Source of the DNA: Nannochloropsis salina CCMP1776
Lineage: Eukaryota; Sar; Eustigmatophyceae; Eustigmatales; Monodopsidaceae
Direction of reading: 5' to 3'
DNA: 64,000 nucleotides
NCBI GenBank assembly: GCA_004565275.1
Contig: SDOX01000020.1
Location: forward strand, 127,189 to 191,188
Shown: piece after piece, positions 1 to 64,000 of the stretch
How positions within the stretch are numbered: position 1 is the stretch's first letter
Layout of the letters: every line of letters begins with the position of its first letter
Notes under the pieces: generated by a model
The model's input: only the letters and a program-made list of their open reading frames with translations
Told to the model about the DNA's origin: nothing
The model's database searches: none
Translations under genes and position numbers: made by a program

Positions 1-111
1 CAGGTCCTCGCCATTGAAGAGCTCTCCGCAGGTCAATCCCATCACACGTTTGTAGGATGTGGGCACTCCAAGCGCCAGGCACTCCAGTGTCCCGGCAGTC
101 AGGGGCTCCAT
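1..111 (-). CDS. 5' end of an unidentified protein gene, cut by the left edge
   Basis: An ATG at 109-111 on the minus strand opens a frame of 37 codons that stays open to the window edge. It begins MEPLTAGTLECLALG and later contains a KRVMGLTCGELFNGEDL-like stretch. The composition looks protein-like (Leu, Gly, Cys, no low complexity), but the piece is too short to name a family, and I do not recognise it. Upstream, on the plus-strand side, the sequence turns AT-rich, as in the other intergenic spaces here, which fits a gene start at this point. An intron just past the edge cannot be excluded. Confidence 0.45.
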   Translation of the reverse strand, partial: MEPLTAGTLECLALGVPTSYKRVMGLTCGELFNGEDL

Positions 112-1999
112 CACAAGAACCTCTTATATTGGAGAGCGAGGGAGGAAAAGGAAGGGAAGTGAAAAGTGAAAAGGGAGAACAGTCACACGAGACCCACTGA
201 TGACAGTCAAACGAAAAAGTCTTCAAAAATAGAGATATACAAGGAACTCTCTATCATATGAAATATGGAGCAGGCAAAATTTGTCGTGCTTTGATGATGT
301 TAGTCGATACCTTCGAATCCTTCATCCCTCATTTTATTGCTATTGCATCACGTACCATCCAGTTTTCCACCATCATTAATTTTGTAGCACATCGCCAACC
401 CTATTGCAACATAGTCTTCTGGATTAAGTGCCTGGGCAAGACAAATTATAGGATGAAGAAATGTTTGAAGAGATATGATTTTTAAGACGAAAACGAAATT
501 TAAGCACGCGAATTATTTGTCGGGCTTACCGCAAGTTCTTTCACATGAGTGCTGCCTTCTCCAACCTGAAGAACAGACCTCGTTGGCCTTGAATTTTTTA
601 TGCACGTGCAGATGATAAATTGTAATTATTCCATGCATTTGACACGGATATCTATTCGTCTGCGCTTCTCCACGATCGCTTCAACATCCCACATCTTCAC
701 GTTGTTCCTACTGTACTTACTTCGGAGCATTGGGCATCAAAAATGCTGAGCATGACGACAGCAGCACAAGCGAGAGGATGAGATTCCTTGTCACAAGAGA
801 AGGCATAGTTCGTTTTTGTAAGGGCTAGTTTTCTGTCGGATCAAACAGTGCAGAGAAGGGAGAGGTGAGAAAGCTACTACCAGAGGTTCCCTGTCTGAGG
901 ATATTGCCCCTCCGGCTCAAAAGGGGTAGTATGGCCAAGAGAGGCCACGTGCCGAGCAGGTGCACCGCGCATTGAAAATAAAGAAGCACGTTGGGTACGT
1001 TAGGGATGGCAACAGGTTGGGAGTCACACATCACACGACAAGGTTATAAAATTGAACTTGCCTCCGAGGTGCATTGCTGCCCGTTGAGCTCGCTGGGGGC
1101 CGCTCCAGGACTTCAACGAGGACTCGTTAAGCCTGAAACTAGGAACGCGTAGACATTGGAAAGGCATAAAATATGATGTTCTTCAAGCCTCTCGCTTTAG
1201 AAACGTAACTCTAGGATTGATTGAGTATAGATTCGGAATAGATATCAGATTTAAACGTTTTTATTGGCCCCCTACTATTAGCGCCTGCGCGCGTTCTCGC
1301 TCCTCTTGAATCCTCCTTTGATCCATGTGAAAGAAAATTAGTTCTTTTACTTGCGACGCTTATCAATACTGTATCTGTATTAAATATAATCATATTAACC
1401 ACTGGTATCATGCTTACATTTTGTGAACTTAATTTGCGCATGCACAGCCGATAAATGTCACGATCTTTCCTGTGCAAGACAGCAAGGAAAACAATAGTGA
1501 TCGTGGGTTATGCTTTACTGAGAATACCTCCGCCATCGAAGTTTACTCTCGCAATTTTAGTAAGTTATGTTTGTTAGTGACTAGCCCTGCGCATAATCCG
1601 AACATATACGTTCTAATTGGGAAAGTACTCAGTTTGAGCTTGTTGTAGACTGTTCTAATTCCATAGTAACTTTGAGGGGGAAGTAGTATCATTCTCCTTT
1701 ACGATTGATTAAATCGATACGAATCTAACAAGGATTGGTGTTTAATCTGCTACCATGCATAGGCCCTGTGCATCGTCAATTTACAGAGCACGGTAGCCTT
1801 TGTACCACCCCTGGTGGGGGCAGTTTTCACACAAAGTGAAGACCTTCTGCCGGCAGCACCGCTGAAAGACAGCAACAAGATCGCGAGCGCTTTTGTTGGA
1901 AGTCTAGCTTCCTTCACTACAAGACATTCCAAGTATTTCCCTTGTGGAACCAAGCCAAATATCAGAATTGCAGCGCGCAGTAGTGTGCCCTCCAACGAA
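112..1999. other. AT-rich intergenic region
   Basis: About 1.9 kb between the left-edge gene and the PRPP synthetase. Only short random frames are seen. A possible splice acceptor ends at 1786, and the PRPP synthetase frame is open from 1763. An upstream coding or non-coding exon may therefore join near 1787, but no convincing first exon was found. No tRNA or repeat was recognised. Confidence 0.5.
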
Positions 2000-2995
2000 A
2001 TGATGGAGGGAAACTTACAAGAATGGGTCATCCATAGCGAACACGTCCGAAAAAGGCGTTATCAAATTATTGCGGCACCTGTATGCGAGCCTATGGCTCG
2101 TCGCCTTCAAGTACAGTATCCGGAGCGCTTCCGTTTTCATCCTACCTATTGGGGGAAGTTTCCGGATGGCACTGACAACATAGAAGTCGGTGGCTTCCAA
2201 CCACACAATGTCATGGCAGGGGAACACGTGTTATTTCTGGCATCGTTCCACAACAACGACGTTACTCTCTCCCAATTCCAAGTTATGGTTATGCTTCTAC
2301 AAAGCTTTATCGAGAGTCTCACAATTGTGCTTCCATTTTATCCTGTCGGTACGATGGAACGAGTGAGTAAAGAAGGCCAGGTTGCCACGGCTAATACGTA
2401 TGCGCAGATGTTCTCAAATCTGCCATCATGTGGTCGTCCAACTCGACTTCTCATCTACGACTTACACACGCTCCAAAACCGCTTCTACCTTCACGGTAAT
2501 TCTATCGCAAGTCTACAAACCACCATTCCTATCCTATTTGATGAAATTCGACAGGAAAAAATTAATTGTGTTGCCTTTCCAGATGACGGAGCTGCAAAAC
2601 GTTTTGCTCACATGTTTGCTTCATTAACCCTTGAACTGGTTACATGTGGAAAGACTCGAGACGGTGATAAGCGCGCCATCACGGTTCAAGATGGGAACCC
2701 GAAAAATAAAAAGGTGTTGATTGTGGATGACCTCGTACAAACGGGGGGGACTCTTTACGAGTGTGGTGTAGCATTGAAAGCCCTAGGTGCTGCTTCTGTG
2801 TCAGCTTTCGTGGCCCACTCTGTTTTCCCAAATGAGTCGTGGAAGCGCTTTTCGCGTGGTGGCGACCGCAGCGTATTTGAAAAATTTTGGACTACCAACT
2901 CGATACCAACTGTAACAAACAAACTTCCAAAGGAGGATGTGTTTGTTGTTTTAGATCTGTTGGAGAAAATTGTTCATGACCTAGATTTTCGGTAA
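2000..2995 (+). CDS. PRS4: ribose-phosphate pyrophosphokinase, class II (plant PRS4-like)
   Basis: Makes phosphoribosyl pyrophosphate from ribose 5-phosphate and ATP, feeding purine, pyrimidine, NAD, His and Trp synthesis. The 331-residue frame aligns along its whole length with my recollection of Arabidopsis PRS4 (about 337 residues): LFLASFHN near the start, LPFYPVGTMER, IYDLHTLQNRFY, AFPDDGAAKRF, and the PRPP-binding loop VLIVDDLVQTGGTL at residues 239-252, followed by VFPNESWKRF. These are features of the phosphate-independent plant class (class II). The start at 2000 is the first in-frame ATG and gives the usual family length. The frame stays open upstream to 1763 without an ATG, so a longer form, for instance with an organelle presequence from an upstream exon, is possible. 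No intron interrupts the enzyme body. Confidence 0.88.
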   Translation: MMEGNLQEWVIHSEHVRKRRYQIIAAPVCEPMARRLQVQYPERFRFHPTYWGKFPDGTDNIEVGGFQPHNVMAGEHVLFLASFHNNDVTLSQFQVMVMLLQSFIESLTIVLPFYPVGTMERVSKEGQVATANTYAQMFSNLPSCGRPTRLLIYDLHTLQNRFYLHGNSIASLQTTIPILFDEIRQEKINCVAFPDDGAAKRFAHMFASLTLELVTCGKTRDGDKRAITVQDGNPKNKKVLIVDDLVQTGGTLYECGVALKALGAASVSAFVAHSVFPNESWKRFSRGGDRSVFEKFWTTNSIPTVTNKLPKEDVFVVLDLLEKIVHDLDFR

Positions 2996-4095
2996 AAAAA
3001 ATAAATAAGGTCTTAATAGACCTTTAGTTGTCGTTCATTTCATATAAAATCTTCGGAAGTCTGAGAATGGAACGTACTCGGGCAAAACAAAAAGAAAGAA
3101 AATGAAAGTGTAACTATTCACTAATGCAAAAAGGAATTTTCATGTACAGTCTTCACAGCGGGCATAAATTGACGGTCCCTTGAAAATGTTCCTGATAGGG
3201 TTATCGTCATACACATGGTATGAAGTCGAAGATGGCGTTAATTATCTCATAGACACGTGATGCTTGTGTAAGAACGTACGCAACCTGCGACTCAATCTAG
3301 AGATCGACTTGGCCGATAACAGTCGAAATTCGATTGCTCATATGTGAGATATTCGACTATCCACTTTGGTTGAAAGCAAGGATTAGAGCGGATAAATGTA
3401 CTATTTCGATCATAATTCAACTGACTTTTGTTTAATGATGATACTCAAGGGTATCAGAGGACGTTCTTTTATTCCGAGTTGCATTATCATAGATATAAAC
3501 TTCGCTAAACTACCTATCACACGATGTTGCACCGTGCGGAGCAGAGACACTTTAGAGGTACGATGCATCAATTCTTGCCGTCTTATATTGGCGTGGAATA
3601 CTAAAAATTACACGCAGAGCTCAAAAGACATCATCGATAGTGTAATTTGTACGCTCCACTTTTCTCGAGTGCGTACAACCATCAAGATTCAGTTCCTGAT
3701 TTTATCATATTTAAGTTGTCATTTCTCCCCTTCTTCGCGAGGAGGAGAGTGAATTGTGTCTTGTTAATGAACGGTCTTGGCCTCATTCATTCTCGAGGGT
3801 TAAAATGTGAGTCCATAGAAAATTTAATGAATTAGAGCTTATATCATGGTGACACTCTGCCAAAATAAAAAGACATACAGCTCTGCATGGACTGACCATA
3901 AAACCTCGTACTTCATTCTTTAGCAGGACGTGATGATGCAAGTTTTTGGTCCCACCCACGAAACCCTCCAAATTTTTTTTGAATTCCAAAACTTAAAAGT
4001 GTTCCAAAGCTAGTTTCATATCTTCTCTTTCCGTTATCTCATAATTACTATTGCAAATGATATTAGATCATACGAAATCCATTTTCACGGTGTAC
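2996..4095. other. intergenic region between convergent genes
   Basis: 1.1 kb between the 3' ends of the PRPP synthetase and the acidic membrane protein. It is AT-rich. A 118-codon frame at 3396-3752 shows no recognisable domain and has random composition, so I do not call it a gene. Nothing else was recognised. Confidence 0.5.
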
Positions 4096-5502
4096 TTATG
4101 CAGCTCTAGAATCATGGGCTGTTACTCGCCTATATCGATCATAGTGCTGGGTGAGTGAGGAATTGGCATCCATTCCGAAAGGATCGTGGTTAAGATCGCT
4201 CCCAAAAGCAGTAGTATTAAGCATACTATTACCATTTGAGAATCGACGTCGATTTCTCGAGATCAGTAAGGCTGCCACTAGTACTACACCACCGATTCCT
4301 GATACGATCCAAAAATTGTTTCTACCTGCACCATGCGTTTTATCAAACTTCGTTTCGCCCGAAGCTGCTAGCGTCGAAGTCGATGCCGAATCCTGTTGTG
4401 TATAAGATTGATCCACGAGGCGACCATCAATTGTACTACCTTTGTCCGTTGCCATTGAAGCTTGCCCGTCCTTGAACTCACTTACGCCCTTTTTGTCCTC
4501 TTTTCTATCATTTATAATCCCTTCTGCTTTCACGGTATTGTCTTGTCCGTTTTTATGTTCATGCCCTTCATCCTCGTCCTCAATCTCATTTTCGTTCTCG
4601 ACCTCTTCGCTGTCCGGGTCCTCGTCCTCGTCTTCATCATCTTCGTCTTCGTCGTCATCCTCGTCCTCGTCTTCGTCGTCATCCTCGTCCTCGTCTTCGT
4701 CGTGTTCATCCTCATCCTGTTCCTCATCTTCGTCACTTTCGTCCACTCCCCTACTTTCCTTATCCGTTTTTATCGTATCTCCCTCCTCCAGATTGTCGAC
4801 GTCGGCGGCTACTTTTACCTTTTTGGCGTCACTTTCTTTTTGCGTCATTGCTTTTGCAGCTTTATCTGTACCTGTCTTCCATCCTGCTTCTTCAGCTTCG
4901 GCCTCATTTGGCGTTCCTGAGTCGGCGTCCATCGCATGCTCAATTTGTTTTTCCAGTTTTTCAAACGCCGCCTCCTCTTCAAGGATTTCTTCAATGTCTT
5001 CATTCGTGGCACCGACTTGTTTTAACGCTGCCGCCAAATCATCCTTGTCGGAGCCTTGTACGATGAGAACTTCGCCCTGTAAAGCAGGCTGATTTTTGAT
5101 GGGTGAGGCATCCTTCTCCTCCACCTCTGAATCATCATCATCTTCAAATTTATCGTCGTCCCAATCATCGTCCTCATCTTCTTCCTCATCGTTTTCCTCA
5201 ACCTCATCTTCCTCCGCTTCCTCTAGGAAACGCATTTCTTCTCCTACAAGGTCCGATTTACTTTCAGGAGATATCGCTTCTTCGCCTCCAACAGCAGACC
5301 ACTCTTTTTCTCCCTGATGCTCAATTTTGTTGAGTACTGCATTGTTGTACTTGGCCGTGCTAAATTCTTTCGCTGCGACCTCGCGCTTCAGCTTGGAGAC
5401 GAGCCGCGAACGTGCCCCGTTATTACCAACCGCTTCGGTCGTCTTATGCACAAGAAATGCGATGGCCAGTGCCATAATGAGCATATGTGAGCAGAACTTC
5501 AT
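4096..5502 (-). CDS. type I membrane protein with a long Asp/Glu-rich luminal region
   Basis: Function unknown. The 468-residue protein starts MKFCSHMLIMALAIAFLV, a clear ER signal peptide of about 24 residues. A long lysine/glutamate-rich region follows, with two strongly acidic blocks: roughly residues 95-135, and residues 255-310, which are almost pure Asp and Glu. Near the C terminus is one membrane helix (about residues 400-420, WIVSGIGGVVLVAALLI) followed by RNRRRF, which by the positive-inside rule puts the short tail in the cytosol. The acidic part would therefore face the ER lumen or cell exterior. Such regions bind calcium with low affinity in calsequestrin or calreticulin tails, or nucleate mineral. 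Either role here would be inference. I chose the ATG at 5502 rather than the upstream in-frame start because it puts the signal peptide at the N terminus. Single exon. Confidence 0.7.
   Translation of the reverse strand: MKFCSHMLIMALAIAFLVHKTTEAVGNNGARSRLVSKLKREVAAKEFSTAKYNNAVLNKIEHQGEKEWSAVGGEEAISPESKSDLVGEEMRFLEEAEEDEVEENDEEEDEDDDWDDDKFEDDDDSEVEEKDASPIKNQPALQGEVLIVQGSDKDDLAAALKQVGATNEDIEEILEEEAAFEKLEKQIEHAMDADSGTPNEAEAEEAGWKTGTDKAAKAMTQKESDAKKVKVAADVDNLEEGDTIKTDKESRGVDESDEDEEQDEDEHDEDEDEDDDEDEDEDDDEDEDDEDEDEDPDSEEVENENEIEDEDEGHEHKNGQDNTVKAEGIINDRKEDKKGVSEFKDGQASMATDKGSTIDGRLVDQSYTQQDSASTSTLAASGETKFDKTHGAGRNNFWIVSGIGGVVLVAALLISRNRRRFSNGNSMLNTTAFGSDLNHDPFGMDANSSLTQHYDRYRRVTAHDSRAA
4651..4698. 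repeat. 24-base tandem duplication in the acidic tract
   Basis: Two identical 24-base units lie head to tail (4651-4674 and 4675-4698) inside the Asp/Glu tract of the acidic membrane protein. On the coding strand each adds eight acidic residues in frame. The surrounding GAN/GAY codons are also repetitive. Such tracts expand and contract by slippage, so the length may differ between strains. Confidence 0.8.
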
Positions 5503-6298
5503 TGTATACTCTGTTAAATCTGTGCAAAAAGACATACAAAAATGTGCATGAATCATGAGCGAGAGAGAATAATATGGGCCAACGACTGGGGATTACAATA
5601 ATTACGACACCAGGGCGCTCAGCTGGTGCTCATAGGGCAGTAAGACATGAATTTAAAGTGTGCGGATACTGTGAGGTAGGGCGCGATGCCATGAATGGTT
5701 CAACAGAGATATCAGAAGTGACATGGGGTGGAGGATCACTGGATGTGTCTCTAGTGGGCCCAGTAACGGTCTGACCCCTCCGACCCCCGACGTCTTTGTC
5801 GAGGAGGTCCGGTCGCAAGCCCTCGTGCCTTCCCTGCGTTCTTGACTTACATGCCACACGCTTGCCGCAATTATTCGCGTTCAACCTTCGACATAGCATA
5901 ACAACGCGATGTCAAGGTCGAATTGTCGCGTCTCAGAGTACCCGTTTTTCTCATTGTTTAGCTTATCGCCCACTGCTTGCGTGTTGCGTCTCCGTCTCCC
6001 TCCTTCGCCTCCGGGGAAGGAAAGGCTCATTATTTCGTACAGAAGAAAGATTGTATCGTAGCCGATTTCTGTGTTCTTCCATGGAAAGTAAATACTGAAG
6101 TTGTGGTGTAGGCTCCTCTTTTCCTGATCGCTCAAATTCTTATCATCGAAGCAAGCGGTTAGCCAGCTTGTCGCGACCCGTTGAGGAGTGCTTCACAGCT
6201 GATCATGTGCTCTTTTGACATTGTGCGCATATGCAGGGACAGCATTCAAACGAGGGAAAAATTACCTGCACGAATCGGAAATATCGGTGGCTGAGGGC
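5503..6298. other. divergent intergenic region
   Basis: About 800 bases between the start of the acidic membrane protein (-) and the CDPK (+). It should hold both promoters. Only short shadow frames are present and no motif stands out. Confidence 0.5.
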
Positions 6299-8582
6299 AT
6301 GGGGTGCCTTTATTCAAGCCCTGCCGGCGTAACTCACACCTATCGCGAATCAGACATGGAAAAATCAGCGCACGTCCGGAGGAAAACGCAACACTTAATC
6401 CAAAATCTGGTGCACGAGGAGTACAGACTGAAAGTTGACGAGGTAAATAAGGACTAAGGTTATGCTGTAAACGTACTATTGGGCGAGATATTGGGCGAGA
6501 TATGTGACATTCCCAGCGGTGGAAATATTCGTCTACCGCACGTAGCTTTTGCGTGTTTACCATCCCTTCGACCTTTTCAAGCCTGCAATTTATGAGCACA
6601 AGATTTGATTTTCAATAACCTCAATTGATTAAATTTCTTGCGACTCTTTCAAGCGTCAAGGACGGGAAATTAAATAAGGGTCTCCTGTGGGATGATGCTT
6701 TTCTAAGCAAGACAGATACTTCTTCGAATTGTACCATTTGCCGAAAAATTCCCACTTAACTCTGTAAAATCAACACGACTCAACGATTACAGGTCTATGA
6801 TGTTGGTAAAGGCAAAATTTTGGGTACAGGGATCAGCGGAATGGTCCGGGTTGTGCGGCACCTGACAACTGGCAACACTTATGCCATGAAGACGCTCCAC
6901 TTGAATCGGCTGAAATCCAAGGCCTCTTTGGCAGACCTGCGTAACGAGGTTCGCATTATGAGCGAGCTCGATCATCCAAATATTGTGCAGCTCTACGAGA
7001 CCTTTGAGACGGATGACCATATATTTCTCATTATGGAGCTCTGCACGGGGGGGGAGCTTCTAGACAAACTGCACCGACAGGAGGGTCATCATTATTCGGA
7101 ACAGATTGCCTCTCAGCTTATTAAGAAGATGGTGGGTGCAATCCGCTACTGTCACGATCATCACATCGCTCACAGAGACTTAAAACTCGAGAATTTTTTA
7201 TTCGAAAACGAGGGTGCAGATGCCGAGCTCAAGCTCATTGATTTCGGCCTTTCGCGTCACTATCGGTAAGCCATCATTATATTCCTGCGGTGAAGACAGT
7301 AAAAAGCAGTGTCCACTTTCCTGGTGGCACTACTAACAGTGCTCGAATTTGCACTGACTTCGCAGGGAGATGTTCGCTAGGATGTCACACGCTAGTCGTG
7401 TCGAAGTAATTGTTCACTCACTCGCATTTCCTCTTATTGCTCTTCAGCGACGACCAGCGCATGCATCGGCCTGTGGGCACGCCTTACTACGTGGACCCCT
7501 CCGTGCTGGAGGGATCATACACGCAGGAGTGCGACATGTGGTCTATCGGCGTCATCGCGTACATGCTCTTGAGCGGCCGTCCGCCGTTCTACGGCGACAC
7601 AGATAATGAAACCTTGATACGCGTGCGAGCAGGCAAATTTAGCTTTCCACCATCTGCTTTCCATCAGGTGTCAGCGCAGGCCAAAGACTTCATATCGAGA
7701 CTGCTCGTTGTAGATCACACGCGACGCATGACGGCGCGGCAGGCACAGGCACACCCATGGCTGCATTCGTGGGACCAATCGCCTGAGCCTTTGCATGTTG
7801 ATATTCTGGGTTCCCTCCGCAACTTCCACGAATTTAGCACGCTCAAGAAGGTGGCTATGGAGGTGGTAGCTTTCAGCCTACGGTCCGAGCAGATCAAGGG
7901 TCTGCGCCGAGAGTTCGAGAAGGTGGACCTTGATAGCAACGGAGAGATCACCCTAGAGGAGCTGTCACAAGCACTTAAAGCGTCAGGCCTCCTCAGTCCT
8001 GGTGACTTGGAGACCCTGGTGCAGGGGTTAGACGTCGCGCATCAGCACGCGGGCACAATATCTTGGCACGAGTTCTTGGCGGCTACGATGGATGCTGCGC
8101 TCTTGGATGAGGAGCATATCCAGCTTGCTTTTCAGCGCATTGACTCAGATCGCACGGGTTACATATCCCAGAGCAACTTTGGCGAGCTTGTGGGCGCAGA
8201 CATGACAACCGAGCAAGTGCAGGAAGTCTTCGCCGAGGTTGACACGGACGGAGACGGCAAGATAAGCTATGAGGAGTTTGTTTCCCTTATGAAGGGTACA
8301 CCGCCCGCGCCTACAAACGCGATGGCCTCTGGCCATGCTTTGGGGGACAAGGCCTTTAGCAAAAGAAACTTGCGGCACCAACGCCACCGATCGATCCACG
8401 CCGCTTCCGAGTCATCCATTACGACTTCACATTCAAATTCGGGCTCATCCAACACTCTATCCGTCTCCTCGCCTGGCTGTCGTCACAGACGGCTCCACAG
8501 GCTTCGGCATTCTATCCAGCACTTGGTAGATGTAGCAACAAACTCTCCCACCCGGCAGGCTCACGCAGCCTCCCATCCTTGA
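6299..8582 (+). CDS. calcium-dependent protein kinase (CDPK)
   Basis: A Ser/Thr kinase directly switched by calcium. Three exons: 6299-6442, 6793-7265 and 7448-8582, with donors GTAAAT and GTAAGC and acceptors TTACAG and CTTCAG. The joined frame gives 583 residues. It starts MGCLYSS, the N-myristoylation signature (Gly2) with an adjacent Cys3 for palmitoylation, so membrane attachment is likely. Kinase landmarks: glycine loop GTGISGMV near 59-66, lysine in AMK at 81, HRDLK at 175-179, DFG at 198-200. Four EF-hands follow. Loop 1 (366-377) and loop 4 (DTDGDGKISYEE, 471-482) look intact. Loop 2 has lost its calcium ligands (AHQHAGTISWHE). Loop 3 has Asn at the twelfth position. A Ser/His/Arg-rich tail of about 100 residues after EF4 is not part of the core family and may be regulatory. 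The first exon was placed from the MGC start and its in-phase donor. Confidence 0.9.
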
Positions 8583-9001
8583 TGAAAAACACAACACGTA
8601 TGGCATTCGGGGAAATGTGAACAACGGAATCCCAGTGCCGCTTCGATATACTCACAAGTTTTGTCAGTACACGTACTTTTCACACGAATAGAGTAGCAAG
8701 TAGTGTGATATACCGAGTGACTTAATAATAAAGAATGAAATATATATTTATATATATATATATCGCTCTGAAATTGTTAAAAACAACATAATGATCGGAG
8801 TAGTACGGGGGGGGATACATTTTTCCTCTTAGCGATAAACCCATGATAGAAGATTAGACTCTAGGGGACATCTTGGATGCGAACCTGCCTCCTGCAAGCG
8901 CCTGAATTTACCAATCACCAATTTGAAGCATGAGATGTAGGTGTACATTCATTCTCTCGCAGAAGAAGAAGATAGAAAAGAGCCACGCGATGTAACGTTA
9001 T
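8583..9001. other. intergenic region between convergent genes
   Basis: About 420 bases between the 3' ends of the CDPK and the ML-domain gene. It contains the TA microsatellite noted separately and no credible frame. Confidence 0.55.
8740..8763. repeat. TA dinucleotide microsatellite
   Basis: A short run of TA dinucleotides, interrupted once by an extra T, lies about 160 bases downstream of the CDPK stop codon. Simple sequence, probably variable in length. Confidence 0.8.
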
Positions 9002-9827
9002 TTACAAGGAAAGGAGAAGGTCGGCGAACGCATCGTGCCACCTCAGGCACCACTGCTTACCTACCCACAGATGATGGCAGCGATTTGCATCATCATGAAG
9101 GGGGCTTGAGGCGCTGCACATACAATCACCTCCGCCTCCATCAGACCCCGCGCAGTGACGGCTGGGCGCGCCAAGGAATTCGCCTGCTCCTGAAAGCACG
9201 GGCTCTATGTGGCCTTTGCGCACGACGGGGATCTGTGGGGCCTCCACGCAAGCGAGCGGTGAGCCCTCGGCGTCCGTAGCCGTAATCACTACATCCGCCC
9301 GCATGGTGATCGCGTACCATGGCACGGGAAAACGAAACAGCGCCCTGACGCTCTGTTCTGGTGCTACAGGACACGTAAGGTCTATATCTTCACAAATGCC
9401 AAAAGCACGAGAAGAGACAGTCACTCCCATCGCCTTGACAACCATGGTAATTTTTCCACCATCCAGTACAGCGCTGGGTGTCGCATATACCTCCACAACA
9501 AAGATTTGACCGGCTCGCACTGGGAGGTCTCCTAGATTTCAAAGTGAAATGAGCGGAAAGTTTGCGACCGATTGACCAATAAGAAAGGGACGCATTAACG
9601 AATATGCAACGTGAAATCCTACCTCGAACTGTATGGATTGTGATGGCCGCCTTCGATTCCACATGATTGCTGCATGGCTGGTGCGGGATGGAGGTGACAA
9701 GTGCTCCAGAGGATGGAATAGCGGCGGCATAAAGGACGAGAATCAAAACGACGGAAATATGGATGCCTGAGAAAATCAGGAAGAGTCTTGTACTTTGACG
9801 AAGTAATCCTGCCCCGCCAGGCTCCAT
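9002..9827 (-). CDS. secreted or membrane-anchored ML-domain (MD-2/NPC2-like) lipid-binding protein
   Basis: Two exons: 9827-9623 and 9531-9002 (donor GTAGGA, acceptor TCTAG, phase 1), giving 244 residues. The N terminus has a hydrophobic segment (LFLIFSGIHISVVLILVLYAAAI, about residues 14-36) that can act as a signal peptide or anchor. The next part, about 50-180, fits the ML domain: an early Cys pair region (QPCSN), strands such as IFVVEVYA, the central CEDIDLTCPV, then VPWYAITMRADVVITATD and a late Cys before the final strand. ML proteins bind sterols or other lipids in the endosome, lysosome or outside the cell. The last about 60 residues are Gly/Ser/Cys/His-rich and unlike the family, so the 3' end could include an unspliced intron. 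The fold call is fairly safe; the ligand is unknown. Confidence 0.62.
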
Positions 9828-10619
9828 TACACCTGAACGATGTGCAAGTCGGGTCAGCGACGTTCTGAAGAGGGAGAGTAGCAAATGAGTGTCATGCTGC
9901 TTCATCAATGTGAAGAACGACCAAAATAAAAATTCAATCACAATGTCAACTACGTGGAGTATCATTCATCTAAAACGTCTTATGCCATAATGAGCCATTA
10001 ATTTGGGGTACCACATGACTAAACATCTGCTTTGCAGGCTCCTGCGCATTCCCCCCACGGTAACTTGAGGAAAGCCAAGCTCACCCCCAAGAGAAAGTCA
10101 CATTTGTACCTACTCGCACTAACGCAGCTCCAAACTCCATACTGACAGCATGAAACAGATTAAACGTTACTATCTTAATGCACGCGGATTTAAAGTGAGA
10201 GGAATTGAAGCCCGTGTGTGACATGTACGTGCCCGAGCTCTCGCTCCAAAGCGAGAGGAGGGAGCGAGAGGAACGGGATATGGGCCGGACGCCAAGTCCA
10301 CGCGCTTGCGGCGCTTGCCTCCGAGTGGAGCCTATTAGCGAGAACGAATAACGTAATTAGAAAAACAGTCACAAGAACAATAGCAGTAGGGCTGTGAAAT
10401 TGTAATGTACGGGCGAAAGGGGGCAAAAATGGAACACACACAAAAGGAGCGAAGACCTCAACGCATAAAATAGTAGTGCTGCCTCAACTCCTCCGTGTTA
10501 GTGTTTGCGGGGCATGCTTTATTATTTTCATTTTTCCCTTACTTTGTACATTTTCCTGACGATGTATATAACATCTCTTCGAAGACATGCAAATTACAGA
10601 ACATTCCCAAATTCCACAG
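9828..10619. other. intergenic region
   Basis: About 790 bases between the ML-domain gene start and the 3' end of the Nudix gene, both on the minus strand. One 83-codon minus-strand frame (10190-10441) has a hydrophobic stretch, but it has no ATG and no recognised family. It is not called. Confidence 0.5.
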
Positions 10620-11673
10620 CTAAGACTTCTCTTCACCTGCGACCGACCTGCGGCTTTGTCTATTAGCGCGGCTGCCTGCTTTTCTTGCGCGTTTACTTTC
10701 AGCTGCCTGCGCTTGCTCATGAAATTCTGGGAGTGCCAGCACCCTTCGATACCACGTTTCCATATGTGTTCCGTCGGGATGACATGTTTCATATGGGAAA
10801 GGGTGCTCAGGAAAGCAAAAGATGACAAGTCGAAGCAGGGTCTCAGCTGTCAAACCCCACACATCCCATTTATCTGCATGCCGAAATTTGTGCATCCGCC
10901 AGGCGCTAAACCAGTGCAAATCTTGACATGTGTGTTGGCCAGGTGATGGGGACATGACGAGGCTGAGCGGACAAGAAAATACCTCGGCAACCTCCTGTGA
11001 TTGACACCAAGAGGTGTAATAATACAAAGGGGAACAAGAAATTTGACACTATGGTAGTCATCCGAGTCCATTCCTCTCGCTCTTTCATCACCTCAGGGTT
11101 GGGCTGTGCGACGAAGTCAGGAGGTATAACAGCTACCACGGGTGTAACTTCGTAGAGATGAAGTGAGAGGGTCGGGGTCATTGTTCCTAGCACACGCACT
11201 ACCTCGGGTGGAAGTCCGACCTCCTCCCATGCTTCCCTCAGCGCTGCAGACACGACATCCTCCCCATCGTCTAGTTTCCCGCCAGGGAAACACACCTCTC
11301 CTGCATGAGCTCGCATGTGCGACGGTCGAACGGTCAGCAAGCAATGTATCTTGCCATCTTCTCGGTTTTCAAAAAGAGGTATAAGCACAGCAGCTTTGCA
11401 AAGCGTTACGGGACTAGTAGCACGACTCCTGTTATACGCCGTGGCATCATTTCTCACGAAGCTCCCACCAAAACTCGATGGAGTTGTAAGACTGGAAGCT
11501 GACGCTGGTGGACAAGATTGGACATTTTGTTGTGATTGTGCAGTGCCAACCTTCTGGGAAGCACAAACAAAGGCCTCGATCAGTGCATCCATCACGTTTG
11601 GCCTGTGAGCTACTTCGTATCGTGTAGGGAGAGAGCGAGGAAAGATGACCGTAGTGAAAGGGCTAGCAAGCAT
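10620..11673 (-). CDS. Nudix hydrolase of the CoA pyrophosphatase type (NUDT7/NUDT8/PCD1-like)
   Basis: Two exons: 11673-11092 and 10994-10620 (donor GTGATG, acceptor TCACAG, phase 0), 318 residues. The Nudix box at residues 132-154 is complete: G, five residues, E, seven residues, R-E-A-W-E-E-V-G-L. Just before it is the extended [20 protein letters not shown] signature typical of CoA pyrophosphatases. The splice joins NPE to [10 protein letters not shown], and [14 protein letters not shown] near the C terminus also matches the family. These enzymes cleave CoA or acyl-CoA to 3',5'-ADP and phosphopantetheine. The first in-frame ATG (11673) gives a basic, Ser/Thr-rich N terminus that could be a mitochondrial presequence, so a NUDT8-like location is possible. 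There is no clear C-terminal peroxisome signal: the last residues are EEKS. Residues about 45-90 are low complexity. Confidence 0.82.
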
Positions 11674-12054
11674 ATGGAAGGCTGTATCACCCCAAACCTC
11701 ACCCGTCCAGAGCACAGATTGCGATCACTATTTCCATGGGATTATCGAAATGAAATACACTCAAGCAAGAAGTACTGAATACCTGTTAAGCGGGGTCGCA
11801 CAAGTTAATTGAGTTCGGTGGCTTGCACGCAGGGTCTCGAGTGTGTGAGTCACGGGATGCAGCGACCCGAAGGAGGGACACAAGGATACCAAGGCCACGT
11901 CCATGTATAAAGCCGTAGGCCTTCCTTGCCCCCGGAGTTAAAGCAAACGTTTCTGATTATCTCATATTTTCCTATTCACACTGCAGGGAGCGAGACAATT
12001 GTTGAGTTCGCTTTTGGGCTGACGAGGAGTTCAGGGGTCGGGGAAGCATTAGCC
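11674..12054. other. divergent intergenic region
   Basis: About 380 bases between the Nudix gene (-) and the SOUL gene (+). It is likely to hold both promoters. The SOUL frame is open upstream of its first ATG, so a 5' exon could end here. Nothing else was recognised. Confidence 0.5.
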
Positions 12055-13383
12055 ATGCCCAGACAGCATGGAAGCTCCGCCACACTTGCGCGCTTTGTCA
12101 TCCTGTTGATTATCCCATATGAGGTTCAGGGATTCATTACGGCACCTATGGATGGCCATGGATTTTGTGCCCATCGTCAGGACCCTTATTCCTATTTCCT
12201 CCCCCCCTCCTGCTGTTCCCCTTCCTCCCGCCATCCCCTCATCACTTTCCTGTCATCTTCTTCTTCCTCGTCCTCTGCGTCTTCTTCACCTTCTTCATCT
12301 TTTCCCACTGCATCTTCATCATCTCCTACTTCTGGAGACGAAGCGTTCCACAAAAAAAAAGACAACCTAAAAAAGACACTTCGGAGAGAATACGCCTCTT
12401 TCTTCGCACCCATGGAGAGAGACATGTACCGGCCAGATGTCGAGTTCGTTGATCCTCTCACAAGATTGCGGGGCGTTGATTCATATCAACGAAATGTGGA
12501 CATGCTGGGCTCACGCACCCTCTTGGGTGGAATCCTCTTCAGCGACGCTGGTATCGTGCTGCATAATATCGAGGATCTGGGACCTCGCAAATTATTAACG
12601 CGCTGGACCTTGCGTTTGCGTGCTAAGGTGCTACCTTGGGGGCCAATGGCGCGCTTTACAGGTGTCTCTTTGTATGATCTAGACGAGCAGGCGCGCGTGG
12701 TGAGGCAGACGGACTACTGGGACAGCATCAACCTTGTGGAAGGGGAGTATCGGCCAGCGCCTCTGCTGACAGGCCTCAAGGACTTCTTAAAGCAGCTGAC
12801 ACCGGGTGCGGGGGGAGCTCAACAGGCTATGAATGCGGAACTTCCTTTCGAGCTACTGCGTCGGGCACCTGAGTACGAGGTAAGGAGATACCCGGCCTTT
12901 GAGGCAGTCGAGACAAACTACAACACACGCCCTGAAGGCTATGACCGCCTAGGTACATATGCGTCGGGATGGAATGTCGAAAATCGTAAATTCAAGCCTT
13001 TTAGTCCATCTATCATGCGCATCGACAAGAACGAGAAAGACAAGACCATGATGTGGCCCGTGGGGTTTAGCAACGAAGACCTGGATCAGGTGGGGGGCGT
13101 GGCGTCGTCACAGGCCATACCCGCTCCTGCCGATGAAATCATCCGCCGTACCAGCGTACCTGTTCAGGTTGTTGCGGTGCTGCGGTTTGAGATGCCGGCC
13201 ACAGCGCCCGTAGTGAAGTATTATGCGAGCAGGCTGGTCGAGCTTCTTGCTGCCGACGAGCTAGTTCCCACCCCAGCAGCAGCGCAAACATACACTCTCT
13301 GTCAGTATGATGCCATATTTTCCGTTGGCACTCGCCGAAATGAGGTATGGGCCGTGCTGGAGAAGCATGATTGGCAAATTTGA
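12055..13383 (+). CDS. plastid-targeted DUF2358-SOUL haem-binding protein
   Basis: 442 residues in one exon. The start chosen (12055) yields a clean signal peptide: a short basic leader, then ARFVILLIIPYEV, then QGFITAP. The Phe after the likely cleavage site resembles the ASAFAP motif used for plastid import in stramenopiles. A transit-like region rich in Ser follows (about 65-92). The mature part has a DUF2358 (SnoaL-like) domain at about 108-232 (RREYASFFAPM, VEFVDPLTRLRG, TDYWDSINLVEG) and a SOUL domain at about 250-440 (PEYEVRRYPAFEAVET, FKPFSPSIMRI, IIRRTSVPVQVVAVLRFEM). Arabidopsis has the same two-domain order in a chloroplast SOUL protein, as I recall. SOUL proteins bind haem or other tetrapyrroles; a role in plastid tetrapyrrole handling is inference. 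The frame is open for 43 codons upstream without an ATG. Confidence 0.85.
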   Translation: MPRQHGSSATLARFVILLIIPYEVQGFITAPMDGHGFCAHRQDPYSYFLPPSCCSPSSRHPLITFLSSSSSSSSASSSPSSSFPTASSSSPTSGDEAFHKKKDNLKKTLRREYASFFAPMERDMYRPDVEFVDPLTRLRGVDSYQRNVDMLGSRTLLGGILFSDAGIVLHNIEDLGPRKLLTRWTLRLRAKVLPWGPMARFTGVSLYDLDEQARVVRQTDYWDSINLVEGEYRPAPLLTGLKDFLKQLTPGAGGAQQAMNAELPFELLRRAPEYEVRRYPAFEAVETNYNTRPEGYDRLGTYASGWNVENRKFKPFSPSIMRIDKNEKDKTMMWPVGFSNEDLDQVGGVASSQAIPAPADEIIRRTSVPVQVVAVLRFEMPATAPVVKYYASRLVELLAADELVPTPAAAQTYTLCQYDAIFSVGTRRNEVWAVLEKHDWQI

Positions 13384-14603
13384 TGTCTGTGAGTGAAAGA
13401 AAAAAAGGAATATCTGTACGATCCTGTACTACTTTTCTTCTTTAGCAGTATTGGTCTGGAAAGATGCTTCGTTATTGCTTTTCTATTGTCACATCTGGAC
13501 CCAGGCCTTGCAGTGATAGACACCGCTCAGCGCGGCCCTGGAGTGTTGGGTGGAGAAGGCTACCGGATGCGGTATGCACCCAGGCGTCTCGCTCAGAGCC
13601 CAAAATGGACCACTAGTGGAGCACCAGCATCTGTGCCCCTCACCGAAAGGTACCTTTAGTCCAGTCAGGCCCAGACTTCATGTCGCCTGACTTCCTCTCC
13701 ATGCGAAACATCTCTGTTCGCCCCTACGGTGAATGACTCTCCTAGAGATTACGTGGCCCCCACGAGCACGAGGTAACGTGAGATGTGCCTGGCCTCGACC
13801 CCCTTTAAAATTTGATTCTCCTGTTTCCAGCGATCAGGTGAAAGAAAATATGTCTTGTTTGAAAAATAATCAATACAGCGGCTGACAACCTTTATGCATG
13901 ACTTGTATCGATACACCATGTACGACGTAGTAGAATAGAGTTTTCTATCTTATGCGAAATTGAAGAAGCACGGCTCGACGATGGGAAACTTATAAATGTG
14001 TACTTTTACTAGTAGCCCGTCAGATACATGTGCAAAAGTTATCAATACGCTATTCTACACATCTGAGAGCTTTTGGTAATCCAAACTTTTGCATAGTACA
14101 TACTACAAGGCATACTTTACTACGTGGGCAGCATCATTGCGGAGGCTGGCGACTTTTCATACATTGACACAATTTCCTAGCTTTCCAAGCGGTTATTAAA
14201 TGCGCAAGAAGGCACCTTTCTATTTTGACCCCTCTCTATTTCGAGTTTTTTAACACATATTGAGTACAGCATCATTATGCGGACTCAACTGTCCTTTACG
14301 TCTTCACCGATGTGGAGGGCTAGAAAACTTCAGAAACGTAGAGGAAAAATTAAAAATCTTGCAAGAAGAGGTTTAAAATGTAGAGATAGGCGTTTTCTCA
14401 CGCGTCAAAACTTCTCGTAACGCTGCCGAGAGCACAGGACCTTGGAGGGTGGCGGTCGGGCGGCCTGGCCTCGCTCGCTCGCTGCCCCCCTAGGAAAACT
14501 AGGAAAACGAAATTCCGTGCTCGCGTCCCTTTTTTGACTATCGTGTGCTACTAAATACACCACAGGCGCATCTGATTCGAATTGTGTCATAGCTATACTC
14601 TCA
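13384..14603. other. intergenic region
   Basis: About 1.2 kb between the SOUL gene and the C2-SPP gene, both plus strand. The first few hundred bases carry an 88-codon frame with no recognised domain. The rest is AT-rich. No RNA gene or repeat was recognised. Confidence 0.5.
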
Positions 14604-16509
14604 ATGGATGCTACCACGATGCCGCAGTCCCCCTCTGGCGACTGGCGGGTCTCCTTGCTTGAGGTGAAAGGCTTGGGAAGCACCGTCGACATGGTTGAGC
14701 TGCAGCTGGAGGGAAAGACGAGCACATTTGATGTCAAACCCCCCGCAGAGACTGGAGAAGGGGTGAGTTGTACCTACTATGAGGGATTGGATGCTGTTGT
14801 TGTAGTACAGTCGGTATAAGATAGACCTGGCGATTGAACATCTGAGCTCAACTCGGCACTTTCACGTCCTCTGCGTAACCCTCCCAGCCTCTCAAGGTGG
14901 CAAAGACTTTCTACCTGTACGGGCACGGACACGACCACACTACGCCCCTCACTATCACACTGAAGGTTTGTGATGGGTCCGTATGATCGGCATTTCTTGG
15001 ACTGGTTTTAACCCGTCTTGATGCTAACAAGTTGCTCGTCGAACCATCTTAACAGCAGGGAGATAGCACACTGTGCACGGCGAGTCTCCCCCACGACAAG
15101 GCGGAAACAACAGAGGATGTACGTATTCAGTTCAAACATTTCAAATTGCAACTTACAGGCTGGATTGATTAAGATGTTATTTCGGGTTTTGCGCTGGCCG
15201 TAAGCCTTGACTGACACTTTGAGGACATGATTAGCCCATTATCTTCAAAGGACTATGTTGATCGAATATGAATGCCCAAGATTGAAAGCTGATTTGTATT
15301 TCTTTCACAAATTTCTTATGGCAATTGCAAAAGTGGATCGTCTTGATGGATGCTGGCGGGAGAGCGGCTGGGAAGATACTGGTTCGCACGCAATGGGTTT
15401 CTAAAATCTACGTGACACCCACCAGCACAAACTACATACTACCAGCGGCCTATGTGTTGCTTTTTGGGCTCTGGTCGATGTCCAATGTGGTGCTGATTCC
15501 GGTCACCTTCAACCTGTTGGCGACATCCCTGGCGATCATCTACATCGGTTGTCACAGGTCGTTGCAGCTCCGAGACAAGGGTGCCATGTCTGACGAGGAC
15601 CAGCTCGAGACCATTTCAAAGGAGGATGCCTACAAGTTCCCGTTGATCGGATCGTGCGTGCTTTTCGGTCTTTACGCGGCTTTTAAATTCTTTGACAAGG
15701 ACTGGGTAAATTGGCTGCTTGCAGTTTACTTCTCCATCATTGGCGCCGCCATGCTGACGTGCACCTTTGAGCCCCCCGCCGCCTACGTTCTGCGATCCTC
15801 AGCTTTATACGGTGTGGGACCTTTTTCACTTCCACTTCTGGGCAAGATGGATTTGCGCTTCACGCAGGCCGAGCTGGCTGCAGGCGTAGTGGCAGTAGCG
15901 CTAGCCGGGTGTTGGTTCCAGTCGAAGCATTGGATGCTGAACAACGGCTTCGGTATCGCGTTTTGTATTCAAGGACTGGAGCGCATCTCTTTGGGATCTT
16001 ACAAAGTCGGCGCCATACTGCTGACTGGGCTTTTCTTTTATGACATTTTTTGGGTTTTTGGAACTGAAGTCATGGTTACCGTAGCCAAATCCTTCGATGC
16101 GCCCATCAAGCTTCTCTTTCCTCGCGTGCTAGCGACTGCTTCCACGAAGGCTCAGCACTCTATGCTCGGGCTCGGCGATATCGTGATTCCTGGCATATTC
16201 ATTGCCCTTCTCTTACGTTACGACGCGGAGCGCAAATGTGTATCGCCCCGCGCCAGTCCCTCCGCCGCCTTCTCCAAACCCTTTTTCCATGTGTGCTTTC
16301 TGGCGTACGGCCTAGGCCTAGGGACGACCATATTCGTCATGAACTACTTCAAAGCAGCTCAACCCGCCCTACTCTACTTGGTGCCCGCTTGTCTTCTTTC
16401 CTCGTTCGGGACAGCCCTCGCCCTGAAGGAATTTAAGGCGTTACTTGCTTACAATGAAGAAGAGGACGAACATGCTTCGGTAAAGAATGAGGACAAAAAA
16501 AATGATTGA
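14604..16509 (+). CDS. signal peptide peptidase (presenilin-type protease) with an N-terminal C2-like domain
   Basis: An intramembrane aspartyl protease that cuts signal-peptide remnants and type II membrane proteins in the ER. Four exons, all phase 0: 14604-14762, 14888-14965, 15056-15118 and 15334-16509, totalling 491 residues. Residues about 101-491 match SPP: IIYIGCHRSL (first core helix), the first catalytic Asp in YD (336-337), the second in GLGD (379-382) and the PAL motif (444-446). The protein ends KKND, a dilysine ER-retrieval signal. Residues 13-123, coded by the three small exons plus the start of exon 4, read as a C2-type beta sandwich: WRVSLLEVKGLG, DMVELQLEGK, KTFYLYGH, PLTITLK, then WIVLMD and AGKILVRTQW as the last strands. 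The usual calcium-binding Asp residues are largely absent. SPP could alternatively start alone at the ATG at 15346, but all exon phases agree and the C2 strands run across the last junction, which favours one protein. Confidence 0.8.
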
Positions 16510-16913
16510 GGGACGAGCAGAAATGTAGCGCAATACAAGAGCAGGAGAAGTGTCCCTCACAAAGCATGCGCCCGTGAAGCACCTCGATACACCTGCATCT
16601 CAATGACTGCTATGTCGAAGGGTAGGCCCTGTAAAAGGGGTGCACGGGATGTTGCAACATTTGATACCTTCCGGAGTAAAAACAACCAAGTTTTGCAAAG
16701 AGTAGAAACCTAAAAAGGCTTGTGGCGGACTGGAATAACAAAGAATAAGGAGGAGTTATTCATCTAGCGTGCCCTCGCCGTGAGAAAGGGTGGTACACAG
16801 GATTCTTTTCAAGAAGCATTGCCTTTAAGATCCTGTATGCTTGTAGTGTAGAACCATTTTCCTCATCTTCCGTGGTGTTGCATGACACGAAGGCATAAAT
16901 GGCTTTGCATCTT
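16510..16913. other. intergenic region between convergent genes
   Basis: About 400 bases between the 3' ends of the C2-SPP gene and the myosin gene. No credible frame, repeat or RNA gene seen. Confidence 0.55.
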
Positions 16914-19900
16914 TCAGCCATGTCCTTCTCCTTTGACCAGCGCACCAAACGCACTGAATAATTTAGATGCTCGGCTCATGGCACTGCCGTCCTCCAAGGC
17001 TCCAGTGAGTGCGGAGGATGAAATACCTCCAATAAGGCTAGAGCGCGAAGCAACATTATCTCGGACGTCCATATGACAGGTGTACCGCATCTCAACAAGC
17101 TCTTGAATCAACTCTGGGTCCACGATCCCGACCCTTTTTTGCACGAGATTGATCATAGTCTCCATGGTACGATCCTGTTTGATCCGCATTTGCACCTCCA
17201 GCTCGTACATCTGTATCTTTCCAGCTAGCTCTTCCCTCGCCCGGCGCATCTGGCTTTCCAATTTTTCTTGTTGTTGTCTTATTTCTTCTCTGACGCGTTG
17301 TAAACTTCGAATCGACTCCGACTCGAGCCTACGGACCTCCTCCACTGCCTGCTCCCGCTCCCGCATGAGCCTTTTATTGACGCGTTGCAGGTTTGAAGCA
17401 TGCTGGTGCAGAGCCGTGAAGGAAAGACCCGCCGCGGCATGGGCGTCTTTCACACGTTGGTTCTCCGCGCGGAGTCCCTCAACCTCCTTCCTGTACGTCT
17501 CCATCACTTCTTTGAGATGCAAATACTTTCCTCTATCAGTGAGGACTTTTCTTCTTAGCTGTTCAAGAAGTTGCCCTTGTTCTTCAGACAAAGTGCTGAT
17601 GGATTTATCGAGAACATCTCCTCCTTGGCCAGGCGTGGCTGCTTCAAGCTCGCTTTCACAATTTGTGTTTTTCTGAACAGAACCAGAGGGATTCTGGCCC
17701 GCTTCGCTCAACTTTTCCTCCGCCTTTCGACGTGCTTCACTTTCCTCTTCCAGGCGGCGCTTAAGCGCTTCCAGCTGATTTTCAAGCTTGGCTTGCTCTT
17801 TTGCTTCACTAAGCATTAGCTTGTATGTGCTCAGCGCCTGATGGCGGCGAGAATGCGCTTGTAAGCGGACCATACCTGCGCGCATTTTCCTGAAACGGGT
17901 TAATTGAAGGTAACGCCGGATCGCAGTCTGCAATTTGGTAGCGCAAGAATTTACGCGGCGAGCATGCACGACTTTAGCGGCCTGCTTTCGCCGCCAAATA
18001 GCCTGAACTTCGGTGACTTGGGCTCTCGTCCGGCAAAAAGAAACACGCTGTCGCCGTGCCCGCACGGCGCTTTGTAAGGTAATAGTGTGAGCACGCAGCC
18101 GGCGAAAAGCCTGTGCTTGTCGTACGCCCCGTATGTAGCGTTGGACGGTAGTGGCTTGTCTATTGAGAATATGCAGACGCGCCTCTTCGAGGCCTTCCAG
18201 TGTCCCCTTTGTGAAGTAGACAGCGGTTCTTCCGATCTCCCATTTTGGTCGTGTACAAATCAAATTGCCGGTTGTTACATCAGGAGTATTAGATGGAGCG
18301 AATGTACGCACAGACGTCAATGGGAGTAGTTTTTGCAAGAGTCTGGTAGTCTTCATCGCGAGATCGCCTTCGCGTAGCTTTCTAGTTAGGTGAGGTGCCA
18401 GCAGCCCAAAGCGTTGAACAAAGTCCGAGTGAGGAATCCGATTAGGATAAGCAGATCTCGATATCCGGATGGCTTCAAGTACACCCGCGTACCGAAGTTG
18501 ATTAAGTACCATCCGGGGTTCCATGACTCCAGCGCACTTGCCCTGATTAGGCTTGATGCAGCGGATGTATTGGACCCGTGTGGCAGCCACCGTTTCCATA
18601 AGATCCTGCAGCTGGCGTTTAAATTTAGTCGCAACAGTTTCAGCTGCAATATTCCTTCTGGCCCTTATAGGCACTGAAATAGCATATTTATTACCATACA
18701 TCTTGAGTTCGGAGTTTGTGTCGGAAGTCGTTCCTTTCTTTTCAGCGCTATCCGTAATTGGAGGGGTCACCGTGCCATGACTGCCTTTGCGCGACTGATC
18801 ACACGGGAAAAGAGCCTGGATCAAAGGCTTTCGACTCGTCTCCAGCACTTCGCTCAAATCGTTGAGCAATGTGTCACGGTTGCGAGCCACGAAACCCGCC
18901 GCCGTGTACTTGACAGGCCCAGCATAATGATGCACCATGAAGTCCAAAGGGTTGAGGCGGTCTCGCTGCAGGTGCGGGTGCTCGGCATGCAAAGCGGTGA
19001 GTTTGGAGGTGAATGCAGTGTCTGTACCTTTAGCCAACATACACTCTTCATTCAGGATAGTGATCAGACCCATGCGGCCCTCGATTAATTCAAGGACAGG
19101 GGCGTTGTCGCTAAACTCGACGAACTCCCACGTGATCCCCTCTTCTTCGTACTCCTGCTGCACGCTCTTGAAGACGTCGGCAACATATCGTTGCTGTAGC
19201 CTCTCATTGCAGAAGTTTATGCACAGCTATAGGCGTGTAAGGATATTTTGTACGTGAAACGGGGCGACAGGACTGAATTCAACAAGAGGTTTACAAGCAA
19301 ATCGTTGAGGCATGCACGACCAAAAATTCAAAACACCCAACTTCGTTCGACCATGGCATATCCTACCTGCTCGAACCGGTTTACATCGAAGGACTCAAAG
19401 CCAAAAATATCCAGTAGACCTAGCATGCACATTGAAGAGGATGGAGCAGACTGTACTTTGTTATCGGTATCTTGACAGGTGCTAGCGTTGATACGACCGA
19501 CCAGCCAGGTAAAAATACGAGCATACAACTCCTTTGCAAGGGCGTCTCGGGCGTCCACTGCCTGCGCATGCGTCATGGGTACAACATAGTTCTCATGGCG
19601 AGTCTTGACAGAGCGGTAGCACAAAGCCTGTTCCAAAGCTGTTGTCCCATCCTCATCGCTAAGACCTTCACCCAATCGCCCTAGAAGAAGAGCAGCAGCA
19701 CGCCTGAGAGCACCGATATCTCCCATGTCCATGTCCTTTATTCGTGCCTCCTCACTCCCACTAGCCCCTTCTTCTCCCACAAAGTGAATTTCTCCCAAGT
19801 ACAAGATTCCCGCCAGGAGACCCCACAACTCCTCTTGCTCCTCCGTGTTCACGCCTATAAGCGAGAGGGCATCGGCCGTTGCTGTGAACCTATTTGCGTC

Positions 19901-20947
19901 CGAAACGCCTTCGATCACAGTCGTATCGCTGCCCCCATGGTCACACATCGTGTAATTAAAATTGGTAACTTTTTTTCCAGATAACATCACTTTCGCCTTG
20001 ATCGTCTCCGGGGCGGCAAGCAGCTGATAAAAAATATGGAAGGTCCGCTCTCCGCGAGAGTGATGGGCTACTCGGGATTTTTCCAGGAGGTAAGTAATGC
20101 ATTCAGAACCCACAAGCGAAGGCCTTTGCATCGACGAGTAGCGGAATTGAAGCTGAGTAAACTTACCAAAGCGGCTGGAGTTGTCGTTTTTCACGGTCTG
20201 AGCGTTTCCGAACGATTCAAGCAAGGGATTGGACTCTAAAACCTTTGTCACAGTGCTCTTGGCATTATTTGTACCTTTTGCAGCGACATCTTTTTCACCA
20301 CGGTCGGTCACTTCCGCAATAAAAGCTAAAAATGACATGAGCTGCTTGCACACTTCAGTTTTACCGGCCCCAGACTCGCCGGAGACGAGAATGCTTTGGT
20401 TCTGTCCCAAGCCACCATTAAGCCCGCCAGTGAGGCCCCGGTACGCCGAGGCGCTTATAGCGTAGATATGAGGGGCAAGTTCTGCAGCTGTAGTCGCCAG
20501 TGCATAAGTCTCTTTGATGGATTCGCAGTATAGGTCCTCTAGCATTTCATAAGGATTCACAGAGATGCAAATCTCTCCTGAGTACGTGTAAGGTTGCTTG
20601 GCAAGAAAGCGCTTCCGAAGGTTAAATAGTAATGCCGGTGGGTGCAAAAATCCCAAACTACATAGATCCTCGACTCCAAAGACCGGAAGATGTAGGTTCT
20701 GCAAAGGAAGTGGTGTAGCTGCGGCAACAGTTTTGTCCCTGCTGGTGTCACCGTACCCCTCATGCCATGCCTTTAGATCAGGGTGCGTTAGGTCGACACG
20801 CCGTACTTCGCCACCAGCAACTCCCAAATTGTCATCAGCCTCAATGATAACTTCCGCTTCTTGCGCTTCGCTACGAATGTTAAGCAAGGTAGCCTGAAGC
20901 CAGCCATGCAATTCATCTACGACGAAAACTTTGCTACCAACCTCCAT
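16914..20947 (-). CDS. unconventional myosin heavy chain
   Basis: An actin-based motor, 1,297 residues. Exon 1 is 20947-19367 and exon 2 is 19226-16914 (donor GTAGGA, acceptor CTATAG, phase 0). The splice joins NRFEQ to LCINFCNERLQQ, a conserved myosin stretch. The head contains an SH3-like N terminus (MEVGSKVFVVDELHGWL), P-loop GESGAGKT (190-197), switch I NDNSSRFGKF (254-263), switch II DIFGFESF (about 513-520) and YIRCIKPN near 747-754. About five IQ-like motifs at 884-998 (for example TTVQRYIRGVRQ, ITLQSAVRARRQR, VRLQAHSRR) should bind calmodulin-like light chains. Coiled coil follows (about 1000-1090 and 1100-1230), so it may be a dimer. No cargo domain such as DIL, FYVE or MyTH4 was recognised in the short C terminus. 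The start is the first ATG of the open frame; a few codons are open upstream. The class was not assigned. Confidence 0.92.
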
Positions 20948-21585
20948 CGCTGATATACTTTCCACGACACCTGCTGGCGTTTTAGAAGTCGCAAGGTGAG
21001 TGTGTCCATTTAAGGGTCAAACGATTGTTTCACAAAATCTTTGTGTCGTAGGGATGAAAGATGGAAATTGACTTCATGTCCTTGTGCAGCACTGATCGAC
21101 AGTAGTACCACCAACCTCCTCACCCCCTGCGACTCGGAGCCGACGCGCGACGGCCCAAGACGTCGCACCTACGACGCAACATGCAACAGCGTCTTCCCTA
21201 GGGCTGGTCAACTTACGAAAAAAGTGCGGACTAGGGAGATGAATATTCTATAGATGCCTAAGTCGTGCGGATGGAGTCCAAAATATGTTTATTTTTTGTA
21301 AAAAATAACCTGTTGTCTCCCTGAAAACCATCGGCGAGCCAGGTCACGCTAGCTGCACTTTTCCTACAGCACCAAACATTTATCTCGCAAATACAATAAC
21401 CATGACACACAGGATGATTGGTGGTGCATCACGTTTTCATTGAGGAGATCTTTTCTGAGTCGACCAAAATCTGGAGAAACTGTCCGAGGCTCGACTATGT
21501 GTGGAGCTTCTAAAGTCTAGCGCCGTCTACTCACAAATAATTCAAGTCCAGGGCGGGGGCACCACAACTTGATACCGCAGTGGGA
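20948..21585. other. divergent intergenic region between myosin and SZT2
   Basis: About 640 bases head to head between the two largest genes, presumably holding both promoters. The SZT2 frame is open from 21541, but the first ATG is at 21586. Nothing else was recognised. Confidence 0.5.
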
Positions 21586-24500
21586 ATGCAGTCTGTTGAT
21601 AAGACGTTGCATCCTCCCCTTGAATGTCCCTCTATAACATGTGGACTGAATGGAGGTACTGCGGCTGTGTGTGTTGCGGTGTCTGACTTTGCATCCATAG
21701 GCGTCAAAGAGCGCACCCGCTGGCATTTGCAATATTTACTTAAGCCGATATGTACAAGAGAAGAGGAACTATATAAACAACGCAACAAGGTGAATGAGGA
21801 ATCTGCCGAGGGTGATGTTAACGAGCACACAATCCAAGTAGTTCAGTGCAATGTTAGCAAGTTGGTAATAGGCGAGCTAGCTTTGTCCCCTTTCAATTTG
21901 AATCCAGGCTCTTCGGCAACCTTTCAGTCACCTCACAAATTATCAAGTTCTTGCAATGTCTCTTTGCCAGACATAAAGCGAGTCACCATCGCCTCTCTCA
22001 CGGACCCGTCGGGGAAAGAAGCAGGATGCTCTGGCATGACGCCCGGGGCCTCACCCTCTTCTTGTACCGGCGACGTGAATAACGCCACTTTTACTGCACC
22101 ATCCCGAGCGGCATCTGATATCCTCATATCTCCCTTGACGAAGGTACCTTCTCGCCGCTGAAAATGTTTGTGTGATATGTGTGTTTATCTGCGGGTATCC
22201 TGATATGGCGTCGTTTCTCCATATGACATGTTTACTCAAAATATGACATGCTCTCAACCTCAATTTAGGTATCGTACGTCTACCAGAGTCAAAGCATAGT
22301 TTTTTGCCTACACATTTCGCAATCACTCTTCTGTTTCCAAGGAGAAATAATTCCTGCTGAGCTCATGGAGAGCTCGCTGGCCTGCGCTTTGAAGGTAACT
22401 TACTACACTTACCCAGACTCAGGAAATTACGACTCACACATTTTGCTCGTTCATTTCTGGCAGAATTTGGTGGAAGATACAAAGTGCTGTGTCTTGGACG
22501 CTGTAGAAATTTTGGTAACCGTCCTTGCTTGCAATGTGGAGCGGCAGGAGGTGAGTATCTGTCGGCCACGAGCACGAGGGGGTCTTAATAGCTTTTCATC
22601 TGTTTTTCCCGGGGCCCCAAAATGCAGACACAGACAATGGTGCAAGGGTACCCACTCTGCCGCGGGAGTATACAAGGATTGTTGGATCGACTGGGTCCAT
22701 TTCTGGCCCAGGTGGAGAACAAGCTGGCGGGTTGTAAGGTCCGAGATGAGGGCATGGGCCTGGAAAGCGTTGCGGAGGAACTTCCCCCTTCATCTGCCTT
22801 TGAAGAGCTCATTGCAGTATCTATATTTGCTTTGCAAATGATGCCTGCTGACGCAGCACCCTCCATCGTCTTGGTTGTCGATGGAGTCTTTGATATGGGT
22901 GTTGCGGCCGTAGCCGAACATGACGATGTCGTCATGCAGCTCTGCCGTGACGACATAGTGCTGTCAGTTCTCTGTATAGCCCCACTTCAAGAACCAAACA
23001 CGGCTCTAGGCTATGTTGGAGACGTTGTAGCCCTAGAAAATGTGGTGAAGACTACAAAGGGGTGCCTCATGGGCGCAATGGACGGAGGTCAAAAAGTGGC
23101 TGTTTTGGCCAACTGTTCCTCGTCAGAGGGTCCTCGATACATGCTTGCGTGCGGAGGAAAAAAAGACCCTCAATACCTCCGAGAATGTATACTTCTTAGA
23201 GATTCAAGATTAAGCTGTCCGCTTGACGTCAAAGCCGCCAGGGTGAAACGAGACTCGGATCTCTCCGCTTCCGCCCTACCCAAGCTGCTCCCCTCCACAC
23301 TCTCATCAACTGCGGTTCAACGATTGGAGCTCAAGAAGTACTGTCTGCCATTAATGTGCCTACAGATGCTACTAGAGCTGCGTACTGCGGAAGGCTTCCA
23401 CATGACTGCTTTTCGTGTCGCTAGCTCGCCTAAGGTAAAGTGGGAGGCCCGGAGTCCTTCAGTTTCGGATCGCGACAATGACTCAAGTGCTGAAAGGGAA
23501 GACAAGGATAAGGAGCGCCGGTCAGGCGCGCGAGGTGTTTTAGTTGATGGCACCCCATCCAGAGGAGTTTCTTTGAGTATGAGACGCTTTTACGACCGTA
23601 ACACGGTTTTGGAGTACCATCTCGAATATGTCCCTCAAACAAACGTCTTCGATCGAAACATGGGCGCAGCGCGCATAGACATCGATCTTGTGGGAAATCG
23701 TAACTTGGACTTTTTGTTCACTGATAACCTCTGCTATCAAAAATCTGACGCTAGCATGCAACCAATGTGGCGATTCGTGCAGGGCCTTGAGGACACCGAT
23801 TTCCATTTATTCAATACAATGATACAACTGAAAGCAGGAGACGAGGTGTCACGGGCTTCACGGGATAGAAAGCGTACAGGGAGAAAAAGGAAGGGGCATC
23901 CATATAACGATCTCATACTTTATCTTGGTAAACTTCCCTTACAAGATTGGACTCGATATTTGCATGTAAGGCTTTTTGATTTGATAACAGTGGATGAGGA
24001 GAGGATTACATGTAAAGTGGACAAGAATGATGACGAAGCAGCGGATACGGGCATAGATCATTCAAGGCACCGCAAGATAATGGGAAATTGTAAATCTAAT
24101 GGATTGGTAGGAGATCAACAGTGTCGTAGGGCTGACCGTTCTGATGGTCATGGGGAGAAAGGATCCACAGGGGACGAATTGGAACCCTGTTTCCATGCGC
24201 GCGAAGATTTGTTGCGGACGTTGCTCGGACGTTGGTGCACGTTTCCTGCAGGCAGATGCCTTTTTGTGAAACGCTTTAGTCACGCTGCTTACGTGAATAA
24301 GCGTCGTCAGCGACCATTGTGTTTCGCACTTGTTAAATTAGCTTGGGCGTCGGATCATCTCGTGAGAATATATATGGGCTTTTTTGGATTGCATGGTGAG
24401 GCCGCAAGCAAGCAAGTTATGGACCTTCAAAGGGCTATCACCAGCGCCGATGGTCTTATAATTCTTGTGGAAGAGCCCGTGGTGTCTCAAACACAGCTAT

Positions 24501-27500
24501 TCATACGATCGCACGGGCATCGCAATAAGTTGCCTGGGTGTCCGACTCTTACCGGTAAAGTAGTGCGCTCAGCTTTGCGCTATAAGCACTGGAAATGGCG
24601 AATTGGACGTTATACCGATCCACTTCTAGTCATGGATCTTCTGAGACGCGCTCATGTCGCCGCAGGATTCCGTCTTGTTCAACAAGAACCCGGGTATGTA
24701 CTGCTGATCAAGCACGTGGTCTTAATTGTTAGACCCGTGCTTGGGTTCGAAGATGTCATGGACACATATCGGCATCAAGCGGAGGGAACTCAGGGAGCCC
24801 GGTGTAAAAGAGGATTATTTATAGCGCACGACGTCAAAGGCACAGTTCCGAGGACGCGTTCTGCCCTACTTCAGTACCGGGTGTTTGTGCAAGCACCACA
24901 CGGGCTTGTCACTGAATTGTTTATGGAGCCTCAGGAAGGTTTTGGAAGCATGTTGGACCATCGCGGGAAATTATCTGACGTAAAACTGTGGGAAAAGCTG
25001 GTAGCGCATTGCTACGAACAAGATCGGCGGTTGATATCAGCGCTGGACTCTTTTCTGTACATACGTCATCTATGTTCTGAAGCGCATCCAGGATTGGACC
25101 GTACTGGCAGAGGTAAAGAGGGGGTTCCTCCGACATGTACACCACAAGAATTTAACATGCTCGAGATATTACGTGGAGCTAGTCGAACAGAGCTGGCATT
25201 GGAGCTCTTCCTTCCTTTGCGTGTTGAGAAGTCGGCCCATTCGATTTGTAGTAGCGACTTGCCTCAAAAAGGTGAAGAAAATGGTGTCGTTGACAATGAT
25301 CGGCATCTTTATCTTCTTACAGAAGAAAGTCTTCGAACACTTCTCGGCACAGAAATTCCCGTAGATTTATTTAATGTACCTCTACTGGATGAAAGCATCG
25401 CCGCTCGTAAAGCCAGGCGACAGGGGGAGAATTTGCTTTGGAAGGTGGAGCTTGGTTTGACAGACTGGCGCGAAGGGAAGTGTTTTGCGCATCAACTTTT
25501 GGATAATGTCTTATCAATCTGGTTTTTGGATTCGTATGGATCTTTAAACGCGTCGAGGCAAGACACTGGCAACATGAAATGCAGTGGAATTGTAAGCGAT
25601 TCAAAACGTCCTAAGCTTGTTATCAAAATATTCGTGATTGACTTCCAGCAAATGATAAAGCACATGGTGTTTGGTGCTTTGGCTTTGCGAGACAGCCCTT
25701 GTGGACCTCCCTTGTCCACCTCAGCACCAGCGACGAATAGTCAATCGCATCTACCCCTAGATACTCCCCTTCTGGCTTACATATCCTACCTACACCGTCG
25801 CAATTTTACTCAAGTCGCGTACATGGCGCTTCGCCGCGGTCATCCTGTCGCACCTCCTGATCTCGAAGACGCATTGGGCTATTGCTCAGAAATTGGTATG
25901 GATGTGGACATGACGCAACTTCGAAAAATAGCATTAGCGACAAGTAAAACCAAAATCAAATCGCTGACTGGAGGACATGCGGCAGCAGAATTTAAGGGGT
26001 GCACTTTGGCCGGAGGGGATCAAATCGGTGGTACGCGTGCAGCTGGGGAAAAGGCTGCCCAGGCGGAGAGTGAGAAGGGTAAGGATGCAAGGACAACATA
26101 TGGATCAAATGCGTTGGGCCCCAACGCGGATCGAGAATTTCAAGAAGCCATAGCCTCATGGCTCACACCCGTACCAGGGACGGATTTCTACTTTTACATT
26201 GGTCCAGAAGCAGATTTGTATGAAGAGGGATGCGGCGAAGTGGACTCTGTGACTACAAGAGGAGAGTTAACCGAAGAGTGTGAAGAGTCAAACGTCGCAC
26301 CTCCAAAGATATACATGAGAAAAGCCAGCAATGCGAATGGTAGCGTGTCGAAGTCGGCTAATCTTTCCCCCTGTGAACAGTCCAAGGATCGCTTGAAGCG
26401 CGTTGCATGTGACAGTGCGAATTCTCAAGGCATCGCGGGCCTGTTTCAGCAAGGATACGAAGCAGAGCTTGGAATGATGCTGAAAATGCTAGATGTAAAG
26501 CGGAAAGCGCAAGCTCGGAACCGAAGTGGAAGCACGACTGATGGCATGGCATCTTTGCGAGCAGACGTGAACTCCGTCACTCCCTGCTTTGTCCGCTTTG
26601 AGGCAGTACACGCACTGTATGGCCTGGCGCAATCACGTGTGTTTCGACTTACGTCGGCGTCTCCTCCTAGTACTATCCTACCTTTTTGTTTCGACCAGGC
26701 GGTAGTTCGGGAGGATGTCTGGGTGCCCGCGCGTGTCAGCCGACAAGCATCTTCCATGAGTATTATCTGCGCAACTCACTCCCGTCTGGATGTAGCGAAA
26801 TTCGAGGCGGCTCTAGATCACGCGCGCCAAATCAAGGACCGTGATGGGAATATTCCACGTACGGGGAGCTTGTCGGAAGAAGAGGCGAAGGACTTGATGT
26901 TAACTACACACAAACGATTTTTGCGGTTGGTTCGAAGAAGAGTTGAGGCTTGGACAGCTGCTCAGACATTAAAGTGTCTTTCATCCCTTTTGCCCTTGAC
27001 CACACTGGCGGCGCCCACCATTCTTCAGTGCCTGCGTGCGTTGTCGGCCGATGCCGTCACCCGCGTGAAGTTGACATTAGCTTTTGTCGCGATATTGTCA
27101 GATGATGCACGAGAAGCGGATTACAGCAGTGACGATGCGCACCCTGGAGAAAACCCAAAACCGACTATGAGTGATGGGAAAGCTGGGCGTAAAACACGGA
27201 CACACTTTGATAAGAAGCATGCTGAGGCGATTGGTACAATCAGTGGAGATGACAACGACAAGATATTAGCCTCACAGTCCATCGAAGAGCGTGAGAAAGA
27301 AGCCTTGGACCTTTTCCACGACCACCTTTCTGGAGGTCGATTTTTACCTGTTCGCAAAGTCGGGGAAATATATATTCTCGTGAGGCCATACAACTCCTGT
27401 CAAATCTCACCTTCGCAGACCGGGCGCTCATTTACGACTTCATCCACTTCGTCCTCTGATCTCACCTATAAGCCACCTGCTGAGCAATTTTGTCATCGAA

Positions 27501-30500
27501 AAAACTCGTCAGTCGGTTCTTTTGGGAAGTCTGCGTATGAGATCCCCTACTGGGTCGTGCTGCAAGTACAACGAAAGAAAGTGCCGGGCGGAAGAATGAC
27601 ATCTACGAACACTGGCGTTCCAGAGGAGAGCAGAACACGAAAGCTTGGAGGTGCTATAAGGGGGGATCACTGGAGCGATGATTTTTTGCTGGAAAGCTAC
27701 CTCGATTCACATGAAGTAGTCATTTCGATGCATCATCCTGTATCGGCTCCGTGGTACGAGGCCAGAAACGAGATAATGGAAGATGTCGAGCGAGGCATTT
27801 TGAATGCATGCAAACACGTCAATCAAATCCTTCTTCTCCGTCACCTTCATGACACGCATCACGCCAGCTCCTTTCTTATCGCACCTTGTGATAATGACCA
27901 GCGTCCATACGAAATGGACAGCGCGAGAATTGCTCAATCTCAGGAGGGAGGCGTTTCTCCAAGCTCTGCAGCAAGTACATTTAATTATCCCGTGCACTCA
28001 AGCGATTATCCGTCAGTCAGAGGTCACAAGGGACAAAGCCAGGGAGAGATGAGCTACACGTACAGAGAAAATACAACGGATTGCGAGATTATGGCGCCTC
28101 TTCAACATCGAAGAGAGCCTCCCTTCCCTTTTTACCCGGATCAATTCAAATGCTCTCGAAAGCTTACGTTGCGCTTCCCTGTTTTTCATCGTTTGACATC
28201 CTTCGCAGCCTTGAGGGCTCTAGAGGCTGACGTACTACATCCCTTGACAGTCCAAAATCGTGCGCATACTTTTGTGCATCGTGATCGCAATGGACGCGTG
28301 TCCTACTTGCGCTTTGAGGCCTCTCAATGGAAGGATTCTATGGCGTCGCCAGGTCACGGTTCAACTATTTACGGCAAAGTAGGGGATACAAACTTTGGTC
28401 TGGATCTAGATTCTTCGGCCCACTCTGGATCTGGGGGAGGAATAAGTGCTCAACCTGTTGGAGCAATATCCGTCGAGGATCTGGCAGCCCAATCCACTGC
28501 GGCAAGCTCGACTTTGTCAGGGGGAACGGTGGCTTGGATTGACTGCCACGTGCATGGAGTAGAGGACGCCGGGGAAGAGATTTCGTGTCACTTACGTCGC
28601 CTTCTGGAATCCAGGCTTGCGGAAATTTCAATTTTTCATTTATCAGAGCTGCTATCCCGCAATCCGCGCTTGCAACTTACAAAGCAAGATTTGGATCTCA
28701 TCAAAAGGGGTACGACCACAATATCTCCTGGTGCAGCGGTAGCGGCGATGGGTGGAAGCCCCGTAATATCTGTCCCTTCAAATTCTGCACCTTCGATGTT
28801 GCCAGAGACTTGCAAGCCTGGAGGAAGCTATCGGGCATTCTTGAAATTGCCAGGGGCCCTCCTTAACTACGGGGACGCATACCTGTTTTTATTATATTTG
28901 CGTCAAAACACTGCACGGGCTCAATTCATCAACAATCTCCACGTTGTGAGCAGTAATCATGGGAGCAGCAATAACAATCTCACAGACAGCTACGTGGCAC
29001 AATTTGCACCATCCATGTCCCTGTCAGACCGAGGGTTGTTTCGACCAGCCCGATCCCAGTCTCCTCACCCTTCTTGCAACGAAAGCAGCTCAAATATCGA
29101 CATTCGAGATTTTGGTTCAGGACGTCACTTAGAGGGTGTACACGAACCTTGGGCGCCAGAGAACGCGGATGCCAGTAATTGGCATCCAGCTAGGATTGGG
29201 TACTCGGGACCCCGTTTAGTTGAACCTTTAGATGCTGCGACATCCCACCCTGCGCTTTGGTCCATGGCTGGCGGTTGTGAGGTAGAGATTTCTCAAGGAT
29301 TGCTCAATTTGTATTACAACCACAACCGGCCAGAGCTCTATGATGCTGGTCGAAAGGATGTGGCTACTACGCTGAGTAGTCGCGGAGCGCGCCTGGCGAA
29401 AGAGGTTGGAAAAGGCTTAGCCCTAGTAAATTTACAACCAGTGGATGCATTTGGCAACAACGTACGACGGCTACCCTCTGCTGTACCAGTAACACATGGA
29501 GAGATAGATGCCATCACTATGGCGGCATACAATTGCGACAGAGAAAGCTTATTGACTGACGAACTATTGCCCTGGGCTACCTCGATGCAGACATCTCACG
29601 AAGATATGGAAACGTCCTTTGATCCATCTCAGACATCACTCCTAGGCCATTGTAATGTATCTTCTAGAAACTGTTCTGCTTCGCCGCCTGCATCATTCAG
29701 CCCACCCTTGTCAAATTCATCTTCCCTCCCATGGTTTCAACACTCGGACTCGAACATGAATTCTAGTTCGCCCTCTCCAGGGGATTTCTACGCAGGTGTC
29801 GGCGTAGCTGGCAACAGAACGTCTCCTGGAAACGGTTTATGGGGCATTTCGGTCGAAATACTGGGTTCGGTAAATGGAGAGCCCCTTACGCAGTGGCTTA
29901 AGCTTTGCGTTGATCAGGCCCTGCACGACTATTTTATTGAACGTTTGCTAGCTTTTCTAAAGAATCAACCGAAATCTCAGTCTGAACGAGGAAAATCTTC
30001 CTTGGGACACTTATCTGCAAAAAAGACGATGGACAACAGCACAGACGAAGCAAAAAGCTTTGGTGGACGAGCGGGTCAAATCTTAGCGCCCTGGGATCAA
30101 TTGGTGACCAATAGCAGACGCTTGGATAGTCCGTCCATCCGACAACAGGAGGGCAGTGAGATCATTAATTTCGCAGAATTGACGTCAATAGTGCAATTGA
30201 TGTGTTTGGCCTTCGGGCAAGCTCATCCCTTTTTGCAATCGACGTTGATGGTGCTCCGTGAGCCTTCGTCGGCGGGTTTGGATCGAGCAAACACACGACT
30301 GGATTTGCTGGATCAAGCGTCACTCATACTGAATGAAGAGGGTCAAGGGGCAGCCCAGTATACTCTATTTGGCGGTTTGAGAGTAGAGGATGCGCCAGCA
30401 TTTTATCACACAGAGTCAGTTGGAAGGACAGCGATACCTGCGTCCTTCAACAATCGAAATACCATGAATGCCTCGAAATCAGCCGAAATTCTGCCTCCAG

Positions 30501-33500
30501 CTGATTCTTTATATCCCACCCTCACAGCTTCTGAGGGTGCTACCGCCAGTATGAATGCCTTACGAATGACAAATCGTGACACCGCATGTGTCGTGCGTAT
30601 AACGGCAGATTCTCAGAAGTTGGTTCTCTACAATTGTCACCCGGAGCTAGCGAGCCGATTAATAGCTGTGTTTGAGCAAGTTTTATCTTTAGCGGCGTTT
30701 AGTCGGCTCGTTGCGGAGGGAGTCGCTTTGCAGAAACTTGGACTCTTAAGTCTGCATTGGCAATGGTGGCGCCTGAGTCCTGTCTTGTCAATTCTTGGGG
30801 GGAAAGTAGAGAAGCAGAAGATAAAAGAAGATTCGACAGGAACTTGTCAAGTATATTCAGGTGCAATCAGCGTTGATGCGCCAAGTAAGTTGCCTTTCAG
30901 CAGCAACCGTGGCACTTGCACCGTTGATGATCAAGACCATGTGTCATCGCCTTCAACGCGAACAGCACAGCATCAAGGGGTATCGCACACGTTGACATCC
31001 GTGGGCATTGTGCAGCGTGCAATATGCAATGACCACATAAAATCTATTGGCCCCCTTCCTGGAGGTCGAAGTGGTGCCGATATTGCCGGTGATGGTAATG
31101 TGAGGGGCGCGAAGGTGCAGTCAGGAACGGTTATGACTCCCGCCATGGCTGCGCGTTTGCGGGCATCTCGGCTGGGATTCTCAACGTCGTTGATGCGAGG
31201 AAAAAGCCAAGCTGCCTTTGGCAAGCCCTTTGATGCTTCAGGACCGTCTCCTTCGGCGTCAAGCAACGGAGATATGGCGGGAAAAGATTTGGAATCATCG
31301 ATTGCTCGGGTTTTGACGACATCCACCTCGACGAGCTTTGACGTGCTTGAGAAGCACACTGCAAGCACTTTCGTGCCGTCAGGGTCTGAGCGGCCTATAC
31401 TCAGGGCATCAACGGATCCATGTCGGTCATCGGATTTCCCCGCTTCGACCAAGGAAAACGATTTACTCTTCAAATTAGAGCATATAAGAGCAGCGCTTCA
31501 AGTAAACTGGAGCCAATATGTGATGGATGCGAATCGGCGACTGAGCCTGTTGTTACGGCCCATCAATGCTGAGATTTGGACACTTATTCCCTCTCGAATA
31601 GACGATGCGTCAAAAGCATCTAGCTGCGGTAGTAGCAGCCCTTGCACAAACGAAGGCGTACTCTCGCGATTAAAACGATTGATGGGATCGACTCAAATAT
31701 TCTTGGGATTTCTTGAGTCAGGTGCGCGTCTCAGAGAAGCGTGCAGTACTTGGACATGGTATCACCACCACCTCATTTTGGAGCAACGGAGCGCTTCTTT
31801 GCGGTCAAAGCTCAATCGGCCGATGAACGTAAGCCTGAATAAGTCAATTCCAGCGTATGACAAAGGGAACTTGGCGGACACCGCAGCATCTCAACACAAG
31901 AACAACAAGTCAATGGGAAAGATACAGGAAGCTGTGACGATTTTGGAATGTGAAGCCGTTTTAAAGCATGCAAGGTGGCACGCTTCTTCTTGCGCCGTAT
32001 TGAGAGATTCTCTTTCTTTTCATATACCTTTTGATGTTGGTGGCACTTCTAGAAAAGAATCGGATGCCAAGTCGAAGCAAGATGAAGATTGTCTTGCGCC
32101 TTCACTTCTCGACAAGAAGTCCTCGTCATCGCCGGGTCCCTCATTACGAGAAGCGATGATCTCGGAAAACGAGAGGGTGACAGCGTTGGGTCGCGTCATT
32201 ACACCTGAAGGACAACATAGACAGCCGAGTTATACACTGTCTCCTGATTTCTCGTCGTCATCGTCATCTCCAGTGCGTTGCTTTCCGGTGCCAGAAATAA
32301 AACACGCTTCGTCGGCAACTCCAGTTTTGGAGAGAGCCACGTCAAAAACTTATTCTGTCTTCGCAAGACGCTTCCAATCGAGCCCGGTGCAAATTGAAGA
32401 GAAATGTCCTGAAGCTCAGAAGGAGAGCGAGATCAATCATAAAGACAATGTTGAGGGTTATCTTCCTGCACTTAACGATGGCCCTCGACATGGGACGGCC
32501 TCTTCAACCATTTCAACACTGCCACATATCACACCGGAGCTTTCACGGACATCCACAAACCTGGACGATCAAAGTTTGTTATCGAATGTATCTACCGTCT
32601 ACTCCAATTGCAATGATACAAACCAAGGGACAGAGAAATTCAGAAAAGATGCGCAGCTGCTGGAAGGGGAGAAGGAAGGTTTTCTCTTTGCGAAGGGTTT
32701 TCTTGATCAGTATTCCTATTTCCTAGAGCACTCCTTGAAGATGACACGGTTAATGCTGTCGGAGCCCGCTTTCACCTCTACAGGTTTTTGTGAGAAGGAG
32801 GACGATAACTCTGACTCTTTGCCGTGCTGGTCGTCTTTAAAAGCATTTTTTCACCGCTTTGTGGCCCTTACGAATACCGTTACTATCGTTAAGATACAGT
32901 GTGAGCGGCGCCCCATCTCAAGGAATATGGAATCAACCACGCAAGTCCATGATTCTCTTCACCTCTGTGTGAAGGTTTCTTTATTTACACTGAACCTTAA
33001 TCAGTGCGATTTTTTCAACATGGCGCATTCTGAACCCTCTGGATTCTCCTCCTCCTGCGCGACAAAATATCTAAGCCGGGAAAAATTGAGGTCGAGGTGG
33101 TCATTGCCCACGACGGATTCATTTGTTTGGAGCATGCAAGGCTACGAAAGTGACAACAAGGTGGGCGCGCCGCACAATGTCCAGCATCAACGTTCCCATG
33201 GACATCTACAGCTCCCACAGGATGTAGCTTTAAGCATCTCACAGCTAAAATTGGAAGCTCACGTGTACGACTATCTCGTCGGACACCTCATGCACTCATT
33301 ATTGGCAAAGGGCAGCAGGAACGAGGAGCGACAAAGCCGTCGGAACGACATTACAGGAAACTCTTTTGACAGCTGTGATCTTCACTCCTTAAAGCAACTC
33401 TTCGACAAAAATCAAGAGCCACCAAGTCACTCCCAGACGGCCATTGGCGTGCGCCACATCTCCTTCTTAAGATACGAGACTTTATTCAAGCACTGCTGGG

Positions 33501-34744
33501 GTCACAAAGGGGAAGAACAAACGGTCTATGTTGAAAATGCCGAAATATGTGAGCACCTGTGTTCCTGCGAAGCTTCCGGCCACCAGAGGTCGCACGTGGA
33601 CATGCCCGATTCTGTCGACCTCTTGCAACACATGCAAACCTATCACGATCATTACGACCTATGGCCTCTGCAAGAGATGGATGGGGAGGGTCGTGTTATC
33701 AACGCAGTCGTGGGCGCTGTATCACCAAACACCCTGCTACCCTTGCAAGGTTGTGATGAGATTTCAGAGACCGGTAGAGAAATCGGGGACACTTTGTTGT
33801 TTGTGCTAACGACATCTTCAAGATTACAAGATAAGCATAATGCGTCCGCTTTGTTGGTGTATATTTTGCATCAGAAAGGCAGAGAGCAGCATCAGAGAGG
33901 TTTTTGTATGGAAATTCCTGATTATGTAGAGAGTTTGTTAGACCGCATCTTGAAAGCTGCATTCTTCAATTATGAGAAAGACCACGTATGGGCCCATGTT
34001 GGCGAAAGCTTGGAAGTCAAAGAGCTCATGACTAAGCCGAAGGAGAGGAATGTGACCGGTACTGTCATAATGGACCGGACTGAGGTGGTGGCTCCATCAC
34101 CATTTGTAGCATCGTCGGCACCACTTTCCACGGACGCTGTTGAAGCCAAAGATGGAAGCGCTACTGGGCGTAGTTGGCAGGCTACTTGTGAACCATTGGT
34201 CTTTGCAACAACAGCTGCTTTTCCAAACCAGGACTTCTCCTTTCCATCATGCTATTTGAACATGCTTTATCGCTTTTCGGCAGCATCGTTGCCGTTGGAG
34301 GAACTAGACCCGCGATTGATTGCGCTTCTCTCAACCCAAGAAGACCTCGGAATCCCTTGGCTTGACTTTGTTACCTACTTGGAACATGATCCGTATTGGT
34401 ATCGCCATGTTGTTCGCGTGAAAGGGCCTCAGAATGAGGGAAAAGGTGTAGATCTCCTCCTTTGTTGCAGTGGAGACGATTTTACACGTAGAGATGGGGG
34501 AAAAATAGCACCGCAAAGCGGAGGCCTGCCCAGCGTTCAATGCCTGTTGCATCTCTCTCTCCGTCATGATAATCTTTTTCTAAGCGACCGTCCTGCACAA
34601 AGGCACAATATTAGGGCACGAATCATTCTTCGAGATAACACACAAGAGAGCATGACAGATATGCAAAAGAGGCATGTAGAGACTTGTGTTCGCACCATTT
34701 TAGGATGGGCATGGCTCGTTTTAGCACGGTCAGGATCAATGTAG
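21586..34744 (+). CDS. SZT2: SZT2 homologue (KICSTOR scaffold, TORC1 nutrient signalling), giant protein
   Basis: In animals SZT2 is the scaffold of KICSTOR, which brings GATOR1 to the lysosome so that amino-acid or glucose shortage can switch off TORC1. Four exons, all phase 0: 21586-22143, 22269-22394, 22464-22550 and 22628-34744, giving about 4,295 residues (human protein about 3,430). Order and spacing of N-terminal segments match remembered human SZT2: KERTRWHLQYLLKP with a following Glu/Gln helix; SPLTKVSYVYQSQSIVFCL, spanning the first splice; a helix before FLAQVENKLAG; SIVLVVDGVFD (336-346); RRFYDRNTVLEYHLEYV; then LLRTLLGRWCTFPAGRCLFVKRF. Segments further on also agree, such as the region around RRLISALDSFLYIRHLC. 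Long Ser/Asn/Gly-rich inserts account for the extra length, especially in the second half. The last exon, 12.1 kb, has no in-frame stop. Start: first ATG after an in-frame stop at 21538. Codon use looks more AT-rich than in the genes at 52-63 kb. Confidence 0.8.
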
Positions 34745-35448
34745 ATTGTAAAAATTGTTCATGTTTGTAGAAAAGAAGGAAAAAACATCATAACCAAATA
34801 GAAATATGATCTCCTTAAGGCCAAGAAATTTTGTAAGGCCCGCGGGCCCGTGCTCACACCGGCTGTAGCTCCGGTTTTGGTTTAGACCTTACCTTCGGCA
34901 CGAGGACATGGGCCGGACATCCTGCTGGTAGCCGCCCGCACGTCGTCGTCGTCGCCGGCTGGGTAGAGCCCAGTCACGTCCTTGGCATTACTTTGACAGT
35001 CCTAAAAAGCTTAATCTATGTCCTTAACGAGAAATGCATATCAACAAGAGCAATTTTGTGCCTTTGACGTGGACGATGAGGTGAAACAGGAGCCCTGACC
35101 CGCTTGGAAAGCCCTTTGTCTCGGAACAAGTGGCATGGGGTCCTGTCATCCGTTCTTTGAGCCCTGTCTTCTTTCCTTTCTCCCCATCCGAAAAAAAGTT
35201 ACTATGTTTACGAAACAAAACGTAGCTCTCACTGGACGAGTGAGGCAACAATCAGTGATTTTTATGATAGAATGCTTCAATCATGTCGACGTTGATTTTT
35301 ATGTATGCAAATGAGGCGGTATTGCTGCGCCTGACTACCGACGGTGATCACGTCGGGTTTCGACCACTTCTCATTTTCTCCCTTTCTTCTTTCTCGTTGA
35401 AAACTTAGCTCACCTTCCTCGCTGTCAGCCATCTACAAATTCGGCAAG
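34745..35448. other. intergenic region with a GC-rich, hairpin-forming island
   Basis: About 700 bases between SZT2 and farnesyl diphosphate synthase, both plus strand. The middle is a GC-rich island of about 140 bases in AT-rich flanks, described separately. The rest shows no credible frame. It should contain the promoter of the synthase gene. Confidence 0.5.
34833..34973. other. GC-rich segment with several inverted repeats
   Basis: A 6-base stem GTAAGG (34833-34838) and CCTTAC (34887-34892) encloses a 12-base perfect palindrome (34837-34848) and an ACCGG/CCGGT hairpin with an 8-base loop (34858-34875). A second perfect hairpin, CTGGG-TAGAG-CCCAG, lies at 34959-34973. The palindrome and the outer stem share bases and cannot both form. 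Either structured RNA, for example a 3' UTR element of SZT2, or a protein-binding DNA site would explain this. Chance is also possible. It is not a tRNA: no T-arm is present. Confidence 0.3.
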
Positions 35449-36633
35449 ATGTCAAGTAAGTCGATGGCTATTGGTCTGGCAGCTGGTTTCTTGTTGAGTG
35501 CCGCGCTGCTTTATCCGAGAGTGCGGTCGAAGACAAGGACAAGCAAGACGGAACCCGATGCAGACCTATCGTATCCATCCTCCCTACCGCCTGACGAGAA
35601 GGAGGCCTTCATTGAAATCTGCGATCAGCTTACAGTAGAATTACTGACTGAACTTAAATCTCGGTATGAGTTGCCTGCCGAGGCCTCCGAATGGGTCAAA
35701 AAGATGATCGAATACAATGTCAAGGGTGGCAAACTCAATCGTGGCCTGACCGTGGTCTCCGTTAAACGCACCATCGACGCGGCGAAGGGCAGAGTCTTGT
35801 CAACCAGAGAATTTGCTCGTGCAGCAGTACTAGGGTGGTGTATCGAGTGGTTGCAAGCCTTTTTCTTGGTGGCGGACGACGTGATGGACGATTCTGTTAC
35901 GCGACGTGGCCAACCGTGCTGGTTCCGCTTGCCGCAAGTAAAACTGATCGCTGTGAACGACTCTTTCATTCTCGAGTCTAACGTATTTCAAATCTTAAAG
36001 CGACACTTCGGTCACGAGCCTTTCTACGTAACCCTTTTCGACCTTTTCCGCGAAGTGACCCTGCAGACTGAGCTGGGCCAGCTGCTCGACCTGACCTCGC
36101 AGCCCATGGATGGACAGATTGATCTCCAGCGCTTTACTCCCCAGCGCTATCAGCTCATTGTCAAGTATAAGACCGCTTTCTATACTTTTTACCTGCCTAT
36201 CGCCTGCGGTCTCATTCTCTCGGGTATGGGGCATCCGGCTGCTCTAGCCACGGCTCGACGGGTATGCGTGCTCATGGGCGAGTACTTTCAGGTGCAGGAC
36301 GACTATTTGGATTGCTACGGGGACCCAAAGCTGATCGGCAAGGTGGGCACGGACATCCAAGATAATAAATGCTCCTGGTTGGTGGTGCAGGCGCTGGCCA
36401 AGGCCACACCTGCCCAGCGTACGGTGCTGGAAGCGCACTACGGTAAGCACGAGGACTCGTCCGTGGCCGCCGTGAAATCTCTGTACCGTGAGATGGGCCT
36501 TGAGGTTCTCTTCAAACAGTACGAGGAGCAGTCTTACACGGCAATTCAAAAAGAACTTGATGCTCTACCAGCGGACATTCCTCGCCCAGTCTTCGAGCTT
36601 TTGCTGAAGAAAATCTACAGGCGCTCCAAATGA
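35449..36633 (+). CDS. FPS: farnesyl diphosphate synthase
   Basis: Joins DMAPP and two IPP to make farnesyl diphosphate for sterols, prenylation, ubiquinone and dolichol. 394 residues, one exon, ATG at 35449. Motifs: GGKLNRGL (93-100), first Asp-rich motif DDVMD (143-147) followed by DSVTRRGQPCW, and second Asp-rich motif DDYLD (284-288) followed by CYGDP. Two Phe residues sit at positions -5 and -4 before the first Asp-rich motif, the bulky pair that stops chain growth at C15 in eukaryotic enzymes. It ends KIYRRSK, as the family does. The N terminus has an extra about 45 residues with one hydrophobic segment (AIGLAAGFLLSAALLYP, residues 7-23) followed by basic residues. This suggests a membrane anchor or organelle targeting rather than a purely cytosolic enzyme. 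That location is inference. Confidence 0.94.
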   Translation: MSSKSMAIGLAAGFLLSAALLYPRVRSKTRTSKTEPDADLSYPSSLPPDEKEAFIEICDQLTVELLTELKSRYELPAEASEWVKKMIEYNVKGGKLNRGLTVVSVKRTIDAAKGRVLSTREFARAAVLGWCIEWLQAFFLVADDVMDDSVTRRGQPCWFRLPQVKLIAVNDSFILESNVFQILKRHFGHEPFYVTLFDLFREVTLQTELGQLLDLTSQPMDGQIDLQRFTPQRYQLIVKYKTAFYTFYLPIACGLILSGMGHPAALATARRVCVLMGEYFQVQDDYLDCYGDPKLIGKVGTDIQDNKCSWLVVQALAKATPAQRTVLEAHYGKHEDSSVAAVKSLYREMGLEVLFKQYEEQSYTAIQKELDALPADIPRPVFELLLKKIYRRSK

Positions 36634-36902
36634 GAGGACTCGCAATTTCTCTCCACCGTGAGGGCATGTCTGCAAGTACCTGCATGCAAGCACATCGCTT
36701 TCATCAATCACACATGCTTGGAATTATACTTTATTGAAAAAACCAAAACTGCTCATAACTGAACACACACGATTGCGTCTGCCGATCTGCTAGAAACAAT
36801 TGATTTTGATAAAGATTTATTTTTCCGTTTCAGCAGAAATAAAATTTACACGTAGGAAACTGACTCTTCCAAACCCTACGGTCTCCTCATCATAGCACGG
36901 TC

Positions 36903-38387
36903 TCAATCATCGTGCATGTAAGGAAAGAGCTCAAAGTCGTCTCGAAGCAAATGCCCCTCTGCATCGTAGTGCAGGAGGTAATGACAGAATTCACAGTATA
37001 TCATCCTGTGATCATCTCCAACAGGGTCGCCCAGCGCACAGAATTTTCCAAGACGGACGTCACAGACCGCGCAACGCCGTCTCCTGTAGTGCTTTTGGAA
37101 GACAAGCGCGGGGTAGTCTTGGCAATTGCGCGAATCCTGGGGGCCCAGGAGGCGTATGTCGGAGATATTAAAATGGTGCTCGCATTCTCCAAGGTGGCTA
37201 TAGAGATAGCGGGTGCCGATCCGCAACGTCAGGTCCGAGAGCCGGACGCGGTCCATGTCCAGCACCTCCCAGTCCACCTCCGTGCCCAGCCCAAGCTGTT
37301 CCCGTCGGTTTTTGCCAGGCTCGTCCGTCCAGGCCATGATTGACCGCAGGTGTTCAATAACAGTCCTCCCATGGCTTTCCTCTTCATGCTCGACAGCCGT
37401 CTGTTCCTCCCTTTCCCCTTGCTTGTGCCCCCTCGGCTGCATCGCCGCGTAAAACTTACCCTCTATAAAGAAAAAAGCCGGAATGCCAGCCTGGAGACTA
37501 TCCCATGACCGGTCACCCTGACCACCCTGTGCCATCATCGCGGCCAGGGAGCAGGATAAGACCCGATGCAGATCCCCGAGCGTATTTCCCGCCCTCAGGA
37601 GATAATCCTCTTGCCGGTACAGCATCGATGCCCGGTTGCCGAAAATGGTGACCGTCACCAAGGCTTCGTCGTCTTGCATCACCTGCCCCGCCTCGGGGGC
37701 TGCATTACAGGTCATGCTGGAGAGTACCGGGGCCTGAACCACATTGACGGCCTTGCGCAAGAAGGGCAACCGCCGAAAGTCCCGCATACCAGCCCCAAAT
37801 TTTTCGTTCGCCAAACGCCATCGACCCAAGGCTAATTGCGATGACTCCATACGAGAGCGGAGTCCCGCCTCGACTCGCTTGAAATCAGGGACTTTGTCTA
37901 ATATATCCAACATTGCCAGCTCGTCAGGCCCTTCCACTGACACGTGAAGGTTGCTACCTATGCTGCCGTTCACCCTCTCTCCGCAATGGTGAGCTGATGG
38001 GGTGCCGTTTTCGCCTTGATTTCGAGACGAAGGGCTCCTTTCATTCATATTCTCCTGCACGCTCTGCGTCCGGGAGTCACGGCTTTCGTCCCTGTCTACC
38101 TCTTTGTCGTGCTCCCTCAGCCTCATCCCTGGCGGTAGGCGCACCACCCTCTGGCCCTCTAGCGACGCAAGGGACACATGAGATGCTTCCCAGTCAGCCC
38201 AATGAGCTAGCGCCGCAACCATACCATTCTCGACTTCCTCTTGTGGTGTACGCAAAGCGATGTCGTCGCAGTCAAAGTAGCCGGGAGGCCGACGCGCAGA
38301 GAGAGCGAGTGCCTCCTCGTCCGCCGGCAAGGGCCACAGCTCGAACTCGCTCGCAAACGTTCTAAGAGACCGCGGAAATAACGACAT
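36903..38387 (-). CDS. SNAPC3: snRNA-activating protein complex subunit 3 (SNAP50)
   Basis: 494 residues, one exon, true ATG at 38385-38387. SNAPC binds the proximal sequence element of small nuclear RNA promoters and recruits RNA polymerase II or III. The C-terminal half carries the family pattern: FFIEGKFYA, LRIGTRYLYSHLGECEHHFNISDIRLL, a YPALVFQ segment, then the zinc-binding CAVCDVRLG and CEFCHYLLHYD. A stretch with RVEAGLRSRM is probably helical. The middle (about 95-160) is charged and low in complexity, as is often seen between conserved blocks. An insert with many Glu and His residues (about 320-350) interrupts the conserved part. The spacing between the C-x2-C pairs is as in SNAP50. 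Its divergent neighbour is the SUMO-conjugating enzyme. Confidence 0.83.
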   Translation of the reverse strand: MSLFPRSLRTFASEFELWPLPADEEALALSARRPPGYFDCDDIALRTPQEEVENGMVAALAHWADWEASHVSLASLEGQRVVRLPPGMRLREHDKEVDRDESRDSRTQSVQENMNERSPSSRNQGENGTPSAHHCGERVNGSIGSNLHVSVEGPDELAMLDILDKVPDFKRVEAGLRSRMESSQLALGRWRLANEKFGAGMRDFRRLPFLRKAVNVVQAPVLSSMTCNAAPEAGQVMQDDEALVTVTIFGNRASMLYRQEDYLLRAGNTLGDLHRVLSCSLAAMMAQGGQGDRSWDSLQAGIPAFFFIEGKFYAAMQPRGHKQGEREEQTAVEHEEESHGRTVIEHLRSIMAWTDEPGKNRREQLGLGTEVDWEVLDMDRVRLSDLTLRIGTRYLYSHLGECEHHFNISDIRLLGPQDSRNCQDYPALVFQKHYRRRRCAVCDVRLGKFCALGDPVGDDHRMIYCEFCHYLLHYDAEGHLLRDDFELFPYMHDD

Positions 38388-39011
38388 TTTAAGCCCGTGT
38401 AAGTGGCTGGGCCCAGATGAACATGTAGAATCGCGCCTCTTGCATACAGGTCATACAATGACAGATCCACACGTTCCTACCACCTCACGGAAGTCGATTT
38501 GCCGCCTGGTCGAGTCGCCTGTTGGGCACTTGAGCATCGAAGAGAGTGGACAAAGAGCCCTGTGAACACTTTGCCTCGAGTACGCGGTCGACAGCAACAT
38601 ATCTGCCGATAAACGCTCTTCTTTACAGGCGTGGGTCCCGGCAAGGATTGAGAATGTCGTCCACGTGCAGACGGCTTGAGGCTTCGCCAAGCGAGAAAAG
38701 CCTGATGTCTCAGCTCTCCGGCGACCAAGCCCCCGCAACAAACACTGATCGTGGCGCGGCCATGAGCGTGCTGCATTGCAGACGGATATTATAGAATAAT
38801 ACAGAACTGTCACGTGGACACTATACAGATGTACTCCAATCTTATGTCCGAGCTAGAATCGAGCTCTTTGCATCGCTTGCTTCTTTTTCCCGTGCATGTA
38901 CGACGACTCGTTAACGCACCAATCATTTGATCTTACATTTGAAACTCACAAACCTGGGTGCTCCACTCTCTCTGATACAGCGACCGCTGTCCGTCCTCCA
39001 AGCCCGAGACC
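38388..39011. other. divergent intergenic region between SNAPC3 and UBC9
   Basis: About 620 bases expected to hold both promoters. Several short frames are present, all of random composition. No recognised element. Confidence 0.5.
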
Positions 39012-39635
39012 ATGAGCGGGGGAATCGCTCGCGGACGGTTGCAAGAGGAGCGGAAGGCCTGGCGCAAAGACCATCCCCATGGCTTCGTAGCCCGACCAGT
39101 CTTGGACGCGGACGGCTCTATGAATCTGATGAGCTGGGATTGCTCGATACCAGGAAAGGTAAACGTGCAGACGGTCCGATGAGGGGAGAGAGGGGGCGGG
39201 GAGGTAGTCGTTGCCTGCCCGGGTGAGGCAGTGATCCTGGTCCGTCTCGTCGGCTCCTCTCCTGACCTGAACAAATCCTCTCTCTGCATTGACACACAGG
39301 AAGGAACGGACTGGGAGGGGGGTGTTTTCAAGGTGACGATGGAGTTCTCGGAGGACTACCCCTCCAAGCCTCCCAAGTGCAAATTCGTCCCGGCGCTCTT
39401 CCACCCCAACGTCTATCCCTCGGGCACGGTCTGTCTCTCCATATTAAACGAGGACGAGGACTGGAGGCCCGCCATCACAGTCAAGCAGATGCTGCTGGGC
39501 ATCCAGGACCTATTGGACAGTCCCAACCCGGAGAGTCCCGCTCAGGCGCAAGCCTACCAGCTCTTCGTCACTAACCGGGAGGAATACCGTCGGCGGGTGC
39601 GCATCGAGGCGAAACGCAACACGCCGGCCTCATAG
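39012..39635 (+). CDS. UBC9: SUMO-conjugating enzyme UBC9 (E2)
   Basis: Takes SUMO from the E1 and transfers it to target lysines, mainly in the nucleus. Two exons: 39012-39158 and 39300-39635 (donor GTAAAC, acceptor CACACAG, phase 0), giving 160 residues, close to the usual 158. It starts [20 protein letters not shown], the UBC9 N-terminal helix, and has [40 protein letters not shown], the catalytic Cys in [17 protein letters not shown], and [18 protein letters not shown]. These distinguish it from ubiquitin E2s. The last residues (RNTPAS) are the normal variable tail. The polypyrimidine stretch before the acceptor is good. No anomalies. Confidence 0.96.
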
Positions 39636-39885
39636 CAGTGTGGGAGGCTCTGTCGTGGTTGTACATGTGATCGCACGAGCGGCAGAGGGCCAGCAGGGAG
39701 AGGGTGGGAGAGAGGGAAGGGAGGAGGGAGGGGGCCCCCGGTGTGCTTGCCCTGGACCTAAATGGAGGTGGCTGGCCCTAAATTAAATTTAAGATGAGAG
39801 GCGAGGGAACCGACGTATCGCCAAAGATAAAAAATACAAGTGAAAGCAGTAGAAAGCGCCCATAACTTTGTCTCGTCCGTACTTT

Positions 39886-41128
39886 TTAGTCTCGATTTTC
39901 ACGTTTCGGAGAGATTTGCCGGGAGCCTCGGTTCCTTACACCATTGGCCGCCTTTTCATCTGCGCTGTTCTCGGGAATGTCCTCTGGTGTCTTCGCGTCC
40001 ACCCCGCCCTGTGGTTTGCCGCGAAGGGTGTTGAATGAGAACACGCATTGCTCATAGACGAGGAAGGTGATAACGGCGGAGGGCGCGGTCTTGAGGACGT
40101 TCGGCAGACAGCCCTTGAAGAAGCCGAGTAAGCCTTCAAAGCGCCAGATCTTGAGCACGCAGTCCCACGTGCTCGTGTAGCGCCAACGGGAGGCGCCCGT
40201 GTCCCTCTGCTGCAGCCGGGCCTTGACCACCTGAGGGGGGTAGGTGACCAGACCGGCCAGGATTTTGGCCATGCCGCCCAGTACGGAAAAGCTGAAGACG
40301 GGCGCTTGGTAGGGCTCGACGGCCTTCTTCAGCCATTCGTAGGTGACAAACTGAATGGCACCGTGCGAGGTGAGGAGAAGGGCGGGAAGGATTCCTGGTC
40401 GGGGGTAGTGGAGAAGAGGGTGAGGCTTCTTCAGCAAGGGATCAAGAGGGGCCACAATGATAATCGAGAGAGAGCCCTCATAGGCTTCTCATCGGGAAGC
40501 TCGAGAATTATGGACGGAGAGTCACGTATCTGTCCTAGCTTTCACTGCCAAGCTCGTAAATACCTTTGTACAGCCCCAGCACTCCTTCCTCCCTTACAAT
40601 GGTCCGCAGTGCCTGCGTCACACCCGTGTAGGCAATTTGCTTGCCTAGATGGGAGGCAGTTGAGGCAACAATAGGGTCGGTCACTGCTTTGGTCACCCTT
40701 TCCAGCGGCGATGCTCCACCCGGTTGCAACTGCATGCGTGTCTTGATGAGCCACAGGGGGTTGGTGAGGAAGACCATAATTATGCCGGCCTCAAAAGCGG
40801 ACAGCAGGTGGTGCACCGATGTTATTTGCCGGTGCTGACGCAAATATCGGTTTTTAGCGTGCTCGTAGAAGTAGAAGTATCCGCCCCATGACAAGCCGTT
40901 AGCCAGGAGCGCCGGCGTCAATCCTTTGTACAGACCCCTGTAACCTTCCTGCTGGACAATACTTTGCATGCCTTTGTACATGGACGGAAAGGGACGTCCT
41001 GCTCGATCGTATACTTGAAGATGGACTTTGATGAGGTCTAAAGGTAGCAACAGGGCAGAAGAGACTGCTCCCGCCACTAAACCGGCAACCAAATGATCCT
41101 CTACTTGGGCGGGGGCTTTGGCGTTCAT
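39886..41128 (-). CDS. mitochondrial carrier, folate/FAD transporter type (SLC25A32-like)
   Basis: An inner-membrane transporter of about six helices. Two exons: 41128-40564 and 40394-39886 (donor GTATTT, acceptor GACCAG, phase 1), giving 357 residues. The splice makes LYKGILPALLLTSHGAIQF, the third-repeat junction typical of this subfamily. Each repeat has a carrier signature: PLDLIK in the first, NPLWLIKTRMQL in the second (Trp where most carriers have an acid, as in SLC25A32), and YPPQVVKARLQQR in the third. LLANGLSWGGYFYFYE in helix 2 also fits. Members carry tetrahydrofolate or FAD into mitochondria; some plant homologues serve plastids. The C-terminal 50 residues are hydrophilic and not conserved. 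The frame is open upstream of 41128, but this is its first ATG and it starts directly before the first helix. Confidence 0.86.
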
Positions 41129-41687
41129 GCTGCGGAGAAACCTGGCTCGTGCGCTGAGAATGGCCGGGCCGCTTGAAGAAGTGTGCTTCACTTTTAAAAA
41201 TTGAGACGCTAGCCTGACGGATTTTTCCTGCTTCCAATATTGTGTGCTTGCGTGGCTTGGAGGGAACGTTGATAAGGAACCTCCTGGCTGTGGGACGCAT
41301 GGTCCAATATGGAAGAGATCATTCGCGAAAGTGATTGAGGCGGAATCAGTCGATACAGGGACCAAGAAAAAATGTTAGAGGTGAATTGATTATGCTATAT
41401 TAATTCACACACTACACCGTATTGGCGGGCCCGACAATTGGGCAGCAGTCCTCAGCGCCCCCATCGCTTGGGCCTGGCGAAGCTAGCGACAGGCGGCTTC
41501 CACGCTTGAACATGCCAGCAACATGCAGCAAGCACGCAAATTCTATCTCGAAAACCAAGCACCCCTGAATATACACTACATAGTTCCGTGAAAACCCTAC
41601 TTCCATTTAAATGCGGGCCAATATGGTTATCCATCGTTGAACAAGCCTTCCTGTCTCTGCCCTTTCAACTCTGTTACCAAACCCATC
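41129..41687. other. divergent intergenic region
   Basis: About 560 bases between the mitochondrial carrier (-) and the hydrolase (+). The carrier's frame remains open for about 80 codons without an ATG; this is probably chance or an upstream exon. No other feature seen. Confidence 0.5.
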
Positions 41688-43148
41688 ATGATCTCCGACG
41701 AGGTGGAACCCCGGCAGCAGCTTCTCCCTCCCTCCTCTTCAGCGCCTTCGGCAGAACCTTTTTTGTCCCCATCCTTCCGATCACTGGAGCGCTTAAGGGC
41801 GGCATTGGACCGATTAGGTGAAGAGCTTCAACGAAGGGCTCCTTCTTGGAAGGCCGCATCGGCTCTGGCGCTCGGCGTGCTTACGGCTTTATACTTGCGT
41901 TGGAGCAAAGACGAGGTTCACGTTTACGCACAACGCAATGAAATGACGGAGATCATTATGGTGTTTTTGAGTTTGGACGCCAAGTCGGCCTTTAAGAGCA
42001 CTTGGGCAACCCACAACGGTCATTTTTCCACCCTCCAGGGGTACCTACGCCCTCAGCCCCCATGCCTGCCATGCACGCGTGAGCTAATTTACGCAGACGA
42101 TGGTGGACATTTTGCACTCGAATGGTTAAATGAGCGCGTGTCGGACTCGTTGGAAGCGAGTGCGAGAAGCCCTGAGAATATGCTTGCTCTGGCGGAGGAT
42201 TTGCGAACAAGGCCCGTAGTCTGCATCCTCCACGGCGTCAACGACAGCGGCCAACATCCCTACATGCGGCATCTGGCCCATGTAGTATGTACTCGAAAGG
42301 GCTGGCGTGCAGTGTGCATGACCTACCGGGGATGCGGCTCCCTGTCCTTGACATCGGCGCAAGCCTACGACGCCGCCAACACAGGAGACGTGGACTTGGC
42401 CGTTGAGACGATCTGTGCGCGCTTCCCCGCCGCCCCGTTGTTCCTGGTGGGGTTCTCCTTGGGTGCAAACATTATGGTTAAGTATCTGGGAGAGCAAGGG
42501 GCCCGGGTGCGGCAGAAAGTGTGGGGCGCGGTCGCAATTTCCAACCCGTGGGCCTTCCATCCCCACCTCGAGTCTCTGCACTACACGAGCAAGCCCCGCA
42601 GCCTCCGCCGGATTCCAGCGTGGGTCTACTCCTTTTTGGTCGCGTATGAGTACAAGAAGTATGTGCGACGTCATAGAGCGCAGCTGGCGGATCGTCTGAA
42701 AGCGCTGCAGCGGCCATTGGAAAGCATGCACACCTTGCGCGACCTCGATGAGAACATCACAGTCCCCTTGAACGGGTGGAAGGACCTGGAGCATTACATG
42801 ACCAGCGCTAGCAGCTCGGAATGGCTGAGGCATGTGGAAGTCCCGCTCTTGGGCGTCAACGCTCTGGACGATCCACTGGTGAGCCGCGAGGCCCTGGCCC
42901 ACACCATCGAGCGGGCGAGCAGGAATCCGAATGTCATCCTCGTCACCACCACCCGCGGCGGGCACATCGGCTGGGGGGGACAGGCAAAAACTGCTAGCTG
43001 GGCCGAAAATTTGTGCGTGGACTTTTTGCAGGCATGCGCACGGATACAGGACACGATGGGGGATTCACGAGGACATGTGCTGAATAGAGGGCGGGAGGGT
43101 GAAGAAATGAAGAGAGAGGGCAACAAAGCCGTGTTATCGCGCTTATAG
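41688..43148 (+). CDS. alpha/beta hydrolase of the EMB8/YheT/ABHD1-3 family
   Basis: 486 residues, one exon, from the first in-frame ATG. Members are membrane-associated lipases or esterases, such as medium-chain phospholipase ABHD3 and plant EMB8-like proteins. One hydrophobic segment (about 56-73, ASALALGVLTALYLRW) could anchor the N terminus. The hydrolase core begins with VVCILHGVNDSGQHPYMRHL and includes the family-typical YRGCGSLSLTS. The nucleophile elbow is GFSLGAN (Ser257), with LLGVNALDDPLV providing the acid and RGGHIGW the His. LHYTSKPRSLRRIPAW and the lid around NGWKDLEHYM are usual for the family. The last about 35 residues are charged and variable. Substrate unknown. All catalytic residues appear to be present. 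Confidence 0.88.
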   Translation: MISDEVEPRQQLLPPSSSAPSAEPFLSPSFRSLERLRAALDRLGEELQRRAPSWKAASALALGVLTALYLRWSKDEVHVYAQRNEMTEIIMVFLSLDAKSAFKSTWATHNGHFSTLQGYLRPQPPCLPCTRELIYADDGGHFALEWLNERVSDSLEASARSPENMLALAEDLRTRPVVCILHGVNDSGQHPYMRHLAHVVCTRKGWRAVCMTYRGCGSLSLTSAQAYDAANTGDVDLAVETICARFPAAPLFLVGFSLGANIMVKYLGEQGARVRQKVWGAVAISNPWAFHPHLESLHYTSKPRSLRRIPAWVYSFLVAYEYKKYVRRHRAQLADRLKALQRPLESMHTLRDLDENITVPLNGWKDLEHYMTSASSSEWLRHVEVPLLGVNALDDPLVSREALAHTIERASRNPNVILVTTTRGGHIGWGGQAKTASWAENLCVDFLQACARIQDTMGDSRGHVLNRGREGEEMKREGNKAVLSRL

Positions 43149-43667
43149 GCGAGCGTACGGCGAGGAAAAGAGATTTGTGCAGTAAAGACATCTTTTGAAA
43201 GGATTGCAGTCAGAAGTGTAATAGAAATAATCCTTTGTTTCTGAATGATCGCTTGTTCATGCGGGAAAACGGAGATTGAGAAAGTTGAACGGGGCGTGAT
43301 CAACCACATATCATTCATAAGGGGATTCTGCAGGACTATGGTTTCTTAAAAGTATTGGCATTTATTCTTTTCAAGGGTCCAATATTTGGCGGGCAGAGCT
43401 CGTCGTAGCGCAACGACAGACAAGTCTTCGCAATTCTCACGCGAAAGTCCATGCCAGATATTGACCATTTCAATAGTGAGGGCCGGACACAGAGAAATTC
43501 CTCTGCAAAATTCATATTCATGGAGCTAAACCACGTGCACACGGATCGACAAGGTCTTGCTTGCCATTGGAGTGGCAATCTGGCAGCTCACGATATCCCG
43601 ATTTCACTTCTTCCTCGTCCCCTCTCTGCACACCCTGTGCGCAGAAACGTGGTTTGGGCGTTTTCCC
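43149..43667. other. intergenic region between convergent genes
   Basis: About 520 bases between the 3' ends of the hydrolase and the zinc-finger gene. Several frames here are antisense shadows or random. Nothing recognised. Confidence 0.5.
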
Positions 43668-45128
43668 TCATCGGCGCTTGCGAGTCGTGCTGCCGAATCC
43701 TCCACCGTTCCCGCGCTCTTTTTTCTGAGCAGCCGGCCGTGGGCGGCGATACGTGGCTCCCACGGCCTTGCAGTGCTTGCCGCACAAAAGCAGACCCATG
43801 CTGTTAATCCCTTGGTGGAACAAAGAGCACCCCTCCCACCGACATCGCCCTCCTCCATGCTGCCCACACAGGTAGTCAGGCCACCGCTGGTTCCCGTCGC
43901 AGTTCTTGACCCGACATATTTTGCGCCCATTGTACGGGAGGTGGTCTCCGTACCGCCCGAAGTTCATGGCCGCAGGACGGTGCTTGCTGCCGTCGTCGTC
44001 GCTTCCTGCACTGGAGACGCTGCCGGTGCTGGGCAGCGCACCCGAGCCGGCTCCGGTCAGCTTCTGCGAGCCTTTTCTCCCCGGGGCCGACGTCGAAGAT
44101 GCGTTCGACTCAGGCAAGGTGCCCAAGTAGTGCCAAGGTCCGTCATTGCGCGGAGTGGGTATGTATCCATCTTCCTCCAACGTGCTGGCGAGGCCTTGGG
44201 GGGCCGTTGCTTCTATGGGGACAGACGTCGAGAGAGAGCGTCTAGGGGGCTGTCCGAATAGACTCGGCTCTGACCTCGCAGCCCCCATTTCGTCTACACC
44301 ATCTCCCCCATTCCTTCCCGAATGGAAGGGGAGCTGTCCCGTCATGCTCCCAAAAGGATAGGAGACAGGGTCCATCGGCACTCGCGCGGCCGAGTCCGGG
44401 AGGGAGGAGACCGAGCTGGGCACGGGAGGGACACCTGCCCAGGACAGCGTGGCCGGTTGGAGCATAGGAAAGGGTCTGTCGCCCGCACTTGGAGAAGAGC
44501 TGATCGAGGTAGTGGCCGTGGCTGATGTGGAAGACTCGCTTCCAATGTACGAGCTAGCCTCTCCCTGTTGGGTCGCGGTGCCGGGCAAGGCCGCGCCCCT
44601 ATCGAGCTGCGTGGTAGACAAGCACGGAGGATTACTCTCACCAGGTGTGACAGTGTGCAAAACCGTGGCTGCCACCACCCCCGCGTCGCTCCATTCGTGA
44701 TTGGCACCAGTACCATTCGTAGCCATTATCGCCTCCGACGCGGCTACAGCAGTGGGGGGACCCTGGCCCTTGCCTCCCGCGTGGGAGTGCGTGATGCTTT
44801 GCATCACTTCATGCGCTTGTAGACCACCTACTGCATACATCGACGTCCCTTCTTTCGGTGCTGACGTGCTTTTCGAGCCGCACCGGAAAGGGGCCTGCTG
44901 ACTTAGCTGGATTTGCTGCTGTTTTTTGACTTGATCAAGTGCTTCAACACATGCGTCGATGCCCACTGCCTCAACTATGAAATTGAAGGTCTCCAGTAAT
45001 TGAAGACTGTCTGCCTCATCTGCCCGACGATTGAATTCGTCCATGAAGCCAACCATGCTTTTCACGTCCTCGCTCCGCCAGACCGGACCGCGTGGGAGGA
45101 GCATGAAAAGGCCATTTTGCGAAGACAT
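43668..45128 (-). CDS. Ser/Gly/Pro-rich protein with C-terminal WRKY19-type zinc repeats
   Basis: 486 residues from the first in-frame ATG (45128), one exon. The N terminus (about 15-75) is helical: WRSEDVKSMVGFMDEFNRRADEADSLQLLETFNFIVEAV. A long disordered region rich in Ser, Gly, Pro and Thr runs from about 80 to 390. The C terminus has two linked Cys/His units: CRVKNCDGNQRW...LCGQHGGG, then RCRWEGCSLF...GLLLCGKHC. The C-x4-C ... C-x2-H spacing with HGGG resembles the small zinc repeats found beside WRKY domains and in many oomycete and stramenopile proteins. A strongly basic tail (TTRKRR) suggests nuclear location. DNA or RNA binding is inference; no WRKY domain itself is present. The antisense strand also has long open frames, but they follow from codon bias. 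Confidence 0.68.
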   Translation of the reverse strand: MSSQNGLFMLLPRGPVWRSEDVKSMVGFMDEFNRRADEADSLQLLETFNFIVEAVGIDACVEALDQVKKQQQIQLSQQAPFRCGSKSTSAPKEGTSMYAVGGLQAHEVMQSITHSHAGGKGQGPPTAVAASEAIMATNGTGANHEWSDAGVVAATVLHTVTPGESNPPCLSTTQLDRGAALPGTATQQGEASSYIGSESSTSATATTSISSSPSAGDRPFPMLQPATLSWAGVPPVPSSVSSLPDSAARVPMDPVSYPFGSMTGQLPFHSGRNGGDGVDEMGAARSEPSLFGQPPRRSLSTSVPIEATAPQGLASTLEEDGYIPTPRNDGPWHYLGTLPESNASSTSAPGRKGSQKLTGAGSGALPSTGSVSSAGSDDDGSKHRPAAMNFGRYGDHLPYNGRKICRVKNCDGNQRWPDYLCGQHGGGRCRWEGCSLFHQGINSMGLLLCGKHCKAVGATYRRPRPAAQKKERGNGGGFGSTTRKRR

Positions 45129-46249
45129 AGTTGGATACAATTACAACCAATGCAGCTCGCGCTGGTTCACCGGCCACCAATCAGACCTTTGTCTGCTATA
45201 GTTCCTTTGTGGTGTGCAACTCTGTCGATGTGAGCCATCACAAAAATAAAGAGCGGTCATGGTGTCTACCATAGTTTCAACAAGAAGCGAGAGACGCGAG
45301 TCGAAAAATGTTATCATAGTGTCTGCTTAAGCGCGGTCTCTCTGCAACGTAGCACGAGAAATCATCTTTTGTACCCTACATGTCGGTCGCACCCTTACAT
45401 ATAGCGCCAACATGTACTTCAGCTCGACAAGGAAAAGAGAAACATACTTATGTCCCATATCGGGCACCGATCAAAACCAAACAATTCACCTTTTAGTCCC
45501 AGGCACACAAGTACAAAGAACAAGAGCCTCTTTTTTGAAGCTAATGAAATACACTGTAGATGTTTTTGGTTCATCGCTTGCGAGGGCGCCGCAAACAGAG
45601 ACCTCCACGGTCCATGCGCGTGTGGTCTCGTTTATGAGGGTTATAGCATTTTTCAAAGGTCGGTCGGAACAAAATTTTAAGCCATTTGAAGCGACGCCGG
45701 CCGAAAAACCATCTTCGAGTGACCAGACATCGAACCCTGCTTTTCTCTGCCTTCAGTCTCCGCATGGGTCTCATATTGTGGCTTTGGCTTAATCGACATA
45801 GTATTGTTCCGGCCGTCGGGATGGTCCTGCTACGTAGTCTACTAGGTAATACCAGAGAACGTAGAACCATCTGGGTGACTAAGTCATTGAAAAAATAGAC
45901 AAAAACGGCTATAACAAATGATAAGGAGCATCAGATACTTTATATCACGCAACGAAAGACCATTACTTTCACAGGGAAGTGATTACAATCCTTTGGTTCA
46001 CCTTTTGCGAGGCCATAGTCATTCTCCTTCCGCCCCATTCATTCGATGCATGCGCTAATGAAAAGCCTCAGACAGATCCACACGAGGAATGTACGAGGCC
46101 GGGGGACGTCAAAAAGAGAGACGCGGTTGTTGAAAATTGCTTCGCTTTCCTTCGAAGCCTTCAATCTACGCAACGGACCCATAGAAAAAAACAAGCACTC
46201 TCTTCCTATCTTTGTTCTTTATTTCGCGGGAAAAGACACCCATTTAGCA
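45129..46249. other. intergenic region
   Basis: About 1.1 kb between the start of the zinc-finger gene and the 3' end of the RtcA fusion gene, both on the minus strand. Frames of up to 126 codons (45412-45792 plus, 45571-45870 minus) have no recognised family and no paired splice signals. I see no RNA gene. Confidence 0.5.
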
Positions 46250-48544
46250 CTACGTCTCTGGAGTGAAAGCATGCCCTTGTGCAATTTCAACAGTCAAAGG
46301 CCCATCGCTTTTGTCACTCCACATTTTGAAGCTGACTCCTAGCAGCTGTTCTGTGATACGGATGGCGGTCGCAACATGATTCGAAGACAAAAATGATCGT
46401 GGCGGCCCAAGCACACGGGAGGTACCCTGCGCCAAAGCCATGTACATCACCAACTGATCAAGTGTGTGTTCATCTACGCAAGCTCCCGCCGCTTGACACT
46501 TGCGAAGAGTGCTGGCGAGTTCAGTGCAGACGCGTCGCTGCTCACCCTCCTTCTCACAATGTCTGTCGCCGTTATGATCACCTGACCCATCAGGCTTCCC
46601 GTTGGTGTGGTTTTGGAATTGCCGCAAATCTTCCAGCAACATGTCTGCGCCCAGACGGCATCCGCTGGTCGATTCTAGGACCAAGAGGAGGTGGAAGACC
46701 TCACGCTTGAGCCTTCCGCGGGCCCGTTTTCTCGATGCGAACCCTTGACGTCGCCCGCCGCCGCCTCCCCCTTCTTGCTCCCGCCCCGAGAAAGGCTCCT
46801 GCCTCCACACGTTGTCTTGATACTCAATGGCTATCTGGCCGCCGAAAACCTCCTCCAACACGTTACCCAGCACATCCCCGAGCCCCTCCACCAGGCGCTT
46901 ATCTGCGCCGCTCCCAGCCGTTACGATGCCCGTTGCAAACGCTAGTACACGCTGGGGACGACCAGGGTCCGTGAGGTTCAGTGGGCGGAGAGGAGAGAGA
47001 GGAGGAGATACATGGACCTGGACTTGTCCCCCTCCCTGGGGAAAGAAGCCTCGACTCAGGACCTCCGTCTCGACAACCAGGCCCATTCGAGCGAGCACCG
47101 GGGCGGTGACATGCACAAAGTAGTCGATGGAGGGCGAGTGGGAGACCGTGGTTCCACCTTGGAGGGTGAGTGTGACTCCCTCGGCGCCGGGGCGGGGACC
47201 GGGGCGTGCGGACTGGGCGGGGGCTTGGAAGGCGAGCAGGGGTAGCGCAGCTTGCAGCAACAGCGTTACGCTGCCGGCGGTGCCAGGGTCCGCCTTTAAA
47301 TGACGTTGGGGCGACGGAGACGCATCGAGGGAGGGAGAAAGAGGAGGGTGGATGCAGACCTCCGTGCTGCCCAAGTTGGCACCCTCCACGCTGCTCCTGC
47401 CTATCTCGGCGACCAGCCTGACACCGGCCAAATGCTGAGGCTGCAGGCCCGGCTTGCTTCTACCAGATCGAATGGAGCTGATGCGAAGGCGCTTTCGTAG
47501 TAAGATGCCTAGGGCCAGGGAAATGCGCAGGACTTGCCCCCCTCCCTCTAGCAAGCTCCCGTCTACCTCCACCTCTGCTGGGTTTATGCGGGCAGGAGGT
47601 GTTGCGTTCTTTGTGCCAGCACTCAGGCGAAAGAGACCCTGATCGGCAAAGGTTGCGCCTGCATGGCTTGGGAGTGTACCGGGCTCTACTCTAGTCACGC
47701 TGCCGCCGGCCAAGCGGACGATATAGCGCACACTGAAGGGGTCCGTAGGCCCGTTTCTCGCCAGCAGGTACAGCTGACGCACTGGGAAGACCTCTGCAAC
47801 CCAGTCGACCGAATCGATGAAATCTTTCGCGCTCTTTCGATCCTGGAACTGGCCTATGGACAGGTGCGGTGTAAATCTCCCTCCGAAAGAGGCGGTCAGG
47901 TCGGCGCAGTGAGGTATCGCAGCTTGGCAAGCAGCCTGTAGCTGTATTATTCTCGGATGCGGTGCTGGGCGGGCAAGTTCTTCTTCGTGTCGAAGCTCCG
48001 CATCGCTCAACCGCGCATCTTGCGGGGCCAGCCACGCTGTGCAGGAGGATCTCCCGTGTTCGAAGTAGCCCATCCGGGCCATTGTACAATCGTCGATGAC
48101 CGCGAAGGAGGACAATGCTTTTTGGAGGACGCGAGCAGCAGCATCAAATTCATACTCTGGCACGAATGGATAGATGATGTTGACGTGAGGTGGCCACCGC
48201 CTATAATGCTTGTCGTAAGAGCGTCGAATAGACTGGATGGCCGTAAAGAGCGACGAGTCCATGTCAGGCATTAAAGCCAGGGCGGACTGGTGGACTTTCC
48301 GGCCAGAAAAAAAATCGGAAAGATTTCCATCAGCTGTAGACATTGCAGACATTTCCCCCCTGCTAGTGGTGCTGGCAAGACGACAATTGGGGAGTCGAGC
48401 CTGGAGAGCAATGCCCTCTTGGCGGACAGAGGATAGGGTAATGATGCCCGCCCAGGACAGCGGCGCTTTCAAATGGCCCAGCGATACCAGCATGCGGAGG
48501 TGCACAACCGGTAGGCTCCCCTGTTGAGATCCATACTGTGGCAT
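46250..48544 (-). CDS. RTCA: fusion of a 2H (LigT/CPDase-like) phosphoesterase and RNA 3'-terminal phosphate cyclase
   Basis: 764 residues in one exon. Residues about 85-285 form a 2H phosphoesterase: two His motifs, HVNI in WPPHVNIIYPF (His120) and HLSI in FTPHLSIGQF (His227), with the usual spacing. In the first, Asn replaces the common Thr/Ser, a change also seen in related eukaryotic proteins as I recall. Such enzymes open 2',3'-cyclic phosphates or join or hydrolyse 2'-5' RNA bonds. Residues about 325-755 are RtcA, which converts RNA 3'-phosphates to 2',3'-cyclic phosphates using ATP: GSLLEGGGQVLRISLAL (from 329), ADPGTAGSVTLLLQA, the signature RGFFPQGGGQ (498-507) and the adenylylated His693 in DEHTLDQLVMYMALA. 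A Gly/Arg/Lys-rich insert (about 585-615) lies before the last third. The first ATG is 48544; residues 1-70 are unlike either domain and may be a presequence, with the ATGs at about 65-68 as alternatives. Confidence 0.86.
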   Translation of the reverse strand: MPQYGSQQGSLPVVHLRMLVSLGHLKAPLSWAGIITLSSVRQEGIALQARLPNCRLASTTSRGEMSAMSTADGNLSDFFSGRKVHQSALALMPDMDSSLFTAIQSIRRSYDKHYRRWPPHVNIIYPFVPEYEFDAAARVLQKALSSFAVIDDCTMARMGYFEHGRSSCTAWLAPQDARLSDAELRHEEELARPAPHPRIIQLQAACQAAIPHCADLTASFGGRFTPHLSIGQFQDRKSAKDFIDSVDWVAEVFPVRQLYLLARNGPTDPFSVRYIVRLAGGSVTRVEPGTLPSHAGATFADQGLFRLSAGTKNATPPARINPAEVEVDGSLLEGGGQVLRISLALGILLRKRLRISSIRSGRSKPGLQPQHLAGVRLVAEIGRSSVEGANLGSTEVCIHPPLSPSLDASPSPQRHLKADPGTAGSVTLLLQAALPLLAFQAPAQSARPGPRPGAEGVTLTLQGGTTVSHSPSIDYFVHVTAPVLARMGLVVETEVLSRGFFPQGGGQVQVHVSPPLSPLRPLNLTDPGRPQRVLAFATGIVTAGSGADKRLVEGLGDVLGNVLEEVFGGQIAIEYQDNVWRQEPFSGREQEGGGGGGRRQGFASRKRARGRLKREVFHLLLVLESTSGCRLGADMLLEDLRQFQNHTNGKPDGSGDHNGDRHCEKEGEQRRVCTELASTLRKCQAAGACVDEHTLDQLVMYMALAQGTSRVLGPPRSFLSSNHVATAIRITEQLLGVSFKMWSDKSDGPLTVEIAQGHAFTPET

Positions 48545-48813
48545 TACTTGCAAATCAAAGGGTCACGACCAATGCGTGCGTATGTTTAACCTCCTGCCCC
48601 AGCCCATCCTCCAGGTTTAAGCAGAAAGGGTGGAAATCCTCTTTCAAAGTACGATTTTTGTTTCTTTTCGGCTACCTTTCCCACTCCTTCATAAAATGTC
48701 ACCGATATTTCCGATTTAAGTTCTACTTTCATCCCCTAGCGCAGCAAAAGGGACATTCCCTCCTTTGCGATCCAATTTTTATTTGCCTTATTTGCTTCCC
48801 ATGCCCTCCAAGA

Positions 48814-50324
48814 TCAGACACCCTCATGGAAATGGTCGTACATACGCCCTGCTGCGAATCCTCCTCCTGACAGTGTGGGTTGGGACAGCTTGTCGTCGAG
48901 CACCTGAGTCCCAAGCTCCTTCTCCCGCAACTTCCGCCGCTTCTGCTCCTCTGTCTCTGTCCGCAGCCACCTCTCGGCGATGCGCAGCAGAGGCCCCGGG
49001 TCGCCGGCCCTGCGGAGCTCTTGGTAGTGCTCGAGATCTTCCAGCTTCCCCTGCCACCCGGTACGACCCTGATTGGTCATGAAGTGCAGATGCGAAGGCC
49101 AGTCGTCGAGGCCGTCGAAGATGTGGGTAGCGTATATCACCGTGGCGCCCCTCACCTCCGTCTCCCGCCGTAGCCAGCGCAGCAAGTCTTGGCGCACCAC
49201 AACATCCAGAGATACGGTTACTTCATCAAGAAGAAGGATGTCGAAGGGGCGGACCAGGCCTAAAAAGAGCTGCACGCGTCGGCGCTGTCCGTCCGAGACC
49301 CTGTTCATGCGCCACTCCGGGTCGATTCCCAGAAGCTCCAGGAGCTCGTCCCGTCTCTCTGGGTGCTGGCTCTGCAGCTTACTCATCATGCCGGTGACGG
49401 GGATGTCTGCCTGCAGCGGTACCCCGTAGCCTGCGAAGGCGACCGTGCGCATGCCCCAGTCCGTGTCCATGTACGCACGGATCAGGTTCAGCTTGGTGTC
49501 TCGGAAAGCGTGCATCCCCATCACGGTAACCGCGTCGTCAGGCTTAGTCAAGTGCCGTCCTCCTAGGATACGGAGTAGTGTGCTTTTCCCCGCTCCGTTC
49601 GCGCCGATAAGAAGGCATCTTGGAAATAGAACGGATTGGGGGGGACAAGCGAAGGGAGATAAGGGAGAGGGGAGCGGTTCAAGCGGCAGCGTAACGGAAA
49701 AGACCTCATATAAGCGTTATGAAAGTTTCATGTTGATAATGAATGTCCAGATGGCTGCGCAGGGCAAGTCAAATAAAATTTACACAAGATGCATTGGATC
49801 GATGGCACCCGCGGTCGAGGGGGCACGAAGCCACCATGTCTCTTCCCGAAGGAAAGGTTGGGCTTTGACAGCTAGATACCATGAATATCGCGAAGATGTC
49901 TGGTTCAGGTTAAAGTAGAAGCATCGCATTAATGCTAAAACAGCATTGCTCAGAAACGTGTCTAGGTCGCGATGAGTGATGAGAGAGTGACGTACATGCT
50001 ACCACAATTCACCAAACACATCAGGCGTGTACGATGGAGGAATTACGTACCGGCTACCTCTTTTAAGCCGCATATTGATACCCTTCAAAACCTATCGGGG
50101 TAGGGGGTAAACGTAGACGTGACGAACGTCAGTCGAAAGGGCGTGTTCGGGCAGTCGAACCACCACGCACGTGCGTCCCCATGCCTCAAGCCCTCCTTCT
50201 AAAAGCTTACTGGACGGTCCCCGTAGGAAAAATTTAAGTCTCGGATGAGGACAGCGTCGTCAGGCAAAAAAGGACCAGCCACATCCTCCTCTGGCTTAAG
50301 CGGAGTCTTGGTAAGGTCGGTCAT
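48814..50324 (-). CDS. soluble ABC ATPase of the CAF16/ABCI20 type
   Basis: A single ABC domain without membrane segments. Three exons: 50324-50211, 50091-50051 (only 41 bases) and 49618-48814. Donors are GTAAGC and GTACGT, acceptors GATAG and CCAAG, phases 0 and 2. The 319-residue product reads LIRDLNFSYGDRP, then VLKGINMRLKRGSR, then the Walker A CLLIGANGAGKSTLLRILGG. Then come the family-typical VAFAGYGVPLQADIPV, the signature-like VSDGQRRRVQLFLGL in place of LSGGQ, Walker B FDILLLDEVTVSLDV, and ATHIFDGLDDWPSHLHFM. These match Arabidopsis ABCI20 and yeast Caf16, a partner of the CCR4-NOT complex. The plant proteins have been linked to the ER and to cytokinin responses, as I recall. The C terminus ends in a basic helix and GGGFAAGRM, also as in ABCI20. 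The cellular role here is unknown. Confidence 0.9.
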
Positions 50325-50843
50325 GTCTTAGTTTCAAATGCGTTGATATGTGGGGTTTAGGGGAGAGGTTGCGACGCACTGTTAGGTAATGGACAGCTTC
50401 ACCAGCGCCGATAATTATCTTATCAGGCGACCGCTGTGGTAGATGCATTTTAGAGCAATAGGAGACTATGATGAAGTAATCATTACATACGTATTAAGGA
50501 CATTTCACGACTGCATACCCCCGGGATCGCCTGACGCACCACTCGCCAGCTCGGCTGTTCTTTCGCTGCTACGGTAGAGTACACGTGCTCCCCATGGCGA
50601 TTGCTGCCATGCGAACTGCAAGCTCACTTCATTTCACCGGCGCGACACCCTCCAAGTAAGGTGCAGCGACGGTATCTTGCCATTAAAGCACCAAGCGGGG
50701 AGTGTAAATAGGGCTAGTCACAGTCCTCAGGGTCGTCGTCGTCACTTAGGACGCGTCTTCGTCTACCTGCCGCCCGCGACTCCTCTATCCATTCCTTCAG
50801 CACTGCACACCTTTTGCAGTCTCCTGCTTTCCCCCTAGAAAGC
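50325..50843. other. divergent intergenic region
   Basis: About 520 bases between the ABC ATPase (-) and the Rab gene (+), expected to hold both promoters. A frame on the minus strand across 50714-51382 runs antisense to the Rab gene and is not called. Confidence 0.5.
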
Positions 50844-51920
<1,077 letters not shown>

Positions 51921-52238
51921 GCGCGGATGGGTTGGGGTTTGATGAGGAGGGAAGAGGTGGCACGGGACCGGGCCTGTACAGGGTAACGGAGGGGAAGGAG
52001 GCAGGGGCGGGGGGGGGGTGAGGATGGTCAGCGGCGGTCTGGGCCAGCCCGTGGGAGTAAGGAGAGGGGCGACGCGAGGAAGGGGGAAAAGCTTTGTACA
52101 TGCAGAAGGAAAAATGAAAGCAACCACGCAACGAAGCGAGAGGCCGGCAGTGTGATCTGCCGAAGACCATGCATAGATACCGCGCCCTTATGCACATTTA
52201 CTTTGCAATGTCCCACCATCCCTCTAGCCCCCGCCCGC
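51921..52238. other. intergenic region between convergent genes
   Basis: About 320 bases, GC-rich with G runs in the first half. It separates the 3' ends of the Rab and NAA38 genes. No separate gene seen. Confidence 0.55.
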
Positions 52239-52574
52239 TCACGTGCCCGGGCCCGTCACCTCCAGGGGGTCCCGCCCCTTCACCTCCACCCGCACCACGT
52301 GCTTCCCCGGGAGCATCACCAGCCCCAGTTGCCGCACCTGCACGCTCTCCGACCCGGCCCCCACCCCCGCCCGCGCTCCCATGCCCCGCCGCTCCGAGGC
52401 CTCTCGCAGGATCACGTTCAGGTGCTCGTCCATGCACTGGTACCGGCCCGTCACCGCCCGCCCGTCCGAAAGCGTCACCCGCAGCGCGCTGCCCAGCAGT
52501 CCCCTCAGCTTCGCCTTGGCACGGAGGGAGTCGACTCCCGATTCCCCGGCCTTCGCCTCCGGGCTGTCGGACAT
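52239..52574 (-). CDS. NAA38: NatC N-alpha-acetyltransferase auxiliary subunit 38 (LSMD1-like)
   Basis: 111 residues, one exon, true ATG at 52572-52574. It is an Sm-like fold with the LSMD1 pattern: LRGLLGSALRVTLSDGRAVTGRYQCMDEHLNVILREA (Sm1), a short Gly-rich spacer, then RQLGLVMLPGKHVVRVEVKG (Sm2). MLPGKHVV in Sm2 is typical of NAA38, whereas canonical LSm proteins have a RG-x-N motif. NAA38 joins NAA30 and NAA35 to acetylate the N termini of proteins starting Met-Leu, Met-Ile, Met-Phe or Met-Trp at the ribosome. A member of the Lsm family proper is less likely but cannot be excluded by eye. The downstream gene on the same strand ends about 280 bases before this one starts. Confidence 0.8.
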   Translation of the reverse strand: MSDSPEAKAGESGVDSLRAKAKLRGLLGSALRVTLSDGRAVTGRYQCMDEHLNVILREASERRGMGARAGVGAGSESVQVRQLGLVMLPGKHVVRVEVKGRDPLEVTGPGT

Positions 52575-52856
52575 GTCCCTCCGCGACTCTCTCAGAGACC
52601 CACTGCGTCGCCTGCGGGAAGGGAAGGAGGCACGAATGAGGCAACCCTGCTCTTCGACTCAACGGCTAGGTCGCACATGGCGATGTCGCCTCCTGCGCAA
52701 CAGAGCAGGGCTTTGAGGCACCTCGGGCCAGCCTCCACCCTGTGGCGTGTCACCACAACGTTTGGGTGGAAGTTGAGTACGTTCATCAGACATCCCCTAG
52801 TCTCAGATTTGCAACTTTCAGTCCGAATGCCCGGGGCATCCACACAGAGCAGGCTT

Positions 52857-53138
52857 TTAACCGCCGCTGATGGGCGGTATTAGGGCGACTTCGTCCCCGT
52901 CTTGCAGGGACAATGTGCCCTCCGCCTCTGCATCCACATACTGCATATTTAGGGCCAATGTGACATCAGCGATGATTGAGTCCAAATCAGGAAAAGCACC
53001 GGCCAGATAGGTCCGCACGTCTCTCAAGTACAGCACGCCACTGGAATCTGCACGAGGCTGGATCTCAACATCCACCTGCTGCACACCGCCCACTAATTCA
53101 CGGGCTGCTGCAAAAAAGAGAATTTTAATCGACGGCAT
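52857..53138 (-). CDS. MOCS2A: molybdopterin synthase small subunit (MoaD/MOCS2A)
   Basis: 93 residues, true ATG at 53136-53138, one exon. It has the ubiquitin-like fold of MoaD: IKILFFAAARELVG at the start, VRTYLAGAFPDL, LALNMQYV, DGDEVALIPPISGG at the end. The C-terminal Gly-Gly, which is made into a thiocarboxylate and donates sulphur to precursor Z, is intact and is the real end of the protein. It implies that the organism makes molybdenum cofactor, needed for nitrate reductase, sulphite oxidase and xanthine dehydrogenase. In animals this subunit shares an mRNA with MOCS2B; no MOCS2B frame overlaps here, so the subunits are coded separately. Confidence 0.94.
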   Translation of the reverse strand: MPSIKILFFAAARELVGGVQQVDVEIQPRADSSGVLYLRDVRTYLAGAFPDLDSIIADVTLALNMQYVDAEAEGTLSLQDGDEVALIPPISGG

Positions 53139-53881
53139 TATTTGCGTATTTGTGACTTAGGGTAGGTCCGTATGGCGCACTCAAATTGTTTATTTAGTCG
53201 TAGGGAGATGTCTAGCGGTCAAGGTTGCGGTGTAAGGATGATAAAACTCCTGTTTGCTTGCACCCCGCACAAAGCAATCACAGATAAGCAGAGACCGTTC
53301 TCCTGTGCGTTACCACTGTCTGTGAAGGGACACAGTTGATGCAAATCTGGGTGAGCTAAAGACCATGACCAAGGCTTCAGTGGGAAAACTTTCACGTGAA
53401 GGAGTCTCACAAGCGCAGCTCTTATTCGAGGGCTTGCGCTGACGATATGCCCGTGCAAAGGGCTATACAAGAATAACGACATCAAGTGAGGGGAGCGTTT
53501 AAGGGGTGTGCATGTCTTCGTGACTGTGAAATTTCAGGACACTAGCAACACTTTCCAGCAGTGTAATATGACAGAGTATCCAATGCCACGAAAAGGCGGC
53601 GATGTGCTCGATCCGGTTGCAATACAGGGTGGGCAAAAGCCTGACGATCTGCACTAGATCTCTCGCACGCATGGCGACGCGTGACAAATGTTAACAGAGC
53701 GGACATGAATATCGTCTTGTTGACACTTCGCCTTGTAAAAGTGAGCAGTTTCCTGACCCTTCATGTTGCCGTGACGTGGTACTCGCTCCCTCGTTCTAAA
53801 TCTTGCTCGACTCTTACCTGCCTGTTTCGGCACTCCTGCTCTCCTGTTTCTTCATCATATCCCCGGCACTCAAGCAACAAG
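53139..53881. other. divergent intergenic region
   Basis: About 740 bases between MOCS2A (-) and the CHIC gene (+). The CHIC frame is open for 67 codons upstream of the chosen start, including a possible upstream ATG, but those residues do not resemble the family. Nothing else seen. Confidence 0.5.
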
Positions 53882-54349
53882 ATGGTATTCAATGCACCGC
53901 GACGTGCGCCTCCGGAATCCCTGGCTCGACCGCGGAAGGAGGTGGCCTTGCTGCGCGCAACTGGCCTTCGCTTTATCAACGGCGTGAGCTCGTCCTACGA
54001 CACAACTTTTCCCCCCGTGCTGGAGAACGTGCTCAGTGAATCTGCTTTTATCGAGGCTATCGGGCGAGTCAATAACGTCTTGGCGATGTACTGGCCTTGT
54101 ACGGCCTGTTTCCTGTGTGGCTATGTATTCAGCCCCGTCACCCTCGGGCTGTCCCTAGCCTGTCCGCATATATGTGTGGGTGAAGCCGAGAAACACGGAC
54201 AGCAAGAGCTGGAGCACTTGAATCACTCTCATGTGTTTAGAAGTCTGGGCATGGTATGGGGACTGCGGAAGAGTCTCTTGCAGTCGTGGATCGTGATCGA
54301 GTTGCCAGTGAAGGCGGAAGGTCCCGAAGGAGACAGGGAGGAGCGGTAG
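53882..54349 (+). CDS. CHIC family protein (cysteine-rich hydrophobic domain, Erf4/golgin A7 superfamily)
   Basis: 155 residues, start at the ATG that gives the family length. It resembles human CHIC2 in order: an N-terminal basic part, GLRFINGVSSSYDTTFPPVLENVLSESAF, INRVN-like IGRVNNVLAMYW, a hydrophobic Cys-rich segment (CTACFLCGYVFSPVTLGLSLACPHICVG), the Glu/His helix LEHLNHSHVFRSLGMVWGLRKS, and VIELP near the end. The Cys cluster would be palmitoylated to hold the protein on membranes of the Golgi or plasma membrane. Golgin A7 and yeast Erf4, in the same superfamily, are partners of the Ras palmitoyltransferase, so that role is possible. There are fewer Cys residues than in the mammalian proteins. 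In-frame ATGs further upstream exist but would add residues without family resemblance. Confidence 0.78.
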   Translation: MVFNAPRRAPPESLARPRKEVALLRATGLRFINGVSSSYDTTFPPVLENVLSESAFIEAIGRVNNVLAMYWPCTACFLCGYVFSPVTLGLSLACPHICVGEAEKHGQQELEHLNHSHVFRSLGMVWGLRKSLLQSWIVIELPVKAEGPEGDREER

Positions 54350-54554
54350 CGTCGAAATTCTTGGGCTTTCATGCCAGATCCTGTTGTGCCAGAAAGTGCA
54401 GCATGTAGTCAACACTACGATTGCAGGCTTGCTTTTATGCCTTGGAGGAAACCGACACTCCTGACCGTACGAACCTCTGCGCCCACCTCACTTCCTTCCT
54501 CTTCCCTCCCACGCATACGGCTCATCCGGAAACAGGGTCCACAGCTACGTGCCG

Positions 54555-55366
54555 ATGGAGGAGGAAAACTCTTTGGCCTCGGGTGTCGGGGCCAAGGTAA
54601 GCGCGGCCGTGGCCCCTCCATTGGGCGCTGGACGGACCCAGCCTGCGGGTTTGTTGGAGGCCCCCCGTCTGCTCGCGAATGGCATCGAGGTCTCCCTTCA
54701 CGCGTGCACACGCTCCATGGTCCGCGAGGTCCGTCACATTTTCCCACACCTGTCGGCGGCCAGCGTCGGGGCGTTACAGGGGGCTGGGTCTCTAGGGGCG
54801 GAGGGCAGACTTCAGCGGGCGCAGGACGCCGCGGCGCCGATTCCGGACTCTGAGCAAAGCGCTGCGGGTTGCGAGGAGGGACAAGGGGGGGGGGGGGGGA
54901 AGACGGGCCCCTTCTCATAATGCCCACCATGCAGAAATCTCGGCTGGATACTGTCCGCTTTGGACCGGAGGTGGAGGAGGAGAAGGACCGGTGCCTGGAG
55001 CGCTTCGCGGCCTTCGCGCGGCCCCTCTGCCAGGGCCTGCGAGGCCAAGGCTTCTGGGCCGACTTCATCGATCCCTGCTCGGGCCTGCCCATGCTAACCC
55101 CGCACTGCACGCGCCCTTACAGCGAAGTCGCCGGCTTTGAGCACCTGCTGCGCTACAAGACACAAAACGCAGGCTGCTGCAAGATCCTCCTCCACCCCCG
55201 CTGGGGTTCGTCGTGCTACCCGGCCACCATTTTCACGACCGCGCCGGTGAAGACGGTGCGGGCGGCGATTCATATGCTGGAGCGCGAAGGAGAGAGGAAG
55301 GGGGAGAGTAGAAAAGTGTGTGAGCGTGGACACGGGGTTCATGAGGGCCCCCTGGCTGTGGCGTGA
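54555..55366 (+). CDS. MMADHC: MMADHC (cobalamin trafficking protein CblD) homologue, frame broken at a G run
   Basis: MMADHC works with MMACHC to route vitamin B12 to methionine synthase and methylmalonyl-CoA mutase. Two frames each match part of it. The first, 54555 to about 54884, has LLANGIEVSLHACTRSMVREVRHIFPHL, like the human segment before LFPEV. The second, about 54899-55366, has LLIMPTMQKSRLDTVRFGPEVE, RGQGFWADFIDPCSGL, NAGCCKILLHPRWGSSCYPATIFTTAP, which match the human C-terminal domain closely. Between them lies a run of 15 G (54885-54899). One more or two fewer G would join the frames. An assembly error, length polymorphism or an unseen intron could explain this; no good splice pair was found. 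The N terminus is uncertain: another frame just upstream (from 54371) reads like a mitochondrial presequence. The protein ends with a basic, variable tail. Confidence 0.75.
54885..54899. repeat. run of 15 G inside MMADHC
   Basis: A homopolymer of 15 G. It sits exactly where the MMADHC reading frame changes, at a spot where the family is variable. Slippage or miscounted bases are likely. Confidence 0.9.
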
Positions 55367-55883
55367 GTCCGGGCGAGGTACAGATTTTGCTAGCGCTGCC
55401 GAGGGGGGGAGAGGACCAGTGGGAGCCGAAACTGATGGTTCTGAAGAAAGTCAGTAAGAGGGCGTGCGAAGGGTAAGAAAAGTAGGTGCACGCCCTTCCA
55501 GTCTAGCCAGAGGTCGCGCCACGTCCATTTTTGAGGTGAGGGGATTTCAAGGCGGTGAGGGCTCTGTAGCTGTGTGTTTCAGGGTGCGATCACGCCCTCG
55601 AGGGCGAAAGAACAAAATTTATCAAATTCAACATCTCGTTATTGGCCCCATGCTGGAGGGAAAGCGGAAATAGCAGGGAGACAGTACCCGTGGGGCATTC
55701 TTTTTCTTCTTTCAGCTACCACGGTGCTGCCCGACGCGCTCAGGAGCCCTTGCATGATCGAGGTGGCGCATTATTGAATAACTTTCACCCCGAATTTCCC
55801 TTCCTCCTTCCGGTATCGGTTACCCATTCCCAATCTCAATGCAGAGCATGGGCACGCCTCCATCGCCCGTAGCTCTGGCCTGC
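55367..55883. other. intergenic region between convergent genes
   Basis: About 520 bases between the MMADHC and ribosomal protein S11 3' ends. No credible frame or RNA gene. Confidence 0.5.
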
Positions 55884-56584
55884 TCAAAAGACGCGGAACT
55901 GCTTCTTGATGCTTAGCGCCTGATTGATGGAGGGTTCATGCTGAAGCACATTGAAACGGACTGTCTTGCTCAGAGGGCGGCACTGGCCGACCGTCACGAT
56001 GTCGCCCTCCTTCACCTGCGGGAAGGCGGGCGAACAGTGCGCTGCCAAGTTCTTGTGGCGCTTCTCGAAACGGCTGTACTTGGAGACCCAGTGCAAGTAG
56101 TCCCGTCGGATGATGACGGTGCGGTTCATTTTCGTGGAAAGGACGATGCCCTTGAGAATACGTCCACGAATGGAGACGGATCCCGTAAAGGGGCACTTCT
56201 TGTCGACATAGGTCCCGGCCTTCGCCTCCTTCGGGGTCTTGAAGCCCAGGCCCACCTCCCTGGTCCATCGCGCACCCTGAGGAGCATGGGAGGATGCGAC
56301 AGGGTGCTCGTTAAGACGACTGAGAATAGTGATGAACATGTCGTCTCCGACAGATACTTCATAGTTGTCCCTTGTATGACTGGAGTATATTGAAAACGCC
56401 CCTCCCCAAAACTGCATCCTTCCCAGCCTACTATCTCCACACGTACATGCTTTGAGCGCTTGGATCCTTCCTTGCGGGATGAGGACTTTCCAAACATAAA
56501 TACACCGTTCTGCACTTGATAAGCCTTTTCATGTTGATCGGCTTCACGGTAACCACCGCGCTTGGAAGCTTTCTCCGCAACCAT
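55884..56584 (-). CDS. RPS11: cytosolic ribosomal protein uS17 (S11)
   Basis: A 40S subunit protein. Two exons: 56584-56447 and 56276-55884 (donor GTACGT, acceptor CCTCAG, phase 0), giving 176 residues (about 158 in animals). Exon 2 carries the conserved core: [84 protein letters not shown], and ends KKQFRVF. Exon 1 contributes [15 protein letters not shown], homologous to the animal ERAYQKQ start, preceded by about 18 extra basic residues ([16 protein letters not shown]). The splice joins SKRSKH to GARWTREVG. It is divergent to the PAK1IP1 gene, which also serves ribosome production. Confidence 0.95.
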
Positions 56585-57234
56585 AGTGGATGCCTGATGG
56601 AGGAGGAAGGGGAGGAGATGAGATGGAGAAAACAGAGCAATGGGTATCAACGCACTCCGGCGAGATGCATTAGGCTGTCGTGCACCTCTTTTAGAATTGT
56701 ATACAACTCCAATCATGCCGCTGGAATTTCCTCGCAAGTATAATCCTGGATTACTGAACAAGACGGGCATGACGGTACCGCTCGTCTCGTCGAAAGCGGT
56801 AGCGCCCCACAAGGAGAGCATCTTCATCGCCACCCGTGTGTCAACGAAAGATGTAGGCACACAGCATTCGAAAGAAACATATTACAGAGCATGCTAAGGG
56901 AGAGTGACGCGTCCATGAGGCCACAGAGGCACGGGGCAGGGCGGGAGGAAAGAAGGGTGGCTGGGTGGCTGGCTGGCAGGCTCGGAGGGCCGCAGGATGA
57001 GGTCTCCCGCCCCCGCCGACATGGCCCCCCCGTGCCCCTGCCAACACTGCGCGGCCTTTCTGGCACTAGGGACAGGCGGGGTGACCTGGCCTGCCGCATG
57101 TCTCTTATGTCTTCGAGCATGTCTGAAGGACTCTGTGAATATTCTTTTCAGGGGTCGTCACAACGGTGCACACAAGATTTCACCATTAACCTCCCCCCTC
57201 TCGGGTGTTCCCACAGTACGTCGTACAGACTACC
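56585..57234. other. divergent intergenic region between RPS11 and PAK1IP1
   Basis: About 650 bases. Both genes work in ribosome production, so this is a candidate shared promoter. An acceptor-like CCACAG ending at 57216 opens a phase-0 frame into the PAK1IP1 start; a 5' exon may therefore lie here. Confidence 0.5.
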
Positions 57235-58742
57235 ATGCCTGTTCCGCCTCTGTTTCCCGCTGCAGCGGCTATTGGGTCTTCGCTACTACCAGTTTCTTCC
57301 ACATCTAGGTCTATTTGCGTCGCAGGCACGTATGACGGCGGCATAGCAGGCTGGGAATTGCAGCGGGAAGGGCAAAATCAGACAACAGGCCTGAAGATGG
57401 TACGTACGTCAACCGAGCTTTACCAACAAAACGCATGATTCGATTCTTGATACAGGATTGGCGGAAAGGTGTCTTTTTGTATCCTTGTGAAGATATGGCA
57501 GTAAGAAAGCGATTGGTCGGGGCTTATGTCCACGTTCCCTTCTCGCAGATTTTTGCTTACACCCCGCATCAAGGAAGCGTCCGATCGCTGGCTATACCAC
57601 AAGGGGGGGTCAAAGCTGGGTCTCTTTTGGTGTCAGGTGGTGTGGACGAGCATATCCGCATGTATGACCTGCGAAAACGCGCGGAAGTCGGCGAGCTTCT
57701 ACACCATAAGGGTACCATAACCGCCCTGGGCTTTGTGGGCTCATCCCACTTGCTGAGCGGTAGTGAGGATGGTGCGGTCTGCATATGGCGCGTGTACGAT
57801 TGGAGCCTTCTTCATATTTTGGGTGGACACAAGGGAGCTATCACTGCCGTCGCTATACACCCGTCTGGGAAGCTCGCCTTGTCCTCGGGGCGCGATAGGA
57901 GTCTGCGTCTCTGGGATCTGGTTCGTGGCCGTTGCGCCTACATCACCAAGCTCGAAGCGGTGGTCGAGACCGTCAAATGGTCTGGCGATGGGAGCGTCTA
58001 TGCGCTTCAAGTGGGAGATCGTCGCCTGGAGGTACGAAGAGCGTCGGATAACAAGCCCACGGCCATCGTCACCCACCCCGCGCGTGTCACAGCCATCGCC
58101 TTCCTCCCTGCCGCAGCCGCCGGCCCGTGTGCTGATGAAGCTAAAAGCTTAGAGATTTCTGCGGCGATAGAGCAGCAGGCACCGATGCACCATGTGGTCA
58201 CGGCCTGCGACGACGGCATGCTGCGCGTCGTGGATGGAGACACGGGCTCCGTCCTTTCCTGCACGGAGACGGGCCCGCACTGCGGACGCATCAAGGAGGC
58301 TGTGGTCTGGGGGAACAGGGCCTTGCCCTTCTCGCAACAAAGCCGAGAGCTGGTGACGGCGTCCTCGGATGGGAAGATCCTGGTCTGGCGGGTCGGGCCC
58401 GCGGGCACACAGGTGGAGGTGGGACCCGGCGCCGCTTTGGGTGCCGGAGTACGCATAACGTGCTTGACAGTCTACGCTGCTGGCGAGGCCGTTGACGAGG
58501 GGAGGGCTTCAAGCGGGACAAGTCTTGGCAAGAATAAAAAGAAACGAAAGCGGGTGCGTGGGGAGGAGACGAAGGAGGCTAACATGGGACCGGACAGGGC
58601 CACGCCTCGAAAGGGCGATACTGCACGGAAGTCCAAGGGGAAAAGGCATCGCTCAGCGAATCGAGGGTCTGGAATGCAAAGTAATGGGGCGCCAAGAAGA
58701 GGGAAAAGCCGAGCGCAGGCATCAAGCAGGGCGAATGTCTGA
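57235..58742 (+). CDS. PAK1IP1: WD40 protein PAK1IP1/MAK11 (60S ribosome biogenesis)
   Basis: A nucleolar WD40 propeller needed for large-subunit maturation (MAK11 in yeast). Exon 1 is 57235-57399, exon 2 is 57456-58742 (donor GTACGT, acceptor ATACAG, phase 0), 483 residues. Blades show SICVAGTYDGGIAGWEL, GSVRSLAI...LVSGGVDEHIRMYDL, KGTITALGF...LLSGSEDGAVCIW, HKGAITAVAIHPSGKLALSSGRDRSLRLWDLVRGR and VVETVKWSGDG. HPSGKLALS and LVRGRCAYI match PAK1IP1 in particular. The C-terminal 90 residues are a Lys/Arg-rich tail with nuclear-signal runs such as KKKRKRVRG, also typical. A 48-base stretch at 57501-57548 has a strong donor (GTAAGA) and acceptor (CTCGCAG) and is in frame, so it may be a very short intron; removing it would shorten the protein by 16 residues. 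An extra 5' exon is possible. Confidence 0.87.
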
Positions 58743-59097
58743 GCCAGTACCTGCGGTCATCATGCGCGGGTGACACGCTCGCAACGTGGCCTGAATTTGA
58801 CTTCGTGGCATCCCATCGTTTTGAAAAGAGCAAACAAAAGTGACTGGATGCTCTGGAGGTGAATCAATGATTTCAAAAGCTTATAAAGTAATTGTATCGC
58901 CTCCTAACACATGAAGAAAAGCTAATAAATCGTTCCCAAGATACCACGAGCAACTGTTGATACCATTACATCAGCGACTGTTCCGTGCATCACTGGCTGT
59001 CTCGCGTCAAAACTATCATAGCCCCCTTGAGAGATTAGGAGACGGATTGTGGGTTCGATAAAGCGCCTTTCCTCTCAGCAGTCCTATGGCACTCTCA
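58743..59097. other. intergenic region between convergent genes
   Basis: About 355 bases between the 3' ends of PAK1IP1 and the nucleotide-sugar transporter. AT-rich in the middle; no gene seen. Confidence 0.55.
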
Positions 59098-60306
59098 TCA
59101 TGCGACGGATGCACTGACCCTATTAGATTTATTGCCATGAGACTCGTAATCCTTCCTCTGACGGTTTTTGTTGTCCGCAGATTCCAGGAACGGAACGCTT
59201 GCGAGAGGGTCATCACGTGTACTCGCAGCTGGCTTGGCGCCGCAGGCCACAGACCAGACCTTATTGCTTTCCTTCCTAGCCACGCCCTTATTTGGGGTAA
59301 AAAAGCCACCCTCGGAGAGGCAGCACATCCCAGAAGAGTTTGTGCCGTACAAAAAGGTTGAGTACATGACCAAGCTGACACCAGCCAGAAATTGAAGGGA
59401 GAGGTCAGTCTCCCCGTAGACCACGTAGGACACCAGGCCGGAGACAACAATGGAAACGGACGTAGAGAAGTTCTTGAGGACTGAGTCCGTGTACTTGACT
59501 ACCAATGCAATGGCAAAACCGCCCACGGCCTGGAGCCCGACCACTGACCAGACGAGCGGGCTGTAGCCAGAGAAAAAGCCGGCCTCGCGCACGGCGGCCC
59601 CATCTGTGTACCAAACGCCAAAGACGCCCACAGGGATGCCGATCAGGGCCAGCTCCACGTTTCGCACCCACACGGAGATCTCGGAGTCCTTCAGTACCTT
59701 CTCAAAATAGGTTCCCGCGAACCCGCTCGAGCAGCTAGCCAGTAATACGCAGACGAATCCAAGTGACGTGCTGCCGTTTCTGCCAGCCGTACTCGACGTG
59801 CTTCCGTCTTTCAAACTCGACGTTTGAACGAGACAGACCCCGACGATTAAGACCAATAGAGACAGCCATTTCATGCAGCTTAATTGCCGGTTAAGGAGGA
59901 CAACGGAGAAGACAGCCGTGGTCAATATTTTGAGCTGGTAGAGTACTTGAAAGCTAGCGGCATCCAAGTTTGAAAGCGCGACGAATAACAAATTGTTTTG
60001 CATCGTGTAAAGGAATGCAGGGACTAGAAGTTTTGCAAAGTCGGCAGGTTTCAGCACTATGTCATGGTAGAGTTTACTGCTCAGCCCACAAAAGCCCCCT
60101 TCCTCCATGCCGACCAGGAACGAAGCTGCGACGAGCTTCACAATCTCTGACATGACCACGGCCGTGCTAGAAATGTACATTACATCCTTTCTCATCCGTG
60201 AGTAGCGCACAGTCAGAACTACTGCAGAGTTCTGGAGAACTAAGACCAAAAGCGCCACATACTTGCAGGTGTCCGTCCGCTTCATGCCCCCAAAGATGGA
60301 ATGCAT
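59098..60306 (-). CDS. nucleotide-sugar transporter of the SLC35A (UDP-galactose/UDP-GlcNAc/CMP-sialate) family
   Basis: 402 residues, one exon, true ATG at 60304-60306. A Golgi antiporter with about ten helices. Family features: KYVALLVLVLQNSAVVLTVRYSR in helix 1, YISSTAVVMSEIVKL (family-typical), LLVPAFLYTMQNNLLFVALSNLDAASFQVLYQLKILTTA (very like SLC35A2/A3), RQLSCMKWLSLLVL, GFVCVLLASCSSGFAGTYFEKVLKDSE, VWSVVGLQAVGGFAIALVVKYTDSVLKNFSTSVSIVVS. The hydrophilic C-terminal 70 residues are poorly conserved and contain no clear retention signal. The natural sugar cannot be read from the sequence; UDP-galactose or UDP-N-acetylglucosamine are the best guesses. It is divergent to NSF, another Golgi-traffic gene. 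Confidence 0.9.
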   Translation of the reverse strand: MHSIFGGMKRTDTCKYVALLVLVLQNSAVVLTVRYSRMRKDVMYISSTAVVMSEIVKLVAASFLVGMEEGGFCGLSSKLYHDIVLKPADFAKLLVPAFLYTMQNNLLFVALSNLDAASFQVLYQLKILTTAVFSVVLLNRQLSCMKWLSLLVLIVGVCLVQTSSLKDGSTSSTAGRNGSTSLGFVCVLLASCSSGFAGTYFEKVLKDSEISVWVRNVELALIGIPVGVFGVWYTDGAAVREAGFFSGYSPLVWSVVGLQAVGGFAIALVVKYTDSVLKNFSTSVSIVVSGLVSYVVYGETDLSLQFLAGVSLVMYSTFLYGTNSSGMCCLSEGGFFTPNKGVARKESNKVWSVACGAKPAASTRDDPLASVPFLESADNKNRQRKDYESHGNKSNRVSASVA

Positions 60307-60833
60307 CGTATTTGGCTAGCCTGCCCCGCCAAAGATGGCGAAAAAGAGGTTTAAGATGACCTCTTTTGTGAATTAGGATTCTCTCTTACCGAAGTGTTCC
60401 TGTCGTGCTTGTGCTGCATAAAAATGAGAAAGTTTGAGAACAGATCCCACCAAATTTAGTTGAATTCGTGTACATAGTCACAGAGGCCTGCACGATTTTT
60501 ATCAGCCGCTCAAATGTAAATATCTCCTTTTTAGCCTCTCGATCTTCTTCAATTGTTAATGTACGGTTTAAAAAAGATATAGCATGAGTCTTAACTCGCA
60601 GGTTCCATTTAATGTATTAATTTGGGACTCGATTATGCGTTACGCTAATGGGCCGGCAACATGTCATGGTCTTCCGACTGCCCCATCTCTCTGTCACCTC
60701 CAGAGGGTGCCGTTGATTGCCAAAAAAAAAAGCTCAATTTGAGACAGGTGTAAGCGTTGCAATCGACTCCCACTTGGCAGCGGCCTGATAAGGGCGGGGA
60801 GAGTGGTGATGTCTATATTCACGTTTTGCAGGC
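60307..60833. other. divergent intergenic region
   Basis: About 530 bases between the nucleotide-sugar transporter (-) and NSF (+). An acceptor-like TTTTGCAG immediately precedes the NSF start, hinting at an intron in its 5' UTR. Contains an A10 run. No gene seen. Confidence 0.5.
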
Positions 60834-63229
60834 ATGCCCATTTCGGTGCCCCTCGATAACGCTACCCCCGCCGCGGCGGCCCCCTCCACTTGCGCTCAAC
60901 TCCCTTCAGGTTACAGAGTTTCACAAAGAGGGGCTCACAACGACAGAATCGCCATGGATCTCGCTGTGGGCCAACAGCCTAGCAACAGTTTGGCGTACAC
61001 GAATCGGTGAGTCCCTCAATAATTCTGCAGACATGCAAGGAAGTCCATCCTCATTTCTTCTTTTCTGCTCCTCTCCCATGTAGGGTATATGTAAGCCACC
61101 CCGATTGGGAGTTCCTTCTTTCTCGCGTAGCCAACCCTGAGGCCAGCAAGATTGAGGACGACGCGCTGCTCATAACAGTAAATGGACTGGTTTTTGCGGT
61201 CAGTCCAAATAAGGGCATCGAGACTGGGAACATAGGCCTGAACTCGTTGCAACGACGTTTCGGTGTTTTTACGCTGACCCAGCGCGTCAAAGTGGACATT
61301 TTCGAGAGTAATGCTGGTCTGGCACTTACCTCTGTAATAGTCCGTGTGGACCTCTTGGCAAAAGGTAAAGTCAAGTCGCCCTTGCAGCTAGCCACGGAGG
61401 AAATGGCCGGGGCCTTCAAGGCCGCCTTTCTTTCGCAGGTCTTACAGACGCAGCAGCCCTTGGCATGGGATTTTCGCGGCACGAAGCTGGAATTGATCAT
61501 AGAGAGCTTTCAAAATCTGATACCGGGTGGAAACTGCCCCAACGCTGGGCAGCTCTTGCAGCCCACGGATGTCGTGTTCACGAAGGAGAAAGGCGCCATG
61601 GTGGCCCTCTCCGGCGCCAATTCGGGCGCCCCCCGCGACAACATCATCAACCCAGATTTTGATTTTGGGAAGCTAGGTATCGGAGGTCTTGGGAACGAGT
61701 TCAATCAAATTTTTCGTCGGGCCTTCGCGTCGCGCGTCTTTCCCGGGCACATCGTCAAGCAACTCGGGATAAACCACGTGCGGGGCATGTTGCTTTGGGG
61801 TCCACCAGGCTGCGGCAAGACCCTCATCGCGCGGACTATCGGAAAGATTCTGAATGCGCGCGAGCCCAAGATCGTGAATGGGCCCGAGGTCCTTGACAAA
61901 TACGTGGGCGGGTCGGAGGAGCGGATCCGGGAGCTTTTCAAGGACGCGGAGAAGGAGCAGCAGGAAATGGGGGACGGTAGTGGCTTGCACGTGATTATTT
62001 TCGATGAGATTGACGCCATTTGCAAGTCTCGTGGCTCCAGCCGCGACAGCACTGGCGTTTCGGACTCGATTGTGAACCAGTTGCTCTCTAAGATCGACGG
62101 CGTGAATTCTCTGAACAACATCCTGGTCATAGGGATGACGAACAGAAAGGACATGATCGACGAGGCAGTCTTGCGTCCCGGTCGGCTGGAGGTGCACGTA
62201 GAGATCGGGCTTCCTGACGAGGAGGGCCGTCTGCAGATCATATCTATCCACACAAAGAGCATGCGGGAGCATAAACGCATCGCGCCCGAGGCCGTGGAGA
62301 AACTGGCGGAGCTCGCACGCGCCACCAAGAATTACTCCGGCGCCGAAATTGAAGGCTTAGTCAAGTCGGCGGCCTCTTTCGCCTTCCAGCGCAACGTGAA
62401 CGTGAAGGACCTGTCTCAGCTTAAGGAGGAGGAGCTGATAGTGGAATGGGCGGACTTTCAGCGGGCTCTCTTGGAGGTTCCTCCCCGTTTAGGGGCCAAC
62501 TCGGAGGAGCTTGAGGTTTTGTTTCGGAATGGTATCGTTCCGTACGGCTCCTCTTTCGACGCGATCATGATGACCCTGCGCCGCTTCGTCCAGCAAGTCC
62601 GGGTCTCGGACCGGACGCCCCTCCTGTCTGTCTTGCTTGAGGGCGCTCCCAGCACGGGGAAGACGGCGATTGCCGCCTCTTTGGGCGTGCAGAGCGAGTT
62701 TCCCTTTGTGAGGGTCGTATCGGCGGACGCCATGGTCGGCTTCTCGGAGACCGCCAAGTGCGCGGCCATCCTGAAGGCTTTCCAGGACAGCTCCCGCTCG
62801 CCCCTCTCCGTGATCGTCCTCGACGATCTGGAGCGGCTCATCGACTACTCCCCCATCGGCCCACGGTTCTCCAACACGGTGGTGCAGACCTTGCTGGTGC
62901 TTCTGAAGAAGCCGCCCACCTCCCCGGACAAGCGCTTGCTCGTGATCGGCACGACCTCGGTGGCGGCCCATCTCGAGGACCTGCAGCTCGTCCAGGGCTT
63001 CAACGTGATGCTGACCGTGCCCCAGCTGACGGGCCCAGAGGAGATCAAGACGGTCCTACGGGAGGTGGTCACTTCCCTGTCGCAGAAGGAGATGGATGAT
63101 ATCACGTCAGCGATCAGCCAGCCAATAGGGATCAAGCAGCTTCTGATGGTGACGGAGATGGCGAGGCAAGGAGAGGAGACCGTCTCGACCGATAGATTCT
63201 TGGAGTGCCTGCACATTTGTGGGTTCTGA
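60834..63229 (+). CDS. NSF: vesicle-fusing ATPase NSF (SEC18)
   Basis: An AAA+ ATPase that takes apart SNARE complexes after membrane fusion, with alpha-SNAP. Exon 1 is 60834-61006, exon 2 is 61084-63229 (donor GTGAGT, acceptor CATGTAG, phase 2), 772 residues (about 745 in animals). The N domain spans about 45-235 (AYTNRVYVS, NGLVFAVSP, GIETGNIGLNSLQRR). D1 has Walker A GPPGCGKT (297-304), Walker B IIFDEIDAI (362-370) and DSTGVSDSIVNQLLSKIDGV plus the NILVIGMTNR and RPGRLEVHVEI runs. D2 has GAPSTGKT (578-585) and VIVLDDLERLIDYSPIGPRF (from 634), as in other NSF proteins. The first 40 residues (Ala/Pro-rich) are extra; an internal Met at 41 could be the real start, giving a product near the usual length. 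GC-rich, strongly biased codon use suggests high expression. Confidence 0.96.
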
Positions 63230-63662
63230 GATGGGAAGGAGATGAGGAATCATCCAAGTGTGGAGAGGACGGGTATTGAGTTGCAGGCGCGCCGAGCGAT
63301 GATGGTGGAGATGATGGGAGTGGAGGGCTATGTAAAAAAAAGTCAAAAAGCACCTTAAGAGCGCGACGGGAGAGACCGACGCTTTATCCTCCAAGTTTAG
63401 GATCGCGAAATTGGCTTTGTGAAATTGGGCCTTTTCGCATTTTTTGTACGGAATTGATTTCAAAGCAAAAGAAGTGAATCTGATAAAGAGTCGTTGCAAG
63501 ATGGTATGTAACTGGCATCCGTGTTTCTTTTCCTTACGACTCGCGCTCTACCACCGGGCTGCTCCAAACTTATTATCCGTAAGCAAAACAAACAACTATT
63601 TCGAAGGGCCCAGTGAGGCTACCAGGCATGCGCTAAGAGGAAGACAGATATGGCGAGGTCTA
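63230..63662. other. intergenic region between convergent genes
   Basis: About 430 bases between the 3' ends of NSF and the C1QBP-like gene. Antisense or random frames only. Confidence 0.5.
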
Positions 63663-64000
63663 TCACTTGGCTCCGACGAACTCTGTGGCCCGCTCGAGGA
63701 ACGTCAGGTAATGCTCCTTCTCCTTCTCGAAAGCGAAGTAGGAGACGAAAACTGCCAGCTCGTCGTCAATGTTTCGCACCGCCAGATGCCGCGTGAAGGC
63801 CTCCTGGACATCCTCCGGGTACTCGGAGAAATCCGACCAGTACAAGGTCTCGTCGTTCCACTCCCGGCCGTCCGAGTCAAGCGCTACCTTCTCCACCCAC
63901 ACCGTGTTGGTGAACACTACAGAGAACATCAACTTGTGGTGGGCTTTCGCAATTGTCACCACCCCCCGGATTCCCACAGTGTAATCCTCCGCCTTCTCGT
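63663..64000 (-). CDS. C-terminal part of a mitochondrial C1QBP/p32/MAM33 family protein, cut by the right edge
   Basis: The frame runs from the window edge to a stop at 63663, 112 codons visible. It reads DYTVGIRGVVTI at the edge, then VWVEKVALDSDGRE, then the family's C-terminal pattern: YPEDVQEAFTRHLAVRNIDDELAVFVSYFAFEKEKEHYLTFLERATEFV. MAM33/p32 proteins are acidic, doughnut-shaped trimers of the mitochondrial matrix that take part in mitochondrial translation and respiration. A plastid or other location cannot be judged because the N terminus is missing. The frame is open across the edge, and the GTG at 63977 is internal, not a start. Confidence 0.78.
   Translation of the reverse strand, partial: EKAEDYTVGIRGVVTIAKAHHKLMFSVVFTNTVWVEKVALDSDGREWNDETLYWSDFSEYPEDVQEAFTRHLAVRNIDDELAVFVSYFAFEKEKEHYLTFLERATEFVGAK

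Follow-up and report, generated by a model that had tools for sequence, protein, structure and literature searches.

The window analysed here is a 64,000-nucleotide stretch of the Nannochloropsis salina CCMP1776 genome (contig SDOX01000020.1, positions 127,189 to 191,188), and it carries on its minus strand a gene predicted to join a 2H phosphoesterase and an RtcA-type RNA 3′-phosphate cyclase in a single polypeptide. The initial annotation had placed both domains in one reading frame and this was borne out. The frame runs from ATG to stop and both domains give Pfam matches above their cut-offs: PF13563 (2_5_RNA_ligase2) at residues 97-265 with 99.1 bits against a cut-off of 27, and PF01137 (RTC) at residues 332-741 with 226.1 bits against a cut-off of 27, covering model positions 2-221 of 221. 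Since both scores lie far above the cut-offs, neither match is due to chance, and as a sequence the fusion of the two enzymes in one chain is well supported. Beyond these two families, a Pfam search of the fused protein at E 1 returned nothing but a sub-threshold C8 match. The parts of the gene are as follows.

46250..48544, minus strand: whole fused open reading frame, a single frame from ATG to stop, 764 residues
48335..48544, minus strand: N-terminal extension, residues 1-70, pLDDT below 50
47750..48256, minus strand: predicted 2H phosphoesterase domain (PF13563), residues 97-265, from Pfam, alignment, model and Foldseek
48185..48187, minus strand: His120, first 2H motif H-V-N, H in 38/38 aligned sequences
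47864..47866, minus strand: His227, second 2H motif H-L-S, H in 38/38 aligned sequences
47573..47689, minus strand: linker, residues 286-324, without Met, codon-position GC 0.69/0.62/0.46
46322..47572, minus strand: predicted RtcA-type cyclase domain, residues 325-741, from Pfam, NCBIfam, PDB search and alignment
47546..47548, minus strand: Glu333, paired by alignment with E. coli Glu14
46376..46378, minus strand: His723, RtcA nucleophile position, paired by alignment with E. coli His309

The N-terminal extension has no acidic residue before residue 43. Mitochondrial targeting was considered for the N-terminus and dropped because its top helical moment was reached or exceeded in 96.8% of 500 shuffled sequences, which places a possible amphipathic helix within the controls. 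The upstream neighbour (48817-49716, minus strand) encodes an ABC ATPase domain, and a scan of five neighbouring frames for RNA-repair domains found none. A further frame of 490 residues (43671-45140, minus strand) has no Pfam match at E 0.001 and a cysteine- and histidine-containing C-terminus.

The two halves of the protein

The cyclase half was aligned with 31 RtcA relatives, taken from 34 loci after one fragment (L102) and two duplicates (L116 and L117) were dropped. In 46 columns, at least 90% of these relatives share the same residue; the cyclase half has it in 43 of them, and the three departures, Leu332, Ile398 and Gln440, are not among the catalytic residues named here. The nucleophile of E. 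coli RtcA is His309 (PMC6277466). Its counterpart is His723, in a column that holds histidine in 31/31 aligned relatives. The initial annotation had given His693 as the active site; this residue sits in a 'VDEH' stretch in a non-conserved column, and the assignment has to move to His723. The full pairing with the E. coli enzyme is E14 with E333, R21 with R340, R40 with R359, R43 with R362, Q51 with Q370, H52 with H371, D287 with D696 and H309 with H723. The E. coli sequence came from NC_000913, whose record begins one residue later than the numbering that we take to be the usual one, and the residues other than His309 are presumably those of the ATP/RNA site. Judged from the alignment, the nucleophile and the ATP/RNA site residues are kept intact in the cyclase half.

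Other comparisons point to the same family while indicating divergence. A sequence search of the PDB with the C-terminal half retrieved the RtcA structures 4o89 (E 1.8e-31) and 1qmh (E 1e-28), and the cyclase half is 31-35% identical to the five RtcA relatives compared, 32% to the E. coli enzyme and 27% to the Rcl1-like gene of the same genome. The NCBIfam equivalog model for RtcA, TIGR03399, gave 232.9 bits against a cut-off of 250.05 and scored in two stretches, which fits insertions in the cyclase half. The RTC insert domain PF05189 was found with Pfam in 5/5 bacterial RtcA frames scanned and was not reported for the fused protein even at E 1; the corresponding region is present, but divergent and with insertions, a reading that follows from the unreported PF05189 together with the missed TIGR03399 cut-off. 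The longest stretches with no E. coli RtcA counterpart are residues 445-457, 577-588, 598-618 and 637-658. The fused protein is thus like E. coli RtcA in having a nearly full-length domain with eight matched site residues, and unlike it in having a 2H domain ahead and no recognisable PF05189.

Rcl1 belongs to the same RTC family, and an Rcl1 identity for the cyclase half was rejected because TIGR03400 reached 73.5 bits against a cut-off of 227.95 and the catalytic residues are present. The Rcl1-like paralogue of this genome (L002) differs in 23 of the 46 conserved RtcA columns; it keeps the counterparts of R21, R40 and the histidine but is without those of E14, R43, Q51, H52 and D287, all of which are kept in the cyclase half. 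In an RtcA tree (FastTree, no supports printed) the cyclase half joins the bacterial group at its base, on a long branch, and lies outside the Asgard sample, whereas its lowest tblastn E-values come from Asgard-phylum loci. Because the tree placement and the E-values disagree, we name no donor.

The branch to which the 2H half belongs was entered via plasmids (seven hits, six fetched). Scanning genome_contigs (84,980 species) with an alignment then confirmed 327 2H places, and the best 80 were retained. The resulting alignment holds 38 sequences, namely the domain of the fused protein and 37 of the 80 loci, which are 30-42% identical to it. Both catalytic histidines lie at the positions that the initial annotation gave, His120 in H-V-N and His227 in H-L-S. 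The first motif reads H-x-N in 35/38 sequences and H-x-T in 3/38, the second H-x-S in 29/38 and H-x-T in 9/38. Since both histidines are present in every aligned sequence and asparagine is the rule in the branch, we argue that catalysis has probably been kept.

An AlphaFold model of the 2H half, built on the branch alignment, reached a pLDDT of 88.4 and a pTM of 0.86. Foldseek ranked YjcG first among PDB entries (E 1.2e-6), with drCPDase, Arabidopsis CPDase and E. coli LigT, followed by AKAP18, which we take to have a 2H fold, and human USB1. The 29 PDB matches at E <=0.001 (TM-score by query 0.40-0.54, rmsd 4.7-11.8) consist of 2H phosphodiesterases, LigT, USB1, AKAP18, one 'phosphoesterase' and two trypanosome mitoribosomal chains, and the structural matches of the model can be called fair, not close. 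By sequence, the N-terminal half had no credible match in the PDB (one, at E 2.3). LigT/ThpR and plant CPDase share the 2H fold with the modelled domain and differ from it in identity (11-15% in structural alignments) and in the first motif, which is H-x-N in the fused protein. A FastTree phylogeny of the 2H domains placed the fused domain beside L028 with a support of 0.70, within a mainly cyanobacterial group (0.80, 0.88). The full-length model had a mean pLDDT of 53.5 with most of the RtcA half below 50; since its alignment contained 2H relatives only and its pLDDT is low, it is silent on contacts between the domains.

One gene or two

The fused protein has methionine at positions 1, 18, 65, 68, 92, 95, 155, 158, 487 and later, and codons 159-486 contain no in-frame ATG. 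The cyclase thus lacks a separate start codon. Five ATGs in other frames fall within these codons and lead into reading frames of 3 to 18 codons. Met487 comes after E333, R340, R359, R362, Q370 and H371, so that translation of a shortened mRNA from an in-frame ATG could not yield an active cyclase. A separate RtcA gene is disfavoured on these grounds. The earlier argument that a wrong gene merger is unlikely also holds, as there is one frame, no in-frame Met from which a separate cyclase could start and no sign of a merger.

Trans-splicing is the possible source of a second mRNA that deserves most weight. A published study has 89% of M. gaditana genes receiving a spliced leader and, over all its species, as many as 11 acceptor sites in a gene (PMC8570151). 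The 40-base M. gaditana leader from that source (PMC8570151) is found exactly in all four loci examined in the present genome (L130-L133) and is followed by GT in L131-L133. The exact match points to M. gaditana or a near relative as the source, a stramenopile in either case, and it is likely that the alga trans-splices a leader onto most genes. A 23-base core of the leader occurs at 12 places in the genome, 11 of them exact, against 239 candidate leader genes in the published assembly (PMC8570151), a difference that may reflect collapsed arrays or lower-bound counting. The core copies on contigs C2 and C43 form rows of alternating orientation. With a spliced leader carried by the genome, trans-splicing, or alternatively an internal promoter, might yield a second mRNA for RtcA and hence two proteins. 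We regard this as very unlikely because the missing start codon between Met158 and Met487 answers it, an argument that leaves aside a non-AUG start or an unseen intron. Least credible is an assembly or pseudogene artefact, for which the linker speaks with a codon-position GC less coding-like than in most neighbouring stretches, and against which stand 764 codons without a stop, two conserved domains in frame and the kept catalytic residues.

Company of the two domains and the RNA-end toolkit

The neighbourhood of the 2H branch was surveyed at 86 loci, comprising the best 80 of the 327 genome places and six of the seven plasmid hits (L010 and L046 are one and the same place), with flanks of up to 5 kb, complete for 61/80 genome loci, and of 1.5 kb for plasmid loci. 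No RtcA was found within the fetched flanks at any of the 86 (tblastn, E 1e-3). MJ1316, EEP and PAP lie together in the same frame as the 2H domain at 35 loci, MJ1316 alone at 9, EEP with PAP at 1 and PAP at 1; the other 40 are without a match to MJ1316, EEP or PAP in tblastn at E 1e-3 with Calothrix domain queries, which remote domains could escape. Pfam analysis of three representatives agrees with these domain calls. One contig from an 'uncultured bacterium' (L038) carries EEP, 2H and PAP in one frame that reaches the contig end, with no MJ1316 in the part seen. The MJ1316-EEP-2H-PAP proteins of cyanobacteria and actinobacteria have the same 2H branch as the algal protein, whereas the latter has no MJ1316, EEP or PAP at E 1 and carries RtcA instead.

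The reverse survey took in 34 RtcA loci, at 32 distinct places and in most cases with flanks of ~1.5 kb both ways, and gave no 2H hit. RtcA is also present in 9/20 genomes with the 2H branch, in 69/282 genomes of one sample and in 110/119 of a sample around the Lokiarchaeota genome G007. The RtcA frames of these last two samples are mostly about 330-420 residues long; 12 and 10 loci respectively were fetched, and the rest were judged for fusion by frame length alone. Three longer frames were rejected as fusions: for G127 (816 residues) Pfam gives RTC and RTC_insert only, a 790-residue frame of G006 has no 2H hit and a front part that looks spurious, and L110 (481 residues) has no further domain. 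The sample around G007 also contains a row of three RTC matches (G306, contig C198, 5961-9653), two of them in 667-residue frames, for which a tandem RtcA duplication or a fusion, perhaps in one frame, is possible.

Two loci from the sample around G006, whose locus L028 is labelled as a Proteobacteria MAG, encode RtcA with an N-terminal MJ1316-like domain (L106:1015-2481, plus strand, E 5.8e-5; L111:3-1796, plus strand, E 4.7e-4; both below the Pfam cut-off of 26.3 bits). Their 'YHRF...WDK' ending aligns to the 'WHR...WDR' of known MJ1316 domains, and in the RtcA tree L106 and L111 are each other's sister. On sequence grounds they appear to be a second way of placing an RNA-end domain ahead of RtcA. 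Pfam describes MJ1316 as the 'RNA cyclic group end recognition' domain, and it is reported to recognise 2′-3′ cyclic nucleotide ends and to take part in diverse RNA-repair fusions across eukaryotes (PMC6514570). RtcA, MJ1316 and the 2H branch thus occur in several pairings, to which the fused protein adds 2H-RtcA.

Viral relatives were sought in four scans of viral_contigs and none was confirmed; PHROGs gave none at E 1, and the phage records amounted to three weak partial ones (best E 0.4). The initial annotation knew of no described eukaryotic protein with this pair of domains. None was named in the titles and abstract openings of the literature searched, but Burroughs and Aravind 2016 may describe related architectures.

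The genome assembly of the alga (26.5 Mb, 103 contigs) was searched for RNA-end enzymes exon by exon with the best candidates scored, a procedure in which a strongly split gene could be missed. PF01137 gave two matches, the fusion gene and the Rcl1-like gene, and thus one catalytic-type RtcA; PF13563 gave the fusion gene and one weak match below the cut-off (E 0.147). RtcB (E 5.2e-156), archease (E 5.2e-41) and, as a separate gene, a USB1-type HVSL domain (PF09749, E 1.9e-33) are all represented. The RtcB match (L005, C93:498868-500145) comes from a search blind to exons and continues across a single TAG, where an intron may lie. Neither AKAP7_NLS nor Tpt1 (PF01885) had a match at E 0.1, and Tpt1 was matched in 3/14 control genomes. 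The T4-type RNA ligase PF09511 had no match, but the controls were silent too, so that its absence is uninformative.

A candidate RNA 3′-end enzyme

As chemistry, the idea of the initial annotation finds support: one chain would combine an enzyme that makes cyclic phosphates with another that probably opens them. RtcA converts a 3′-phosphate to a 2′,3′-cyclic phosphate with ATP (PMC6277466), and the cyclase half would be expected to do so through a His723-AMP intermediate. The 2H half would open cyclic ends, most likely to a 2′-phosphate and a free 3′-OH in the manner of CNP and of the CPDase of yeast and plant ligases. CNP gives the 2′-product (PMC3290555), as do the yeast and plant CPD domains (PMC3400036); yeast Usb1 gives a 3′-phosphate, so 2H enzymes differ in their product (PMC6277466). 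If both halves are active and ends are handed over from one site to the other, the phosphate would be moved from the 3′ to the 2′ position at the cost of ATP. Alternatively, the two halves may act as a balance that sets the amount of cyclic end available to the RtcB ligase.

RtcA is about five orders of magnitude slower on 2′-phosphate than on 3′-phosphate ends (PMC13247085). For this reason, if the 2H half is CNP-like, 3′-phosphate ends would on balance become 2′-phosphate ends and leave the reach of RtcB, provided that hydrolysis has the direction assumed here. The same slowness means that a true cycle would be lopsided, which counts against our best explanation. So do the H-x-N first motif, the differing products of 2H enzymes, the merely fair structural matches, and the divergence of the cyclase seen with TIGR03399 and PF05189. 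That explanation, to which we give about even chances, is a single bifunctional RNA 3′-end enzyme, in which one chain would do the work of the mammalian CNP/RTCA pair on RtcB ends. It builds on the single frame, the lack of a separate start codon, the catalytic residues, the modelled 2H fold and the presence of RtcB and archease in the genome, and it would imply a coupling to RtcB.

In mammals, CNP and RTCA have been described as forming what looks like a futile cycle at the RNA ends on which RTCB works (PMC13247085, PMC10630183), and in mouse cells RTCB-mediated splicing of Xbp1 goes up with RTCA and down with CNP (PMC13247085). The likeness to the algal protein is that a 2H phosphodiesterase is paired with an RtcA at RNA ends for RtcB; the difference is that there are two separate proteins in mammals and one chain in the alga. 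Presumably CNP belongs to another 2H branch than the fused 2H half. A bolder version of the bifunctional enzyme, which we put forward tentatively, is an ATP-driven RNA-joining switch in which RtcA would cyclise and the linked 2H domain would open the end to a 2′-phosphate that RtcB cannot use. Separately, RtcA, MJ1316 and this 2H branch may form an interchangeable kit of RNA-end modules.

Our analysis leaves as the main rival a targeting role, in which the 2H half would mainly recognise RNA ends and bring RtcA to its substrates while its hydrolysis is weak or absent. The MJ1316-like domain of L106 and L111, although below the cut-off, takes the same N-terminal place ahead of RtcA, bacterial proteins combine MJ1316 with this 2H branch in one chain, and the first motif is H-x-N rather than H-x-S/T. 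However, the two histidines in 38/38 sequences and an asparagine that is usual in the branch (35/38) argue for kept catalysis, and we consider a mere targeting role somewhat unlikely.

Two further readings are quite improbable, and about equally so. The initial annotation had suggested that ends are prepared for tRNA ligation, which for a ligase of the yeast or plant type would mean that 2′-phosphate, 3′-OH ends are made for it. The CPDase domains of those systems are 2H domains and the ligases typically depend on the 2′-phosphate (PMC3400036), but the lack of a Tpt1 match at E 0.1, where 3/14 control genomes were positive, and the presence of RtcB and archease weaken this proposal. According to the other reading, the 2H half would be a USB1-like 3′ exonuclease that leaves cyclic ends, and RtcA would re-close those that had been opened, so that 3′ ends are trimmed and guarded. 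Human USB1 does leave cyclic ends (PMC6277466) and USB1 is among the Foldseek matches of the 2H model; against this, the genome has its separate USB1-type match, and the fused protein matches PF13563 with HVSL not reported at E 1.

The bifunctional enzyme thus remains our preferred reading. The endogenous RNA target of RtcA is called unknown in a published account (PMC6277466), and the fusion, with the function that we infer for it, bears on a biological role of RtcA that is still open. A natural fusion of a cyclase and a 2H domain suggests that both act on the same RNA ends, and one purified protein would allow a direct test of whether these ends are shared. The arrangement itself looks real: two activities that reside on separate proteins in mammals, where they tune RNA joining, would in this alga be encoded by one gene.
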